The notes under the pieces were generated by a model that saw only the letters and a list, made by a program, of their open reading frames with translations, did not search any database and was not told the origin of the DNA. From positions 620,001 to 684,000 of the forward strand of contig NZ_CP162495.1 in the NCBI RefSeq assembly GCF_040939125.1: a stretch of DNA of 64,000 bases. Direction: 5' to 3'. Shown here in pieces: positions 1 through 64,000 of the stretch. The translations under genes and the position numbers were made by a program. The DNA is from Clostridium sp. BJN0013 (GTDB taxonomy: Bacteria > Bacillota > Clostridia > Clostridiales > Clostridiaceae). Every line of letters starts with the position of its first letter. Position 1 is the stretch's first letter.

Positions 1-201
1 GATGGATGGGAAAATAGGGGTATAAAGAGGCAGAATCTGGCGGTATTAAGATATAGCAAGATACCCGGGGTATTGGTGGAGTGTGGATTTATAACTAATG
101 AAGAAGATAGAAAGAGATTATCCAATGAAAAAGTATTAAAAACATTGGCAGAGAATATATCAAAGGGAATAATCAATTATTTGAATGAAGGTGGAAAGTA
201 A
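1..201 (+). CDS. cwlD: N-acetylmuramoyl-L-alanine amidase, C-terminal end (CwlD-like, partial)
   Basis: The reading frame enters from outside the window and ends at TAA 199-201, giving the last 66 residues. It shows the Amidase_3 C-terminal signature: RGIKRQNLAVLRYSKIPGVL followed by VECGFITN, where the Glu is the family's zinc-linked catalytic residue. Amidase_3 enzymes cleave the amide between muramic acid and the stem peptide. In spore formers CwlD does this in cortex peptidoglycan to make muramic lactam. The family call is firm. The cwlD assignment over other Amidase_3 paralogues is an inference, because the N-terminus (signal or membrane anchor) is not visible. Confidence 0.75.
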   Translation, partial: DGWENRGIKRQNLAVLRYSKIPGVLVECGFITNEEDRKRLSNEKVLKTLAENISKGIINYLNEGGK

Positions 202-227
202 AACAATTTTCCCTTTAAAGTTTTTCA

Positions 228-312
228 AGAGAGAAGGGCTTATAAAGAGGCACAGCAGTGCTTATCCTCCATTTTGAACAAGCTGAGAGTATTAGTTAAT
301 TTTAGACTTTGG
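228..312 (-). repeat. Dispersed two-hairpin repeat, copy R1 (partial)
   Basis: On the minus strand this reads as the left half of the repeat family described at 20217-20360. It has the GCAGTGCTTATCC block (254-266), the GAGAGTATTAGTTAA block and the terminal GGATAAA, so the border is a TTTAT motif (313-317 on the complementary strand). The right-hand hairpin is missing. It sits where the 5' part of splB should be, so insertion and deletion here probably broke that gene. Confidence 0.65.
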
Positions 313-772
313 ATAAAAATATACAATATTCTAAAAGTGGAAGGATAGTTGGAATACCCGATAAAAGTCCAAAAGAAATGTACCTTCAAGGTAAAAACAC
401 TTTAGTGGTGGGTATTAGAAAGATTTCTAATTTTCAATCCTGCAAGCCTTCTGCCCATTATCAACTCCCCCTTGTGCAGTGGATGTAAGAGTATAAGGGG
501 CTTATACAAAGGATAAATAATATTTTTTCTGGAGAGGAAATTTCTTTTGAAGTAATATCTCATAGGTTCACTAAAAAGGCAAAAGAAAATATTTTGAAAG
601 TATTTTCTAAAACCAATCTTCCCATGGAAGAGGAATTGAGAAAATTTAAATATGGTCAATTTGGATATGGAAAATACATATATAAACAAGAAGAATTACA
701 AGATATGAAAGAATTTTTTCAAGAAAATATAGGAATAAATTTTGGTACTGGTGCTATAAATTATATTATATA
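306..772 (+). pseudogene. splB: Spore photoproduct lyase remnant (splB pseudogene)
   Basis: Two pieces of a spore photoproduct lyase can be read. The first (306-488) gives GRIVGIPDKSPKEMYLQGKN, TLVVGIRK and KPSAHYQLPL, then stops at TAA 486-488. The second (489-772) gives SHRFTKKAKENILKVF and RKFKYGQFGYGKYIY and stops at TAA 770-772. The intact enzyme is about 340 residues long. Here the N-terminus and the central radical-SAM core with its CxxxCxxC cluster are gone, so no activity is expected. SplB repairs the UV-induced thymine dimer of germinating spores. Repeat copy R1 abuts the 5' end. Recognition is from memory of the family, not from an alignment. Confidence 0.75.
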
Positions 773-881
773 ATTTATAGCACCTCCTCTTTACTGTATT
801 ATTATTATGGAGTAATATATTTATTAGGACTTTTGAACTGATGAATCAATTATATATACACATATTAGGGGGGAAATAAGA

Positions 882-1349
882 TTGAGCTTGAATATAGTTC
901 TGTTTGAACCTGAAATACCTCAAAATACCGGTAATATTGCTAGAACTTGCGTGCTTACAGGTTCAAAACTTCATCTTATAAAACCTTTAGGTTTTAGTTT
1001 AGATGAAAAGCATTTGAAAAGAGCAGGTCTTGATTATTGGAAATATTTAGATTTGGCCTTATATGATTGTTATGAAGAACTTAGAGAAAGATATAAGAAT
1101 GGTACTTTTTATTTTTCTACTACCCATGGGAAAAATTTTTATCAACGTGCAAAATTTAAAGATGAAGATTTTATAGTTTTTGGAAAAGAAAGCTGTGGAT
1201 TGCCTGACAAAATAAGAAACAGCGCTCCGGAGAAAAATATAAGGTTACCTATGATAAAAACAACTACTCGTTCTTTGAATTTATCCAATGCTGTAGCAAT
1301 AGTTGTTTATGAAGCCTTAAGACAGCTGGATTTTCCAAATATGAAGTAA
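882..1349 (+). CDS. trmL: tRNA (cytidine/uridine-2'-O-)-methyltransferase TrmL, SPOUT family
   Basis: This 155-residue protein has the usual TrmL length. It opens with NIVLFEPEIPQNTGNIARTC, carries FGKESCGLPDKI in the middle, and ends with IRLPMIKTTTRSLNLSNAVA. These are the SPOUT knot and SAM-binding loops. TrmL 2'-O-methylates the wobble nucleotide 34 of tRNA-Leu isoacceptors in the cytoplasm. The start is TTG at 882, placed 6 nt after an AGGGGGGA ribosome binding site. It stands alone between the splB remnant and degV. Confidence 0.9.
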   Translation: MSLNIVLFEPEIPQNTGNIARTCVLTGSKLHLIKPLGFSLDEKHLKRAGLDYWKYLDLALYDCYEELRERYKNGTFYFSTTHGKNFYQRAKFKDEDFIVFGKESCGLPDKIRNSAPEKNIRLPMIKTTTRSLNLSNAVAIVVYEALRQLDFPNMK

Positions 1350-1403
1350 TAAATTCCGGTTTGATATGTATATTTACATACCTAAGGAAGGAGCTATTTT
1401 GAA

Positions 1404-2243
1404 ATGGAAAAAATAAAAATAATAACAGACAGTACTGCGGATTTACCAGACAGTGTATTGAAAAAATATAATATAGAGGTACTGCCTCTTCTTATTAATT
1501 TTGAAAAAGATTCTTATAGAGATGGAATTGACATAGATATCCATGCCCTTTTGGATAAAATGGATAAAAGTGATATATTCCCATCAACAACACAGATAAA
1601 TCCTCAAACATTCCTGCAATGCTATGATTCCTATATGAAACAAGGATATAAAATAGTGTCTATTCACCTTTCATCTAAAATGAGTGGTACGTATCAATCA
1701 GCATGTATTGCAAAAGAAATGCTTGAGACAGAGGATATAATTGTAATAGATGGTATGAATGTAACTTCCGGGCTAGGACTTCAGGTTATTAAGGCTGCAA
1801 GATTAAAGGATCAGGGGCTTGGAATAAAAGAGATAGAAAATAGAATAAAAAAAATTTCTCCCCATATAAAAAGTACTCTTGCCTTTAATAGTTTAGACAA
1901 CCTTATAAAGGGAGGGCGTCTTTCTAAAACTGCTGGTGTTATAGGAAATATTTTGGGAATAAAAATAATAGTTGCAGTAGAAAATGGAGAAATGACAGTA
2001 ATTGACAAAGTAAGGGGAAGTAAAAGAACTCTTAGAAATATGGTGGATTATATTGACAAAAAGGGAATAAAGGAAGGAGAAATATCTATATTGCTTCATG
2101 TAGGGGAATCAGATATATTGGATATATTGAGAAAACATTTAGAGGAAAAGAAGATAGAATTTATAGAATGTGAAGTGGGTTGTACAGTGGGGGTACATTC
2201 AGGTTCTGGAGCTTGTGGGTTATTTTTTGTAGAAGATTATTAG
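1404..2243 (+). CDS. DegV family fatty-acid-binding protein
   Basis: The 279-residue protein has the DegV pattern: KIKIITDSTADLP at the N-terminus, FPSTTQINPQTF near residue 55, SSKMSGTYQSA near residue 90, and a C-terminal HSGSGACGLFF. DegV (FakB-type) proteins bind a fatty acid, which a FakA kinase then phosphorylates for phospholipid synthesis. No fakA is visible here. The ATG at 1404 follows an AAGGAAGGAGC site. The gene is closed by the hairpin at 2287 and so is probably transcribed apart from gap. The family is certain; the ligand and partner are inference. Confidence 0.85.
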   Translation: MEKIKIITDSTADLPDSVLKKYNIEVLPLLINFEKDSYRDGIDIDIHALLDKMDKSDIFPSTTQINPQTFLQCYDSYMKQGYKIVSIHLSSKMSGTYQSACIAKEMLETEDIIVIDGMNVTSGLGLQVIKAARLKDQGLGIKEIENRIKKISPHIKSTLAFNSLDNLIKGGRLSKTAGVIGNILGIKIIVAVENGEMTVIDKVRGSKRTLRNMVDYIDKKGIKEGEISILLHVGESDILDILRKHLEEKKIEFIECEVGCTVGVHSGSGACGLFFVEDY

Positions 2244-2286
2244 GATAGGACTTGCATATAAAAACACTTAATTTTAAGCATATAAG

Positions 2287-2320
2287 AAAATACCAGATAT
2301 TTTTACCAGGTATTTTTTTA
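2287..2320 (+). terminator. Rho-independent terminator after degV
   Basis: AAAATACC (2287-2294) pairs with GGTATTTT (2309-2316), followed by a T-run. It separates degV from the glycolytic cluster. Confidence 0.65.
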
Positions 2321-2409
2321 TATGCTTTATATTTATGAATATTTTTGTGTGAACTGCGATAAAATATAAATTAGTAATGGTAGTAATAGGATAAATATTT
2401 TAATATTAG

Positions 2410-3429
<1,020 letters not shown>

Positions 3430-3549
3430 ACATTACAAGGTTCCTGATTTTGTAGTTTTTACTATAAGACAGGGATTTTTTACTATAATATTTTCTAAAT
3501 CAGTTGTATAATATTAAATAGAGTGTTTATAAAGGAGATGAAAAGACAG

Positions 3550-4746
3550 ATGATTTTTAATAAAAAGACAATTGAAGATGTAGACGTAAAGGGGAAAAGG
3601 GTACTTGTAAGATGTGATTTTAATGTACCTCTAAAGGAGGGAAAAATTACAGATGAGAACAGACTTATAGGCTCACTTCCTACTATAAAGTATTTAATGG
3701 AAAATAATTCTAAAATTATACTGTGTTCACATCTTGGAAAACCAAAGGGGGAAGCAAAATCGGAAATGTCACTGCTTCCTGTTTCAAAAAGGCTTTCAGA
3801 ACTCTTGAAAAAAGAAGTAATATTTGCAGCAGATAATAATGTGGTAGGTGAAAATGCTAAATCTGCAGTTGAAAATATGAAAGATGGGGACATAGTACTG
3901 CTTGAAAACACAAGATACAGAATAGAGGAAACTAAAAATCAGGATAACTTTTCAAAAGAACTGGCATCTCTTGGAGAAATTTTTGTAAATGATGCTTTTG
4001 GTACGGCACATAGGGCACATTGTTCTACTGTAGGAGTTACCAAATTTTTGCCTATAGCTGTATGCGGCTATTTAATACAAAAAGAACTTAAATTCTTAGG
4101 AAATGCCATAGAAAATCCATCCAGACCTTTTACAGCCATACTTGGCGGAGTAAAGGTTTCCGATAAGATAAATGTAATAAATAATTTATTGGAGAAGGTA
4201 GACACTTTAATAATCGGAGGGGGAATGAGTTATACTTTTGCAAAGGCTGAAGGATATACCATAGGAACTTCCGTAGTAGAAGAAGATAAAATAGAATATG
4301 CAAAGGAAATGATAGATAAGGCAAAAGCTAGGAGTATAAAGTTGTTATTGCCTGTAGATAGAATAGTTACAGATAAATTTGATGAAAATGCAAAGCCCAT
4401 ATTAGAGGATGACAAAAATATAAAAGATGGTTATATGGGCATGGATATTGGACCTAAAACTGCTAGAGTATATACAGATGTTATAAGAAATTCCAAAACT
4501 ATAATCTGGAATGGTCCTATGGGAGTATTTGAATTTAAGAATTTTGCAAAGGGAACTTTTGAAGTGGCTAAAGCCATGGCTGAGTCCAATGCCGTTACTA
4601 TTATAGGCGGAGGAGATAGTGCGGCAGCTATAAATCAACTGGGTTTTGGAGATAAAATGACTCATATATCCACAGGTGGAGGAGCTTCTCTTGAATTTTT
4701 AGGCGGAGAAGAATTGCCAGGGATAGCAGCTTTAAACGATAAATAA
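3550..4746 (+). CDS. pgk: Phosphoglycerate kinase
   Basis: This is a 398-residue cytoplasmic kinase that transfers phosphate from 1,3-bisphosphoglycerate to [14 protein letters not shown] lies at residues 18-27. The C-terminal nucleotide-binding part shows WNGPMGVFE and [10 protein letters not shown]. The frame is open from a GTG at 3523, and an ATG also exists at 3538. ATG 3550 was chosen because the AAAGGAG site (3531-3537) lies 12 nt before it and directly against 3538, and because the resulting length matches the family. It lies 120 bp after gap. Confidence 0.95.
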
Positions 4747-4766
4747 CATTATGGGGGGAATTATTT

Positions 4767-5513
4767 GTGAGAAAAGCAATAATAGCTGGAAACTGGAAGA
4801 TGAATAAAAATCTGGAGGAAGCATTAAAATTAGTCCAGGAACTGAAACCTCTGGTAAGCAGTGCAAAGTGTGATGTAGTTTTATGTCCACCTTATGTTTG
4901 TTTAGATGCAGTAGTTAAAGCAGTAAATGGGACCAATATAAAAGTTGGAGCACAGAACATGCATTATGAAGAAAGTGGTGCCTACACAGGAGAAGTGTCT
5001 CCAGGAATGTTAAAGTCCCTTAAAGTAGATTATGTCATAATTGGACACAGTGAAAGAAGACAATATTTTAATGAAACAGATGAAACAATCAATAAAAAAA
5101 TAAAAAAAGCTTTTGAATATGATATAACTCCTATAGTTTGTTGTGGGGAAAGTCTTGAGGAAAGAGAAAATGGTATAACAGAAGAAATATTAGGAAAGCA
5201 GATAAAATTGGATCTTAAGGATCTCAAAGAGGAGCAGGTAGAAAAATTGGTTATAGCTTATGAACCCATATGGGCTATAGGTACAGGTAAAACTGCCACT
5301 GATAAACAGGCAAATGATACAATAGCTTATATAAGAAGTGTAGTTGGAAAAATGTATGGAGAAAGTGTGGCAGAAAAAGTAAGAATTCAATATGGAGGCT
5401 CTGTAAAGCCCGCTACAATTAAAGCCCAGATGGAACAACCCCATATAGATGGAGCGCTGGTTGGAGGAGCTAGTTTAAAGTCAGCAGATTTTGCGGCTAT
5501 AGTAAATTATTAA
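4767..5513 (+). CDS. tpiA: Triosephosphate isomerase
   Basis: This 248-residue TIM barrel interconverts dihydroxyacetone phosphate and glyceraldehyde-3-phosphate. The active site is complete: N9 and K11 in GNWKMN, H94 in IIGHSERR, E166 in [14 protein letters not shown], and the phosphate-binding loops YGGSVKP and GALVGGASL. The start is GTG 4767 after GGGGGAATTATT. It lies 20 bp behind pgk and 15 bp before gpmI, so all three are probably one transcript. Confidence 0.97.
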
Positions 5514-5528
5514 ATTTTGGAGGAAGAC

Positions 5529-7058
5529 ATGGAAAAAAAGCCAGTAATGCTTATAATATTAGATGGTTTTGGAATTTCAAAAACAGATAATGGAAATGCT
5601 GTTAGGGCAGCCTATAAACCTAATCTGGATAAATATTTTAAAGAGTATCCCCATACTGAACTTGGAGCCAGTGGCTTGAGTGTAGGATTACCTGAAGGTC
5701 AAATGGGTAATTCAGAGGTTGGGCATTTAAATATAGGTGCAGGAAGAATAGTATATCAATCTCTTACCAGAATCACAAAGTCCATAAATGAAGGAAAATT
5801 TTTTGAAAATGGAGTTTTAAATAGCGCTGTAGATAATGTTATCAAAAATAATTCGGATCTCCATCTTTTAGGACTTGTATCTCCAGGAGGAGTACACTCC
5901 CATACAGATCATTTAAAGGGACTTTTACGATTGGCCAAACAAAAAGGAGCGAGCAGAGTGTATATCCATGCTTTTACAGATGGAAGAGATGTTCCTCCCA
6001 GTTCTGCATATATGTATATAGATGATATGGAAAAATATACAAAAAAAATTGGGGTAGGGAAAATAGCAACGGTATCGGGAAGATATTATGCCATGGATAG
6101 AGACAAGAGGTGGCAAAGAGTAGAGCTGGCATATAATGCATTGGTTTATGGCAGGGGGAATAAGGCAGGTAGTGCTTACGAGGCAGTAACAAATTCCTAT
6201 GACAATGGAAAAACAGATGAATTCATAATTCCAACAGTAATTGAAGAAGATAATAAACCTGTGGCTACTATAAAAAATGGAGATTCTGTAATATTTTTTA
6301 ATTTTAGACCAGATAGGGCAAGACAACTTACAAGAGCATTAAATGACAATATATTTGAGGGTTTTAAAAGAGAGAGGCTAAATCTGAAATTTGTAACCAT
6401 GACTGAATATGATTCCACCCTTGAAAATGTATATGTTGCTTTTAAAAATGAAGTATATAAAAATACTTTGGGGGAATATGTAAGTAAAATGGGAAAAAGT
6501 CAATTAAGAATAGCAGAAACGGAAAAATATGCCCATGTAACTTTTTTCTTCAATGGGGGAGTTGAGGTGCCAAACAAAAATGAAGATAGGGATCTTATTC
6601 CTTCACCAAAGGTTGCAACTTATGATTTAAAGCCTGAAATGAGTGCAAGAGAGGTAACTTCTAAGGTTTTATATAGATTAGATGAGGATAAATATGATAT
6701 GATAATATTAAATTTTGCAAATCCGGATATGGTAGGACATACAGGAATATTTCAGGCTGCTAAAAAGGCAATAGAAGTAGTGGATGAGTGTTTGGGCAAG
6801 ATTGTAAGTAAGATATTAGAAAAAGATGGTATAGCATTTATAACTGCGGACCATGGAAATTCTGAGCAGATGGTAGACTATTCTACAGGAAATGCAATGA
6901 CAGCTCATACTACAAATTCAGTGCCGTTTTTGTACATATCAAAAAATTCCACTGAATTAAGAAAAGATGGCATATTAGCGGATATTTCTCCCACTATACT
7001 CCAGATTATGGGACTTGAAAAACCTAAAGAAATGACAGGAAAAAGTCTTATTAAATAA
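5529..7058 (+). CDS. gpmI: 2,3-bisphosphoglycerate-independent phosphoglycerate mutase
   Basis: The 509-residue protein is a manganese-dependent iPGM of the alkaline phosphatase superfamily. It interconverts 3- and 2-phosphoglycerate. LDGFGIS and the serine nucleophile S62 in [17 protein letters not shown] are at the N-terminus. Metal ligands appear in [27 protein letters not shown] and TADHGNSE. The frame is open from a TTG at 5517, but GGAGGA (5519-5524) serves as the ribosome binding site for ATG 5529. The length is typical of the family. Confidence 0.96.
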
Positions 7059-7151
7059 TAAAATTTTGCATTAATTAATTTCCAGGAACATTATCAAAAT
7101 AAAGTATTGAGAGGAGTTGAAAAAAGTCGTCATAAGTCTATGTGGCGGTGA

Positions 7152-8450
<1,299 letters not shown>

Positions 8451-8557
8451 TCCTTGGAACTCTGATTTTTAGAGGTCTGTTATTTGAAGGTCTTTAAAAA
8501 TTGCAATTCGTATATATATATGCTACAATAAGGTATCTAAAAAAGAGTATAATAAGA

Positions 8558-8576
8558 ACATATCCGGCGGATATGT
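8558..8576. other. Short perfect hairpin after eno
   Basis: ACATATCC (8558-8565) pairs with GGATATGT (8569-8576) around a 3-nt loop. There is no T-tail, so terminator function is uncertain. The gap 8451-8818 otherwise holds repeat copy R2. Confidence 0.4.
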
Positions 8577-8584
8577 GAATTTAT

Positions 8585-8785
8585 CCGAACGCTAGAATTA
8601 GCTAATGCTCCTATCTTCTTCAAAGTGGAATATAAGCAATACTATGCGCCTGGATGAGTTCTTCCCCTAAAGGATAACGTATTCTAAGTGCTAAAGACAC
8701 TAAGAATACTGTTAATAAGGTTCAGATGGAGAAAAGCATTTTTCATAAGAAAAAAAACTCCATCTGAATCTAAGAATCACTTGAT
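8585..8785 (+). repeat. Dispersed two-hairpin repeat, copy R2 (full, with extra hairpin)
   Basis: This copy starts after TTTAT (8580-8584) with CCGAACGC and ends in CACTTGAT. It carries both family hairpins: GCTAAT...ATAAGC, and TTCAGATGGAG pairing with CTCCATCTGAA. It is about 55 bp longer than copies R4 and R5. The extra part, around 8688-8720, is itself a hairpin (GTATTCTAAGTG against CACTAAGAATAC). It sits between eno and secG. Confidence 0.8.
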
Positions 8786-8827
8786 TTTAGGTTAATATTT
8801 CCTATGTAATGGCAGGAGGTGGAATCC

Positions 8828-9061
8828 ATGCATATCTTTTTAACAATTGCACAGCTAGTAGTAGGAGTTATGCTTATATGTTTTATATTAATGCAGCCAG
8901 GTAAAACCAATGGGTTAAGTGGATTTATATCAGGAGGGCCTTCTGAAAGTTTTTATTCAAAAAATAAATCTAGAACTTCAGAAGCAATGTTATCCAGAAC
9001 AACTGTTGTGTTAGCTATATTATTTGCAGTTATATGCATAATACAAAATATGGTAAAATAA
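8828..9061 (+). CDS. secG: Preprotein translocase subunit SecG
   Basis: This 77-residue protein has two predicted membrane helices (about residues 3-22 and 57-75) joined by a loop with LMQPGKTNGLSGFISGGPS, the normal SecG arrangement. SecG is the small auxiliary subunit of the SecYEG channel in the cytoplasmic membrane. The frame is open from GTG 8819, but that codon is part of the AGGAGGTGG site, so ATG 8828 is preferred. The order secG-rnr-smpB is common in Firmicutes. Confidence 0.9.
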   Translation: MHIFLTIAQLVVGVMLICFILMQPGKTNGLSGFISGGPSESFYSKNKSRTSEAMLSRTTVVLAILFAVICIIQNMVK

Positions 9062-9080
9062 TTTGAATAGTAGTTTACAT

Positions 9081-9113
9081 AAATAGAGTAGTTTTGTACT
9101 CTATTTATTTTTT
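9081..9113 (+). terminator. Rho-independent terminator after secG
   Basis: AAATAGAGTA (9081-9090) pairs perfectly with TACTCTATTT (9097-9106), followed by ATTTTTTT. The rest of the gap up to rnr is AT-rich with no feature I can support. Confidence 0.85.
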
Positions 9114-9323
9114 TAGTATGCAGTAAGGATATTTATAAGATATTTTACAATAGAGGGAATATATTGACTTATAACATGGACATAATATATTATTAGGAAT
9201 ATATTAAGATAGGAAACAAGTAAAGTATTTACGTGAAATTGTTTGATTTAAAATAAAAATGTTTTTATAATATTGAATATTATTTTATTACTAATCTCAA
9301 TATATATAGAAGGTGGTGAAAGA

Positions 9324-11453
9324 ATGAATATAAAAGAAGCTATTGTAGATTTTATGAAAGAACAGGCGTATAAGCCTATGAATATAAAAGAATTGGAAAG
9401 AGTGTTTTCTGTAAAAAAGGCAGATGTGAAAAATTTTAAAAAAATATTGGATGAAATAGAAAGAGAAGGCACCATAGTTAAAACCCGTACTAATAGATAT
9501 GGTATACCAGATAGAATGGGGCTTGTGACTGGAAAACTTCAGGGTCATCAAAAAGGATATGGATTTGTAATACCTTATGATGGGGGAAATGATATATTTG
9601 TATCATCTTCAGGATTAAATGGTGCTATGAATGGGGATAAGGTAGTAGTAAAAATAATTAAACAAGGAAACACAGAAAAGAAATGTGAAGGAGAAATAAT
9701 AAGAGTGCTTGAAAGAGCAAATAATAAAGTTATAGGAACTTTTGAAAATAGCAGAAATTTTGGGTTTGTTGTACCAGAGGAAAAACGTATATACCAGGAT
9801 ATATTTATACCTAAAAATTGTAAGAGAAAAGCTGAGACAGGGGATATTGTAATTGCAGAAATAACTGAATGGCCTGACAAGAGAAGAAATCCAGAGGGAA
9901 AGATAGTTGATATACTAGGCAAAAAAGGAGAAAAAGGTATAGATATATTAACTATAATAAAAAAGAATAATCTTCCTGAAGAATTTCCTCAGAAAGTTGA
10001 ATCTTATGCGGAGAATATACCGGAAAAAATACCAGATAAAGAGTATAAAAGAAGAATGGATTTGAGGGATATGCTCACAGTTACAATAGATGGAGAAGAT
10101 GCCAAAGATTTAGATGATGCAGTGTCTTTGGAAAAACTACCTGATGGAAGCTACTATTTAGGAGTACATATAGCAGATGTATCTTATTATGTAAAAGATA
10201 AAAATCCTCTGGATAAAGAAGCATTAAAAAGGGGAACGTCAGTATATCTCATAGACAGAGTTATACCCATGCTTCCAAGAAAGTTATCCAATGGAATTTG
10301 CAGTTTAAATCCTAACACAGATAGATTAACCTTAAGCTGTTTTATGAAAATAGACGGAAATGGAAAAGTCATAGAGCATAATATTGTAGAAAGTGTAATA
10401 AGAAGTAATGAAAGAATGACTTATACAGATGTTACAAAGATACTTAAAGGAGATAGGAAAACTATAGAAAAGTACAGTCATCTGGTGGATACATTTAAGC
10501 TCATGGAAGAACTTTGCAAAATCTTAAATAAAAAAAGAATGGTACGGGGAGCTATAGATTTTGATTTTGAAGAGTGTAAGATAACTCTTAATGAATTGGG
10601 TGTACCTATAAGGATTGAACCTTATGAAAGGGGAATATCAAATAGGATAATAGAGGAATTTATGCTTGTGTGCAATGAAACTATAGCAGAGCATATGTTC
10701 TGGACCAATGTACCTTTTGTATTTAGAGTACATGAAAATCCTGACGAAGAAAAATTGATGAATTTTAATGAATTTATTCATAATCTAGGATATGTAGTGA
10801 GATGGGGAAAAGATGTTCACCCAAAAACACTTCAGGATATAATAGAAAAGGTAAAGGGAAAAAAGGAGGAAACTGTAGTAAGTACGCTAATGCTTCGTTC
10901 TATGAAACAGGCTAGATATTCTCCTGAATGTATAGGACATTTTGGACTGGCAGCCAAGTATTATTGTCATTTTACATCTCCTATAAGAAGATATCCTGAT
11001 CTTATTATCCATAGAATAATTAAAGAATTTATAAATGGTCAGTTAACCGATAATAGGATAAAGAGATTGACAAAGGAAGTGGATTATGCAGCAAGACAAT
11101 CCTCTGATATGGAAAGATTGGCTCAGGAAGCGGAAAGAGAAGTAGATGACTTGAAAAAGGCAGAATATATGAGTACGAGAATAGGAGAAAAGTTTAATGG
11201 TATAATATCTTCAGTTACTAACTTTGGAATGTTTGTAGAAATCCCAAATACCATAGAAGGATTAGTTCATATAAGTACTTTAGAAGATGATTATTATGTA
11301 TATGATGAAAAGTACTTAAGTCTTATGGGAGAAAGAACTAGGAATATCTACAAATTAGGTGATGAAGTTAGAATCTGTGTATCAAAGGTTGATCTGGCCG
11401 CCCATGAAATATATTTTGAAGTGGTAAAGGAAGAAGATGGTGAAGAGGAATAG
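9324..11453 (+). CDS. rnr: Ribonuclease R
   Basis: This 709-residue 3'-5' exoribonuclease degrades structured RNA and works with tmRNA-SmpB in the turnover of non-stop mRNA. Domain order is an N-terminal winged helix, two cold-shock-type OB folds (GHQKGYGFVIP and NFGFVVPEE), the RNB catalytic domain with DGEDAKDLDDAVSL holding the metal-binding aspartates, and a C-terminal S1 domain (GIISSVTNFGMFVEI). The frame is open further upstream (9273), but AGGTGGTGA directly precedes ATG 9324. smpB follows 28 bp later, which fits the shared role. Confidence 0.95.
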   Translation: MNIKEAIVDFMKEQAYKPMNIKELERVFSVKKADVKNFKKILDEIEREGTIVKTRTNRYGIPDRMGLVTGKLQGHQKGYGFVIPYDGGNDIFVSSSGLNGAMNGDKVVVKIIKQGNTEKKCEGEIIRVLERANNKVIGTFENSRNFGFVVPEEKRIYQDIFIPKNCKRKAETGDIVIAEITEWPDKRRNPEGKIVDILGKKGEKGIDILTIIKKNNLPEEFPQKVESYAENIPEKIPDKEYKRRMDLRDMLTVTIDGEDAKDLDDAVSLEKLPDGSYYLGVHIADVSYYVKDKNPLDKEALKRGTSVYLIDRVIPMLPRKLSNGICSLNPNTDRLTLSCFMKIDGNGKVIEHNIVESVIRSNERMTYTDVTKILKGDRKTIEKYSHLVDTFKLMEELCKILNKKRMVRGAIDFDFEECKITLNELGVPIRIEPYERGISNRIIEEFMLVCNETIAEHMFWTNVPFVFRVHENPDEEKLMNFNEFIHNLGYVVRWGKDVHPKTLQDIIEKVKGKKEETVVSTLMLRSMKQARYSPECIGHFGLAAKYYCHFTSPIRRYPDLIIHRIIKEFINGQLTDNRIKRLTKEVDYAARQSSDMERLAQEAEREVDDLKKAEYMSTRIGEKFNGIISSVTNFGMFVEIPNTIEGLVHISTLEDDYYVYDEKYLSLMGERTRNIYKLGDEVRICVSKVDLAAHEIYFEVVKEEDGEEE

Positions 11454-11481
11454 ACTAAATGGTAAGGGGGGATAAGAAACT

Positions 11482-11955
11482 ATGACAGCTAAAAATAAAT
11501 CCAGTAATAAAACTCTTGCAGAAAATAGAAAGGCAAGACATGATTATTTCATTGAAGAATCAATGGAAGCAGGAATACAGTTGGTTGGAACTGAAGTTAA
11601 ATCCATAAGGGCAGGAAAATCCAATTTAAAAGATAGTTATGGAGAAATAATAAATGGAGAAATTTTTATACGTAATATGCATATAAGTCCCTATGAAAAA
11701 GGAAATATATTTAATAAAGATCCTCTAAGGGACAGAAAGTTACTTCTCCATAAGAAGGAAATAGCAAGGCTGCTTGGATATACTGCACAGCAGGGATATA
11801 CTATTGTGCCACTATCTCTTTATCTTAAAAATGGCAGGGTGAAAGTAAATCTAGCAGTAGCCAAAGGAAAGAAAAACTATGATAAAAGGGATTCCATGCT
11901 GGAGAAAGCTGCTAAAAGAGATATAGAGAGACAGATGAAAGAGAGATTTAGGTAG
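11482..11955 (+). CDS. smpB: SsrA-binding protein SmpB
   Basis: The 157-residue SmpB binds tmRNA and brings it to stalled ribosomes for trans-translation. Signatures are [17 protein letters not shown] and [18 protein letters not shown] near the N-terminus, and the basic C-terminal tail [22 protein letters not shown] 11482 follows AAGGGGGGAT. The tmRNA gene ssrA, often adjacent, is not seen here: the next 130 bp hold repeat copy R3. Confidence 0.95.
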
Positions 11956-11987
11956 TCACATAGGGAAGTTAACCATAGAAAATCTAG

Positions 11988-12113
11988 ATCAAGTTTTTCT
12001 AAGATTTAGGTGGAGTTTAATATAAGTGATATTTTTCTCTATATGAAACTTAGAAAAGTTTACAAAAGGATGCAGCGGTGTTACCTCATTTTCAAGAAGT
12101 TGGGGTGACAGGC
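11988..12113 (-). repeat. Dispersed two-hairpin repeat, copy R3
   Basis: Read on the minus strand, this copy runs from a CACCCCAACTTCTTGAAAAT block through AACTCCACCTAAATCTTAG to AACTTGAT. The TTTATCCGAACG left border is missing. It overlaps the last seven codons and the stop of the LysR-type gene 12092-12988. It is more diverged than R4 and R5. Confidence 0.65.
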
Positions 12114-12988
12114 ATAGTGGAGACAATTTGGATAAAAGCTTTTATTGCCGCTGTTATCCATTTATTCTTATGGTAGAGCATCTGTGTCATCATGCTAAAT
12201 TCACATCCTTTTAAATCCAATACTATTAAATCCTTTTTATCCAGTTCTTTTTTTACAGTCATCACAGGCAATAAAGTAATTCCAAGGTTACTCATAGTAA
12301 AATTCTTGATAGCCTCAATATTTCCTACCTCCAGTGATAAATGTGGACTTAGACCCGATTCATGAAATATTTTTTCAAAGGCATTTCTATAACTGCAGCC
12401 ACTTTCTGTAAGAATTAATGGCTCATCTTTAATATCTTCTATGGTTAGATTATTTTTATATGCTAATTTATTTAATGGTGAAGCCAGAACTGCCATAGGT
12501 TCATCATAGGACATACATGATATTAAATCTGAATCCATAACTGGCTCATCTAATATAAACATTAAATCCACTATGTTATTTTTAAGCATATCTTTTAAAT
12601 CGGAGCATATACCTAATTTAATTATAATTTCCACATTGGGATATTTTTTGTGATAATTTCTGAGAAGCTCAGGAAGTTTCATTGTGCAAAGAGATTCAAC
12701 GGTACCAATTCTTAAAGTTCCAGCAGGAATATCTGTGTCACTTATTGCTTCTTTAGCCTCATGTGCAAGATTCACTATATTTTGTGCATATCTAAGAAAA
12801 ATTAGACCTTTAGAAGTCAGCTTTATACCTCGTCCAATTCTTTCAAATAGCTTTATATTAAGTTCTTGTTCTAGAAGTTGAATTTGGGTTGTAATCGTAG
12901 ATTGAGCATATCCAAGTTCTCTTGCAGCTTTAGAATAGCTTTTTAAATGGGTGATTTTACAAAATGTTATTAGATTTCTAAGTTCCAT
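12092..12988 (-). CDS. LysR-family transcriptional regulator
   Basis: The 298-residue protein has the LysR plan. Its N-terminal winged HTH reads MELRNLITFCKITHLKSYSK, AARELGYAQSTITTQI, QLLEQELNIKLFER. A periplasmic-binding-protein-like effector domain covers about residues 85-295. An in-frame start exists at 13009, but a TCAGGAG site lies 7-8 nt before ATG 12988, and 13009 falls inside an inverted repeat that is a likely operator. It is divergent from the permease 13117-14364 and probably controls it. The C-terminal residues PVTPTS and the stop come from repeat copy R3. The effector is unknown. Confidence 0.88.
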   Translation of the reverse strand: MELRNLITFCKITHLKSYSKAARELGYAQSTITTQIQLLEQELNIKLFERIGRGIKLTSKGLIFLRYAQNIVNLAHEAKEAISDTDIPAGTLRIGTVESLCTMKLPELLRNYHKKYPNVEIIIKLGICSDLKDMLKNNIVDLMFILDEPVMDSDLISCMSYDEPMAVLASPLNKLAYKNNLTIEDIKDEPLILTESGCSYRNAFEKIFHESGLSPHLSLEVGNIEAIKNFTMSNLGITLLPVMTVKKELDKKDLIVLDLKGCEFSMMTQMLYHKNKWITAAIKAFIQIVSTMPVTPTS

Positions 12989-13007
12989 GGTATTTTCTCC
13001 TGACTTC

Positions 13008-13047
13008 AATAAAATTGAATTATAGTTTCAAATAATTCAATTTTATT
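13008..13047. promoter_or_regulatory. Inverted repeat, probable LysR operator
   Basis: AATAAAATTGAATTA (13008-13022) is the exact reverse complement of TAATTCAATTTTATT (13033-13047), with a 10-bp spacer. It lies between the divergent regulator and permease starts, where LysR proteins usually bind. Function is inferred from position and symmetry. Confidence 0.6.
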
Positions 13048-13116
13048 AATGATTAATTCTATGTTAGTGTAATATTGATAAAAATTCAAGTAATTTTTAG
13101 GGAAAGTGGGGAGAGT

Positions 13117-14364
13117 ATGGATAAAAATAGAACTATTGGAGTTGTTACACTTTGTGGTCTTATAGTGGGACCTGTTTTAGGATCAGGAATAGTATTATTG
13201 CCCCCCATAGCTTATGGAGTAATTGGCCAATGGGCCATATTGGCATGGATTGTAATAATGGCACTGGGAATTGTATTTGCTTATGTTTTTGTATTTTTAA
13301 GTTTGAAAAGTCCAGGAAATGAGGGAGTTGCAATTGCAGTGGGTAACACCCTTGGAGTTTTTTGGCGTGAACTTACTGAAAATTTTCTCACAGCTGCCGT
13401 TTGTTTTGGTCCTGTAGCGGTTTTAATTACTGCAGCAGGTTTTTTGAAAAACTTTCGTGTTTTTTCAAATGTAAAGATTGAAATCATAGCCTTTGGAATA
13501 GAAATTATTTGTGTCTGTATAATTATTTCAGGTGTTAAAACTTTGGGCAGGGTAGCTTTCATATTAACGGGATTTACAGCAGTATTGTTATTGTGTGGAA
13601 GTATCTATGCTCTGATCTTTAATTCTGATATAGGATTGCCTAATACAGCATTTTCTCTATCCAAATTTGGATATACGCTGCTAATTTTATTTTGGGCAAT
13701 AGTGGGGTGGGAAGTCATTGGTAACTATATTGAAGATATAGAAAATCCTAAAAAAACACTTATGAAAGCTATGACAATAAGTCTTGTGATTATTGCAGTT
13801 TTGTATTTAGCCGTAGCACTTTCAATACAAAGTGTATTAGGGGGTAAACATGATATTATAGCAATTATGACGCCTTTGTTTGGTGTGTTTGCTTTACCCA
13901 TAATAGGAATTATTGCAATGGGACTTTGTATGTGTACATATCTTATGATAGTTGGGGCAGTTTCGCGAATGAGTGCCCTTCGTGCAGCAAAAAATAGATT
14001 GCCAGGATATCTTTCATACTTAAATAGAAATAGAAGTCCAGTTAATGCCGTTATAACTTTTGTCATTATACATTCCTTAGTGATGCTTTTTACAGGTATG
14101 GGAATTTTAAGCCTTGATAGTGTTGTAACCTGTGCAAATGTATTTTTTCTATGCAATGCAATAATTGGATTAGTTGCTGGATTTCGATTACTTCATAACA
14201 TAAAAATAAGAATTGCAATTGGCATACTTATTATAGCTTTTACTCTGCTCTTATTTAAATCAAATTTATGGAGTATGTTACTTTTAGTGATAGTTATTCT
14301 CTTATCTCTACATAATAGTAAAAAATCAGGTGTAATCAATATTTATGAAAAAACTGTATTGTAA
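13117..14364 (+). CDS. APC-superfamily amino acid permease
   Basis: This 415-residue membrane protein has about 12 hydrophobic segments. The TM1 motif GPVLGSGIVLLPPIAYG is the unwound substrate-binding GSG region of APC transporters, and TM6 is around ILFWAIVGWEVIGNYIEDI. The layout resembles YjeH-type exporters of neutral amino acids, but substrate and direction cannot be told from sequence. ATG 13117 follows GGGGAG and was chosen over an upstream in-frame ATG at 13075 that has no ribosome binding site. The gene is divergent from a LysR regulator. Confidence 0.8.
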   Translation: MDKNRTIGVVTLCGLIVGPVLGSGIVLLPPIAYGVIGQWAILAWIVIMALGIVFAYVFVFLSLKSPGNEGVAIAVGNTLGVFWRELTENFLTAAVCFGPVAVLITAAGFLKNFRVFSNVKIEIIAFGIEIICVCIIISGVKTLGRVAFILTGFTAVLLLCGSIYALIFNSDIGLPNTAFSLSKFGYTLLILFWAIVGWEVIGNYIEDIENPKKTLMKAMTISLVIIAVLYLAVALSIQSVLGGKHDIIAIMTPLFGVFALPIIGIIAMGLCMCTYLMIVGAVSRMSALRAAKNRLPGYLSYLNRNRSPVNAVITFVIIHSLVMLFTGMGILSLDSVVTCANVFFLCNAIIGLVAGFRLLHNIKIRIAIGILIIAFTLLLFKSNLWSMLLLVIVILLSLHNSKKSGVINIYEKTVL

Positions 14365-14475
14365 AAATTTTAGATAATACTGATGTAATTGAAAAAATTA
14401 CACTTATAAAATTAAAAAATAATTAATGAATCAATAAAAATTTTAATATAACTATAGATAATTTGTACAAAAATT

Positions 14476-14529
14476 AGTATTATATAAATAGTTTTTTAAA
14501 AGGCCTTTAAAAACTATTTATATAATACT
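14476..14529 (+). terminator. Long near-perfect hairpin before amt
   Basis: AGTATTATATAAATAG (14476-14491) pairs with CTATTTATATAATACT (14514-14529). The pairing continues almost unbroken to the central AAAGGCCTTT. A T-rich stretch and the amt ribosome binding site follow. It may end permease transcription or act as an attenuator in the amt leader. Confidence 0.6.
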
Positions 14530-14562
14530 TTATTTTTTATTTATTTTTTAGGAGGTATTTTT

Positions 14563-15792
14563 ATGAGTGGAGTAAATGCAGCAGATACTGTATTTGTAAT
14601 TATGAGTACAGTTCTGGTAATGATTATGACTCCGGGACTAGCTTTGTTTTATGGAGGTATGGTTAGGGGGAAGAATACATTAAACAGTACTCTTCATAGT
14701 TATTCAGCCCTGGCAGTAATATCCATTCAATGGATATTTATAGGATATACATTATGTTTTGGGACAGATATTGGTGGATTAATAGGAGGTTTTAATTTTG
14801 CAGGTTTGAAGGGAGTTGGAATTGCACCAAATGCAGATTATTCAAGTACAATTCCACAACAGGCATTTATGATATTTCAGCTTATGTTTGCAATAATAAC
14901 TTCAGCTGTTATATCAGGTTCTATTGCAGAGAGAATGAAATTTATTCACTGGATTTTATTCCTTTTTCTTTGGACAACATTAGTTTATGATCCTATTGCC
15001 CATTGGGTATGGGGAGCAGGAGGCTGGCTTAGAAATCTTGGAGCCTTGGATTTTGCAGGGGGAAATGTAGTGGAAATAAGTTCAGGTATATCAGGGCTTG
15101 TTGCAGCATTGATGCTTGGAAAAAGGAAGAATGTAGGTAAACCCAGCAGTCTTCCATTAACCTGTTTAGGAGCTGGATTACTTTGGTTTGGGTGGTATGG
15201 TTTTAATGCAGGAAGTGCACTGGCTGTAAACAGTGTAGCACTAAATGCTTTTATAACTACCAATACCTCTGCTGCAACTTCTGTTGTAAGTTGGAGTATT
15301 TGTGAGTACATATATAGAAGAAAAGTAACCTCTCTTGGTGTTGTCAGTGGTATAGTGGCAGGTCTTGTAGCCATAACTCCTGCAGCGGGTTTCGTAAGTC
15401 CTATGGCTTCGGTAGTTGTTGGTTTGGTTGCAGGAATTGTATGTTATATAGCTATTACATTTGTTAAAGCTAAATTTGGATATGACGATGCATTAGATGT
15501 ATTTGGATGTCATGGTATAGGTGGAATATGGGGTGGAATCGCCACAGGAATATTTGCCTGGAAATCCATAAATCCAGCTGGTGCCAGTGGATTGATACAT
15601 GGAAATCCAAGATTGATAGGGATTCAGCTTATAGCTATTTTATCCAGTATTGCATATTCAGCTATAGGCACATTTGTAGTAATTAAAATAATTAATACTT
15701 TAAGCAGTATGAGAGCAAGTGATAAAAATGAGCAGACAGGTCTTGATGTAACAGAACATGGAGAAGAAGCTTATGGTGGACTGGGAGTATAA
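14563..15792 (+). CDS. amt: Ammonium transporter Amt
   Basis: The 409-residue protein has the 11-helix Amt/Mep/Rh plan without an obvious signal peptide. Conserved parts are TPGLALFYGGMVRGKNTLNS, DPIAHWVWGAGGWL, FNAGSALAVN and the second pore histidine region DVFGCHGIGGIWGG. It conducts ammonium across the cytoplasmic membrane. ATG 14563 follows AGGAGGT. A PII gene lies 400 bp downstream; PII proteins plug Amt channels when nitrogen is plentiful, so the two very likely work together although repeat copy R4 now separates them. Confidence 0.95.
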   Translation: MSGVNAADTVFVIMSTVLVMIMTPGLALFYGGMVRGKNTLNSTLHSYSALAVISIQWIFIGYTLCFGTDIGGLIGGFNFAGLKGVGIAPNADYSSTIPQQAFMIFQLMFAIITSAVISGSIAERMKFIHWILFLFLWTTLVYDPIAHWVWGAGGWLRNLGALDFAGGNVVEISSGISGLVAALMLGKRKNVGKPSSLPLTCLGAGLLWFGWYGFNAGSALAVNSVALNAFITTNTSAATSVVSWSICEYIYRRKVTSLGVVSGIVAGLVAITPAAGFVSPMASVVVGLVAGIVCYIAITFVKAKFGYDDALDVFGCHGIGGIWGGIATGIFAWKSINPAGASGLIHGNPRLIGIQLIAILSSIAYSAIGTFVVIKIINTLSSMRASDKNEQTGLDVTEHGEEAYGGLGV

Positions 15793-15937
15793 AAAATAAT
15801 TTAAATATGCAAATATGGTTGAAAACCTTTTATAAAATAGTATAAAATCTATATATAGAATATAAATATATATTTTCAGGTGATTTTTGCACTAAGGTTA
15901 AGAATATTGATGATTTTTAGAACATTGCTTAATTTAT

Positions 15938-16084
15938 CCGAACGCAGTAATTAGCTAATAGTCCTATCTTTTTTAAAGTGGGAGGCAAGCACTACTACGC
16001 ACCTGGATAAGTTCTTCTTAGGTTCAAGATGGAGATAAGCATTTTTCTATAGCGAACTCCACTTAAATCTAAGAATCACTTGAT
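15938..16084 (+). repeat. Dispersed two-hairpin repeat, copy R4 (full)
   Basis: The copy starts after TTTAT (15933-15937) with CCGAACGC and ends CACTTGAT at 16084. The first hairpin is GCTAATAGTCCTA with GGGAGGCAAGC. The second is GTTCAAGATGGAG with CTCCACTTAAATC. It occupies the amt to PII gap (15793-16191), the rest of which is AT-rich. Confidence 0.85.
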
Positions 16085-16191
16085 TATGGTTATAAAGGAC
16101 TATATTTTCAAATACTGCATATGTTACTTATATACTATTATTTTAAATTATAAAAAAGCTGAAATATATATTTAAAAGGGAGGTAAAACCA

Positions 16192-16560
16192 ATGGCTGAC
16201 AAACTTACAAAAATAGATATTATTACTTCTAAAGCTAAGTTAGATGAATTGAAAGAGGCGTTAAATGAAATTGGCATTGCAGGTATGACAGTTACAAATG
16301 TTTTAGGTTGTGGAATACAGAAAGGTCATAAAGAGTATTATAGAGGATTGACTATGGATATTAATCTACTTCCAAAAATAAAAGTAGAAGTGGTGGTTTG
16401 TGAAGTGCCTGTGGAACTTGTTGTCGAAACTGCCAAAAAAGTGCTTCATACAGGGGAAATGGGAGATGGAAAAATATTTATTTATGATGTAGAAAATGTT
16501 ATACGCATAAGTACAGGAGATGAAGGTAGGACAGCTCTGCAATACAATACTAGGTCTTAG
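16192..16560 (+). CDS. PII nitrogen regulatory protein (GlnB/GlnK family)
   Basis: The 122-residue protein matches PII. The T-loop GIQKGHKEYYRG has Y50 at the position of the uridylylation site Y51. The ATP-binding B-loop is TGEMGDGKIFI, and the C-loop is near RISTGDEGRTA. PII proteins sense 2-oxoglutarate and ATP/ADP and control ammonium uptake and assimilation. Its place downstream of amt suggests a GlnK role. ATG 16192 follows GGGAGG. Whether the tyrosine is modified in this organism is unknown. Confidence 0.92.
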   Translation: MADKLTKIDIITSKAKLDELKEALNEIGIAGMTVTNVLGCGIQKGHKEYYRGLTMDINLLPKIKVEVVVCEVPVELVVETAKKVLHTGEMGDGKIFIYDVENVIRISTGDEGRTALQYNTRS

Positions 16561-16625
16561 AGAATAGTCTAAACGCATTCAATATAGAAGTTATATTAAA
16601 AATGAAATTATTTTTATAGTAGATA

Positions 16626-16664
16626 AAAAGGAGATACTTTATATGGAGGTATCTCTTTTCTTTT
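16626..16664 (+). terminator. Terminator after the PII gene
   Basis: AAAAGGAGATAC pairs, with one bulge, with GTATCTCTTTT (16649-16659). A CTTTTT tail follows. Confidence 0.7.
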
Positions 16665-16806
16665 TCAATCCATCTAGAAATATAATAGAGTTTGTGAAAT
16701 AATACAAAATTATTAAAGAATAGATATAAAGTTATTTTTACTGGCTATTTATTTAAAGATACTTTAATATAAAAATTGTTAGAAAAGTGTAAAAGGAGAT
16801 GAATGT

Positions 16807-17136
16807 ATGGAATTTAAAGGACTGTGGGATATTTATGAAATAAAAACTATCAATGGTAATTATGCCCATATGGAAGTACAATCTTTTATAAAAATTAATG
16901 ATAATGGAAAAGGACAGCTTCAATTGGGATTGACCACCGGGGATTTAACAGGGGAAATTGTAGAGCAAGGAAGCGGGAAAAAATTCATATTTAGATGGCT
17001 TGGAATGGATAAACTTAAAATAGTAAATGGCAGTGGTTGGATTGAAATTGTAAAGGAAGATTTCATAGAAGGGGAAGTTACATTTTATAATGGACAAAAA
17101 TGGAGAATTTCAGCTAAAAAAAATAAGTTCATATAA
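16807..17136 (+). CDS. Small uncharacterised protein
   Basis: This 109-residue soluble protein is not recognised. It is rich in alternating hydrophobic and polar residues (KGLWDIYEIKTINGNYAHME, GQLQLGLTTGDLTGEIV, WRISAKKNKFI), which suggests a single small beta-barrel or sandwich. There is no signal peptide, membrane segment or cysteine. ATG 16807 follows AAAAGGAGATGAATGT. It is monocistronic, lying between the PII gene and the agr locus. Tryptophan and glycine spacing is reminiscent of small lipocalin-like or YjqA-like folds, but this is a guess. Confidence 0.55.
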   Translation: MEFKGLWDIYEIKTINGNYAHMEVQSFIKINDNGKGQLQLGLTTGDLTGEIVEQGSGKKFIFRWLGMDKLKIVNGSGWIEIVKEDFIEGEVTFYNGQKWRISAKKNKFI

Positions 17137-17254
17137 GGTATAAATTTAAATATAAAGTAATATATTACATAAAATGGAGTGGTATTTGGCATTATTTATT
17201 TAATTTGAATAATTTTAATCTTTTTTTAATAATTTAAGAAGGAAAAAATAAAAT

Positions 17255-17273
17255 ATTGTAGAATGTATACAAT
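17255..17273. promoter_or_regulatory. Small palindrome upstream of agrD
   Basis: ATTGTA (17255-17260) and TACAAT (17268-17273) are inverted copies with a 7-bp spacer, and TACAAT could also be a -10 box. Two near-direct repeats, CTTGAAATTA and CTTGAATTAC, follow at 17280-17300. A regulator site is possible but unproven. Confidence 0.3.
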
Positions 17274-17324
17274 AAATTGCTTGAAATTACTTGAATTACA
17301 AATTATTTAAGGAGGAATATCAAA

Positions 17325-17468
17325 ATGAAATCTTTAAAAGGGAAATTATTGAGAAATGGTTTAAAAGTGTTGGGAAATGTATCTTTATTTTTATCAGCAG
17401 TAATTTTAGTTGTGACATCGAGTGGCGGATATTACCAGCCAAAATGCCCTGAGAAACTTTTAAAATAG
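17325..17468 (+). CDS. agrD: AgrD-like autoinducing peptide precursor
   Basis: This 47-residue gene was found by translation behind an ideal AAGGAGGAATATCAAA site. It has the AgrD plan: a basic amphipathic N-terminus (MKSLKGKLLRNGLKVLGNV), a hydrophobic stretch (residues 19-30), then TSSGGYYQPKCPEKLLK. QPxxPxxL is the conserved tail that AgrB removes. In staphylococcal AgrD the ring cysteine lies five residues before the cleavage point; here that position is S33 (ring S33-G-G-Y-Y37), so a lactone rather than a thiolactone is predicted. The only Cys (C41) lies in the discarded tail. agrC and agrB follow directly. Confidence 0.85.
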   Translation: MKSLKGKLLRNGLKVLGNVSLFLSAVILVVTSSGGYYQPKCPEKLLK

Positions 17469-17559
17469 TAATTTAGGTTTTTATGAATGTTGTAGTTAAA
17501 AACATAAAAATATTAACGTATAACATTTGTAAAAGCCTTGGCAACAAAGGAGGAATTAT

Positions 17560-18876
17560 ATGGATACTATTGTAAGAGAAATAGTATTGGATACTATAGA
17601 AGTATTACTTATTTTGGGAATTTTTGAAGCATTGTGTAATAGAAAGAGATTTGTAATAGAAAATAAAATCAGAACGGGATTATTTTATATATTGTTTGTT
17701 TTTGTAACTTATTGGAGCACATTTCATATGTCTATGTCTTATCATACACCGGTTCTTGTAGTGTTTGATATTTTATTACTGGCATATGTTATGAAAATAA
17801 AGCTTTTTGATTCCACAGTTATAATTTGCTTATTTTTTACAATACTTTTTATTACGGAAAACTTTATTGAAGTTATTCAAATGATTATATTTGGAATAAA
17901 CTTAGAGCAAAATTTTTTAGGCAGATATTTTTGGATTGGTGCAATAACTTCCAAAACATTGCAAATAATTATTGTAGCTATGATTTTTAAATTCAATTCC
18001 TATTTTGTTAAACTTAAATTATTCGAAAAGGAAGGAAAAGTTTTTGCAAATTTAATAATTGAATTAGGAGTAGTTAGTGTGTTTATGTTTTGTGTTAACT
18101 TTAGTATTTTTAATATAAAAAATATTCAAACCTATAATATGTTTATTTTTATATTATACTTTACATTTTTAATAATAAAATTTAGAAGTTTAAGAGAAAA
18201 AGAAATGCTTGTAAATATAAATGCTAATTATAAAGTGCAAAAACAGCAAATTAAGAATATGGAGGAAATAATAAGCATAATAAGACAGGAAAAACATGAT
18301 TTTGCCAACCATATTAATGTTATACAGGGGCTGTGTTTGTTGAACAAACCTAATACGGTAGAGAGAATAAACAACTATGTGAAAAAAATATCAGGTACAA
18401 TACATTCTTCTTTTAGATATCTAGATACAGGGAACGATTACATAGATGGCATGTTATCCATAAAAAATAACTATGCCATGAAAAACAATATTGACTTTAA
18501 AGTTATAATCGATGAACCCTTTAGTTTGATAAAAATTAGAGAGGATGAATTAATAAGTATTATAAGTAATCTTGTAGATAATGCCTTTGAAGCATTTATT
18601 AAGTCAGATGTTGAAAATAAAGAAATATCTATTATCACCTTTAAGGAAGGTATGAATTTTTGTATTGAAATAGCTGATAATGGAGATGAAATTCCTAAAA
18701 ATATAAAGACAAAAATCTTTGAAAAGGGTTTTTCTACAAAAACCAAACAAAAGGGTGGACATGGCTTTGGATTATATATTATCAAACAACTGGTTGAAAA
18801 AAATAATGGCAGTATATTTTTAGAGAGTACTCCCCAAAGAACCAAATTTACAGTAAAATTTAAAATGGAGGATTAA
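17560..18876 (+). CDS. agrC: AgrC-like sensor histidine kinase
   Basis: The 438-residue protein starts with six or seven membrane helices (about residues 8-208). A short coiled region follows, then a GHKL-type kinase: the phospho-acceptor is H246 in RQEKHDFANHINVIQG, the N-box is NLVDNAFEAF (337-346), then DNGDEIP and the glycine-rich GFSTKTKQKGGHGFGLYII. This is the AgrC/HPK10 arrangement for sensing cyclic peptides at the membrane. ATG 17560 follows AAAGGAGGAATTAT. It lies 91 bp after agrD and 4 bp before agrB. No AgrA-type response regulator gene is present in the window. Confidence 0.88.
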   Translation: MDTIVREIVLDTIEVLLILGIFEALCNRKRFVIENKIRTGLFYILFVFVTYWSTFHMSMSYHTPVLVVFDILLLAYVMKIKLFDSTVIICLFFTILFITENFIEVIQMIIFGINLEQNFLGRYFWIGAITSKTLQIIIVAMIFKFNSYFVKLKLFEKEGKVFANLIIELGVVSVFMFCVNFSIFNIKNIQTYNMFIFILYFTFLIIKFRSLREKEMLVNINANYKVQKQQIKNMEEIISIIRQEKHDFANHINVIQGLCLLNKPNTVERINNYVKKISGTIHSSFRYLDTGNDYIDGMLSIKNNYAMKNNIDFKVIIDEPFSLIKIREDELISIISNLVDNAFEAFIKSDVENKEISIITFKEGMNFCIEIADNGDEIPKNIKTKIFEKGFSTKTKQKGGHGFGLYIIKQLVEKNNGSIFLESTPQRTKFTVKFKMED

Positions 18877-18880
18877 CTAA

Positions 18881-19447
18881 ATGAATGGACTTATAAACTG
18901 TGTGGTAAACAAAATTTCTGAGACTAATCCACAATTTTCAGATTTGGAATTGAAAAAGATAGCCTATGGACTGGAATGCATATTTGATGAAATAACAAAA
19001 ATCATCCCCTATTTTATTGTATTCTGGCTGTTTTCCCTTCATAAGTATTATTTAATTATTCTTATATTTTTTTGTCCTATAAGATTATTTACAGGAGGAT
19101 ATCATGCCAAAACTTACTGGGGATGCTTTTTTATTACTTTTATCACATTTTCAGCTATAATTTTTATGGGTAAATATATTTTAATCAATAATGTTATTTT
19201 AGTGGCTTTACTGATTATATCCTTTATATTTGTGTGTATTTTTGCGCCTGTAGACAATGTTAATAAGAGGATAAAAAGTGAGCAGTGGAGGAGAAAAGTA
19301 AAACATATTTCTATGGTCATCACTTTTTGTTTGAGTGTATTGTGTTATTTTTTACCTGAGGCATTTTTAAATACTGCTGTAATTTCCATTACATTTTCAG
19401 TAGTACTTATGATGGTAGGTAAAATAATGGACTTAAAAATATCTTAA
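18881..19447 (+). CDS. agrB: AgrB-like peptide-processing membrane protease
   Basis: The 188-residue integral membrane protein is AgrB. The catalytic pair is H75 and C82 in FTGGYHAKTYWGCF, with the same 7-residue spacing as H77/C84 of S. aureus AgrB. Several hydrophobic helices follow, and a conserved basic loop reads VDNVNKRIKSEQWRRKVKH. AgrB cleaves the AgrD tail and forms the ring. ATG 18881 follows GGAGGATTAACTAA and is translationally close to agrC. The order D-C-B differs from the B-D-C-A order of staphylococci. Confidence 0.9.
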   Translation: MNGLINCVVNKISETNPQFSDLELKKIAYGLECIFDEITKIIPYFIVFWLFSLHKYYLIILIFFCPIRLFTGGYHAKTYWGCFFITFITFSAIIFMGKYILINNVILVALLIISFIFVCIFAPVDNVNKRIKSEQWRRKVKHISMVITFCLSVLCYFLPEAFLNTAVISITFSVVLMMVGKIMDLKIS

Positions 19448-19563
19448 AAAGTAATGAATATATGGTTATTTCACATAACATAAGGACAATATTTATCTAT
19501 AATAAGTTTTACTTATTAAATAGTTTTGTCGGCCAGGTATTATGTGAAATATTTAGTATGTGA

Positions 19564-20190
19564 TTATCTTATAAAATTAGTAACTGCCATTGGTTCTTTT
19601 TGGGGTAATGAAATTCCAGCCTTTTTTCCTGCCTGGATACATTTTAAAAGCCAGGCCATATTTTTACCTAATGTTCTCATTGTCTGCATTCCCTCCAAAT
19701 CTTGTTTCACCTCTTCTGGAGTATTTCCATGAACCATATTCCAATATTGAGAGGATACCACAGGCATGTTTGAAATAGTAAAATATTTGTTTAACTGTTC
19801 AAAAGCTGCTGTTGCACCTCCCCTCCGGCAACTTACAATTGCAGCCCCCGGTTTATATTCAAAGCAATTCCCTGCATAGAAAAATCTATCTAGAAAAGAT
19901 GTTATAAGACCAGATGCTGATGCGTAATGTACAGGGGAACCGAATATAAAACCATCTGCCGCTTTAGCCTTTTCCAAGGCCGCATTTACAGTATCATCAT
20001 CAAATACACACTTGCCGGATTTAGTATTAAAACAGTTGTTACAGGCTGTGCAACCTATAATAGGTTTATTTCCTATATGAAAAATTTCTGCTTCAATTTT
20101 TTCTTTTTCCAGCTCTTTTGCTATTTCGCATAAGGCAGTATAAGTACATCCCTTAGCTTTTGGGCTTCCGTTGATAAGCAATACTTTCAT
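19564..20190 (-). CDS. NADPH-dependent FMN reductase / iron-sulfur flavoprotein
   Basis: The 208-residue protein has a flavodoxin-like fold. KVLLINGSPKAKGCTYTAL is the FMN phosphate loop, and FGSPVHYASASG is the flavin-facing loop. Cysteines in GCTACNNCFNTKSGKC (about residues 48-63) resemble the Fe-S motif of clostridial iron-sulfur flavoproteins. The likely role is electron transfer or reduction of quinones or nitro compounds. ATG 20190 follows GAGGTG; an in-frame GTG 9 nt upstream is inside that site. It is convergent with agrB and independent of it. Confidence 0.82.
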   Translation of the reverse strand: MKVLLINGSPKAKGCTYTALCEIAKELEKEKIEAEIFHIGNKPIIGCTACNNCFNTKSGKCVFDDDTVNAALEKAKAADGFIFGSPVHYASASGLITSFLDRFFYAGNCFEYKPGAAIVSCRRGGATAAFEQLNKYFTISNMPVVSSQYWNMVHGNTPEEVKQDLEGMQTMRTLGKNMAWLLKCIQAGKKAGISLPQKEPMAVTNFIR

Positions 20191-20216
20191 AATTAACACC
20201 TCATTTTTTAATTTAT

Positions 20217-20360
20217 CCGAAGGCTACCATTGCTAATACCCCCCCAGCTTCTTCAAAGGTGGGGGATAAGCACTGCTACACCCCTGGATAAGTTCTTCTA
20301 AGGTTCAGATAAAAGTATTCCTCGTAGGCAAACTCCACCTGAACCCAAGAATCACTTGAT
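20217..20360 (+). repeat. Dispersed two-hairpin repeat, copy R5 (full, best preserved)
   Basis: This is the reference copy. It begins after TTTAT (20212-20216) with CCGAAGGC and ends at CACTTGAT (20360). Hairpin 1 pairs GCTAATACCCCCCCA with TGGGGGATAAGC. Hairpin 2 pairs GGTTCAG with CTGAACC. The stem sequence of hairpin 1 differs between copies (C/G-rich here, TCCTA/TGGAA in R2) while pairing is largely kept. Between the hairpins lies CCTGGATAAGTTCTTCTAA, shared by all full copies. Confidence 0.88.
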
Positions 20361-20383
20361 TATTAATAATAGTACCATATAAT
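20356..20383 (+). promoter_or_regulatory. Putative promoter formed by the end of repeat R5
   Basis: TTGATT (20356-20361), the terminal bases of repeat R5, lies 16 bp before TATAAT (20378-20383). This is a plausible sigma-A promoter pointing to the gene at 20565. Confidence 0.4.
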
Positions 20384-20504
20384 TTAACAATATGGTTTAA
20401 ATGGTAAAAATTCTTTTTACAGTATTTTTAAAGTAAGCTTCATGTAATAAGAGAGCCATGGTATTATTGTTTTATTTAGAATACATATGTTTTTATGGAT
20501 GAAA

Positions 20505-20533
20505 TAGACAAACAGTAAATTATTTGATATAAT
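20505..20533 (+). promoter_or_regulatory. Sigma-A-type promoter for the gene at 20565
   Basis: TAGACA (20505-20510) and a perfect TATAAT (20528-20533) are separated by 17 bp, about 30 bp before the start codon. Confidence 0.6.
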
Positions 20534-20564
20534 GTAATAAAATATATATAAAAGGAGAGTTGTT

Positions 20565-20924
20565 ATGGAAAACAAAAAAACAGTGGAATTAGTTCTAGGA
20601 CTTATTGGAGGTATTTTAGGAATTATAGCAGGTATTTATTCAATGAATATTGGAGGGCTGGCATCTGTATTTCAGGTTGATAAGGCAGTTACAGTAAATA
20701 ATTTTGGAATAGGTGCTATATTGTTGTCAATACTAGGCATCATTGGAGCTTTAATAGTTAAAAGTAAAAGGAAGCTTGGAGGAATATTTATGATTATTGC
20801 AGCTTTAGGAGGGCTTGTATGTATAACTTATTTTTATATTCCATCGGGTATACTTTTAATAATTCCTGGCTTGATGAGCATCATTAAGAAAAAAGATGAG
20901 AGCAAACCCAAAGCAGTTGTATAA
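20565..20924 (+). CDS. DUF4064-like small membrane protein
   Basis: The 119-residue protein has three or four hydrophobic segments: VELVLGLIGGILGIIAGIYS (about 8-27), FGIGAILLSILGIIGALIV, IFMIIAALGGLVCITYFY and SGILLIIPGLMSII. It ends with a charged tail. The layout fits the DUF4064 family, whose function is unknown. ATG 20565 follows AAAGGAGAGTTGTT. It is a single-gene unit with its own promoter and terminator. Confidence 0.7.
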   Translation: MENKKTVELVLGLIGGILGIIAGIYSMNIGGLASVFQVDKAVTVNNFGIGAILLSILGIIGALIVKSKRKLGGIFMIIAALGGLVCITYFYIPSGILLIIPGLMSIIKKKDESKPKAVV

Positions 20925-20943
20925 TAGTACTTTTTAACACATG

Positions 20944-20984
20944 GAAACCTTGACTTGATTTTTAAGTCAAGGTTTCTATTTTTT
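20944..20984 (+). terminator. Terminator after the DUF4064-like gene
   Basis: GAAACCTTGACTT (20944-20956) pairs perfectly with AAGTCAAGGTTTC (20964-20976), followed by TATTTTTTT. Confidence 0.9.
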
Positions 20985-21115
20985 TGCATTGAAATAGACA
21001 TTGCCAATTTGTTAGTGCTTATTTTTTGTATTTTATATTAATTCAATTTAACATAAATAAAAAATGCGCTCTTTTTAGGATAGTTTATACTGATTTTGGA
21101 AGGAGGTGTTTTTTT

Positions 21116-21298
21116 ATGTACAAAATTGAAGACATATTAAGGGAAATAGAAGCGTTAAGAGTCGAATTAGTGGATGCAATTAGAAGTAAGGAAAATTTGC
21201 TTGATCCGGATATAATCAAGGAAAGTCAAAGATTAGATTTGATTTTAAATGAGTATAACAATATGATCAAGCAAAAAATGCACAATGTGAAAGACTAA
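21116..21298 (+). CDS. Spo0E-like aspartyl-phosphate phosphatase
   Basis: The 60-residue protein is predicted to be two helices with the signature ESQRLDLILNEY (SQxLD), the catalytic motif of Spo0E, YisI and YnzD proteins. These remove phosphate from Spo0A~P and so hold back sporulation. The frame is open from 21026, but AGGAGGTG at 21101-21108 sets ATG 21116, and the short length fits the family. Its position close to the agr locus is suggestive only. Confidence 0.85.
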   Translation: MYKIEDILREIEALRVELVDAIRSKENLLDPDIIKESQRLDLILNEYNNMIKQKMHNVKD

Positions 21299-21322
21299 GA
21301 AAAAGAGAGGCTTTGGCCTCTC
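21297..21322 (-). terminator. Terminator after galU
   Basis: On the minus strand GAGAGGC and GCCTCTC form a hairpin with a 4-nt loop, followed by TTTTTC. It may also help end the Spo0E-like transcript from the other side. Confidence 0.75.
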
Positions 21323-21329
21323 TCGCAGT

Positions 21330-22211
21330 TTAAAAATTTAGTTCCAATTTTTTATTGATATCCAAGATATAAGAAATAAGATTTTCCCTTAAATCACTAC
21401 GTTTTAGGGCATATTCTATATTAGCTTCAATGAATCCTAGCTTGTCACCTATATCATATCTCTTTCCTTCAAAACAATAGGAATATATTGCCTCTTGCTT
21501 TAACAATTCTTTTAATGCATCTGTAAGTTGAATTTCATTACCTTTTCCAGGTTTAGTTCTTTCTAGTATATTAAATATTTCTGGTGTTATTATATATCTT
21601 CCTAAAATAGCAATATTGGATGGAGCTTCCTCTTCTTTGGGCTTTTCTACCATGTTTTTTATTTTACGAACTCTATTGTCGATTTGTATACCGTCAATAA
21701 TTCCATATTTGGATACATCTTTTTTGTTAACAGGTTGTACCCCTATAATTGATGTATTATACTTGTTATAGCAGTTAATTAGTTGTTTTAAACAGGGAAC
21801 TTCACTATCTACTATATCATCTCCCAATATAACACCAAAGGCTTCATTACCTACAAAAGCTTTTGCAAGACTTATAGCGTGACCTAATCCTTTTGGCTCT
21901 TTTTGACGTACATAATATATGTTCACCATATTGCTTATATTTTGAATCAATTCCAGCAAGTTATCTTTATGGCTGCTTTTTAATTCATCTTCAAGTTCTA
22001 CGGACTTATCAAAATGATCTTCAATGGATTTTTTATTTTTGCCTAGAATTATTAATATTTCTTCAATACCTGAGTTAACGGCCTCTTCTACTACATATTG
22101 AATTGTAGGTTTATCTACTATTGGTAACATTTCTTTAGGCTGTGCTTTTGTAGCAGGCAAAAACCTTGTTCCTAGACCGGCAGCGGGAATTACTGCTTTT
22201 TTTATACTCAT
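21330..22211 (-). CDS. galU: UTP-glucose-1-phosphate uridylyltransferase
   Basis: The 293-residue enzyme makes UDP-glucose from UTP and glucose-1-phosphate. Markers are the nucleotidyltransferase loop AVIPAAGLGTRFLPATKAQP, KEMLPIVDKPTIQYVVEEAV, GLGHAISLAKAFV and VILGDDIVDSE. UDP-glucose feeds cell wall polymers, glycolipids and capsule. ATG 22211 follows an AAAGGTGGT site. It is transcribed alone, with the terminator at 21297. Confidence 0.95.
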   Translation of the reverse strand: MSIKKAVIPAAGLGTRFLPATKAQPKEMLPIVDKPTIQYVVEEAVNSGIEEILIILGKNKKSIEDHFDKSVELEDELKSSHKDNLLELIQNISNMVNIYYVRQKEPKGLGHAISLAKAFVGNEAFGVILGDDIVDSEVPCLKQLINCYNKYNTSIIGVQPVNKKDVSKYGIIDGIQIDNRVRKIKNMVEKPKEEEAPSNIAILGRYIITPEIFNILERTKPGKGNEIQLTDALKELLKQEAIYSYCFEGKRYDIGDKLGFIEANIEYALKRSDLRENLISYILDINKKLELNF

Positions 22212-22359
22212 AATAGCTTACCACCTTTTCTAATTTTAAAGTTATTTAAAATGAGAATATCATTTAACTTTTAAATTTACTGTTTAACGTTATATAAAAT
22301 TATACTTGTCTTTTGTTGTATAAATATCAAAAAATTGTGTGAAATCTATGTGATTATAA

Positions 22360-22833
22360 TTATTTTTTATTTTGGTACTGGATAAATTTTTCTAATATAT
22401 CTGAGTTGTCCTTAAAAAAGTTGTTTAGTGTTTCAATTTTTGTTAATGCATTGGAAGTTATGTTATGTTCTATGAGTTCCACATTTATCAATATATCTTT
22501 TTGTACACCTATTATTTTTAAAAATTGTTCAATTATAATATGACGGTTTAAAAGAAATTCTCCTATATTTATACCTTTTTCTGTGAGTTGTATAATTCCA
22601 TATTTTTCATAATTCACAAATCCTAATTTGGTTAATTTTTGAACCATCTTAGTTGCAGAGGAGGCTTTTATATTTAATAATTCTGACAGGCTATTTATAC
22701 GGGCATAACCTTCTTCCAGATAGCATCTGTATATCATTTCCAAATAATCTTCCATACTGTGAGTTAAACTTTTTTTTTCTTTTTCTAAGATTTCATACCC
22801 TCTAACAGTATGAAAGGATTGATTATTATTCAT
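22360..22833 (-). CDS. DtxR/MntR-family metal-dependent regulator
   Basis: The 157-residue protein has an N-terminal winged helix (LTHSMEDYLEMIYRCYLEEG, NSLSELLNIKASSATKMVQK) and a dimerisation/metal domain (NRHIIIEQFLKIIGV, VELIEHNITSNALTKIE). It lacks the C-terminal SH3 domain of DtxR and so is MntR-like. The usual MntR ligand set is only partly recognisable: the expected xCxxEH motif reads NVELIEHNI, with Asn at the Cys position. Metal choice is therefore uncertain. ATG 22833 follows AGGAAGTG. It is divergent from the pyr operon. Confidence 0.8.
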   Translation of the reverse strand: MNNNQSFHTVRGYEILEKEKKSLTHSMEDYLEMIYRCYLEEGYARINSLSELLNIKASSATKMVQKLTKLGFVNYEKYGIIQLTEKGINIGEFLLNRHIIIEQFLKIIGVQKDILINVELIEHNITSNALTKIETLNNFFKDNSDILEKFIQYQNKK

Positions 22834-22913
22834 AAATAACACTTCCTATATAAACTTGATGTTCTTTTAAAGATATATGTTTAATAATCATGTATAATTA
22901 CTTTTATCGGGTG

Positions 22914-22942
22914 TTGACTTTGAATTGAAATTATGGTAATAT
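22914..22942 (+). promoter_or_regulatory. Sigma-A promoter of the pyr operon
   Basis: TTGACT (22914-22919) and TAATAT (22937-22942) are spaced by 17 bp and lie just upstream of the PyrR attenuator. Confidence 0.75.
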
Positions 22943-22967
22943 GGGCAAGATAAAATCAAGTACTCAA

Positions 22968-23071
22968 CCTTTAAGACTAGTTCCGTGAAGCTAGGAAGGC
23001 ATAGTAAGAATTATAATATTATTATATTTATGGTATAATAATGCCTTCCAACGGGGAAGGCATTTTTTTAA
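22968..23071 (+). promoter_or_regulatory. PyrR-type transcription attenuator in the pyr leader
   Basis: ACCTTTAAGACTAG then TTCCGTGAAGCTAGG (22968-22995) is the PyrR-binding loop. A terminator pairs ATGCCTTCC (23041-23049) with GGAAGGCAT (23055-23063), followed by a T7 run. The same nonamer GGAAGGCAT occurs at 22994-23002 and can pair with the terminator's left arm as antiterminator. PyrR with UMP would free the terminator and shut off pyrB and downstream genes. Confidence 0.9.
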
Positions 23072-23113
23072 GCCTTTAAATTTAGCACAGAGATGCTGAC
23101 AAGGAGGAATGAA

Positions 23114-24034
23114 ATGTTAAAAGGAAGACATCTAATTGATGCAATGGATCTTTCAACAGAAGAATTAGAGGAAATATTTAAACTTTCCGATGAAATAATT
23201 TCAAAAGAACAAGAATTTTCACATATCTGTGAAGGAAAGCTTCTGGCTACCTTATTTTATGAGCCAAGCACCAGAACTAGATTGAGTTTTGAATCTGCCA
23301 TGCTAAGACTAGGTGGAAAAGTAATGGGATTTTCAGAACCGGGATCAAGTTCAGCTTCAAAGGGTGAGAGTATAGCAGACACCATAAGGGTAATTAGCTG
23401 TTATGCAGATATAGCTGCCATGAGACATCCCAAAGAAGGAGCTCCAAAGATTGCAGCCATGTATTCCACAATACCTGTTATAAATGCAGGAGATGGAGGA
23501 CACCAACATCCTACACAAACCCTTACAGATCTCTTAACTATTAAATCTATAAAAGGAAAATTATCCAATCTAAAAATAGGCTGTTGTGGTGATTTGAAGT
23601 TTGGAAGAACAGTACATTCACTTATTAAAGCCATGTCTAGGTATGAAAACAATAGTTTTATATTAATATCTCCAGAAGAATTAAAGATTCCTAATTATTT
23701 AAAGAAAGAGTTAAATAGAAAAAATGTTAAATATGAAGAAACTAGAAATTTGGAAGATTCTATAGAATCTCTAGATATACTATATATGACCAGGGTGCAA
23801 AGAGAAAGATTTTTTAATGAAGAGGATTATATAAGACTTAAAGATAGTTATATACTTGATAAAGGAAAAATATTCAGGGCAAGAGATGACATGATAGTTC
23901 TTCATCCGCTGCCTCGGGTTAATGAGATTTCCTATGAAATAGACAAGGATCCTAGGGCTTATTACTTTAAACAGGCTAAGTATGGCATGTATGTAAGAAT
24001 GGCTTTAATGATAAAATTACTTGGAATTCAGTAA
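23114..24034 (+). CDS. pyrB: Aspartate carbamoyltransferase catalytic subunit
   Basis: The 306-residue catalytic chain condenses carbamoyl phosphate with aspartate. The carbamoyl phosphate site is [16 protein letters not shown]. Other signatures are [37 protein letters not shown] and HPLPRVNEI. The frame is open from ATG 23093, but AAGGAGG (23101-23107) points to ATG 23114 and gives the normal family length. It is first in the operon pyrB-I-C-F-K-D-E. carAB and pyrR are not in the window. Confidence 0.96.
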
Positions 24035-24046
24035 GGGGGAGATGTA

Positions 24047-24469
24047 ATGCTTACAATTAATAGTATAAAAAATGGAATTGTAATTGATCATATAAAAGCA
24101 GGATATGGAATGAAAATATATAAGTATTTGGACCTGGATAAGGCTAATTATTCTGTAGCCCTCATAATGAATGCAGAAAGTAAAAAATTCAATAAGAAAG
24201 ATATAATCAAAATAGAAAATAATATAGAATTGGATTTGGCTGTATTAGGATTTATAGACCCTAATATAACAATTGATATTATAAAAAATGAAACTATATA
24301 TAAAAAGATAAAGTTAAAGTTACCAGATAGAGTGGAAAATATTATAGTCTGTAAAAATCCAAGATGTATCACTTCCATAGAAAAAAATATACCTCACATT
24401 TTTAAGTTAGTAGATGAAAATACCGGAGAGTATAGGTGCGAATACTGTGACCAGATATATGAAAATTGA
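24047..24469 (+). CDS. pyrI: Aspartate carbamoyltransferase regulatory subunit
   Basis: The 140-residue chain has an N-terminal allosteric nucleotide domain ([20 protein letters not shown]) and a C-terminal zinc domain with four cysteines in CKNPRCIT and CEYCDQIY. PyrI binds CTP or ATP and adjusts PyrB. Having PyrI means the enzyme is a class B (PyrB6PyrI6) transcarbamoylase, as in several clostridia and enterobacteria. It starts at ATG 24047, 12 bp after pyrB, behind GGGGGAGATGTA. Confidence 0.95.
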
Positions 24470-24511
24470 TCATTATAAAAATTGTGTAAAGTTTTGGAAA
24501 GGGAGTTAAAT

Positions 24512-25717
24512 ATGGAACTTCTAATAAAAGGAGCCAGGATAATTGACTATTATCAGGATTTTATAGGAGATATTTATATAGCTGATGGAATTATAAATAA
24601 AATAGGAGTAAACTTAAATGATGACTGTCTTAAAATAGATGGAAAAGGATTAGTAGTTATGCCTTCTTTTGTGGATCTCCATGTACATTTTAGGGAACCT
24701 GGATTTACAATTAAGGAGGATATAGAAAGTGGAAGCAAGGCTGCAGTTAAAGGGGGATATACCATGGTAAATCTTATGGCAAATACAAATCCTGTGTGCA
24801 GCAATATGGACACTGTAAACTATGTTTTAAAAAGAGCCAGCCAGGTAGGGATTTTAGATGTACATCAGTGTGTATCCATAACTGATAATTTTGAAGGAAA
24901 GGATACAAGTCATTTAGATAAATTGGATGACAAGGTAAAAATAATATCTGAAGATGGAAAAGATGTTATGGACAGTGCTGTTATGCTAAGGGCAATGGTA
25001 AAGGCCAAAAAATCTGGAAGAATAGTTATGTGTCATTCAGAGGACCACTCTCTTTCACATAGGGATATGAGATTAGCGGAAAATATAATGACCTGGAGAA
25101 ATATCACCCTATCTGAATTTACAGGGTGTGCTGTGCATGTAGCTCATGTGAGTACAAAAGAAGCTATGGAGTATATAATAGAAGCAAAAATTAAAGGAGT
25201 AAATATAACCTGTGAAGTTGCACCACATCATATAGTACTTTATGAAAATGACTATAGAGTAAATCCACCTATTAGGACAGAGAAGGATAGAAATTTCTTA
25301 ATAAAATCTATTAAAGAGGGATGGGTGGATACCATAAGTACTGATCATGCCCCTCATACTGCTGAAGACAAGAGGAAGGGGGCACCAGGTATATCGGGAA
25401 TAGAGACTGCCTTTAGCCTATGCTATACAAATCTTGTGAAAAATGGACATATAACTTTAAACAAACTTTCAGAATTGATGTCTAAAAATCCTTCTGATAT
25501 ATTAGGTGTAAAAAAGGGTAGGATAACTCCTGGCTATGACGGGGATTTGGTTTTACTTGATTTAAATAAGGAATATAAAATACAAGGGGACAAATTTTTA
25601 TCCAAGGGCAAAAATACTCCTTTTGAAGGATATAGGGTATTTGGGGACATAGTTAAAACAATAAAGGCGGGAAAGATTGTATTTGATAATGCTTCCGATT
25701 GGAGTTGGAATTTATGA
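24512..25717 (+). CDS. pyrC: Dihydroorotase
   Basis: The 401-residue amidohydrolase closes carbamoyl aspartate to dihydroorotate. Metal-site motifs are VDLHVHFREPGF (HxH), CEVAPHHIVL and DTISTDHAPHT. It is of the class I type with a C-terminal return of the composite beta domain. The frame is open from a GTG at 24482, but GGAAAGGGAG supports ATG 24512. It overlaps pyrF by ATGA at 25714-25717. Confidence 0.95.
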   Translation: MELLIKGARIIDYYQDFIGDIYIADGIINKIGVNLNDDCLKIDGKGLVVMPSFVDLHVHFREPGFTIKEDIESGSKAAVKGGYTMVNLMANTNPVCSNMDTVNYVLKRASQVGILDVHQCVSITDNFEGKDTSHLDKLDDKVKIISEDGKDVMDSAVMLRAMVKAKKSGRIVMCHSEDHSLSHRDMRLAENIMTWRNITLSEFTGCAVHVAHVSTKEAMEYIIEAKIKGVNITCEVAPHHIVLYENDYRVNPPIRTEKDRNFLIKSIKEGWVDTISTDHAPHTAEDKRKGAPGISGIETAFSLCYTNLVKNGHITLNKLSELMSKNPSDILGVKKGRITPGYDGDLVLLDLNKEYKIQGDKFLSKGKNTPFEGYRVFGDIVKTIKAGKIVFDNASDWSWNL

Positions 25718-26589
25718 TTATTGATGAATTGTATGAAACTGTAAATAAAAAGGGAAATGTATGTGTAGGTTTGGATACGGCACTAGAATACATACCTGAG
25801 AATATAAGAGAACGTCATGAGAATATAGAAGATTGTATATTTGAATTTAATAGGACAATAATAGACAGTACTTTAGATGTAGCTGCCTGTTATAAAGTTC
25901 AGATTGCATATTATGAAGCACTTGGTATTGAAGGACTTAGAGCTTACAGTAAAACCTTAAAGTATATAAGGTATAAAAATGCCCTGTCCATTGCAGATAT
26001 TAAAAGGGGAGATATAGCAAAAACAGCTGAAATGTATGCAAAGGCCCATTTTGAAGGGGAATTTGAAAGTGATTTTGTAACGCTGAATCCATACATGGGA
26101 TTTGATACCATAGAACCTTATTTGCCTTATGTAGAAAATAACAATAAAGGATTATTTATATTAATAAGAACTTCAAATAAAGGAGCAAAAGATCTTCAGT
26201 ATGTAGATACGGGAAAAGGCGCAAAATTATATGATGTTGTGGGAGGAAAAGTAAACTCCCTTGGAAAAAAGTATCTAGGAAATTGTGGTTATAGTTCCCT
26301 GGGAGGGGTAATAGGTTGTACCCATCAGGAAGAGGGTATAAAGCTGCGAAAAAATTTAGAAAATGTATTCTTTTTAATACCGGGATATGGAGCTCAAGGG
26401 GGCACTGCAGAGGATATTTCAGTTTATCTCAAAGAGGGAAATGGAGGAGTGGTTAATTCTTCAAGAAGTATACTACTTGCTTATAAAAATAAAGAAGATG
26501 GATTTAAAAAGTATGGGGAATGTGCAAGACAGGAGTGTATTAAAATAAGAGATGATATTTTAAAAATATCGCAGAATAAAAATTCTTAG
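25714..26589 (+). CDS. pyrF: Orotidine 5'-phosphate decarboxylase, type 2
   Basis: The 291-residue enzyme makes UMP from OMP. The catalytic region is SIADIKRGDIAKTAEMYA. The long form with VTLNPYMGFDTIEPYL and TSNKGAKDLQ is the group 2 (longer) PyrF found in clostridia and mycobacteria. ATG 25714 overlaps the pyrC stop by four bases. An upstream in-frame start (25699) would overlap more and has no better site. Confidence 0.94.
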   Translation: MIIDELYETVNKKGNVCVGLDTALEYIPENIRERHENIEDCIFEFNRTIIDSTLDVAACYKVQIAYYEALGIEGLRAYSKTLKYIRYKNALSIADIKRGDIAKTAEMYAKAHFEGEFESDFVTLNPYMGFDTIEPYLPYVENNNKGLFILIRTSNKGAKDLQYVDTGKGAKLYDVVGGKVNSLGKKYLGNCGYSSLGGVIGCTHQEEGIKLRKNLENVFFLIPGYGAQGGTAEDISVYLKEGNGGVVNSSRSILLAYKNKEDGFKKYGECARQECIKIRDDILKISQNKNS

Positions 26590-26624
26590 TATATAGAATA
26601 TTTTGGAATGGAGAAGAAATTACA

Positions 26625-27401
26625 TTGAAAAGTAAATTGGATTATAGGGTTGAAAAGGTATTTAAAAATAGACAAATATCTGAGAATTTATATGAACTTG
26701 AAATACAGGGAAATTTTGAAGGAATACCCGGTCAGTTTTATATGTTAAGATGTTGGGATATGGAGCCTGTACTTTGGAGGCCTATAAGTATACATTATAT
26801 GGATGAAAAAAGAATAGTTTTTTTATATCATGTAACGGGTAGAGGAACTAAAAAGCTCAGCAGTTTAAAATCAGGAGACCAAATGAAAATTTTAGGACCT
26901 CTTGGAAATGGTTTTTATATAAAAGATATAATAAGAAAGAATATTGCTATAATAACAGGAGGAATAGGTATTGCCCCTATGCTTTATTTGGCAGAGAATA
27001 TAAGAGAGAAAATTAAAGCAGACAAACTATTGTATAGGGATTATAAATTAGACTTGTATGCAGGGTTTAGAGACAATACATATTGTATGGAAGAATTTAA
27101 TTCTTTGGTAGATAATATTTATATTTCTACGGAAACAGGATTGGAAGGCAAGAAAGGATACATAACGGATATTTTTAATCCTGAAAAGTATGATGTGGTG
27201 TTATGCTGTGGTCCTCAGGTAATGATGAAAAAAGTAGTAAATATGTGCAGAGAAAAACAGGTAACTGTATATGTGTCTATGGAAAACCGCATGGCTTGTG
27301 GAATTGGAGCTTGTTTGGTATGTACCTGCAATACAATTGGTGGAAATAAAAGAGTGTGCAGGGATGGGCCAGTTTTTTTAGGCACTGATATAGTAATATA
27401 A
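26625..27401 (+). CDS. pyrK: Dihydroorotate dehydrogenase electron-transfer subunit PyrK
   Basis: The 258-residue subunit carries FAD and a 2Fe-2S cluster and passes electrons from PyrD to NAD. The FAD site is LWRPISIH, the nucleotide site is [13 protein letters not shown], and the cluster cysteines are in [15 protein letters not shown] plus a later KRVCRDGP. The start is TTG 26625 behind GGAGAAG. PyrK pairs with the type 1B PyrD encoded next. Confidence 0.94.
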
Positions 27402-27430
27402 CAATTGAAAAGGAAGGAAGATTATTTATA

Positions 27431-28321
27431 TTGATAGATATATGTGGTGTAGAGTTTAAAAATCCTGTAATTGCCGCTTCTGGAACTTTTGCTTTTGGAG
27501 CAGAATACAATGAAATTTACGATGTATCAAAATTGGGAGGTATATGTTCCAAGGGGCTTACACTGGAGAGAAAAGAAGGTAACAATGGCATAAGAAGCTT
27601 TGAAACCAGGTCAGGTATGTTAAATAGTGTAGGTCTTCAAAATCCAGGAGTGGAACATTTTATAAAAGTTGAACTTCCAAGAATGAAAAAATTTAATACA
27701 GCAATTATAGCTAATTTAGGGGGAAGTAGTAAGGAGGAGTATATTAAGGCTGTGGAGAAATTAAATGATTCTGCAGTGGATATTATAGAGCTTAATATAT
27801 CTTGTCCCAATGTGAAAAGTGGAGGTATGGCCTTTGGAATAAAATCTAAAGTAGCTGGTGAAATTGTACATTCTGTAAAGAGGGTGTGTAAAAAACCTCT
27901 CATGGTAAAACTTTCTCCCAATGCAGAGGATATTGTAGATATGGCCTATACATGTTGTCAGGCAGGAGCGGATAGTCTGTCTCTTGTAAATACATTTAAA
28001 GCTATGGCTGTGGATATAAAAAATAGGAAAGCTGTATTTGATAATATAACTGCAGGACTTTCAGGCCCTGCAATAAAACCTATAGCTCTCAGAATGGTAT
28101 ATGAAGTTTCAAAGGTTGTAGAAATTCCTGTAGTAGGAATAGGTGGAATATGTAACTGGCAGGATGCTGTAGAGTTTATAATGGCTGGAGCCAGTGCAAT
28201 ACAGGTTGGAACCGCCAATTTTATAAAACCTGATATTTGTTTGGATATAATAAAAGGTATAGAAGAATACATGGAAAAAGAAAAAATTAAAAATTTGAAT
28301 GAAATAAGAGGAATAATATAA
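27431..28321 (+). CDS. pyrD: Dihydroorotate dehydrogenase, type 1B catalytic subunit
   Basis: The 296-residue TIM-barrel flavoenzyme oxidises dihydroorotate to orotate. [17 protein letters not shown] opens the protein. The catalytic cysteine is in [13 protein letters not shown], and FMN phosphate loops are in GIGGICNW and AIQVGTANF. Cys rather than Ser as the base is characteristic of family 1B. The start is TTG 27431 after AAGGAAGGAAG. pyrE follows 10 bp later. Confidence 0.95.
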
Positions 28322-28331
28322 GAGGTGGACT

Positions 28332-28904
28332 ATGGATAATTTAGTTATAAAGTCTTTAAAAGAAGTAGGTGCACTTTTAGAAGGACATTTTTTGCTTTCT
28401 TCGGGAAAACATAGTGATAAATATTGCCAGTGTGCAAAACTTTTGCAATATCCTTCTAAAGCAGAAAAGGTAATAAGAGTTATTGTGGATAAATTAAAGG
28501 ATGTAGATTTTGATAAGATAGTAGGACCTGCCATGGGAGGTATTCTAGTTTCTTATGAGCTTGCAAGACAAACAGGAAAACCTGGTATATTTGCAGAAAG
28601 ACAGGATGGAAATATGATTGTAAAAAGAGGATTTGAAATAAATAAAGGGGAGAAAATAATAATATCGGAGGATGTGGTAACCACAGGAAAATCTTCTTTA
28701 GAAGTTGCTAAAGTAATAGAAGGATTGGGCGGGGAAGTTATAGGTATATGTTGTATAATAGATAGGAGATCAAGAGATGTTAATATACCTTATCCTATTT
28801 ATAGTGCAGCAAAATTAGATATAAATACTTATGATAAAAAAGACTGTCCTATGTGCAGAGAAGGACTGGAATATGTAAAGCCAGGAAGCAGGGTGTTTAA
28901 GTAA
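28332..28904 (+). CDS. pyrE: Orotate phosphoribosyltransferase
   Basis: The 190-residue enzyme joins orotate and PRPP to give OMP. It has the PRPP loop [31 protein letters not shown], and a C-terminal [15 protein letters not shown] typical of the clostridial type. ATG 28332 follows AGAGGTGGAC. It is the last gene of the operon. No clear terminator follows; a short direct-repeat tract (TTCACAATGCACGATTCACA) begins right after the stop. Confidence 0.95.
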
Positions 28905-29286
28905 CAATTCACAATGCACGATTCACAGTTTGTAGTGTGCGGTGTATTATAATTTAAAATAAATTTATATTAAATTCATATTGAATTCATTTCTGTATAG
29001 TAAATTAATTATTTGTAAAATTTAAAAAGTTTTATATTATTGAAATAATTAATTGAATTTTAGAAATGAATTTAATTTTTGGTATAGAAACTGAATTTTA
29101 GCTTTTAAAATATTATATTTATACTGTGAAAATTTTGTGTTTGGTAATTTTAATAGGTTTATAAAAAATTATTACTATTTATATTATTTTTAAGTTATAA
29201 TAAGTAATAATTTTTAACATAGTATGTTATTATATACATGGAGAATTACAATAATTTCTTTAGGAATTTAAGCTTGATATTATATA
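28905..29286. other. AT-rich intergenic region after pyrE
   Basis: The first 40 bp hold tandem imperfect repeats of the ATTCACAATGCACGATTCAC kind, seen between genes in clostridia. The rest is very AT-rich with no reading frame, RNA motif or hairpin I can support. Repeat copy R6 follows at 29292. Confidence 0.5.
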
Positions 29287-29291
29287 TTTAT

Positions 29292-29372
29292 CTGAAGGCG
29301 GCAATTAGCTAGCTTCCAGCTTCTTCAAAATGGGAGATAAGCACTGTTATGCTTCAGGATAAGTTTTGTTTC
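29292..29372 (+). repeat. Dispersed two-hairpin repeat, copy R6 (truncated)
   Basis: The copy follows TTTAT (29287-29291) with CTGAAGGC. It keeps the first hairpin (GCTAGCTTCCAG against GGGAGATAAGC) and CAGGATAAGTT, then breaks off. The second hairpin and the TTGAT end are missing. It lies directly before the gene at 29404. Confidence 0.75.
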
Positions 29373-29403
29373 TATTAATACAGAGTATAGGAGGAGTTTT
29401 TTA

Positions 29404-30192
29404 GTGGGTAAACCAAGTATTTTTAGTAAAGATTATGGAAAAAAAGTGAGACAACGCAGGAGAAATATAGTTATATTGGTTGTAGTATGTTTACTAGTGA
29501 TAACTTTAGGTGTAATTTATATAAGAGGGGCATTTAAAGATGTGATAAATACAAAGAATGCAAAGGTTAATAATTCAGCTGTGAATAAACAAACTACGGA
29601 TAACAATAAAAATGTACCTCAATCTGATAACAAAGCTGAACCTAAGGAAAAAGACACAAAAAAAGAAAATTCCTATAAAGTACAATTAAGTGATGGCAGA
29701 GATATTACATTGACTTATGAAGGGGACAGTAGTAATAAGGCGTTTAAAAGTGCTGCAGCAGCATCTGGTGATGTGGCTTATGATATTAATCCATCACATA
29801 AGAATATAATTTTATTTGATAATGCAGCCCAGAGCATGCTATTAGTTGATATAGAAGGCAATAAACAGGATGTAACAAACTCTCAGTATGTTTCTACTTC
29901 AGGAGATGTTATACAAAAGGATTCTCAAATATCAAGCAACCCATCCTATGTATGGTGTTCTTCTCCAAAGTTTTTGGATGATGGCAATATTGCATACATA
30001 AGCCAACTACCATGGATTGGGAAAACAACTAAATATGTTTGGATAGAAAATATTCAGGACAAAAGTCATATTATGGTACAGAACATACAGGGTGAGGATA
30101 TAAAATTTGGAGAGCTGACGGAAAAGGGACTTACGGTAATTGCAGACGGAGTAACTGTTTATATGACAGCATCTGGTTCTGTGAGCCAGTAG
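29404..30192 (+). CDS. Membrane-anchored exported protein, function unknown
   Basis: The 262-residue protein has a basic N-terminus (KKVRQRRRN), one membrane helix at about residues 22-41 (NIVILVVVCLLVITLGVIYI), a 50-residue linker rich in Asn, Lys, Thr and Gln, and an extracellular domain from about residue 90. The domain has repeated beta-strand patterns (NIILFDNAAQSMLLVDIEG, FLDDGNIAYISQLPWIG) resembling a partial TolB-type propeller. The start is GTG 29404 after AGGAGGAG. No family name is assigned with confidence. It stands alone. Confidence 0.6.
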   Translation: MGKPSIFSKDYGKKVRQRRRNIVILVVVCLLVITLGVIYIRGAFKDVINTKNAKVNNSAVNKQTTDNNKNVPQSDNKAEPKEKDTKKENSYKVQLSDGRDITLTYEGDSSNKAFKSAAAASGDVAYDINPSHKNIILFDNAAQSMLLVDIEGNKQDVTNSQYVSTSGDVIQKDSQISSNPSYVWCSSPKFLDDGNIAYISQLPWIGKTTKYVWIENIQDKSHIMVQNIQGEDIKFGELTEKGLTVIADGVTVYMTASGSVSQ

Positions 30193-30266
30193 AAAAATAT
30201 CTTTAATTTTTAATTGAAATTTTAATAGTTAAATGTTTTTGTGTAAATAATATTTTTGGAGGGATT

Positions 30267-31052
30267 ATGGATGTAGGACTGTCTTCCGCCAGTTTTTATC
30301 CCTATGTAAATACAGAGGAAAGTATAGCTTTAATGAAGAATTTGGGATTTAATTCTGGGGAAATATTTTTAAATAGCATTAGTGAGTATGAAGAAGATTT
30401 TGCAAATATAATTTTAGAACAAAGTTTAGAAAATGATTTTAAAATTAATTCCGTGCATGGATTTTCTTCTTCTTTTGAACCTTATTTATTTGACGAATAC
30501 AAGAGGAGAAGAGATGATTCCTTTTTACAGTTTGAAAAAATATGTAAATTTACTAAAATCGTAGGAGCTGATTGCTACACTTTTCATGGAATGAGAAATA
30601 AAAAATTACATGAAATTTCGAAAGAATTTGTATTTGATGCATATGATAAGTTATTATATATATCAGGAGAATATGGAATAAAGCTTTGCCAGGAAAACGT
30701 ATTTTGGTGTATGTCAGGTAATATTGATTTTTTATATATGCTGAAGGAAAAGTATGGTAACTCAATATATTTTACTTTGGACATAAAACAGGCATATAGA
30801 GCAGGAAGGACACCGGAAGAATACATAGAAGTCATGGAAGATTCCATAGAAAATCTACATATAAATGATAAAAACTGTGAAAATTCTTGTTTGCTTCCGG
30901 GAAAGGGAGATGTAAATTTTAAAAAAATATTTTGTAAATTAAAGGAAATAGGGTATAATAAGATAGGAATAATTGAAGTATATAGAGATAATTATAAAAA
31001 CTATGAAGAATTAAGTAGTGCTAGAAATTATATTAAAAATTGCTTTACATAA
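30267..31052 (+). CDS. Xylose-isomerase-like TIM-barrel protein (AP endonuclease 2 superfamily)
   Basis: The 261-residue protein has the pattern of sugar phosphate isomerase/epimerase proteins. It starts DVGLSSASFYPYVNTEES. Probable metal ligands lie in KLCQENVFWC (Glu), FTLDIKQAYRAG (Asp), NLHINDKN (His) and IGIIEVYRDNY (Glu). The exact substrate cannot be told: the family includes isomerases, epimerases and endonuclease IV. ATG 30267 follows GGAGGG at short spacing. It lies between the exported protein and trigger factor, with no clear operon partners. Confidence 0.75.
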   Translation: MDVGLSSASFYPYVNTEESIALMKNLGFNSGEIFLNSISEYEEDFANIILEQSLENDFKINSVHGFSSSFEPYLFDEYKRRRDDSFLQFEKICKFTKIVGADCYTFHGMRNKKLHEISKEFVFDAYDKLLYISGEYGIKLCQENVFWCMSGNIDFLYMLKEKYGNSIYFTLDIKQAYRAGRTPEEYIEVMEDSIENLHINDKNCENSCLLPGKGDVNFKKIFCKLKEIGYNKIGIIEVYRDNYKNYEELSSARNYIKNCFT

Positions 31053-31278
31053 TTAAAAAAAACTATAAAAGTTGTGTTTTTTGATATATAATTATAATAC
31101 TATTGTTTTTTAGTATTATATCAGAAATATGTAATTTAAAGTTGGGATTAGCATCTTTTGTGGTATATATTATTATTGGATGAATTTTAAACTCTGATTA
31201 TATGTAAATTAAATATTTACACCAAATAAATGTAAAGGAAAGTAATATACTAGGCATATAGGAATGTTTATAAATATA

Positions 31279-31287
31279 TGGTATAAT
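31279..31287 (+). promoter_or_regulatory. Extended -10 promoter for tig
   Basis: TGGTATAAT is a consensus extended -10 element, 55 bp before the tig start. No good -35 hexamer is seen. The gap 31053-31341 also has a loop-rich hairpin (ATAATACT ... AGTATTAT, near 31092-31120) without a T-tail. Confidence 0.5.
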
Positions 31288-31341
31288 GGCATAGTTAAAT
31301 ATAAGAGTGTAGAGTAATTAGTTAGTAGGAGGAATTTTATA

Positions 31342-32634
31342 ATGAATGTTAAAATGGAGAAAATAGAAGAAAATGTTGTAAAATTAGAGATAACTGTGGA
31401 AGCAGATAAATTTAATGAATCTATGAAAAAAGCCTTTGTTAAAAATGCAAAGAAATTTAATATACCAGGTTTTAGAAAGGGCAAAGCCCCTATGAATATA
31501 ATAAAGAAATATTATGGTGAAGGTGTATTTTATGAAGATGCAATAAATTTTTCCTGTGAAAGTACATATCCAGAGGCCTTAAAAGAAAATAACGTAAATC
31601 CAGTAGATTATCCTAAAATTGAAGTAGTTCAGATCGGAGAGGGAAAAGAATTTATATATACAGCTGAAGTAACGGTATTTCCAGAAGTTAAATTAGGAGA
31701 GTATAAAGGCCTGGAAGTAAAAAAGAATACATATGACGTTAAAGAAGAAGACATAGAGCAAGAATTAAAAAATATGCAGCAGAAAGATGCTAGAATAGAG
31801 ACAAAGGAAAATGGAAGTATAGAAAATGGCAATATAGCTATAATAGATTTCAAGGGTTTTGTAGATGGTAAGGAATTTGAAGGTGGAGAAGGAAAAGATT
31901 ATCAGCTGGAGATTGGCTCTGGCACTTTTATAGATAATTTTGAAGAACAATTAATAGGATTAAATGCAGGTGACTCAAAAGATGTTCATGTGAAATTTCC
32001 TGAAGAGTATGGAATAGATGATTTGAATGGAAAAGAAGCTATATTTAAAGTAACAGTTAAGGAAATAAAAGTTAAAGAAGTGCCTGAATTAGACGATGAA
32101 TTTGCAAAAGAGGTATCAGAATTTGATACATTAGATGAAGTTAAAGAAGATATAAGAAATAAAAAGCAAGAAGCAAATAAGCTGAGGGAAGAAAGAGAAT
32201 TTGAAGAGGCTGTTTTGGAGGCAGTTTGTTCAAATACAGAAATAAATATTCCTAAAGTAATGGTAGAAAAAGAAGTAGATAATATGATTAGAGATTTGGA
32301 AACTAGGTTAAAATATCAAGGGCTGGATCTTGAAATGTATTATAAATATACAAATAATGATGAACAAAAAGTTAGAGAGTATATGAGAGAAACATCTGAA
32401 AAGAAGGTAAAGGCAGATTTGGTAATTTCAGAAATAGCAAAAGTAGAAAAGGTAGAGGCAGAAGAACATGAAATTATGGAAAAGGCCACTGAAATAGCTA
32501 AACAATATAGTAGTGATGATATAGAGAAAATGGCAAAAGTAATTTTTGATAGTCAGAAAGAATATTTGAAAATGCAGATAGTTAATGAAAAAGTGATGAA
32601 GATGTTAGTAGACAGCAGTAAAATAATAGCATAA
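31342..32634 (+). CDS. tig: Trigger factor
   Basis: The 430-residue ribosome-bound chaperone has three parts. The N-terminal ribosome-binding domain contains [12 protein letters not shown] (the GFRxGxxP signature). The FKBP-type prolyl isomerase domain covers about residues 150-245 ([20 protein letters not shown]). The long helical C-terminal cradle makes up the rest. It folds nascent chains. ATG 31342 follows AGGAGGAATTTATA. It precedes clpP-clpX-lon in the order usual for Firmicutes. Confidence 0.95.
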
Positions 32635-32645
32635 TATTATAAAGG

Positions 32646-32678
32646 TTAATTGTCAGAAGGTCTTCTGGCAATTAATTT
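32646..32678 (+). terminator. Hairpin terminator after tig
   Basis: TTAATTGTCAGAAG (32646-32659) pairs, with one mismatch, with CTTCTGGCAATTAA (32662-32675), followed by TTTC. The weak T-tail suggests partial read-through into clpP. Confidence 0.6.
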
Positions 32679-32763
32679 CAAATATATGATTATATAGATA
32701 ATTGTACCATAGTATCAAAAGTTTGATTACTAAAAAATTAATATATAAAAGGAGGAAAGTTTT

Positions 32764-33348
32764 ATGAGTTTAGTACCGGTAGTTGTAGAACAGACTAATA
32801 GAGGGGAAAGATCTTATGATATTTATTCTAGGCTTTTAAAAGATAGAATAGTAATGTTAAGTGAGGAGGTAAATGATGTTACTGCAAGTCTCATAGTAGC
32901 ACAACTGTTGTTCTTAGAAGCAGAAAATCCTGATAAAGATATATACTTTTACATAAATAGTCCAGGAGGTTCAATAACATCAGGTATGGCGATTTATGAT
33001 ACAATGCAATATATAAAACCAGACGTATCCACTATATGTATAGGTATGGCAGCTTCCATGGGTGCATTTTTACTTACAGCTGGTGCAAAAGGAAAAAGAT
33101 TTGCACTTCCAAATTCCGAGATAATGATACATCAGCCTCTTGGGGGGTTCCAGGGTCAGGCAACTGATATTGGAATTCATGCGGATAGAATACTTAAAAT
33201 AAAGAAGAAATTAAATGTTATAATAAGTGAAAGGACAGGTCAATCAATCGAAAAAGTTGAAAGAGATACAGAAAGAGACAATTTTATGACGGCAGAAGAA
33301 GCTAAAGAATATGGATTGATAGATGAGGTTTTTACAAAAAAGAAATAA
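32764..33348 (+). CDS. clpP: ATP-dependent Clp protease proteolytic subunit
   Basis: The 194-residue serine protease has the complete triad: S98 in [12 protein letters not shown]123 in IMIHQPLGG and D172 in [10 protein letters not shown]. It forms a 14-mer chamber that degrades proteins delivered by ClpX or ClpC. ATG 32764 follows AAAGGAGGAAAGTTTT. It lies 19 bp before clpX, which suggests one transcript. Confidence 0.97.
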
Positions 33349-33367
33349 CCTTTAGTGAGGTGTGAAA

Positions 33368-34660
33368 ATGGCCAAAAATGATGATAAGAAACAGCTTAAA
33401 TGTTCATTCTGTGGTAAGACACAGGATCAGGTAAGAAGATTAATTGCAGGTCCGGGGGTATATATTTGTGATGAATGTATAGAACTTTGCTCCGAAATAA
33501 TAAGTGATGAGTTTGAAGAAGATATTCAGATAGATATGACTTCTATTCCAAAACCTGTGGAAATAAAGAATTATCTTGATCAGTATGTAATAGGTCAGGA
33601 AGATTCAAAAAAATCCCTTTCTGTGGCAGTATATAATCATTATAAAAGAATAAATTCCAATAACAATTCAAATGATGATGTGGAACTGCAAAAAAGTAAT
33701 ATACTTTTACTGGGACCTACAGGTTCAGGAAAAACTCTTTTAGCCCAAACACTGGCAAGATTTTTAAATGTGCCCTTTGCAATTGCAGATGCTACCACTT
33801 TAACAGAGGCAGGTTATGTAGGTGAAGATGTAGAGAATATATTATTGAAATTAATACAAAATGCAGATTATGATATAGAAAGAGCAGAACATGGAATAGT
33901 CTATATAGATGAAATAGATAAGATAGCAAGGAAATCAGAGAATCCATCTATAACTAGAGATGTATCAGGAGAAGGGGTACAGCAGGCACTTTTAAAAATA
34001 TTAGAGGGTACAGTAGCTTCAGTTCCTCCTCAAGGAGGAAGGAAACATCCTCATCAGGAATTTATTCAAATAAATACTACTAATATATTATTTATTTGTG
34101 GAGGAGCCTTTGATGGCATAGACAGCATAATAGAACGCAGAACCAGGGTTAGTACTTTAGGATTTGGAGCAGAAATACAATCTAAAAAGGATAAAGACAT
34201 AGGAAAACTTTTAAAGCAGATAATGCCAGGAGATCTGTTAAAGTTTGGACTTATACCAGAATTTGTAGGAAGAATTCCTATTATAGTTACTTTAGAGGCA
34301 TTGGACAGAGCGGCATTAATAAGTATTTTAAAAGAACCCAAAAATGCACTTGTTAAACAGTATAAAAAACTTTTCGAACTGGACGATGTAGAACTTGAAT
34401 TTAAAGATGAGGCCTTGGAGGCAATAGCAGATGAAGCCTTAAAGAGAAATACTGGTGCTAGAGGTCTCAGGGCTATTATAGAAGAAACTATGAAGGATGT
34501 AATGTTTGATATCCCTTCAAAAGAAGAGATAGCTAAAGTTATAATTAATAAGGATGCGGTGCTCACAAAAAGGCCTGAACTTATAGAGGCAGAAAATGGG
34601 AAAAGGATACCTATTAAATTAAAGAAGTCAAGAACACGAAAGGGTCCTGAAACTGCATAA
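33368..34660 (+). CDS. clpX: ClpX AAA+ unfoldase
   Basis: The 430-residue unfoldase has the N-terminal zinc-binding domain (CSFCGKTQ with C12 and C15, ICDECIELC with C34 and C37). The AAA+ core has Walker [13 protein letters not shown], the pore loop AGYVGED and Walker [12 protein letters not shown]. It recognises tagged proteins, including SsrA-tagged ones, and feeds ClpP. A GTG at 33362 is in frame, but GAGGTG directly before supports ATG 33368. Confidence 0.97.
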
Positions 34661-34661
34661 T

Positions 34662-34707
34662 CTTATTTAAAAAAGAGTACTGATGTCGGTACTCTTTTTT
34701 AAATAAG
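34662..34707. terminator. Strong bidirectional-looking terminator after clpX
   Basis: CTTATTTAAAAAAGAGTAC (34662-34680) pairs perfectly over 19 bp with its reverse complement at 34689-34707. The loop is 8 nt and the stem contains a T-run. Confidence 0.85.
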
Positions 34708-34778
34708 TTATTGGTATATATATAAATTCCCCTTGTATTGTTAAAATTATCTAAGAAAATATTAAAGGAGAGAGAGAT

Positions 34779-37103
34779 ATGGATAAAAACTTTAAGGAGC
34801 TTCCTCTGATCCCATTAAGAGGTATTACTATATTTCCATATATGGTCTTGCATTTTGACGTAGGTAGAGAAAAATCAATACTTGCTTTAGAAAAAGCCAT
34901 GCTTGAGGAACAGAAAGTGTTTTTAACTGCACAAAGGCGGGCAAAAACTGAAGAGCCAGGTAAAGAAGATATCTTTGAAACAGGTACTATTTGCAATATA
35001 AAGCAAATATTAAAATTGCCCGGTGATACAGTAAGAGTATTGGTAGAAGGTGAAACCAGGGCTTTACTTAAAGAATATATTAGTGAAGAGCCTTTTTTTA
35101 AGGTTAAAGTTGAAGTTTTAGAAGATGAAGAAGACTATAATGAAGATAAGGATTGTGAGGCACTCGTACGTGCTATAAAAAAGAACTTTAATGAATATGT
35201 AAAGTTGTCAGGCAACATACCGGCAGAAACTATAATGACATTAGATGAGATAGATAATGCTGGGAGACTGGCAGATACCATTAGTTCTTATTTGATGTTA
35301 AAGCAAGAAAAGAAACAGGAACTTCTTGAATGTTATGAAATAGAAAAAAGACTTCAAAAAGTGCTTGCAGTGTTGGCAAATGAAATAGAAATTTTGAAAT
35401 TAGAAAGAAAAATAGGAATTAAAGTAAAAAATAAAATAGATAAGGTGCAAAAAGATTATTATTTGAGAGAGCAGTTAAAGGCAATACAGGAAGAGTTAGG
35501 GGAAGATGATGAGAATAAAAAAGAAATAAAAAGATATAAAAATAAAATAAGTAAGGCTAAGCTTCCTAAATCCGTCAAAGATAAAGCACTGTATGAATTG
35601 GACAGATTGAAAAATACAGGGGCATATTCAGCAGAGGGGGGAGTAATAAGAACGTATTTGGATTGGATATTAGAACTTCCCTGGAATATTCAGACTAAAG
35701 ACAATTTAAATATAAAGTCTGTTAGAGAGATACTTGAAAAAGAGCATTATGGTTTAAAAGATGTGAAAGATAGAATAATTGAATATTTATCAGTTAAAAA
35801 GATGAGTAAATCTCTCAAAGGTCCTATACTCTGTCTTATGGGACCTCCGGGAGTGGGGAAAACTTCCATAGCTAAATCCATAGCACATGCTTTAAATAGA
35901 AATTTTGTTAGAATGTCTTTGGGAGGAGTAAGAGATGAAGCGGAAATAAGAGGGCATAGAAAGACCTATGTGGGAGCTATTCCAGGAAGAATAATATATG
36001 GTATGAAACAGGCAAAGTCTAAAAATCCTTTATTTTTACTGGATGAAATAGATAAAATGAGTAATGATTTCAGAGGAGATCCTGCAGATGCTCTTTTAGA
36101 AGTATTAGATAGTGAACAAAATAATTCCTTTAGAGATCACTACATGGAGCTTGATTTTGATCTGTCAAATGTTATGTTTATAACTACGGCAAATACCATA
36201 GGCAATATACCTAGACCACTTTTTGACAGAATGGAAGTTATAGAAGTATCTGGGTATACCAGTGAAGAAAAATTTCATATATGCAGAGAACATTTAATAG
36301 CTAAACAATTACAGGAAAATGGCATAAAAAATAATGAGATTGTAATATCGGATTCAGCTATATATAAGCTAATAGATAATTATACTAGAGAATCTGGAGT
36401 GAGAAGTCTGGAGAGAAAGGTTGCTTCTGTTATAAGAAAAGCAGTAGCTGAGATGGTGGAAAAGGATAAAAAGAGAATTAATATTAATTTGACTAAAGTA
36501 AAATCTTATCTTGGACCTGAAATATATACGTATGACAAAATTGACAAAGAGGATAAAATAGGTGTAGTAATGGGAATGGCATGGACAGGGTATGGGGGAG
36601 ATACATTACCCATAGAAGCAACAATTATGTCAGGAAATGGAAAATTAGAATTGACAGGTCAACTGGGAGATGTAATGAAAGAGTCTGCTAAAACGGGATA
36701 TAGTTATATAAGAGCCAATGCTGATAAATATGGGGTGGAAAGTGATTTTTACAAAAAATATGATTTACATATACATGTGCCAGAAGGAGCGGTACCAAAA
36801 GATGGACCTTCTGCCGGAGTAGCTATGGTAACGGCAATGATATCTGCCCTGAGCAAAAAGAAAGTTAAACATAATGTAGCCATGACTGGAGAAATAACAT
36901 TAACAGGAAGGGTACTTCCCATAGGAGGACTTAAAGAAAAAAGCCTTGCCGCATATAGGGCAGGTATAGATACAGTTATAATACCTAAAGATAATGAAAA
37001 ACACTTATTGAAAATCCCAAATACAGTTAAAAATAAATTAAAGTATATACTTGCAGATAATATAGATGTAGTACTGGAAAATTCAATTTCAAATTATAGT
37101 TAG
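34779..37103 (+). CDS. lon: ATP-dependent protease La (Lon)
   Basis: The 774-residue LonA protease has an N-terminal substrate domain (LPLIPLRGITIFPYMVLHFD), a central coiled coil, an AAA+ domain with GPPGVGKTSIAKSIA and FLLDEIDKM, and the C-terminal protease domain. The catalytic serine is in PKDGPSAGVAM and the lysine in GGLKEKSLAAYRAG. It removes misfolded and regulatory proteins in the cytoplasm. ATG 34779 follows AAAGGAGAGAGAGAT. engB starts 12 bp after its stop. Confidence 0.97.
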   Translation: MDKNFKELPLIPLRGITIFPYMVLHFDVGREKSILALEKAMLEEQKVFLTAQRRAKTEEPGKEDIFETGTICNIKQILKLPGDTVRVLVEGETRALLKEYISEEPFFKVKVEVLEDEEDYNEDKDCEALVRAIKKNFNEYVKLSGNIPAETIMTLDEIDNAGRLADTISSYLMLKQEKKQELLECYEIEKRLQKVLAVLANEIEILKLERKIGIKVKNKIDKVQKDYYLREQLKAIQEELGEDDENKKEIKRYKNKISKAKLPKSVKDKALYELDRLKNTGAYSAEGGVIRTYLDWILELPWNIQTKDNLNIKSVREILEKEHYGLKDVKDRIIEYLSVKKMSKSLKGPILCLMGPPGVGKTSIAKSIAHALNRNFVRMSLGGVRDEAEIRGHRKTYVGAIPGRIIYGMKQAKSKNPLFLLDEIDKMSNDFRGDPADALLEVLDSEQNNSFRDHYMELDFDLSNVMFITTANTIGNIPRPLFDRMEVIEVSGYTSEEKFHICREHLIAKQLQENGIKNNEIVISDSAIYKLIDNYTRESGVRSLERKVASVIRKAVAEMVEKDKKRININLTKVKSYLGPEIYTYDKIDKEDKIGVVMGMAWTGYGGDTLPIEATIMSGNGKLELTGQLGDVMKESAKTGYSYIRANADKYGVESDFYKKYDLHIHVPEGAVPKDGPSAGVAMVTAMISALSKKKVKHNVAMTGEITLTGRVLPIGGLKEKSLAAYRAGIDTVIIPKDNEKHLLKIPNTVKNKLKYILADNIDVVLENSISNYS

Positions 37104-37115
37104 GTGGTAGTATTA

Positions 37116-37709
37116 ATGGAAATAAAACAAGCAGAGTTTATAATTTCTGCAGTGCATCCAGAGCAATATCCTAAGGATAAAAGGATAGAAATAGCATTTG
37201 TGGGAAGGTCAAATGTGGGTAAATCTTCTCTTATAAATGCCCTCACAAATAGAAAAAAATTGGTTAAAGTAAGTGGTACACCAGGTAAAACCAGATTGAT
37301 TAATTTCTTTTTAATAAACAATGAATTTTATTTTGTAGATTTACCTGGATATGGATATGCTAAAGTTTCTAAAACAGAGAAAAAGAGTTGGGGTAAAGTA
37401 GTAGAGGATTATCTTAGAGATAGGGAACAATTAAAAAGAGTAATACTACTTTTAGATTGTAGGCATAAACCAACAAATGATGACATAACTATGTATAAGT
37501 GGTTAAAGTATTATAACTATCACACCAATATTGTTGCTACTAAGGTTGATAAAGTATCTAAAAACCAACTATTCAAAAATTTAAAAATTATAAAAGATAC
37601 TTTAAAGCCAGAAGCTGAAGATGAAATTTTAACTTTTTCATCTCTTAATAAGCAGGGAAAGGAAGAGTTTTTAAAAGTATTAGAATCTATAATAGATTTT
37701 TATTCCTAA
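37116..37709 (+). CDS. engB: Ribosome biogenesis GTP-binding protein EngB (YsxC/YihA)
   Basis: The 197-residue GTPase acts in assembly of the large ribosomal subunit. G1 is [12 protein letters not shown], the effector region is [15 protein letters not shown]3 is [11 protein letters not shown], and G4 is ATKVDK. A GTG directly after the lon stop (37104) is in frame, but GGTGG then ATG 37116 is the better start. The lon-engB pairing is conserved in Firmicutes. Confidence 0.95.
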
Positions 37710-37785
37710 ATATTTGATATGAATTTAAATATGGGTCATAGAGGTATTATTAATGCCTAAAATAATAACACAAGGGGAAATAACC

Positions 37786-38487
37786 ATGTTTGGATTAGAG
37801 ATTATAAAAAATATCCTTGTATTTATGATTGTATATATACCACCTTTTCTGATATTTGCAAAGTTTTGGAGGGAAAGAAGAAGGAGCAATGTACTTCTTG
37901 TATTTATTGGAATATTATATATAATTAGTTCTATATTTATGGAGAACTTTATTCCTTTCATCTTTGTATTTTTGAATATAAAGTATATGAGACACTCTGG
38001 TGAATTTAATGAATTTGATATAAAAAATTTTAAATTTGTTAAGGCATTAAATTTGACAATTATATTTTATATAGTGAGTATTGCTATATCTACAGTTCAA
38101 ACTATTATACTTTCTAACTTTAAAGTTGAATTAAAACATCAGGAAATAGTAACTAATATGGTAAATATGCCGTTAGAAAAATTTTTAATAATGGTACCTA
38201 TAGTTATAATTTTTGCACCTGTACTTGAAGAATTTGTATTTCGCTGGCTTTTGTTTAAAAAGATATTTTCTAGAAGAATGGGAGTGTATCTGGCTGCACT
38301 TTTAAGTAGTGCCATATTTGCAGTAATTCACTTCAGTTTAAATGCCTTTGCAGTAATACTATGGGTTGGTTTATATAATTGTTATTTAATGAATAAGAAA
38401 GGATACTGGTATGCAGTATTTAATCACTTTATATTTAATTCTATAACCATAGCGGCACTTTTAGCAGAAAAATTAAAGTTTATGTGA
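37786..38487 (+). CDS. CPBP-family intramembrane metalloprotease (CAAX/Abi type)
   Basis: This membrane protein has about six hydrophobic segments and the CPBP motifs EEFVFRWLLFK (Glu-Glu...Arg), FAVIHFSLNAFAV (His) and a late FNHFIFNS (His/Asn). These are the metal and catalytic residues of Rce1-like proteases. Bacterial members process peptides or act in bacteriocin self-immunity; the target here is unknown. ATG 37786 follows AAGGGGAAATAACC and gives 233 residues. ATG 37753 (244 residues) also has a fair AGAGGT site, so the start is uncertain. Confidence 0.8.
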   Translation: MFGLEIIKNILVFMIVYIPPFLIFAKFWRERRRSNVLLVFIGILYIISSIFMENFIPFIFVFLNIKYMRHSGEFNEFDIKNFKFVKALNLTIIFYIVSIAISTVQTIILSNFKVELKHQEIVTNMVNMPLEKFLIMVPIVIIFAPVLEEFVFRWLLFKKIFSRRMGVYLAALLSSAIFAVIHFSLNAFAVILWVGLYNCYLMNKKGYWYAVFNHFIFNSITIAALLAEKLKFM

Positions 38488-38510
38488 TTGTTAACATTAT
38501 TAAGATAAAA

Positions 38511-38553
38511 ATACTATCAAAATCTATTGAGCTAATTTTGATAGTATCTTTTA
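38511..38553. terminator. Convergent terminator between the CPBP gene and the 38592 gene
   Basis: ATACTATCAAAAT (38511-38523) pairs with ATTTTGATAGTAT (38535-38547), followed by CTTTTATTT. The arms are perfect. Confidence 0.8.
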
Positions 38554-38591
38554 TTTAATTTATTTTAAATCTGCCTTTAATTATAGATTTA

Positions 38592-38969
38592 TTAATTAGA
38601 ATTTTTAAAGTTCGAATTAATAAAATCATTTAATGTTTTAACTGCATCAGGAGAGTTTTGAAGTTCTTTTATTGTGTTTATCAATTGCTCTTTAGTAGAA
38701 CTTTCATTCTCCATTTTAGATAATCTATTTTCAAGTGTAGCAAGTTGAGACTTTATATTAGATTCGTTCAATCCGGATTTATTAGCTGCTTTAGATATAT
38801 CACCTAAATCCAAATTATCCAGCATTGCACTTAATTTATCTTTGGATAAATTATTATTAGAACCTCCTAAAGCTGATAATATGGACATAAGTTGAGTAAT
38901 ATCTATATTTCTTAAAATATCACCTAAATTAAAGCCTGTATTATAATTTCTGTGATGGTGTTTTGACAT
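38592..38969 (-). CDS. Uncharacterised small protein
   Basis: The 125-residue protein starts MSKHHHRNYNTGFNLGDIL. It is hydrophilic, Asn/Ser/Leu-rich and predicted helical, with a heptad-like stretch (SQLATLENRLSKMENESS) that may be a short coiled coil. There is no signal peptide, cysteine or tryptophan. The family is not recognised. ATG 38969 follows AAGGGGTGA; a GTG three codons upstream lies within that site. It is divergent from the WYL regulator at 39274. Confidence 0.6.
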   Translation of the reverse strand: MSKHHHRNYNTGFNLGDILRNIDITQLMSILSALGGSNNNLSKDKLSAMLDNLDLGDISKAANKSGLNESNIKSQLATLENRLSKMENESSTKEQLINTIKELQNSPDAVKTLNDFINSNFKNSN

Positions 38970-39273
38970 TACATTCACCCCTTATTCTAAGTAGAACTTT
39001 ACTAAAGTTACTTTTAAATTTTATTTGAAAGTATATTAATGAGAATAAATTTATCGAGCAGATAGTAGATAATGTAGACCTAATTATACTATATACTATT
39101 CTTAAATGGAAAATTTGATACAGAAAGTAAGGTATGTAGTTAAAGCAATAGATATTTGTGTAAACTATTTCAAATAATACAAATTTTAATTTTATGTAAA
39201 AATACACTAAAAAAAATATAGAAAATAACGATATATATTAAATATTATGATATTTACACTGGAGGTAAAATAC
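38970..39273. other. Divergent promoter region, AT-rich
   Basis: This 304-bp gap separates two divergent genes and must hold both promoters. It is very AT-rich. I see no clear hairpin, RNA motif or extra gene in it. Confidence 0.5.
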
Positions 39274-40236
39274 ATGTCTAAAATTTCTAACTTATTAGAA
39301 ATGATAATAATATTACAATATAAGGAGTTAACTACAGCGTCAGAGTTATCTGAAATGTTAAAAGTAGATAAGAAGACTATCTATAGATATATAAATAGTT
39401 TAAATAAAGCCAATATACCAGTTCATACCAAGAAAGGAAGATATGGAGGATTTTACATAGATAAAAATTTTTATATGAAATCTGCGGATTTAAATGAGGA
39501 AGAACTCAAAGCTCTATTCATGGCTTCACAAACGTTTACTGAGAAAACAGGATTTGTATATGAAAAGGATTTAAAAAGCGCCGTTCATAAGATAAAGAAT
39601 TTGTACATAAATAAAAGCATGAATTTAGATAGAATAGGTAATACGGGAAATTTTTCTATAAATTCAATAGGCAATGTGGAAAATTTAGAACATAAGATAT
39701 ATAAAATTAATCTTTCCATGAGCAAAGGACGAAGTTTAAATATAAATTATTTTTCTATAAATAAAAATGACTTAACTATGAGAAAAGTGGATCCTTATGA
39801 TTTAATATTTAAAGAGGGTGCCTGGCATATAATAGGATATTGTCATATGAAAAATGATGTAGAGAATTTTCAATTGGATAGGATAAAAAGTTTGAAAGTA
39901 AGTAATGATATATATATGAGACCACATACTTTTTCTTTAAAAGATTATTTAAATAATCATTGGGGATTATTTGTTGAAGATAAAATAAAAATAGTAATAA
40001 GATTTGATAAAGAAATAGCCAGTTTTATTCAACATACCAAATGGCATGTGAATCAGATTATAGATGAATTACAGGGAGGAAGTATATTATTTAGCTTATA
40101 TGTAGATGATATTAAAGATGTAAAACAGTGGATACTGGGATTTGGAAAAAATGCAGAAGTAATTGAACCTAAAGTACTAAGAGAAAGTATCAAATTAGAA
40201 GTAGAAGAATTATATAAAAAATATTATAATTTTTAA
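39274..40236 (+). CDS. WYL-domain transcriptional regulator (YafY type)
   Basis: The 320-residue protein has an N-terminal HTH_11 winged helix (TTASELSEMLKVDKKTIYRY, then INSLNKANIPVHTKKGRYGG). A WYL domain covers about residues 140-215, with DPYDLIFKEGAWHIIGYCHM in place of the usual WYL core. A C-terminal extension domain follows. Such proteins bind DNA in response to small molecules or nucleic acids. Its target may be its own divergent region. ATG 39274 follows CTGGAGGTAAAATAC; an upstream in-frame ATG at 39247 has no site. Confidence 0.82.
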   Translation: MSKISNLLEMIIILQYKELTTASELSEMLKVDKKTIYRYINSLNKANIPVHTKKGRYGGFYIDKNFYMKSADLNEEELKALFMASQTFTEKTGFVYEKDLKSAVHKIKNLYINKSMNLDRIGNTGNFSINSIGNVENLEHKIYKINLSMSKGRSLNINYFSINKNDLTMRKVDPYDLIFKEGAWHIIGYCHMKNDVENFQLDRIKSLKVSNDIYMRPHTFSLKDYLNNHWGLFVEDKIKIVIRFDKEIASFIQHTKWHVNQIIDELQGGSILFSLYVDDIKDVKQWILGFGKNAEVIEPKVLRESIKLEVEELYKKYYNF

Positions 40237-40351
40237 TTTATGTGAATACTTTATTCCTATTTGGATATTATAATAAATGTAATTGGAGATATAATTCTCC
40301 TTTACATCAGATAATAAGTGTTATTTGATGTAATAACCCCCCATCCCCCTT

Positions 40352-40382
40352 GGGACCGCATTAAACGGTCCCTTTTATTTTT
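40352..40382 (+). terminator. Terminator after the WYL regulator
   Basis: GGGACCG (40352-40358) and CGGTCCC (40366-40372) form a GC-rich stem with a 7-nt loop and a TTTTATTTTT tail. It abuts the stop of the convergent gene at 40381. Confidence 0.85.
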
Positions 40383-41319
40383 ACTTTTGTTTGTACATGG
40401 AAGCAATTCTAAAATAATAATTATCTTTACTGTTTTTATCCGGTGTTAATGTTAAATCCAATGTGTAGTTCTTTACTATACTATTATCAGAATTGGATAT
40501 ACCTCTGAAATTTAGCGTCCAACAGATCTCTGATATGTTCCCATTATTATCACATTTATTTTCTTTAAACAATGCATCTTGAAATACATAGGAATTATTT
40601 TCTCCCGACAGATTTCCTATCAAGGACATGTCCTCTTTAGATATATCAGATGAAAATATACTGTTTGGTTTATAGGACTCACTTTCGGGAAGACCTTCAA
40701 TGAGTTTTATGAATGTACATATGGTATCTTTGCCTATAAAAGTTTTATTGGTATCATAGCTATAATTTGTAAATTTATAATTCAAAAAAATGTAATTTGA
40801 AAAAGCTATGGTATTTCCTTGAATTTTACCAGATATAACCTTTGGAGTTTTATTATTTTTACAATCTATAAATCCCAGTATGTTATTAGAATTAGAGAGA
40901 ACATTATCGAAATTATTATTATGGAATATAAAAACACGTTGTAATGGTTTGTTTTCTTTGGAACCTTGTATAAATATTTCTGGAATCTTATTTCTTGATA
41001 CGTCCATAAGAGTAACTCTTATGGGCCAATAGGGAGAATAAGTTTCAATTATAGGAGAATTTTCATCTGTTTTAAAACTAAAGGTTTTATTGTTAATTGT
41101 TACTTCCATTAAGTAATTGTTATCTACCCGGGTAACAGATAATATATCATCTTTTCCGTCTCCATTAAAATCTGCCTTTATATTTTTATTATTGGAAATA
41201 ATATTGGATGTAGGAGAAGTTTTGGATGTTATAAAAAGTATAAATAATATTGTAAATAACAATATTAATATTACAAGATATATATGTGTCTTTTTTAGAA
41301 ATAGTACCCTGAATTTCAT
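40381..41319 (-). CDS. Membrane-anchored protein with one Ca-binding-like DxDxDG motif
   Basis: The 312-residue protein has a basic start and one membrane helix (THIYLVILILLFTILFILFI, about residues 11-30), so it is anchored with most of the chain outside. Soon after comes KADFNGDGKDDILSV, an FG-GAP/dockerin-like calcium loop (DFNGDGKDD). The rest looks beta-rich, and no enzyme motif is visible. ATG 41319 follows GGAGGTGAAATTC. It is divergent from the binding lipoprotein at 41445. Function is unknown. Confidence 0.6.
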   Translation of the reverse strand: MKFRVLFLKKTHIYLVILILLFTILFILFITSKTSPTSNIISNNKNIKADFNGDGKDDILSVTRVDNNYLMEVTINNKTFSFKTDENSPIIETYSPYWPIRVTLMDVSRNKIPEIFIQGSKENKPLQRVFIFHNNNFDNVLSNSNNILGFIDCKNNKTPKVISGKIQGNTIAFSNYIFLNYKFTNYSYDTNKTFIGKDTICTFIKLIEGLPESESYKPNSIFSSDISKEDMSLIGNLSGENNSYVFQDALFKENKCDNNGNISEICWTLNFRGISNSDNSIVKNYTLDLTLTPDKNSKDNYYFRIASMYKQK

Positions 41320-41444
41320 GAATTTCACCTCCATTTAATTATATGAATGTATTATATATTTAATTATTATGTATAAAATAAATTTGTAGAATATTAATAT
41401 TGAATTTGATCTGTATCTTATTAAAAAGTGAGATGAGGAAAGGT

Positions 41445-42671
41445 ATGGTTTATAAGAATAAGAGCATAGCGATTTTATTAATTATAATATGTGCATTTAA
41501 TTTATATGCCTGTGGTAGAAAAGAAGAATCTTCAAAAAATGAACAGATAAATTTATATATAGGTGTAAAAGATAAGGAATCTTTAAATATAATAAAGTTT
41601 TTAACAGATGAATATAAAAAGGAAAATCCTAAAACTCAACTTGATATAAATAACGCCATAGGGGGTAAAATAGAAGAGGACATAAGTGAAAGTAAGGATA
41701 TAGATGTTGTATTTACTTCTAGAAATGATATGTTGAAATTAGTTAGAAAAAGTCTTTTATCTAATATGTGGAATTTATATGAAAAAAATAATTTAAGTAA
41801 TAGATATTATACTGTAGCAAAATCCTATGGTCGGTTTAATGATAGATATTATGGAATTTCTATTATTCCCTATACAGTAGAGATAATATTTAATAAAGAA
41901 GCTTTTAATAAATTAAATTTAAAGGTACCAAGTACAATAAGTGAAGTAGAGACAACTTTAAAATCCCTTAATTCTTCATCACAGAGAGTGCCTGTAGTAT
42001 TAAATGAAGGAATGGATATAAATAATACCATATTTTCTATTATATTAAATAATATGATTCCAATGAGAAAACTTGAAAATATATATGATAGTAGTCCTTC
42101 AGAATATAAACAATTAAGTCAGGTTCAAAAAAGTTTTGATGTTCTGGAAGATCTAGTAAAAGGTGGATATATAGATGAAGATACTTTTGAAATAGGTAAT
42201 GAGAGTACTATAGAGAAATTTAATAGAAATGATATTCCGATGATTATAGCATCTTCTTATTATGCAAATAAGTTTGACAATCCTAATGTAGAATGTTTAA
42301 GGTCTTATGATCTAGAAGGCAAGAATAAATTAAAAGTTCCAATTATGTCAGATGTTATAGTAAGTATTCCTATGAATAGTGAAAATAGAGATGTAGTAGA
42401 TGATTTTGTAAAGTTCATATTTAGTGATGGTATTCAAAAAAAGCTATCTGGCAAAGGATTTGTGACAGCCAACAAAAATGCCAATACTTCTAGAGAAGGA
42501 GTTAAAAAAACTGTAGTAGAACATTTACAAAATAGTACAGAAGATAATATTAGTTTTATATATAACATACCAGAAAATTTCACAAATAATATATCTTCTA
42601 AAATAGACAGTATACTTTCAGGAAAATATACTGATAATGAGTGGAATGAAGTGGTGGATGAATCTTATTAG
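41445..42671 (+). CDS. Extracellular solute-binding lipoprotein (ABC family 1)
   Basis: The 408-residue protein starts with a lipoprotein signal: basic KNK, a hydrophobic stretch, and the lipobox LYAC. A family-1 binding fold follows (INLYIGVKDKESLNIIKFLT, YGISIIPYTVEIIFNKEAF, then FVKFIFSDGIQKKLSGKGFV near the end). It would capture a sugar or similar ligand for an ABC importer. No permease or ATPase gene is adjacent, so it is an orphan here. The start could be 41400, 41433 or 41445; 41445 gives the neatest signal peptide. The last codons and stop touch repeat copy R8. Confidence 0.78.
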   Translation: MVYKNKSIAILLIIICAFNLYACGRKEESSKNEQINLYIGVKDKESLNIIKFLTDEYKKENPKTQLDINNAIGGKIEEDISESKDIDVVFTSRNDMLKLVRKSLLSNMWNLYEKNNLSNRYYTVAKSYGRFNDRYYGISIIPYTVEIIFNKEAFNKLNLKVPSTISEVETTLKSLNSSSQRVPVVLNEGMDINNTIFSIILNNMIPMRKLENIYDSSPSEYKQLSQVQKSFDVLEDLVKGGYIDEDTFEIGNESTIEKFNRNDIPMIIASSYYANKFDNPNVECLRSYDLEGKNKLKVPIMSDVIVSIPMNSENRDVVDDFVKFIFSDGIQKKLSGKGFVTANKNANTSREGVKKTVVEHLQNSTEDNISFIYNIPENFTNNISSKIDSILSGKYTDNEWNEVVDESY

Positions 42672-42736
42672 AAGAATAGGGGCATAGAGTGATTATTCCC
42701 ACTTTAAATGGGGTATTAAATAAGTACAGTCTTCGG
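42664..42736 (-). repeat. Dispersed two-hairpin repeat, copy R8 (degenerate, partial)
   Basis: The blocks TTAGAAGAA, GGGGCATAGAGTGATTATTC, CCACTTTAAATGGGGTATTA and TCTTCGGA align in order with the minus-strand reading of the left half of R5. The loop is shortened by about 6 nt, and the GGATAAA end reads GGAAAAG. The stop codon of the preceding lipoprotein gene lies at its edge. Confidence 0.5.
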
Positions 42737-42744
42737 AAAAGGTA

Positions 42745-42785
42745 GGCAGTTACTTGTGTTTATTTAAAACAGTAACTGCCTTTAG
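42745..42785. terminator. Convergent terminator between the lipoprotein and Fur-family genes
   Basis: GGCAGTTACT (42745-42754) pairs with AGTAACTGCC (42771-42780), followed by TTTAG. The loop is 16 nt. Confidence 0.6.
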
Positions 42786-42799
42786 CAATCTCAAGCAAC

Positions 42800-43225
42800 T
42801 TATTGATGGGTTTTATTTTTGCCGCAATCTTTACATATTCCATAAAAATAAACTTGGTTGCTTATTACCTCATAATCAACACAATCTTTAATTTTGTCGT
42901 TTAAACTTGTAAAACAAACTCCTTCTACATCATTGACTTTTCCGCAGCATAAGCACTGTATATGAGAGTGAGGAGAAGTATTTCCATCATATCTGAAGTT
43001 CCCTTCACCTACATTGATTTCCTGAATTAAATTTACCTCAACTAGCGTTTTTAATGCTTTGTATATAGTTGCCAGGCTCATAGTAGGGTAGTTTACCTGA
43101 AGGGTTTTATATATGGTCTCAGCAGATGGATGTTCTTTAGTAGATTGTAGATACTTATATACTGCAATTCTCTGAGGAGTAAGTTTCAGTTTTTTTTCTC
43201 TAAATATAGAAGTTAAGTTATTCAT
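42800..43225 (-). CDS. Fur-family metalloregulator (probably PerR-like)
   Basis: The 141-residue protein has an N-terminal winged helix (LKLTPQRIAVYKYLQSTKEH, MSLATIYKALKTLVE) and a C-terminal dimer domain with two CxxC pairs (CLCCGKVNDVEG and GICKDCGKN) for structural zinc. The regulatory metal site is expected from His and Asp in SPHSHIQC. The length and short C-terminus suggest PerR more than Fur, but this is not decisive. ATG 43225 follows AAGGTGGTGCAT. A PerR-box-like sequence lies 26 bp upstream, which suggests self-control. Confidence 0.82.
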   Translation of the reverse strand: MNNLTSIFREKKLKLTPQRIAVYKYLQSTKEHPSAETIYKTLQVNYPTMSLATIYKALKTLVEVNLIQEINVGEGNFRYDGNTSPHSHIQCLCCGKVNDVEGVCFTSLNDKIKDCVDYEVISNQVYFYGICKDCGKNKTHQ

Positions 43226-43250
43226 ATGCACCACCTTCATTCTGGATTAA

Positions 43251-43267
43251 TTATAATTATATAATAA
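43251..43267. promoter_or_regulatory. PerR-box-like operator
   Basis: TTATAATTATATAATAA resembles the B. subtilis Per box consensus TTATAATNATTATAA. It lies in the promoter region of the Fur-family gene. In such AT-rich DNA, chance matches are possible. Confidence 0.4.
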
Positions 43268-43435
43268 AAATTATTGTTTGTCAAAAATAATCTATAAGTA
43301 ATGATTTTCAAAATTGTAAAATTATCATATAATTTGTCATAAATATTTTAAGCATATGTAAATTTGTATATACTACATTGTTATAATATAATAAATAATA
43401 TCAGTATTTGATTAATTATGGAAAGGTAAATTATT

Positions 43436-44194
43436 ATGAAAGAACTTTTAAATGATTTCTTTTTAATACTTCAATTATTAACTAGAATTCCAATCAACGG
43501 AAATTTATTTTGCAATAAAGAAAATTTTAGAAGAGGAGCTAGCTTTATGCCTCTTGTAGGAGTAATAGTTGGGGGAATACAATGGATTACATATAAGTTA
43601 TGTATAGGTATATTTTCGCTAAATATTTCTATTGTTATTGTGATTTTAATGGGAATAATACTTACAGGTGCATTGCATATAGATGGGCTGGGGGATATGT
43701 GTGATGGTTTTTTTGCTTTTAAAGATAAAGATAAAATAATAGAAGTTATGAAAGACAGTAGAATAGGAACCTATGCCTGTTTAGCTATAATAACAGATAT
43801 ACTTTTAAAATATAGTTTTTTTTGTTTTATAGTACCCTCATTTTCTTTAGTAATAGTAATTGTACCTGTTATAGCTAGATTTTCAATAGTTTTTATAGCG
43901 TTTATAGGAAAACCAGCTAAAAGTACGGGTTCTGGAAATTTATTTATAGGAAATATAGGTAGGTGGGAACTTTTTCTGGCTGCTTTCATAACAGTAATTA
44001 CTTTGTTCTTTTTAATGAATATGAATTTTATATATGTGATTATGCTAATATTTGCTGCACTACTTATGTCACTTTTAATTAATGTATTCTGTAATAGAAA
44101 AATAGGAGGGCTTACTGGAGATTTATTTGGAGCAAATAATGAAATAATAGAAATACTTACTATGGCCATATTATGTGTTATAATTACAAGGTAG
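43436..44194 (+). CDS. cobS: Adenosylcobinamide-GDP ribazoletransferase (cobalamin synthase)
   Basis: The 252-residue membrane enzyme joins adenosylcobinamide-GDP and alpha-ribazole in late B12 synthesis. The CDP-alcohol-phosphotransferase-like active site is ALHIDGLGDMCDGFFAFKDK, followed by MKDSRIGTYA. There are five or six hydrophobic helices. ATG 43436 follows GGAAAGGTAAATTATT. No other cob gene is next to it. I do not see a cobalamin riboswitch in the 200 bp upstream. Confidence 0.92.
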   Translation: MKELLNDFFLILQLLTRIPINGNLFCNKENFRRGASFMPLVGVIVGGIQWITYKLCIGIFSLNISIVIVILMGIILTGALHIDGLGDMCDGFFAFKDKDKIIEVMKDSRIGTYACLAIITDILLKYSFFCFIVPSFSLVIVIVPVIARFSIVFIAFIGKPAKSTGSGNLFIGNIGRWELFLAAFITVITLFFLMNMNFIYVIMLIFAALLMSLLINVFCNRKIGGLTGDLFGANNEIIEILTMAILCVIITR

Positions 44195-44247
44195 ATTAAG
44201 GTAGATTATAGTTTAGTTAAGTACTGATTAAAGGGAGATAAATAAAA

Positions 44248-45300
44248 ATGACCTATAAAAAAAATATATGTATGATTTTCACTGCAATCATGGTGGTTTG
44301 CGTAATTTTTTTGTGCTCATGTGTGAATAATTATTCTTCTGTAGAACCCATTTCAAAAACTGAATACATGTTAGGTACTATATGTACTATAACTGTTTAT
44401 GATGATAAAAGGGAGGCAGTTATAGATGCAGCTTTTAATAGAATTAAAGAAATTGAGAATAAGATGAGTGTGAATAAATCTGGTACGGAATTAGATGCAG
44501 TAGCAGATTATGCCGGTAAAAATTTTGTTAAAGTATCAGACGATACTTTCTATGTCTTAAAAAAAGGGAAGTACTATTCACAGAAATCATCAGGAGCTTT
44601 TGACATAACTATTGGACCTTTGGTAAAACTTTGGGGAATAGGCACAGACCACGCTAGACTTCCATCCCAACAGGAGATCAATGAAAAAAAAGTATTAGTC
44701 AACTATGAGGATCTTATATTAGATGAAGAAAATAAGAAGGTAATGTTGGCTAAATCAGGAATGTCTTTAGATTTAGGAGGGATAGCTAAAGGATATTCGG
44801 CAGACGAAGCTGCCAGAATATTAAAAGAAAAAGGGGTTAAGCATGCTATTATAAATTTAGGAGGAAATGTAGTGGTTATAAATAATAATATAAATGGCAA
44901 ACCCTGGAATATAGGAATACAGAATCCTTTTGAAGCTACAGGGAAAGAAGTGGGAACTATAAAAGTTACTAATAAGACTGTAGTGACTTCAGGCATATAT
45001 GAAAGATATCTGGAGGAGAATGGTAAAAAATATCATCACATATTAAATCCATTTACGGGGTATCCTATGGATAATAACCTGGCGAGTGTTACTCTAGTTA
45101 CCAATGTTTCTATAGATGCAGATGCCATGACCAAAAACATATTTTATCTAGGAGTAGATAAGGGAATGAAGTATGTGAAAACAATACAAGGTTTAGATGC
45201 CATATTTATAACTAAAAATAAAGAAATATATATTACAGATGGATTAAAAAACAATTTTAATGTGGATGATTCCAGTTTTAAATTGATGAATATTAAATAA
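44248..45300 (+). CDS. apbE: FAD:protein FMN transferase (ApbE), lipoprotein
   Basis: The 350-residue protein has a lipoprotein signal (IFLCSC) and the ApbE/NosX fold: EYMLGTICTITVYD, FDITIGPLVKLWGIG, LDLGGIAKGYSADEAARIL, HAIINLGGNVVV, and DADAMTKNIFYLG near the end. ApbE attaches FMN covalently to Thr of flavoproteins such as RnfG and NqrC outside the membrane. In an anaerobe the Rnf complex is the likely target, but no rnf gene is in view. ATG 44248 follows AAGGGAGATAAATAAAA. Confidence 0.93.
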   Translation: MTYKKNICMIFTAIMVVCVIFLCSCVNNYSSVEPISKTEYMLGTICTITVYDDKREAVIDAAFNRIKEIENKMSVNKSGTELDAVADYAGKNFVKVSDDTFYVLKKGKYYSQKSSGAFDITIGPLVKLWGIGTDHARLPSQQEINEKKVLVNYEDLILDEENKKVMLAKSGMSLDLGGIAKGYSADEAARILKEKGVKHAIINLGGNVVVINNNINGKPWNIGIQNPFEATGKEVGTIKVTNKTVVTSGIYERYLEENGKKYHHILNPFTGYPMDNNLASVTLVTNVSIDADAMTKNIFYLGVDKGMKYVKTIQGLDAIFITKNKEIYITDGLKNNFNVDDSSFKLMNIK

Positions 45301-45429
45301 TAATCTTTTTCATTAGAAAAGTTATTTTAATCTTGATATGATGTGATTTTAGTATTAAAATAGATAATAATTATAATTAAATAGTTAACTATATACTTAG
45401 TAAAAAATTATTAAAGAGAGGTTAATATT

Positions 45430-45627
45430 ATGGATAAAATTAATAAGGATACTACTGTAGGTGAAGTAATAAGAATGAATCCTGCAAATGCTCAGACACT
45501 TATGAATTTTGGAATGGGATGCGTGGGTTGCCCTTCTGCACAATCTGAGACATTAAGGGAAGCTTCCCTAGTGCATGGAATAGATCTAGAGAGATTGATT
45601 AAAGCATTAAATGACAGTAAAAACTAA
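45430..45627 (+). CDS. DUF1858-domain protein (redox-disulfide type)
   Basis: The 65-residue protein matches the small DUF1858 family. It has DTTVGEVIRMNPANAQTLM, then FGMGCVGCPSAQSETL with a CxxC pair, then a helical end. Some members are described as hybrid-cluster-protein-associated redox disulfide proteins. ATG 45430 follows AGAGAGGTTAATATT. It is monocistronic. A link with the hcp remnant 6 kb away is possible but unsupported. Confidence 0.82.
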   Translation: MDKINKDTTVGEVIRMNPANAQTLMNFGMGCVGCPSAQSETLREASLVHGIDLERLIKALNDSKN

Positions 45628-45642
45628 ATAAGAAGTTAAAAG

Positions 45643-45673
45643 CAGATAGGATAATTTAATTCCTATCTGTTTT
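45643..45673. terminator. Convergent terminator, DUF1858 and CDF genes
   Basis: CAGATAGGA (45643-45651) pairs with TCCTATCTG (45661-45669), followed by TTTTA. The right arm lies inside the last codons of the CDF gene. Confidence 0.7.
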
Positions 45674-46570
45674 ACATTCTACTGTTTTATAAAAAGAACA
45701 GTTTTTACAATTATTATTACAGGATTCTAAGTGAATCATACATTCTGTATTTTTTAAAGAATGTTCTATTTCTGTTTCTATTTTATCACAAATATTATGG
45801 GCATTTTTTACAGACATATTTTGTGGAAATACCAGATGAAGATCTACATATCGCTTATCTCCTGATTTTCTAGTTCTTAACTTGTGGAAATCACAGTATC
45901 CGAAGTTGTATCTATTTAAAATTGTGGTTATGATTTCAATTTCCCTATCACATAACTTTACATCTACTAAAGGGTCAAATGCAACTTTTAGCAGGACAAA
46001 GGCCTCTTTCAAAATAAATAAAGCTACGAATATAGCTATTAGCGGATCTAAAAAGTGAAGATCTGTAATCCATATAAAAAATAATCCCAAGCCTACTCCT
46101 AAAGAAGTATATACATCAGTTTTAAGATGAAGAGCATCTGCCTCTAGTGCTATGGAATCCACTTTTTTTGATGTGCTATATAATTTTTTAGATACTAGAT
46201 AATTTATACCTGCAGATAAAAACATAACTATAAAACCTATATTTGATGAAATAACCTCCTGTCCATTTACTAATTTTTTAGTAGATTCTATTATTATCCA
46301 CAAAGATGCTATAAATATCAGTACTGCCTCTAATACACCAGATACATTTTCAAATTTACCATGTCCGTAGGGGTGCTGTCTATCTGCAGGTTTAGATGAT
46401 ATTTTCACAGAAAAAAATGCTATTATGGATGCAGCTAAATCCATAGTAGAGTGTATGGCTTCTGATATAATACTAACCGAACCGGTGGATAATCCTACTA
46501 CTAATTTCATACCAATTAATCCGGTATTTGATAAAATAGAAAGCCTAGCCACTTTTACTTTTTCTTTCAC
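45656..46570 (-). CDS. Cation diffusion facilitator (metal efflux)
   Basis: The 304-residue protein has six membrane helices followed by a cytoplasmic dimer domain. Metal-site helices contain ISEAIHSTMDLAASIIAFF (helix 2, HxxxD) and DALHLKTDVYTSLGVG (helix 5). HPYGHGKFENVSGVLEA marks helix 3. The C-terminal end has an extra cysteine-rich tail (CMIHLESCNNNCKNCSFY). It exports Zn, Fe, Mn or Co. The start is GTG 46570 after AAAGGGAGATGTTTTAA. Two palindromes upstream may bind its regulator. Confidence 0.88.
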   Translation of the reverse strand: MKEKVKVARLSILSNTGLIGMKLVVGLSTGSVSIISEAIHSTMDLAASIIAFFSVKISSKPADRQHPYGHGKFENVSGVLEAVLIFIASLWIIIESTKKLVNGQEVISSNIGFIVMFLSAGINYLVSKKLYSTSKKVDSIALEADALHLKTDVYTSLGVGLGLFFIWITDLHFLDPLIAIFVALFILKEAFVLLKVAFDPLVDVKLCDREIEIITTILNRYNFGYCDFHKLRTRKSGDKRYVDLHLVFPQNMSVKNAHNICDKIETEIEHSLKNTECMIHLESCNNNCKNCSFYKTVECKTDRN

Positions 46571-46598
46571 TTAAAACATCTCCCTTTAAGTTCAATAG

Positions 46599-46691
46599 TT
46601 ATCAAATGATAAATAACAATACCTATATAATAGAGTAAAAATTCTTATAAGTCAATAGATTAATGCCTTGATATATTTTATCAATTGATAA
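46599..46691. promoter_or_regulatory. Two TTATCA-N2-TGATAA palindromes between the CDF gene and nifJ
   Basis: TTATCAAATGATAA (46599-46612) and TTATCAATTGATAA (46678-46691) are the same 14-bp palindrome, 79 bp apart centre to centre. They lie in the 300-bp divergent gap. The rest of the gap is AT-rich. Confidence 0.5.
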
Positions 46692-46870
46692 TGAAATTAA
46701 TTTAGGTACTATTTCATGATATATAATTTAGCTGCCTATATAGTATATGTGAAATAGCTTGTTTTGATTAAGCTATTTGAAAATAAAATGTTTTTATGGT
46801 TTATATGCATGAGAATTTATATATTTCAAATAATAGATAAAAGAATATATAAAAAGGAGGGTAACAAATT

Positions 46871-49800
46871 ATGGTTAAGATTAAGAAGACTATGGATGGG
46901 AATGAAGCGGCAGCTTATGCTTCTTATGCCTTTACAGATGTAGCTGCTATATATCCAATTACACCATCTACACCAATGGCCGAAGGGGTAGACGAATGGG
47001 CCGCCCATGGGAAAAAGAATATTTTTGGTCAGACTGTTAAAGTAGCTGAAATGCAGTCAGAAGCAGGAGCTGCAGGAGCAGTGCACGGTTCTTTAATAGC
47101 AGGTGCATTAACTACTACATATACCGCCTCGCAGGGACTTCTGCTTATGATTCCCAATATGTATAAGATGGCAGGAGAGCATTTGCCTGCAGTATTTCAT
47201 GTAAGTGCCCGTGCAGTTGCAGCACATGCACTTTCAATATTTGGAGATCACCAGGATGTTATGGCCTGCAGGCAGACTGGCTTTGCACTCTTAGCATCTT
47301 CTAATGTTCAAGAGGCCATGGATTTAGCTTTTGTGGCTCATTTAAGTGCTATAAAAGCTAAAGTACCATTTTTGCATTTTTTTGATGGATTTAGAACTTC
47401 TCATGAATATCAGAAAATAGAAGTTATAGATTATGAAGATATCAAATCTCTAGTAGACTATAATGCAATACAGGAATTCAGAGATAGGTCCTTAAATCCA
47501 GAACATCCTACAGTCAGAGGTACCGCCCAAAATCCAGATATATACTTTCAAAGTAGAGAGGCTTCAAACAAATTTTATGATAAAGTGCCTCAAATTGTAG
47601 AAAGATATATGGAGGAGATAAACAAGATAACGGGAAAAAATTATAAACCTTTTGAATATTATGGACACAGGGAGGCTGAACATGTAATTGTGGCTATGGG
47701 CTCCGTATGTGATACTATAGAAGAAAGTATAGATTATTTAATGGGAAAAGGGAGAAAAGTGGGATGTATAAAAGTACATCTTTACAGACCTTTTTCAGAA
47801 GTACATTTTTTGAGGATATTGCCTTTAAGTGTTAAAGTTATTTCAGTGCTGGATAGGACCAAGGAACCAGGCTCCATTGGGGAACCTTTATATTTAGATG
47901 TATGTAAAGTATTTTATGAAAGAGATAATAAACCTTTGATATTGGGTGGGAGATATGGACTTGGATCTAAAGATACTACCCCTTCTCAAATATTAGCTGT
48001 ATTTGAAAATATGATTGCCAATGAACCAAAAAGAAGATTTACTATTGGAATAATAGATGATGTAACTAATACTTCTCTTAAAGAGAAAGGAGTGGTAGAA
48101 ACCACTCCAGAGGGAACTATAAGCTGCAAATTTTGGGGGTTAGGTTCGGACGGTACTGTAGGAGCAAATAAATCTGCCATAAAAATAATAGGAGATAATA
48201 CGGAGCTTTATGTTCAGGCCTATTTTTCTTATGATAGTAAAAAGTCTGGAGGAACTACTGTATCCCATTTAAGATTTGGTAAAAAATTTATAAAATCTCC
48301 TTATCTTGTACACAGCGCAGACTATGTAGCCTGTCATAATAATTCTTTTATATATAATTATAATATATTAAAAGGATTAAAAAAGAATGGGACTTTTGTG
48401 CTTAATTGTCCTTGGAAGGAAAAAGAATTGGAAGAAAGACTTCCAGCGTACATGAAAAAATATATTTTTCAAAATAATATAAAATTCTATACTATAGATG
48501 CGGTCAAAATTGCAAGGGAAATCGGTCTCGGCGGAAGAATAAATATGGTAATGCAGGCAGTGTTCTTCAAATTGGCTAAGGTAATACCTATAGATGAGGC
48601 CCTTAAATATTTAAAAGAATCCGTAGAAAAAACCTATGGAATAAAAGGTAAAAATATAGTAGAAATGAATAAAATGGCAGTAGATAAAGCTATAGAAGCT
48701 CTTGTAAGGGTGGATGTACCTGTAAGTTGGATAAATGCAAGGGAGTATGACAGTAAACCTGGTGATATTCCATATTTTGTAAAAAATATTCAAAAGCCTA
48801 TGGCAAGAAATGAAGGAGATGATTTACCTGTAAGTGCATTTTTAGATAGGGCAGATGGAGTCTATCCCCTTGGAACAACGGCCTATGAAAAAAGAGGCAT
48901 AGCTGTAATGATACCAGAATGGCAAATTGATAAGTGCATCCAGTGTAATCAGTGTGCAATGGTTTGTCCTCATGCCACCATAAGATCTTTTCTTTTAAAT
49001 GAAGAAGAAGTAAAAAATTCACCACAGGGATTCCAAAGCAAAAAAGCCTTAGGCAGCGGATTAGATGGATTGAATTTCAAAATACAGGTAAGTCCTATGG
49101 ATTGTACAGGATGTGGAAATTGTGCAGATATATGTCCTGCACCTGGAAAAGCACTTGTTATGAAACCTTTAGAGGAGAAAGTTGAGGTTGAATCAGAGAA
49201 TTGGGACTATGCATTAAAAATAACTCCAAAGGAAGATTTAATAAATAGAAATACGTTAAAGGGAAGTCAGTTTATAAGACCTCTTCTAGAATTTAATGGA
49301 GCTTGTCCAGGATGCGGAGAAACTCCTTATATAAAACTGCTTACACAATTGTTTGGTGAAAGAATGATGATCGCGAATGCTACAGGATGTTCTTCTATAT
49401 GGGGAGCAAGTGCACCTTCCATAGCTTATACTAAAAATTCAAATGGAAAAGGACCTTCCTGGGGAAATTCACTATTTGAAGATAATGCAGAATATGGTTA
49501 TGGTATGTTCTTGGCAGTAAAGCAAATGAGAGAAAGATTGAAGTTTATTATGACTTCTTATCTGAAAGATTGTAAATATGATAATATAAAAGAAGCCTTT
49601 AATGAATGGCTTAATACCATGGAAGAGGGTAATTTATCAAAAATAACTTCAGATAAAGTGGTAAAAGCCATTAAAAATTACGACTATTTAAAAGATCCTA
49701 TATTAAAAGAAATAATTGACAGGAAAGATTATCTGGCTAAAAAGTCCCATTGGATAGTAGGTGGAGACGGATGGGCTTATGATATTGGATTTGGGGGTGT

Positions 49801-50389
49801 AGATCATGTATTGGCTTCAGGAGAAGATGTGAATCTATTTGTAATGGATACAGAGGTTTATTCAAATACAGGAGGTCAGTCTTCTAAAGCAACTCAAACT
49901 GGTGCTGTAGCAAAATTTGCAGCTTCAGGTAAGGTGACTAAAAAGAAAGATTTAGGTCTTATGGCAATGAGTTATGGATATGTATATGTAGCCCAGATTT
50001 CCATGGGCGCTAATATGAATCATACTATAAAGACAATAGTAGAAGCTGAAAATTATAAAGGACCATCTCTTATAATAGCTTATTCACCATGTATAAATCA
50101 TGGTATAAAAACAGGGATGGGAACTAGTATGGCTGAAGAGAAAAAAGCAGTGGAGTGTGGATACTGGCATTTATATAGATTTAACCCTGCGCTAAAATTA
50201 GAAGGTAAAAATCCTTTTGTTTTAGATTCTAAAGAACCGTCATCTTCTTTCAAGGAATATATAGATGGAGAAGTAAGATTTTCTTCATTAAAAAGTATTT
50301 TCCCAGAAAGAGCAGAAGGATTGTTTAGCCTATCAGAAAAAAATGCCAGAGATAGATATGAAATATATAAAAAATTGTCCCAAATGTAA
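46871..50389 (+). CDS. nifJ: Pyruvate:ferredoxin (flavodoxin) oxidoreductase
   Basis: The 1172-residue single-chain enzyme oxidises pyruvate to acetyl-CoA and CO2, reducing ferredoxin. Domain order follows the homodimeric type: pyruvate-binding domain (AAAYASYAFTDVAAIYPITP), transketolase-like C-domain, gamma domain, two 4Fe-4S ferredoxin motifs (CIQCNQCAMVCPH and CTGCGNCADICPAPGKA), and the TPP domain (CPGCGETPYIK, GGDGWAYDIGFGGVDH, FVMDTEVYSNTGGQSSKATQ). It is central to clostridial energy metabolism. ATG 46871 follows AAAAGGAGGGTAACAAATT. A perfect hairpin follows the stop. Confidence 0.97.
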   Translation: MVKIKKTMDGNEAAAYASYAFTDVAAIYPITPSTPMAEGVDEWAAHGKKNIFGQTVKVAEMQSEAGAAGAVHGSLIAGALTTTYTASQGLLLMIPNMYKMAGEHLPAVFHVSARAVAAHALSIFGDHQDVMACRQTGFALLASSNVQEAMDLAFVAHLSAIKAKVPFLHFFDGFRTSHEYQKIEVIDYEDIKSLVDYNAIQEFRDRSLNPEHPTVRGTAQNPDIYFQSREASNKFYDKVPQIVERYMEEINKITGKNYKPFEYYGHREAEHVIVAMGSVCDTIEESIDYLMGKGRKVGCIKVHLYRPFSEVHFLRILPLSVKVISVLDRTKEPGSIGEPLYLDVCKVFYERDNKPLILGGRYGLGSKDTTPSQILAVFENMIANEPKRRFTIGIIDDVTNTSLKEKGVVETTPEGTISCKFWGLGSDGTVGANKSAIKIIGDNTELYVQAYFSYDSKKSGGTTVSHLRFGKKFIKSPYLVHSADYVACHNNSFIYNYNILKGLKKNGTFVLNCPWKEKELEERLPAYMKKYIFQNNIKFYTIDAVKIAREIGLGGRINMVMQAVFFKLAKVIPIDEALKYLKESVEKTYGIKGKNIVEMNKMAVDKAIEALVRVDVPVSWINAREYDSKPGDIPYFVKNIQKPMARNEGDDLPVSAFLDRADGVYPLGTTAYEKRGIAVMIPEWQIDKCIQCNQCAMVCPHATIRSFLLNEEEVKNSPQGFQSKKALGSGLDGLNFKIQVSPMDCTGCGNCADICPAPGKALVMKPLEEKVEVESENWDYALKITPKEDLINRNTLKGSQFIRPLLEFNGACPGCGETPYIKLLTQLFGERMMIANATGCSSIWGASAPSIAYTKNSNGKGPSWGNSLFEDNAEYGYGMFLAVKQMRERLKFIMTSYLKDCKYDNIKEAFNEWLNTMEEGNLSKITSDKVVKAIKNYDYLKDPILKEIIDRKDYLAKKSHWIVGGDGWAYDIGFGGVDHVLASGEDVNLFVMDTEVYSNTGGQSSKATQTGAVAKFAASGKVTKKKDLGLMAMSYGYVYVAQISMGANMNHTIKTIVEAENYKGPSLIIAYSPCINHGIKTGMGTSMAEEKKAVECGYWHLYRFNPALKLEGKNPFVLDSKEPSSSFKEYIDGEVRFSSLKSIFPERAEGLFSLSEKNARDRYEIYKKLSQM

Positions 50390-50431
50390 AAATAGATTAA
50401 AGGCCGTTTTAAAACGGCCTTTAATCTATTT
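50390..50431. terminator. Perfect 42-bp palindromic terminator after nifJ
   Basis: Positions 50390-50410 are the exact reverse complement of 50411-50431, centred on CCGTTTTAAAACGG. T-runs occur on both strands. The stop codon of the minus-strand DUF3787-like gene (50426-50428) lies inside the right arm. Confidence 0.9.
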
Positions 50432-50587
50432 TTCATTATTGTCTACCCATTCTTTAGCATTTTCAACTTCTATTTTATTCGGTAAGGGTACTTTTGAAGT
50501 TGGCTTGGTTTTATATATATTTGCCCAGGAGGCTGTTTGGTGATTTTCTACAATTGGTTGTTTGAGTTTCTGCTTATTTTTTGACAT
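50426..50587 (-). CDS. DUF3787-like small protein
   Basis: Translation of the minus strand gives a 53-residue protein starting MSKNKQKLKQPIVENHQTAS. It continues WANIYKTKPTSKVPLPNKIE and ends AKEWVDNNEK, with AGAGGTGAT 8 nt before its ATG at 50587. The pattern ENHQTASWANI plus AKEWVDxNEK is that of a small clostridial family I recall as DUF3787, of unknown function. It is hydrophilic, without signal or cysteines. It is convergent with nifJ and shares its terminator. Confidence 0.75.
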   Translation of the reverse strand: MSKNKQKLKQPIVENHQTASWANIYKTKPTSKVPLPNKIEVENAKEWVDNNEK

Positions 50588-50677
50588 GATTTTTATCACC
50601 TCTATATATAGTATTTTCGAAAAATCATAACATATAAGTGGAAAAATTTGTAGTGAATCAACTGCTTTTTTTGATAT

Positions 50678-51322
50678 TTATCCTCCTAAAGTTATATCTT
50701 GATGTTTATACCATTTAAGAGCCTGCATTAAATGTTCGGGTTTAAAATCTGGCCAGTAATCGTCTATTATATAAAAATCTGAGTATACTGATTGAACAGG
50801 AAGGAATCCGCTGAGTCTTCTTCGGCCTCCCCAGCGTATAATTAGATCTATTCTAGTTATATCACTGGAATTTAGATTACACATAATGGAGGATCTGTTT
50901 GTAGTTCCAAGATTTTTTACATTACTTAGATCCCATTCCCAACCGTAATTTACTAAAAAATTTATTTTGATCCCGCCTTTCCCAAATTTCTTTCTAACAG
51001 TATAGGGAAGAAGTGATTTAGGGAACATAGGAGAATCTAAATTTCCTACTACTAAAAGGGAAGCATTTTCTTTAGACAACATTTTTACAGCGTCTATGCA
51101 TGCTTTAGTGAATGCTTTGGTTTGTAGAGCAGGACGTTTTGTATTATCTGTGGTAAACCCATAATAAGTTAATTCTTTTATACCTAATTTTTCGCATAAT
51201 TTAAATAACTCTATGCCAGGCTTTAAACCAAAATTATAGCCATTTTCCTTTGCCATACCATTTTTAAGTGCCCATCTCCTATTTCCATCTGGAATTATTC
51301 CTATGTGAGCTGGCATTGACAT
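50678..51322 (-). CDS. Short cis-prenyltransferase (UppS-like paralogue)
   Basis: The 214-residue protein is shorter than housekeeping UppS (about 250). Visible family motifs are HIGIIPDGNRRWALKNG (catalytic Asp and the Asn/Arg after it), LTYYGFTTDNTKRP, and the C-terminal IIRWGGRRRLSGFLPVQSVY then IDDYWPDF, equivalent to RTSGExRLSNFLLWQ and WPDF. It should condense isopentenyl units in cis geometry. The altered motifs and short length suggest a shorter-chain or special product rather than undecaprenyl diphosphate. ATG 51322 follows AAAGGAGG. It stands alone, without the usual cdsA/dxr neighbours. Confidence 0.8.
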   Translation of the reverse strand: MSMPAHIGIIPDGNRRWALKNGMAKENGYNFGLKPGIELFKLCEKLGIKELTYYGFTTDNTKRPALQTKAFTKACIDAVKMLSKENASLLVVGNLDSPMFPKSLLPYTVRKKFGKGGIKINFLVNYGWEWDLSNVKNLGTTNRSSIMCNLNSSDITRIDLIIRWGGRRRLSGFLPVQSVYSDFYIIDDYWPDFKPEHLMQALKWYKHQDITLGG

Positions 51323-51386
51323 TTCTTAGTCCTCCTTTTTACTTAAGACATCTGAAAATGAATAACAAGTCAAAAGTGGTAAGACT

Positions 51387-51466
51387 ATTTTCCATAAGAC
51401 AAGGAAGTAGGTTTCTTTGATAGTGGTGCTATCATAGGGTTCTGCTGACGCAGTATTATGGAAAAT
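51387..51466. ncRNA. Candidate structured RNA upstream of the hcp remnant
   Basis: ATTTTCCATAA (51387-51397) is the exact reverse complement of 51456-51466 and could close a domain. Inside are two perfect small hairpins: GATAG-TGGTG-CTATC (51419-51433) and CTGC-TGAC-GCAG (51442-51453). The arrangement is a three-way junction. I do not match it to a known riboswitch. It lies 218 bp before hcp and about as near the 5' side of the UppS-like gene. Confidence 0.45.
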
Positions 51467-51589
51467 GGGCTACTGTACTGACTAGTTATTTATTTGAAAA
51501 TGCCTAAGTATATCTTTAAAACAATACTTTAAATTATTGCCAATACACTATCAGATTATTCTAAAAAGATATAATTTAAATTTTATTCT

Positions 51590-51603
51590 GTAACATATGT
51601 TAC
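51590..51603. promoter_or_regulatory. Perfect palindrome upstream of hcp (possible HcpR-type operator)
   Basis: GTAACATATGTTAC is a perfect 14-bp palindrome, 81 bp before the hcp start codon. Its form resembles CRP/FNR-family (HcpR) sites described for hybrid cluster protein genes; that match is from memory. Confidence 0.45.
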
Positions 51604-51683
51604 GGACTATAAGTATTGGGACTGCTAAAATAAAAAATAACATCAAGTGAAATTTTAATTATACGTTTTAGGAGGGAAAATAT

Positions 51684-52842
51684 ATGAATACTAATATGTT
51701 TTGTTTTCAGTGACTAATGTAAATTTTGACGAAGATAGATTTGTAGAACTTATAAAAAAAGCTAACCATATAAAGTCCCAACTTATAAATATGGCAGGCA
51801 ATATAGATGTGCCAGAGGATGCAAAATATATGGCACCTGTTGAAAAAGAAAATATGTTTAAGCAGGCAAGGAATATAGGAATAATGTGTGATTCAGATTT
51901 AAATGAAGATATAAGATCCTTAAGAGAACTTGCAATTTATGGACTTAAAGGAATGGCAGCTTATGCTCATCATGCTTCTGTACTTGGAAAAGAAGACAAG
52001 GAAATAAATAATTTTTTTTATAAAGTTCTGGCATGTACTTTGGATAATAGTTTAGGTGTAGAAGATTGGTTTTCATTGAATATGGAACTTGGACAGGTAA
52101 ATTTTAAGGTTATGGAAATATTAGATGAAGCAAATACGGGAATTTATGGTAATCTTATACCTACAAAAGTTTTAATAAGTAAAAAAAGAGGACCTTTTAT
52201 AATTGTGTCAGGACATGATCTTAAAGATTTAAAACAGCTGCTGGAACAGACAGAAGGTAAAGGAATAAATATATATACCCACGGTGAAATGCTTCCTTGT
52301 CGTGGTTACCCGGAATTGAAAAAATACAGCCACCTGGTAGGTAATTATGGTGGGGCATGGCAAGATCAGCAAAAAGAGTTTAATAATATACCAGGATGTA
52401 TTCTTATGACAACCAATTGTATTCAAAAGCCATCAAATAGTTATAGTGACAGAATATTTACTTCCAGCGTGGTAGGCTGGCCTGACATAGTGGAAAATAC
52501 AGATTTAATAAGTTGGATTTTGGAGCCATAGGAGAGTTACCAAGATTACTAGATGTAGGTCAGTGTAATGATGTATATTCTGCAATAAAGATTGCACTAG
52601 TACTTGGAGAAGCGTTTAATTGTGGAGTGAATGAGCTACCTCTTTTACTTATACTTTCCTGGTATGAGCAAAAAGCAGTATGTATACTTTTGACCCTTCT
52701 TTCTTTTGGAATTAAAAATATTCATTTAGGTCCTTCTCTACCTGCTTTTTTATCTCCAAATGTAGTAAATATTTTGGTAGATAAATTTGCGATTATGCCT
52801 ATTTCCACTGTAGAAGAAGATTTAAAAGCCATATTAAAATAA
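51684..52842 (+). pseudogene. hcp: Hybrid cluster protein / hydroxylamine reductase remnant (hcp)
   Basis: A good AGGAGGG site and ATG 51684 open MNTNMFCFQ, the true Hcp N-terminus, but a TGA follows at 51711. The chain resumes in another frame at TNVNFDEDRF, about 70 residues later in the family, so the four N-terminal cluster cysteines are deleted. It runs through THGEMLPCRGYPELKKY and NYGGAWQDQ to VVGWPDIVE. It then jumps, with a second frame change near 52495, to [20 protein letters not shown] and [10 protein letters not shown]. The skipped part holds the GGCDGAK and YYTE cluster ligands. Hcp handles nitric oxide or hydroxylamine stress; this copy cannot. Confidence 0.85.
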
Positions 52843-52858
52843 TCAATAATTGCAAAGT

Positions 52859-52890
52859 AAAGTAGGAATTAAACTATTCCTACTTTATTT
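52859..52890 (+). terminator. Terminator after the hcp remnant
   Basis: AAAGTAGGAAT (52859-52869) pairs with ATTCCTACTTT (52876-52886), followed by ATTT. Its tail is the insertion site of the IS element that follows. Confidence 0.7.
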
Positions 52891-52895
52891 GCTTT

Positions 52896-54163
52896 CAGGA
52901 CAAACGCATGAAATAAATTTTATTTAAAATCTCCACTTTTTTTGATAAAATCATAAAAAGGGAGATTTTAAATTTATGAAGAATATTTATGATATGTATG
53001 ATTTTTTTGAGTCACTGAAAAATATAGATGATCCAAGACAATTTAATAAAGTAAGATATCCAATAAATGAAATTGTGGGAATGGTTTTGATTGCATCTTT
53101 AGGAAATGGAAATGAGTGGACTGAAATAGAGGTATTTTGTAAATTACATGAAACACTTTTAAAAAGGTATTTTAAATTAGAAAATGGCGTTCCATCACAT
53201 GATACTTTCCAAAGAGTGATGGGAATGATAGAACCTAATTTAATTCAACAGATTCAATCTACTTGGAATGAATATATATCTAAAAATGATGGTGAAAGTA
53301 TAAAAAAAATACTTAACATAGATGGAAAAACTATGAGAGGAAGTAAGACTGAAGGTAAAAAACCACTACACATAGTGTCAGCCTGGTGTGATGAAGAAGG
53401 AGTTTGTTTTGGACAAAGTGCAGTGAAAGAAAAAGAAAATGAGATTTTAGCAATTCCTGAATTGTTAGATAGATTACAAATAAAAGGATATGTAGTAACA
53501 ATAGATGCAATGGGAACACAAACTAAAATTGCTGAGAAAATAATAAAGAAAAAAGCTGACTACGTGTTAGCAGTAAAAGGGAACCAAGAAATACTGCATA
53601 ATGATTTAATAACCTATTTTGAAGATGATGACTTTAGGGAAAAAATAATTAAAGATGGGAATTATAAAAAAACAGTTGAAAAGTCACATGGCCAAATTGA
53701 GATAAGGGAATATTATCAAACAAAGGACATTAAGTGGCTAACTAATAGGGAAAAATGGAAGAATCTTAAAAGTATAGGAATTGTAGAAAAAACTATAAAG
53801 AAGAAAGATAAAGAAAGTAAAGAAATACGTTATTATATAAGTAGTTTGGCCCCTGAAATAAACTTATTTGAAAAAGCTGTACGAGGTCATTGGGGAATAG
53901 AAATAATGCACTGGCATTTAGATGTTACATTTAAAGAGGATAGCATTAAAACAGTTGAAGAAACAGCAAATAAAAATATGAATATAATAAGAAAATGGGC
54001 ATTATCTATATTAAAATTATTGGATATGGGAAAAAAGATGAGTTTAAAATTAAAAAGATTTTCAATCAATTGTAAACCTGATGAATATATAAGTAAAATT
54101 ATGGAAATTTAGTTAACTCGTAATCTTACTTATGTAGTTATATATTTTCATGCGTTTGTCCTG
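52896..54163 (+). mobile_element. ISAs1-family insertion sequence
   Basis: The element is 1268 bp. It has matching ends: CAGGACAAACGCATGAAA (52896-52913) is the exact reverse complement of 54146-54163. It is flanked by a perfect 10-bp direct repeat TATTTGCTTT (52886-52895 and 54164-54173), the target duplication. It holds one intact transposase gene. Intact ends, gene and duplication point to a recent insertion. Confidence 0.93.
52976..54112 (+). CDS. ISAs1-family DDE transposase
   Basis: The 378-residue protein matches the ISAs1 / H-repeat-associated transposases. It has an N-terminal DDE_Tnp_1-associated region (LKNIDDPRQFNKVRYPINEI, GVPSHDTFQRVMGMI). The DDE catalytic core shows the first Asp in ILNIDGKTMRGSKTEG, the second in VVTIDAMGTQ, and the Glu near RGHWGIEIMHWHLDV. 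It is full length, with no stop or frameshift, so it is probably active. ATG 52976 follows AAAAAGGGAGATTTTAAATTT. It fills the IS element. Confidence 0.95.
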   Translation: MKNIYDMYDFFESLKNIDDPRQFNKVRYPINEIVGMVLIASLGNGNEWTEIEVFCKLHETLLKRYFKLENGVPSHDTFQRVMGMIEPNLIQQIQSTWNEYISKNDGESIKKILNIDGKTMRGSKTEGKKPLHIVSAWCDEEGVCFGQSAVKEKENEILAIPELLDRLQIKGYVVTIDAMGTQTKIAEKIIKKKADYVLAVKGNQEILHNDLITYFEDDDFREKIIKDGNYKKTVEKSHGQIEIREYYQTKDIKWLTNREKWKNLKSIGIVEKTIKKKDKESKEIRYYISSLAPEINLFEKAVRGHWGIEIMHWHLDVTFKEDSIKTVEETANKNMNIIRKWALSILKLLDMGKKMSLKLKRFSINCKPDEYISKIMEI

Positions 54164-54306
54164 TATTTGCTTTCACTTGTTATTTATTTTTATATACTTT
54201 ATAATAAAATAGTAAAGTAAATAACTGTATGAAAGTTTTTAAGTCTATAGAAATTTGATGATTTCTAGAATAAAAACTTATAGAATTTAGAATGTAGGTG
54301 AGTTTT

Positions 54307-54771
54307 ATGCAAGATGTAATTTTGACAGAAGCTGGTAAGAAAAAACTAGAGGAAGAATTAGAGTATTTAAAAACAGTAAAAAGAGTAGAGATTAAGGCTG
54401 CCTTAAAATCTGCCCGTGCCCAGGGAGACCTTAGTGAAAATGCTGATTATAGCGCAGCTAAAGAAGATCAATCTATGACTGAGACTAGAATACAAGAACT
54501 TGAATATCAACTTAAAAATGCTGTAATAATAGAGAGTTCATCGGAAACAGATGTGTTTGATATAAATAAAACTGCTTTAGTAAAATTTTATGATGTAGAC
54601 GAAGTTGAAAAGGTTACCCTGGTAAGTTCTGTAGAATCAGATGTTAAGAATATGAAAATAAGTATAGAATCTCCTCTGGGAAAGGCTCTTTTTAGGCTGA
54701 AGGTAGGGGATAAGGCGACAGTAATATCACCTGATGGAAATTATGATGTAGGAGTAGAGAAATTACTATAA
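54307..54771 (+). CDS. greA: Transcription elongation factor GreA
   Basis: The 154-residue factor rescues backtracked RNA polymerase by stimulating transcript cleavage. The N-terminal coiled coil (LTEAGKKKLEEELEYLKTVK) carries the acidic tip and the GreA signature ARAQGDLSENADYSAAKEDQ. The C-terminal FKBP-like domain ends SPLGKALFRLKVGDKATV. A GTG at 54298 is in frame but lies within the AGGTGA site, so ATG 54307 is preferred. Often greA precedes lysS; here a riboswitch region follows instead. Confidence 0.95.
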   Translation: MQDVILTEAGKKKLEEELEYLKTVKRVEIKAALKSARAQGDLSENADYSAAKEDQSMTETRIQELEYQLKNAVIIESSSETDVFDINKTALVKFYDVDEVEKVTLVSSVESDVKNMKISIESPLGKALFRLKVGDKATVISPDGNYDVGVEKLL

Positions 54772-54913
54772 TGGATATATTTTATAGCAGAATATTTTTT
54801 ACTACGTAATTTCTAGGAGTTTATATAAAGCTCCTTTTTTGTGCCATTTTGATTATATTGAGGTTGACAAATATTTGTTGTTTTGTTATCATGTATAAAA
54901 TTAAATAGTAAGA

Positions 54914-55051
54914 TTCTTATTGCGAGAGACTGAGGGACTGGCCCTATGATGTCCAGCAACCTAATATTTAAGGTGCTAATTCCAGCAGGTATTACCTGAA
55001 AGATAAGAAGAAGTATGTAAAACCTCTTGTAGCTTATCTGCAAGAGGTTTT
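54914..55051 (+). promoter_or_regulatory. SAM-I (S-box) riboswitch with terminator
   Basis: The aptamer (54914-55009) shows GAGGGACTGGCCC, GTCCAGCAACC, GGTGCTAATTCCAGC and CCTGAAAGATAAGAA. A terminator pairs AAAACCTCTTG (55019-55029) with CAAGAGGTTTT (55041-55051). The P1 3' strand AGATAAG (55001-55007) is complementary to CTTATCT (55033-55039) in the terminator loop, which gives an antiterminator when SAM is low. Downstream is a YbaK-type gene. Confidence 0.92.
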
Positions 55052-55147
55052 AAAAAATTAAAGTTTTAATTTTTAAAACCCATTGTGTAGTTAATGGTAT
55101 TTAAGTGTATAGAATAAAAAATTTTAATAAAATTGAAGGAATTAAAG

Positions 55148-55624
55148 ATGAGTGTAGAAAATGTGGTTAACTATTTTTTAAATAGAAATTTAGAGAGTCC
55201 CGTATTTAAACTTCCTGATAGTGGTGCTACTGTACAGCAGGCAGCGGAGACCATACATACAGACCCCAAATATATAGCAAAAACTCTAGCTTTTAAGCTT
55301 AAGGATGAAGATATACTAATAGTTATGAGAGGAGATTTAAGAGTTAGTAATAAAAAATTTAAAAAAGTCTTTAAAACTAAGGCTAAGATGTTAAGTCAGG
55401 ATGAAGTTTTAGAGAATACAGGCCATCCTGTGGGGGGATTATGTCCTTTTGGTTTAAAAAATCCTTTAAAAGTGTATATAGATGTTTCTGTAGAAAATTT
55501 TCCGTATGTATATCCTGCAGCTGGTTCAAAGGAATTTGCTCTTAAGATAAACCCACAACAAATTAAAGAGCTGGTAGATGGGCAATGGATTGATGTATGC
55601 GAGGATGAATCAAGAGATTTTTAG
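55148..55624 (+). CDS. YbaK/EbsC-type aminoacyl-tRNA deacylase
   Basis: The 158-residue protein has the YbaK/ProX fold: VFKLPDSGATVQQAAETIHT, KYIAKTLAFKLKDEDILIVM, then HPVGGLCPFGLKNPLKVYID. These domains hydrolyse mischarged tRNA such as Cys-tRNA-Pro. A frame open from 55133 gives a longer start, but GAAGGAATTAAAG precedes ATG 55148. It follows a SAM-I riboswitch, which is unusual for this family. The last codons and the stop lie in repeat copy R7. Confidence 0.88.
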   Translation: MSVENVVNYFLNRNLESPVFKLPDSGATVQQAAETIHTDPKYIAKTLAFKLKDEDILIVMRGDLRVSNKKFKKVFKTKAKMLSQDEVLENTGHPVGGLCPFGLKNPLKVYIDVSVENFPYVYPAAGSKEFALKINPQQIKELVDGQWIDVCEDESRDF

Positions 55625-55690
55625 ATTCAGGTGGAGTTTACTCATAATGAATGCTTTTCTCCATCTGAACTTTAAAAGAATTTGTAAGCA
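55608..55690 (-). repeat. Dispersed two-hairpin repeat, copy R7 (right half)
   Basis: On the minus strand this gives GTTCAGATGGAGAAAAGCAT, a loop, then CTCCACCTGAATCTAA and TCTTGATT, which matches the right hairpin and end of R2 and R5. The left hairpin is not recognisable. The ybaK-type gene ends inside it. Confidence 0.75.
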
Positions 55691-55786
55691 TAATATAATT
55701 TTAGGAAATATATTTCAATTTATAAGTGACATATTTGGAATTTATAGGTATAATATAGTTATTATTAATGAAGGGAGTGGAATTTA

Positions 55787-56245
55787 TTGAGGGGTGATGA
55801 AAAGACTTCTTTAGTGCTTATGGTTCAAAATTCCCATAGAATATTTTGTTATTATAACATATCATCTATGACGGTGAAAGAATTTGAAGATAGATATGGA
55901 GAAGCACTGTGGAAAAACTCAAAACCAGTTATAAAAGTCTATTCTGTAGAAAATGGAATAGCTAATAATATAAAGACAATCTTTATAGACCCCTTTGCAG
56001 ATAGCTGGTATATAGATATTGAAAAGGACGATATGGATCTTTTTGTAAAGCTGGGGAGGATTATATCAGGTAACAAATTTGTCGCATTTGCAGTTTCAAA
56101 TACAGTAACAACTCCAAGGGATAGTAAGTCTTTAGACAGTTCTCTTTGTTTTTTGGATGTCTCTCAAAGTTATATATCTAATTCGAAAGAGGAATTTTCT
56201 GATAACTTTACAGAGGGGAAAAAAAAAATCGATATCCAGAATTAA
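55787..56245 (+). CDS. DUF4912-domain protein, C-terminus cut by a frame change at an A10 tract
   Basis: The frame gives 152 residues. It has VLMVQNSHRIFCYYNISSMT near the N-terminus and later PFADSWYIDIE, in line with the DUF4912 domain, whose function is unknown but which often accompanies GH57 enzymes. The start is TTG 55787 after GAAGGGAGTGGAATTTA. At A10 (56219-56228) the frame runs to an early TAA. In the -1 frame it continues 39 codons and overlaps the GH57 start by ATGA, which looks like the original end. So this is either a real frameshift, slippage or a sequencing error. Confidence 0.75.
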   Translation: MRGDEKTSLVLMVQNSHRIFCYYNISSMTVKEFEDRYGEALWKNSKPVIKVYSVENGIANNIKTIFIDPFADSWYIDIEKDDMDLFVKLGRIISGNKFVAFAVSNTVTTPRDSKSLDSSLCFLDVSQSYISNSKEEFSDNFTEGKKKIDIQN

Positions 56246-56346
56246 TATTTAAAGATGAAGGTGGATACAATGAATTTATAGATAAATATATGGAAGAGTT
56301 AGAGAATAAATATACTTTAACTTCTTCTAGAGGAGGTCTAAAATGA
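56219..56346 (+). other. Out-of-frame extension of the DUF4912 gene after the A10 tract
   Basis: From 56227 the -1 frame reads NRYPELIFKDEGGYNEFIDK, YMEELENKYTLTSSRGG, then LK and TGA at 56344-56346. It is charged, codon-like sequence and includes the AGAGGAGGT site of the next gene. Confidence 0.7.
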
Positions 56347-57923
56347 CTAAAGGATATATTTCAATTATACTTCACAGTCATATGCCTTTTATAAGACATC
56401 CAGATTTAAAAGATCCACTAGAGGAAAGATGGCTATTTGAAGGTATCAGTGAATGTTATATACCTCTTATAGATGTATATGATAAACTCATAAAAGATCA
56501 TATGGATTTTAAAATTACTATGTCTATAACGCCTACTTTAATGACCATGTTAGAAGATGAATATTTAAATAAAAGATATTTGGAATATCTAAGAAAGTCC
56601 ATAGCTCTCTCTGAAAAGGAGATAAAGAGAACAAAATATAATAAAGAGCTTGCTATTCTTGCCCGGTTTTATAATGAGAGATTTTCCAGAATATTAAATG
56701 TATACAAAAATTATGATTACAATATAATGAATGCCTTTAGAAAGTTTGATAGACTGGGGTACTTAGAAGTGTTAACCAGCTCTGCCACCCATGGACTTTT
56801 ACCCTTGCTTGCCGTAAATCCAGAATCAGTCAGGTCACAGATAGGGGTGGGAGTTCAGAGTTACTTGGAGCATATGGATCATGCACCAGATGGAATATGG
56901 CTTCCTGAATGTGCCTATACCTATTCATTGGATTATATACTTAAAGAATTTGGAATTAAATATTTTATAGCAGAGAGCAAGGCACTCGTAAATGCTTCTC
57001 CTAAGCCTAGATATGGTGTTTATGCACCTATTGCCCTTCCAAGTGGAATTTCTGTATTTGGAAGGGATATGGAGTCATCTTATCAGGTGTGGAGCGACTT
57101 TATGGGTTATCCCGGAGATTTTAATTATAGGGAATTTTATAGGGATATAGGATATGAACTCCCTCTAGAGTATATAGAACCTTATATAAATGAGAATAAG
57201 ATTAGAATTGATACTGGAATGAAATACTACAGAATAACTGGTAATACAGACAACAAGGAATATTACAATAGGAAAAGAGCTTTAGAAAAGATAAAAGAGC
57301 ATGGAGAACATTTTTTTAAATGCAGGGTAGAACAAATCGATAAACTTAGTGAACATATGGATCAGCCTCCTATAATAGTATGCCCTTATGATACAGAATT
57401 ATTTGGACATTGGTGGTTTGAAGGACCTGACTTTATAGATGAATTTATAAGAAAAACTCTGCAAAATAACTGCAATTATAGATTGAGTTCTCCTATGGAC
57501 TATTTGAAAAAATACCCTATGGTTCAATGCTCAAGTCCTTGTCCTTCTAGTTGGGGTGAAAATGGAGATTTTTCTGTGTGGATAAATCCATCCAATCAAT
57601 GGATATATATGGAAATACATAAATGTGCACAACAGATGATAAGACTTTCCAATACCTATACAAATCCTACAGATTTACAAAGGAGAGCCTTGAATCAAGC
57701 AGCTCGTGAATTGATGCTTGCAGAATCCTCAGATTGGTCTTTTATTATAAAAAATAATACTGCTGTAGAATATGCTGTTAAAAGGGTAAATAGCCATGTA
57801 GATAGATTTAATAAACTTTACGATAGTATAACTAAAAATGCCATTGACTTAAAGTACTTATCACAGTTAGAATCCTTAGATAATATTTTTCAAAATATTG
57901 ATTACAAAATTTATCAAAAATAA
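56343..57923 (+). CDS. Glycoside hydrolase family 57 protein (1,4-alpha-glucan branching enzyme type)
   Basis: The 526-residue protein matches GH57 branching enzymes. ISIILHSHMPFIRHP is at the N-terminus. The catalytic nucleophile is probably E189 in GIWLPECAYTY and the acid D350 in CPYDTELFGHWWFEGP. A C-terminal helical domain with WGENGDFSVWINPSNQWIY and TNPTDLQRRALNQAARELML follows. It would form alpha-1,6 branches in glycogen-like polymers or hydrolyse alpha-glucan. ATG 56343 follows AGAGGAGGTCTAAA and overlaps the extended DUF4912 frame. Confidence 0.9.
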   Translation: MTKGYISIILHSHMPFIRHPDLKDPLEERWLFEGISECYIPLIDVYDKLIKDHMDFKITMSITPTLMTMLEDEYLNKRYLEYLRKSIALSEKEIKRTKYNKELAILARFYNERFSRILNVYKNYDYNIMNAFRKFDRLGYLEVLTSSATHGLLPLLAVNPESVRSQIGVGVQSYLEHMDHAPDGIWLPECAYTYSLDYILKEFGIKYFIAESKALVNASPKPRYGVYAPIALPSGISVFGRDMESSYQVWSDFMGYPGDFNYREFYRDIGYELPLEYIEPYINENKIRIDTGMKYYRITGNTDNKEYYNRKRALEKIKEHGEHFFKCRVEQIDKLSEHMDQPPIIVCPYDTELFGHWWFEGPDFIDEFIRKTLQNNCNYRLSSPMDYLKKYPMVQCSSPCPSSWGENGDFSVWINPSNQWIYMEIHKCAQQMIRLSNTYTNPTDLQRRALNQAARELMLAESSDWSFIIKNNTAVEYAVKRVNSHVDRFNKLYDSITKNAIDLKYLSQLESLDNIFQNIDYKIYQK

Positions 57924-57938
57924 AAATAAGCATTACAA

Positions 57939-57983
57939 AAGCCCTAAAAGACCTTTTAAACTAAATTGTGGTACATAGGGCTT
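57939..57983. terminator. Possible convergent terminator, GH57 and DEAD-box genes
   Basis: AAGCCCTA (57939-57946) pairs with TAGGGCTT (57976-57983), followed by ATTTC. The loop of about 29 nt makes it weak. Confidence 0.4.
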
Positions 57984-58035
57984 ATTTCATTGTATATATT
58001 TAAAGACTCTGTTATGTCTTTAAAAGTAAACGAAT

Positions 58036-59622
58036 TTATATATTTACATTAATTTTTTTACTTTTTGCAAGTTCTACAGAAACTCTTCTGCCTTGAAGTT
58101 TTTTACCATTGGATTTCTTTAATATAATAGATGCAATTTTTTCAGGAACATTTATAAAAGTGAATTTATTTAATATATCTATATCACCTATTTCATAGGC
58201 TTCTACTGAAGAAGTTTCATTTATAAACTTTATCAACTTTCTTGGGGTTATATTATCCATTCTCCCTATGGAGAAGAATAATCTTACATTACTATCTTCT
58301 ACACCTATGGAATTTTCTTTATAATCAAAACTTAACTCCTTATCAAAGATTATTTTCATAAGGGCCGCGGCTACGTCTACCAGGTTATATTCTTCATCTA
58401 GTTCTGTAGCTATAGGAATAAAGTTCTTATAGTTATTTTCTGATAACACTTTTTTAATTTTTTCTTCTATATTTTTATATTTAGCCTCAAATATTTCATC
58501 TACAGTAGGTATATCTTTTCTTTTTATTTTGCTTTTAGTAAACTTTTCTATTTGTTTTAATAATATATATTCCCTAGGGGTTACTAGAGAATAGGCAATA
58601 CCTTCTTTGTTGGCCCTTCCTGTTCTACCTATTCTATGTACGTAGGATTCTGTATCTTGTGGAAGATCATAATTTATAACATGGGAAACATTTTCTACAT
58701 CTATACCTCTTGCAGCCACATCTGTAGCTACTAAAAAGTCCAGAGAACCTTCTTTGAATTTTCTAAGGGTATTTAGTCTTTGATTTTGTCCCATGTCACC
58801 ATGCATACCTTCTACATTATATCCTCTGGCTTGCATACTTTCTACTAATTCATCCACACCACGTTTTGTTTTGCAAAATATTATAGCGCTAGAAGGTTCA
58901 TCTACATCCAAAATTCTGCACAAAGATTCAAATCTGTCCTTGTGTTTTATTTCATAGTAATATTGTCTTGTTTTTTCTACAGTGAGTGTGTTTTTAGCTA
59001 TTGTTATATATTTTGTATTTGGTTTCATGTATTTGGAAGCTAATTTTTTAACTTGCTCTGGCATAGTGGCGGAAAAGAGTAGAGTCTGTCGGTTAGGGTT
59101 AGAAGCTTTTATTATTTCTTCTATGTCTTCTATAAATCCCATATCAAGCATTTCATCTGCTTCATCTATTGTTAAAAATTCTATGTTACTTAAATCGAGA
59201 GTTTTTCTGTGAAGGTGATCCAGTATTCTTCCAGGAGTACCTACTACTATATTTATTCCTCTTTTTAAGGATTTAATTTGTCTTTCTATAGGTTGACCAC
59301 CGTATATAGGGAGTAGCAATATTTTCATGAATTTAGCAATTCTAGATAATTCATCGTTAACTTGAATAGCCAGTTCTCTTGTGGGAGTAATTATAAGAGC
59401 AGAAATATGTTTATTTTTGGGAGTTATTTTACTTAACATTGGTGCTCCAAAAGCTAAAGTCTTTCCAGTACCTGTTTGTGCCTGACCTATAATATCATTT
59501 CCTTCTAATATTACAGGAATAGATTCTGATTGAATTTGTGATGGTTCTTCAAATCCCATATTATCTATGGCTTCAAAAACCTTAGGATGTAAATTTAAAT
59601 CGTTAAAACTAATATTTTTCAT
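58036..59622 (-). CDS. DEAD-box RNA helicase with DbpA-type RNA-binding domain
   Basis: The 528-residue protein has all core motifs: the Q motif region FEEPSQIQSESIPVIL, AQTGTGKT, PTRELA, GTPGR, DEAD, SAT, and HRIGRTGRA. Its C-terminus (about 455-525: NVRLFFSIGRMDNITPRKLI, KSNGKKLQGRRVSVELAKSK) is the DbpA RNA-recognition domain, which in relatives binds 23S rRNA. It probably acts in ribosome assembly or cold adaptation. ATG 59622 follows AAAGAGGA; a TTG directly upstream is also in frame. Confidence 0.93.
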   Translation of the reverse strand: MKNISFNDLNLHPKVFEAIDNMGFEEPSQIQSESIPVILEGNDIIGQAQTGTGKTLAFGAPMLSKITPKNKHISALIITPTRELAIQVNDELSRIAKFMKILLLPIYGGQPIERQIKSLKRGINIVVGTPGRILDHLHRKTLDLSNIEFLTIDEADEMLDMGFIEDIEEIIKASNPNRQTLLFSATMPEQVKKLASKYMKPNTKYITIAKNTLTVEKTRQYYYEIKHKDRFESLCRILDVDEPSSAIIFCKTKRGVDELVESMQARGYNVEGMHGDMGQNQRLNTLRKFKEGSLDFLVATDVAARGIDVENVSHVINYDLPQDTESYVHRIGRTGRANKEGIAYSLVTPREYILLKQIEKFTKSKIKRKDIPTVDEIFEAKYKNIEEKIKKVLSENNYKNFIPIATELDEEYNLVDVAAALMKIIFDKELSFDYKENSIGVEDSNVRLFFSIGRMDNITPRKLIKFINETSSVEAYEIGDIDILNKFTFINVPEKIASIILKKSNGKKLQGRRVSVELAKSKKINVNI

Positions 59623-59794
59623 CAATATTCCTCTTTCTTTTTTATATTACAAAGCAAAATTTATCATATCATAGTATATACATATTATCAAATTTTAATT
59701 TGATTTTTAAATACTTTTTATTTGTAAAAATATAATTTATAATAGAATGTACCGTAACCTAAGAATTACTTTACATTTTAAAAGGAGAATTAAT

Positions 59795-61024
59795 ATGTTT
59801 GATGCTAGACAAAGAGTTTTATCTAATGGAATAAAACTCATTACAATAAAGAAAGATACCCAGTTGGCAGCTTTTCATGCAGCAATTAATATAGGAGCTC
59901 TGTATGAAAATAATAATGAGAGGGGCATATCTCATTTCATAGAACACATGCTTTTCAAAGGTACAATGTCTAGAAGCAATAAAAAGTTGAATATGGATTT
60001 GGAAAATTTGGGGGGAGAATATAATGCCTATACAGATAATACTTCCACGGTGTATAGTGTTACATCTCTAAGGGAAGAATTAGAAAAGTCTGTGGATATT
60101 ATTTCTGACATGCTTATGAATTCTATATTCCCACCAAAAGAAATTGAAAAAGAAAGGGAAGTCATATTATCGGAGATAAGAAGTAGCAGAGATGATATAG
60201 AAGATTATAGTTTTGATAGGATAAATAAAATAGCCTTTAAGAAAAGTGCACTTAGATATAATGTTGCCGGGAATAAAAAAGATATAAATAAGTTCACAAG
60301 AGAAAATTTGCTTGAATTCTATAATAGATATTATGTACCTAATAACTGTTATATATCAGTAGTTTCATCTTATGGACATGAAAAAGTCTATGATTTAATC
60401 CATAGATATTTTAATAAATGGAAAGTTAAAGATTTTAAGCGAAACGACATAATATTTGAATATAATACGCCCTGCAAGAAAATTTCTTTTAAGAAAGATA
60501 TAGAACAAAGTACTATTTTGTATCTCTTTACTTTTAACGGATTAAGTGAAAAGCAGGAATTGGCTCTTAGAATATTAAATCATAAATTCGGAGGCAGTAA
60601 TAATTCTATATTGTTTACAAAATTAAGAGAAGAAAGAGGACTTGCTTATGATGTATATACGGATTTAGATTTAGACGATGGTGTAAAAACTTTATATGTA
60701 TATACCTCTGTAAGTGAAGAAAATTTAGAAACTGCTGTTGACGTTATTGAAGATTGTATTGACAAAGTGAAAAATGGAGATGTGATTTTTAAGGATGATA
60801 TGGTTAATTTAATGAAGAAAGTATTAAAAACTGCAGTGGCGTTTACTCTTGAAGATCCTACGGATATGGGAAATTACGTTTTGTATCAATCCATGAGGGG
60901 AGAAGATATATACAAACTTGTTAATGATATAGAAAAAATTGAAACTATAAAAAAAGAAGATCTATATGAAGTAGCTAAAATTGTATTTAATGATCCTACT
61001 GTCCATATTCTTAAAAGAGGATAG
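59795..61024 (+). CDS. M16-family zinc peptidase
   Basis: The 409-residue protein has the inverted zinc motif HFIEH (H47, E50, H51) with the distal Glu E127 in EREVILSEIRSSRDD, as in processing peptidases and YmxG-type proteins. The C-terminal half is the inactive-domain repeat (LFTKLREERGLAYDVYTDLD). There is no signal peptide, so it is cytoplasmic. The frame is open from 59747, but AAAAGGAGAATTAAT precedes ATG 59795. It is transcribed with recX, 22 bp downstream. Confidence 0.92.
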   Translation: MFDARQRVLSNGIKLITIKKDTQLAAFHAAINIGALYENNNERGISHFIEHMLFKGTMSRSNKKLNMDLENLGGEYNAYTDNTSTVYSVTSLREELEKSVDIISDMLMNSIFPPKEIEKEREVILSEIRSSRDDIEDYSFDRINKIAFKKSALRYNVAGNKKDINKFTRENLLEFYNRYYVPNNCYISVVSSYGHEKVYDLIHRYFNKWKVKDFKRNDIIFEYNTPCKKISFKKDIEQSTILYLFTFNGLSEKQELALRILNHKFGGSNNSILFTKLREERGLAYDVYTDLDLDDGVKTLYVYTSVSEENLETAVDVIEDCIDKVKNGDVIFKDDMVNLMKKVLKTAVAFTLEDPTDMGNYVLYQSMRGEDIYKLVNDIEKIETIKKEDLYEVAKIVFNDPTVHILKRG

Positions 61025-61046
61025 TTATTATTAGGAGGTATAATTT

Positions 61047-61886
61047 TTGAAGGAATATATAGTAACTAAAATTGAGATACAAAAGAGAAACAATAACAGG
61101 GTAAATATATATTTAAATGAAGAGTTTGCATTTTCCTGTAGTGCAGAACTTGTTTATAAGTATAATATATGTAGAGATAAAGTTTTGGATATAAATTATT
61201 TAAAGGATATAATTTATAAGGATAACTATATAAAATGTAAGAGTTATGCTCTTCGCATAATAGAGAAGTCATATAAAACAGAAAAACAAATGTATGATAA
61301 ATTAATCAAAAGTTTTGATGATAGTATAGTTAAGGAGTGTATAGAGTTTTTAAAAGAATATAATTTTATAGATGATAATAAATTTGCAGAAATATATATA
61401 AAGGAAAAAATTTATTCTCAAGGTAAAAATAAAATTAAATATTCTCTAATTAAAAAAGGTATAAAAGAAAGTGTTGTAAATGAAAAATTATGCAGTATAG
61501 ATAATTCTTTAGAAGAAAAAATTGCCTTTGACATGGCAAAAAAGAAATATTATCTTATTATTAAAAGTGAAAATAATATAAATAAGGTATATAATAAACT
61601 GGGTAATTATATGGTGAAAAATGGCTATGACTTTGATTTGGTAAGGCATATACTAAAAAAAATTATGAAAGATCATAGCTGCAATGAGGAGAAAAATAAT
61701 ATTCAGGAAGATAATAGAGATGAATTATATAATGTTGCAAAGAAAAGATATGATATAATAATAAAATCTGAAGATGATCCTGTGAAAATATATAAAAAGT
61801 TAGAGGCATATCTTTTAAGAAGAGGATATTTATGGGAAAATGTCAGAAGTGTTTTAAAAGAACTAATAGAGAATTTAGCAATTTAG
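61047..61886 (+). CDS. recX: RecX-family protein with a duplicated C-terminal module
   Basis: The 279-residue protein has RecX three-helix repeats: YALRIIEKSYKTEKQMYDKL, then ECIEFLKEYNFIDDNKFAEI. RecX binds RecA filaments and restrains them. It is longer than common RecX (about 150-215). Residues 164-207 (AKKKYYLIIKSENNINKVYN...) and 231-274 (AKKRYDIIIKSEDDPVKIYK...) are clear copies of one module with a charged linker between. The start is TTG 61047 after AGGAGGTATAATTT. Confidence 0.87.
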   Translation: MKEYIVTKIEIQKRNNNRVNIYLNEEFAFSCSAELVYKYNICRDKVLDINYLKDIIYKDNYIKCKSYALRIIEKSYKTEKQMYDKLIKSFDDSIVKECIEFLKEYNFIDDNKFAEIYIKEKIYSQGKNKIKYSLIKKGIKESVVNEKLCSIDNSLEEKIAFDMAKKKYYLIIKSENNINKVYNKLGNYMVKNGYDFDLVRHILKKIMKDHSCNEEKNNIQEDNRDELYNVAKKRYDIIIKSEDDPVKIYKKLEAYLLRRGYLWENVRSVLKELIENLAI

Positions 61887-61986
61887 AAAAATATGTTCTC
61901 TTTATAGTTTCATAAAAATAATTTGATTTTTTATATAATAAAATTTAGTGTAAACCTGAAATTTTTGATATTTAGAGGTGATTGTT

Positions 61987-63162
61987 ATGGACACGAGTCC
62001 TGTAACTATATTGATAGGATTGGTATTTCTATATCCTCTTGTAAAGGGATTTCTATTTAAATTTTCTTCTAAGGATTTAAAATTGGATATAGATGATGTA
62101 AATAGAAATATTTCTTTTATAATAGCCTTAATAACCGGGATATATTTCTGGAGAAAGATATTTATACAGCACAGTTATAGCTTATATAGTATTTTGCCTG
62201 AATATATTGAAAGATACTTTGAAAATAATAGTTTTTTGGTATATGCAATTGTAATTCCTATCTTTATATTTATAGTTTATAAAATTATAAAGCTTCTATT
62301 GAATTTGATAAATTATTTAACCTTATATCCTTTGATTGACAGTATAGATAGATTCTTAAAGTTTAAGAGTAATATTTTTAAAAGGATATTAGGAATGATT
62401 TTTCAGTTGCCTAGATCAATATGTTATGTACTTTTAATTTCTTTTATATTGAATATAATTTCTATGTTTAATATAAATTCCAAGCTGAATACATATCTGG
62501 AAAGTTCGAGACCCTATAATTCCATATGTAGGGAAATAATAATTCCAGTGACTAATTCCAGTATTGCGAAACAGTTGCCTAATGTAATCAATAATTCTTT
62601 TAAGATAGTAATAAAGCAGTCAAATTCAAAGGACACACAAAATGTAAATAATTTGAATAGATTTAAAAGTGATGAAGGTACTGTAATATATTATAATGGC
62701 GTTACCATAGAAGAGGGAATAAAATCTAATCAGGAAATTAATACTTTTGCCAAAGCTCTTGGTACAGAAGGAAGCAATACTACTGAAAGATCAGAAATAC
62801 TTTATAACTGGATAGGTACCAATATAAGTTATGATCACCAAAAAGCAACTAAAGTATTAAATAACGATTTTGATGTACAATCAGGGGCAATTCCTACTTT
62901 TTACTCTAAAAAAGGAATTTGTTTTGACTATGCTTGTCTTTATGTGGCCATGGCAAGAGCCAATAATATGAAAGTAAGACTTATAACAGGTGAAGGATTT
63001 AATGGAATAAGCTGGGTAAGCCATGCATGGAATCAGGTTTATATTCCAGAAGGGAATCAATGGATAAATGTAGATACAACTTTTTATAAGGGTGGGGACT
63101 ATTTTAATAGCAAAAGATTTCAACTTGATCATAGGGATTCACAAATAGCAGGAGAGTGGTAA
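61987..63162 (+). CDS. Membrane protein with extracellular transglutaminase-like domain
   Basis: The 391-residue protein has four or so membrane helices in its first 170 residues. A transglutaminase-like cysteine peptidase fold follows with the triad Cys in KGICFDYACLYVAMA, His in SHAWNQVYIPEG and Asp in INVDTTFYKGG. The domain most likely lies outside the cell and may act on wall or surface proteins; the substrate is unknown. ATG 61987 follows AGAGGTGATTGTT. Its stop overlaps the start of the terminator at 63153. Confidence 0.86.
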   Translation: MDTSPVTILIGLVFLYPLVKGFLFKFSSKDLKLDIDDVNRNISFIIALITGIYFWRKIFIQHSYSLYSILPEYIERYFENNSFLVYAIVIPIFIFIVYKIIKLLLNLINYLTLYPLIDSIDRFLKFKSNIFKRILGMIFQLPRSICYVLLISFILNIISMFNINSKLNTYLESSRPYNSICREIIIPVTNSSIAKQLPNVINNSFKIVIKQSNSKDTQNVNNLNRFKSDEGTVIYYNGVTIEEGIKSNQEINTFAKALGTEGSNTTERSEILYNWIGTNISYDHQKATKVLNNDFDVQSGAIPTFYSKKGICFDYACLYVAMARANNMKVRLITGEGFNGISWVSHAWNQVYIPEGNQWINVDTTFYKGGDYFNSKRFQLDHRDSQIAGEW

Positions 63163-63183
63163 AATAAAACCACTCTTTTATTC
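63153..63183. terminator. Terminator after the transglutaminase-like gene
   Basis: AGAGTGGT (63153-63160) pairs with ACCACTCT (63169-63176), followed by TTTATTC. It also faces the convergent TPR gene. Confidence 0.8.
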
Positions 63184-63192
63184 AAGCTAGTT

Positions 63193-63552
63193 TTATTTAG
63201 TTTTTGTTATGTAATTTTTTAATATGGTGTTTATAGCTTTTTCACAATCTGTGTCCTCATTATTGAGACACCATGCATTGTTAAAGTATATAAGAGCTTT
63301 TTTAGTATTGTGTAACATTACATAGCAGTATCCCAGGTTAAAAAAATATTTACTTTCTCTCCTTAATTTTATAGCAGAATTTAATAGTTCTATTGCCTTT
63401 TCATATTTTTTTAATTTTATAAAACATACTGCAGAATTATATAGTGAAGATGCTTCATTATCCTTTATCTGTATGGCTTTTTCATATAGGTCAATAGCTT
63501 TCTTGTAGTTTTTGATATTATAATATTCATTGGCCCTTTGAAAGTAATTCAT
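63193..63552 (-). CDS. Tetratricopeptide-repeat protein
   Basis: The 119-residue protein consists of about three TPR units: RANEYYNIKNYKKAIDLYEK, SLYNSAVCFIKLKKYEKAIE, and YFFNLGYCYVMLHNTKKALI. TPRs form helical scaffolds for protein binding. There is no signal peptide, so it is cytoplasmic. ATG 63552 follows AAGGAGGATTAAA. The partner is unknown. The gap from 63553 to 63753 shows no feature I can support. Confidence 0.85.
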   Translation of the reverse strand: MNYFQRANEYYNIKNYKKAIDLYEKAIQIKDNEASSLYNSAVCFIKLKKYEKAIELLNSAIKLRRESKYFFNLGYCYVMLHNTKKALIYFNNAWCLNNEDTDCEKAINTILKNYITKTK

Positions 63553-63753
63553 TTTAATCCTCCTTAAGTTTTATTGCCTAAAAACTTGATATGTCATTAT
63601 ATAGTCCTTTAATAAATTTATATCCATTTTTTAAAAAAATATACCAATAGTTTTTATAAGATTTAAAGTGTATAGGGAAGTAGAAAAAGGAAATATATGT
63701 ATGTAAGTTTCAAAGAGAGATAATTTACTCCCTTTAAAACTTGAAATTTTGGA

Positions 63754-64000
63754 CTAATGAAATATTAGCTTTCTAAGTTTTTTTTCAGCAAAGGATATAG
63801 ATGCATACATTGCATAAGCTAATATTGAAAGTATAATTATACTCACCATAACGGTATCCAGTTGAGATATTTGTCCACCATATATTATTAAAAATCCCAA
63901 ACCTTCCTTTGCTACTAGGAATTCTCCCATTATTACTCCTACCCAGGAAAGCCCTACATTTATTTTTAAGGAGGATATTAGAGTAGGAACTGAAGAAGGT
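63754..64000 (-). CDS. ABC transporter permease, C-terminal end (SsuC/TauC type, partial)
   Basis: The minus strand gives the last 82 residues of a binding-protein-dependent permease, entering from beyond the window and stopping at 63754-63756. It reads SSVPTLISSLKINVGLSWVG, then VIMGEFLVAKEGLGFLIIYG, the region after the EAA loop in nitrate/sulfonate/taurine-type permeases, and a last helix (VMVSIIILSILAYAMY). It would form the membrane channel of an importer for a sulfonate, nitrate or pyrimidine-precursor-like substrate. The substrate cannot be told from this end. Confidence 0.8.
   Translation of the reverse strand, partial: PSSVPTLISSLKINVGLSWVGVIMGEFLVAKEGLGFLIIYGGQISQLDTVMVSIIILSILAYAMYASISFAEKKLRKLIFH

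Follow-up and report, generated by a model that had tools for sequence, protein, structure and literature searches.

A modular, gene-less mobile repeat inserting 3' of TTTAT in Clostridium sp. BJN0013 and related clostridia

A short repeat dispersed in the chromosome of Clostridium sp. BJN0013 (G000, a single contig of 4,101,691 bp) is a real and mobile element, the occurrence of which goes beyond chance. The data supported a non-autonomous element inserting 3' of TTTAT without target duplication. The element is modular, a feature overlooked in the first-pass annotation of the 64,000-nucleotide stretch analysed here (the window, G000:C1:620001-684000). In the best explanation, to which a probability of about 55% was assigned, it would be a gene-less miniature element that a trans-acting enzyme moves through a single-strand reaction of the Y1 HUH, IS200/IS605 type.

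Copies of the repeat in the window

The first-pass annotation had counted eight whole or partial copies in the window. All eight places exist, although one of them is doubtful. They are given below together with the state of the site in two relatives, G004 and G011.

8585-8785, + strand: full long copy with three hairpins, located after TTTAT and ending in ACTTGAT; site empty in G004 and G011
8585-8664, + strand: left arm of the 8585 copy
8665-8719, + strand: core hairpin of the 8585 copy (core cassette, CCCTAAAGG...TGTTAATAAG), equal to the genome consensus exactly
8720-8785, + strand: right arm of the 8585 copy
15938-16084, + strand: full short copy, consisting of left arm and right arm, core-less; site empty in G004 and G011
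20217-20360, + strand: full short copy; clean empty site at the TTTAT junction in G011
228-312, - strand: left arm only, after TTTAT; G004 and G011 hold a remnant too
29292-29372, + strand: left arm only, after TTTAT; missing from G004 and G011
11988-12113, - strand: right arm with degraded remainder, ending in ACTTGAT
55608-55690, - strand: right arm only, degraded, ending in TCTTGAT; remnant common to G004 and G011
42664-42736, - strand: doubtful, very weak left-arm relic (nhmmer E 6e-3)

Re-reading of the borders confirmed TTTAT before five left borders and five right borders of the ACTTGAT/TCTTGAT kind. The reported absence of tnpA and tnpB also held, as whole-genome searches with PF01797 and PF07282 gave zero matches inside the window. 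The only Rfam match in the window was a SAM riboswitch (RF00162, 84.9 bits, 54914-55009, + strand), and one copy of the repeat searched at a relaxed threshold gave nothing near the cut-off.

Copy number, borders and genomic setting

Separate profiles for the two arms and for the core were made from 26 copies and run over an 854-kb sample composed of the window and 40 evenly spaced stretches of G000. This search revealed 72 copies, which extrapolates by area to about 345 copies for the whole chromosome. A left and a right arm without core were present in 27 of them and all three modules in 11, the remainder being one core with right arm, 11 left arms only and 22 right arms only. A first look with the 8585 copy as the query had given 278 candidates in G000, and every one of the 40 that were scored showed at least 82% identity.

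Borders were counted in a total set of 111 G000 copies, enriched for core-bearing ones. TTTAT stood immediately 5' of the left end in 68 of the 77 readable cases; with the elements themselves excluded, the motif occurs at about 0.6% of positions (9,641 sites, both strands of the 854 kb being counted). The right end was ACTTGAT in 68 of 96 readable cases and mostly a one-letter variant of it in the others. None of 63 copies fell within predicted genes, with 76.5% of the sample predicted to be coding. The lagging-strand-template orientation was found for 33 of 49 core-bearing copies (p 0.02) and 30 of 60 core-less ones. This is a weak form of the bias expected from lagging-strand insertion, limited to the copies with a core. 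Of 68 sites, 16% had a strong hairpin (MFE <= -12) within the preceding 45 nt, compared with 6% of 1,500 sampled intergenic TTTAT sites; this effect was minor and the overall upstream energies were alike (p 0.26), and the targeting of terminators was rejected as a general rule.

Occupied and empty sites in relatives

Individual segments of the window aligned with G004 and G011 at about 84-94%. The copies at 8585, 15938 and 29292 were missing from both genomes and that at 20217 was missing from G011, G004 offering no anchor at this place. The intergenic gap with the 11988-12113 copy contained a full short copy in G004 and none in G011. Clean pairs of occupied and empty sites were obtained for the window copy at 20217 vs G011, for the G004 copy near 12 kb of the window vs G011 and for a G000 locus (L229) vs G011. 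Reverse pairs, with G000 empty, were represented by the G004/G011 copies at window position 31219 and the G011 copy at 28975. At the clean junctions, the element lay between TTTAT (a one-letter variant of it in some of the empty homologues) and the intact flank, with zero duplication. The insertion 3' of TTTAT without target duplication, proposed earlier from the window, is thus borne out by the left ends and by the clean empty sites found in the comparison with relatives that the first-pass annotation had suggested, and these empty sites contradict a purely vertical inheritance, which that annotation had named as the outcome speaking against its reading.

The 55608 remnant is common to G000, G004 and G011, which, beside the empty sites elsewhere, indicates that old and new insertions coexist. 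At L229, one TTTAT was either used twice or precisely vacated, and a shared position alone is therefore no proof of a shared insertion. The element at L232 was not seen in the relatives, and those at L207/L124 and L222/L115 had no counterpart in G000. L204/L119, which first looked like an orthologous pair, was not borne out by the alignment.

Distribution in other genomes

Matches to the repeat were found in 17 of the 59 genomes searched, its own included; in three of the 17 (G013, G014 and G017), the best match was merely 28-50 nt long. A scan of named genomes yielded 24 stretches from C. ljungdahlii, C. ragsdalei, C. luticellarii and Clostridiaceae bacterium BL-3, species whose use places gas fermenters among the carrier clostridia. 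In the relatives, TTTAT directly preceded 42 of 65 copies, with the starts unadjusted, and ACTTGAT was present at 52 of 65, some places being counted twice. The phage, plasmid and viral collections gave no match at the limits used.

Modules and cassettes

The element consists of a left arm (about 80 nt), an optional hairpin core of about 55 nt and a right arm (about 62-66 nt). The core was present in 49 of the 111 copies of the set enriched for it and in 12 of 72 in the unbiased sample, in which 27 of the 38 two-armed copies were core-less. No copy with more than one core was seen. The 55-nt core pattern, with at most three mismatches allowed, matched G000 at 43 places, 20 of them exactly, and its reversed control at none. 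In the relatives, the pattern occurred in G003 (12 matches), G004 (20), G005 (10), G006 (15), G009 (4), G010 (5) and G011 (17), and it was absent from the other ten genomes searched.

A second, related TTTAT family was found in G025 and G031, with the right border CTGTTTAT (CTGTTTGT at L069) and TTTAT on both sides. Its places in these two genomes (L324, positions 84-219, L325, L054 and L069) carried the core or a left-loop cassette. In G025, which belongs to another genus, the same arm junction inside the second family was occupied by a core that has diverged and the stem of which is extended and compensated. A cassette of about 52 nt in the loop of the left arm was present in G031, G015 and G006, as well as in the second family of G031, and a different cassette was present in the right-arm loop of G015 copies.

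G048 contained tandem copies. Two of its loci (L334 and L335) showed head-to-tail joints of the form ...TCGCCTTAT|CCGATGG or TCAGATGG, in which the right end looks as if it served as the target of the next copy. In G014 (L058, 1501-1550), a lone, armless core-like hairpin was located directly after TTTTAT and may be a free form of the core.

Secondary structure

A structure comprising a multi-helix left-arm stem, the core hairpin, the right-arm hairpin and a TTCTT/AAGAA helix closing the core and right arm was drawn by hand and evaluated on hand-chosen sequences of fourteen genomes (55 in number, 50 of them distinct). Paired letters occupied 94.8% of the cells and 14 pairs were changed on both sides; none of 500 shuffles was as high on any of five measures. 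Slid control structures reached 33-46% pairing, a comparison in which the hand-drawn structure has an advantage because it was drawn on one of the 50 sequences. RNAalifold run on the same gapped alignment recovered the right-arm hairpin only. These data support a shared secondary structure, the pairing of which is kept by compensatory changes. The alignment and covariation also agree with the subterminal hairpins and the lack of terminal inverted repeats described before.

The first-pass annotation had further suggested that stem pairing is kept at the level of RNA or single-stranded DNA, with a hint at guide RNAs. Its first part is supported by the covariation; stems contained 66 G.T and 64 A.C combinations, equal numbers that do not favour RNA over single-stranded DNA, and with no excess of G.T the hint at guide RNAs was left unsupported.

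Proposed mechanism and search for a partner transposase

In the preferred explanation, the folded ends of one strand would be recognised by a trans-acting enzyme, the left cut of which would fall directly behind TTTAT and the right cut behind a similar (A)CTTGAT, and the element would then be joined 3' of a new TTTAT. The copies, borders, empty sites, lack of duplication and covarying structure are observed; the enzyme and the single-stranded intermediate are inferred. A right cleavage site resembling the left one is a mark of IS200/IS605 elements, and such likeness was found here between the border strings (TTTAT / TTGAT, and TTTAT / TTTAT in the second family of G025/G031). Compared with typical IS200/IS605 end hairpins, the left arm of the repeat folds more elaborately, which counts against this explanation, as does the weakness of the orientation bias.

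No element combining these ends with tnpA or tnpB was found among the loci inspected in G000 (12 of 15 Y1 matches and both TnpB loci) or in the relatives (30 of the 43 Y1 matches listed and 30 TnpB loci). The resident IS200, present in nine near-identical copies, was rejected as the parent, as its ends differ (TTGTCTATATGAAAACC at the start, GATATTTATT at the end), TTTAT is generally not what precedes it and it showed no match to the arms. By eye, most of these nine copies (L031-L039) are located just after a terminator-like hairpin with a T-run, and two of them have an in-frame TAG. The two TnpB loci of G000 were likewise rejected, as they show no trace of these ends. One of these TnpB genes (L043) is followed, after 0.3 kb, by a short copy of the repeat in the opposite orientation. 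As no copy accompanies L044, a TnpB copy 97.9% identical to L043, this one looks like an independent insertion. A long same-ended element was sought by eye in genome-wide border lists of G015, G031, G034 (among the left borders listed) and G048, and was rejected, since the longer spacings inspected corresponded to inner cassettes; L339 and L340 fall outside the spacings so explained. Among the 30 Y1 loci of the relatives, a copy stood beside the gene only at L298 of G007, and a weak left-arm fragment was detected at one IS200-like locus (L307).

PF01797 gave no match in G004, G015 and G025, three of the 11 genomes searched and all of them carriers; copies thus also occur in genomes in which no Y1 gene was detected, where past loss is possible. 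The geometry supports an element that works like the IS200/IS605 family. Membership in that family is unsupported, since the search for a transposase-bearing element with the same ends gave none and three carriers have no PF01797 match. Of the IS200/IS605-type reading put forward in the first-pass annotation, the borders, the lack of duplication and the hairpins therefore stand, whereas the full-length element with the same ends that it had proposed to look for was not encountered among the inspected Y1 and TnpB loci, and TnpB was not detected in three further carriers (G007, G031 and G048).

The carriers lacking a Y1 match, together with TTTAT on both sides of the second family, would fit a bcr1-like element moved at TTTAT by site-specific recombination and not by a Y1 transposase. 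In the ACTTGAT family, however, the right end differs from TTTAT, so that the repeats at its two junctions are not the same. A recombinase of this kind was not found, and the plasmid collection gave no match. Such a mover is regarded as unlikely.

Mobilisation by RAYT-type (REP-associated) Y1 proteins encoded elsewhere in the chromosome was also considered. Non-IS200-type Y1 genes of 181-326 aa, which we call RAYT-like on the assumption that the longer Y1 genes are of this type, were present in G006, G007, G009, G031, G034 and G048, and one of 187 aa in G010. At L298 of G007, the Y1 open frame extends over 1449-2052, and a full long copy of the repeat (2040-2222), located on the opposite strand, starts where the frame ends. 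However, no such gene was recognised in G000, G004, G011, G015 and G025, the remaining RAYT-like loci inspected had no copy within about 1.5 kb, and copies flanking a RAYT gene were found at L298 only. A role of these proteins as the movers seems distinctly improbable.

The least probable of the alternatives treats the repeat as a TnpB guide-RNA unit, with TTTAT as the TAM, the element as the scaffold and the right flank as the guide, spread or retained by RNA-guided cutting; we give it very little credence. The position of TTTAT on the left and of the guide on the right fits this geometry, the folding is conserved and PF07282 was present in 10 of the 13 clear carriers of the panel. It was missing from the same G007, G031 and G048 that carry copies, only one of the 30 TnpB loci of the relatives (L349) had a right-arm fragment and this was on the other strand, as is the copy beside L043. 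The even numbers of G.T and A.C and the lack of an Rfam family also speak against it.

Uniformity of the core

In 43 aligned core-bearing copies, the pairwise difference was 2.9% in the core and 19.4% in the arms. The exact consensus core was found in 19 of them, the arms of which were 18.8% apart, with a minimum of 5%. At L227 (C3245643m), flanked by genes that we take to be rpmA and obg, G000 had a perfect core and G004 and G011 had a core-less copy at the same site. The G000 copy shares 44 + 55 + 9 identical letters (a 108-nt tract) with a copy 4 kb away, including a motif that no further copy among the 69 aligned possesses; beyond the tract, these two copies are 31% different. We read this tract as a gene conversion that would have delivered the core. 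An equally clear tract was not seen in any other copy pair. L227 was the sole clean locus with and without core, L228 being suggestive; at L226, the core was present in all three species, at L230 a core stump was left in the relatives, and L233 and L228 were partly deleted there. Copies exchange the core by gene conversion at least sometimes, as observed at one locus, and may do so elsewhere.

At five loci common to two species, the core had changed at 13 of 269 sites and the arms at 51 of 695 (p 0.19). Without the pair L238/L237, the core of which is indel-rich and poorly aligned, the values were 4 of 220 and 44 of 557 (p 0.0008); this roughly four times slower change of the core makes constraint more likely and homing less likely. 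Old copies showed a gradient of conversion around the core that ran in the right direction but was not significant (p 0.05-0.17; six core-bearing vs ten core-less copies). In the pair L175/L216 (G011/G004), with the right arm mostly missing, the left arms had diverged much more than the core: changes were counted at 20 of 142 arm sites, 1 of 55 core sites and 33 of 411 flank sites.

Constraint on the core has to be taken seriously as part of the explanation. That it acts in every copy and by itself, to the exclusion of exchange, is a tentative reading with a somewhat less than even chance. It agrees with the slow change of the core at shared loci and with the exact core being common to species that share about 80% identity in the DNA next to it. 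On the other hand, old shared cores do gather changes, the contrast within the genome is larger still than that between species, and most two-armed copies, as well as both sister species at L227, do without the core. Constraint and exchange acting together appear likeliest. Rather unlikely, in our estimate, is that the core is a selfish cassette homing into resident repeats at the junction of their arms, either by precise insertion or by biased conversion over short distances. If this were true, the core would sweep old, decayed copies and cross species, the other cassettes would do likewise at other loops, and the core would be a gene-less parasite, about 55 nt long, of a parasite.

Related elements and significance

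Literature searches, with subscription papers mostly outside their scope, gave no description recognised as that of this repeat. Its closest known counterparts are PATE-like IS200/IS605 derivatives, bcr1 and the modular BOX elements. PATE-like or ends-only derivatives are short, gene-less, have hairpin ends and are often moved by a trans-acting transposase, and the parent IS200/IS605 family has no terminal inverted repeats and makes no target duplication (PMC7290912). The repeat is likewise short and gene-less with hairpin ends, but differs in having no same-ended parent found, a multi-helix left arm, internal cassettes and several hundred copies. Like bcr1 of the Bacillus cereus group, to which it is likened by description only, it is intergenic, mobile, MITE-like and associated with TTTAT (PMC6542083, PMC3446304), whereas the host group is different.

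BOX elements (boxA-boxB-boxC) of Streptococcus pneumoniae have two outer modules and an optional inner module folding largely alone, and their terminal inverted repeats resemble ISSpn2 (PMC3049150). The likeness to outer modules with an optional inner one is of analogous layout only, as the repeat inserts at TTTAT, lacks terminal inverted repeats and had at most one core in the copies seen. Group A IStrons of the IS200/IS605 type insert 3' of T-rich pentanucleotides including TTTAT without duplication (PMC4227781), and these and CdISt1 share the TTTAT-type target and the lack of duplication with the repeat; IStrons carry a group I intron, whereas the window had no Rfam intron match.

The repeat is an abundant clostridial mobile element, the carriers of which include C. 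ljungdahlii, C. ragsdalei, C. luticellarii and Clostridiaceae bacterium BL-3. Its pairs of occupied and empty sites provide material for studying how gene-less TTTAT elements move without a transposase in sight, and its core offers a natural experiment on the way in which dispersed copies keep an internal hairpin uniform.
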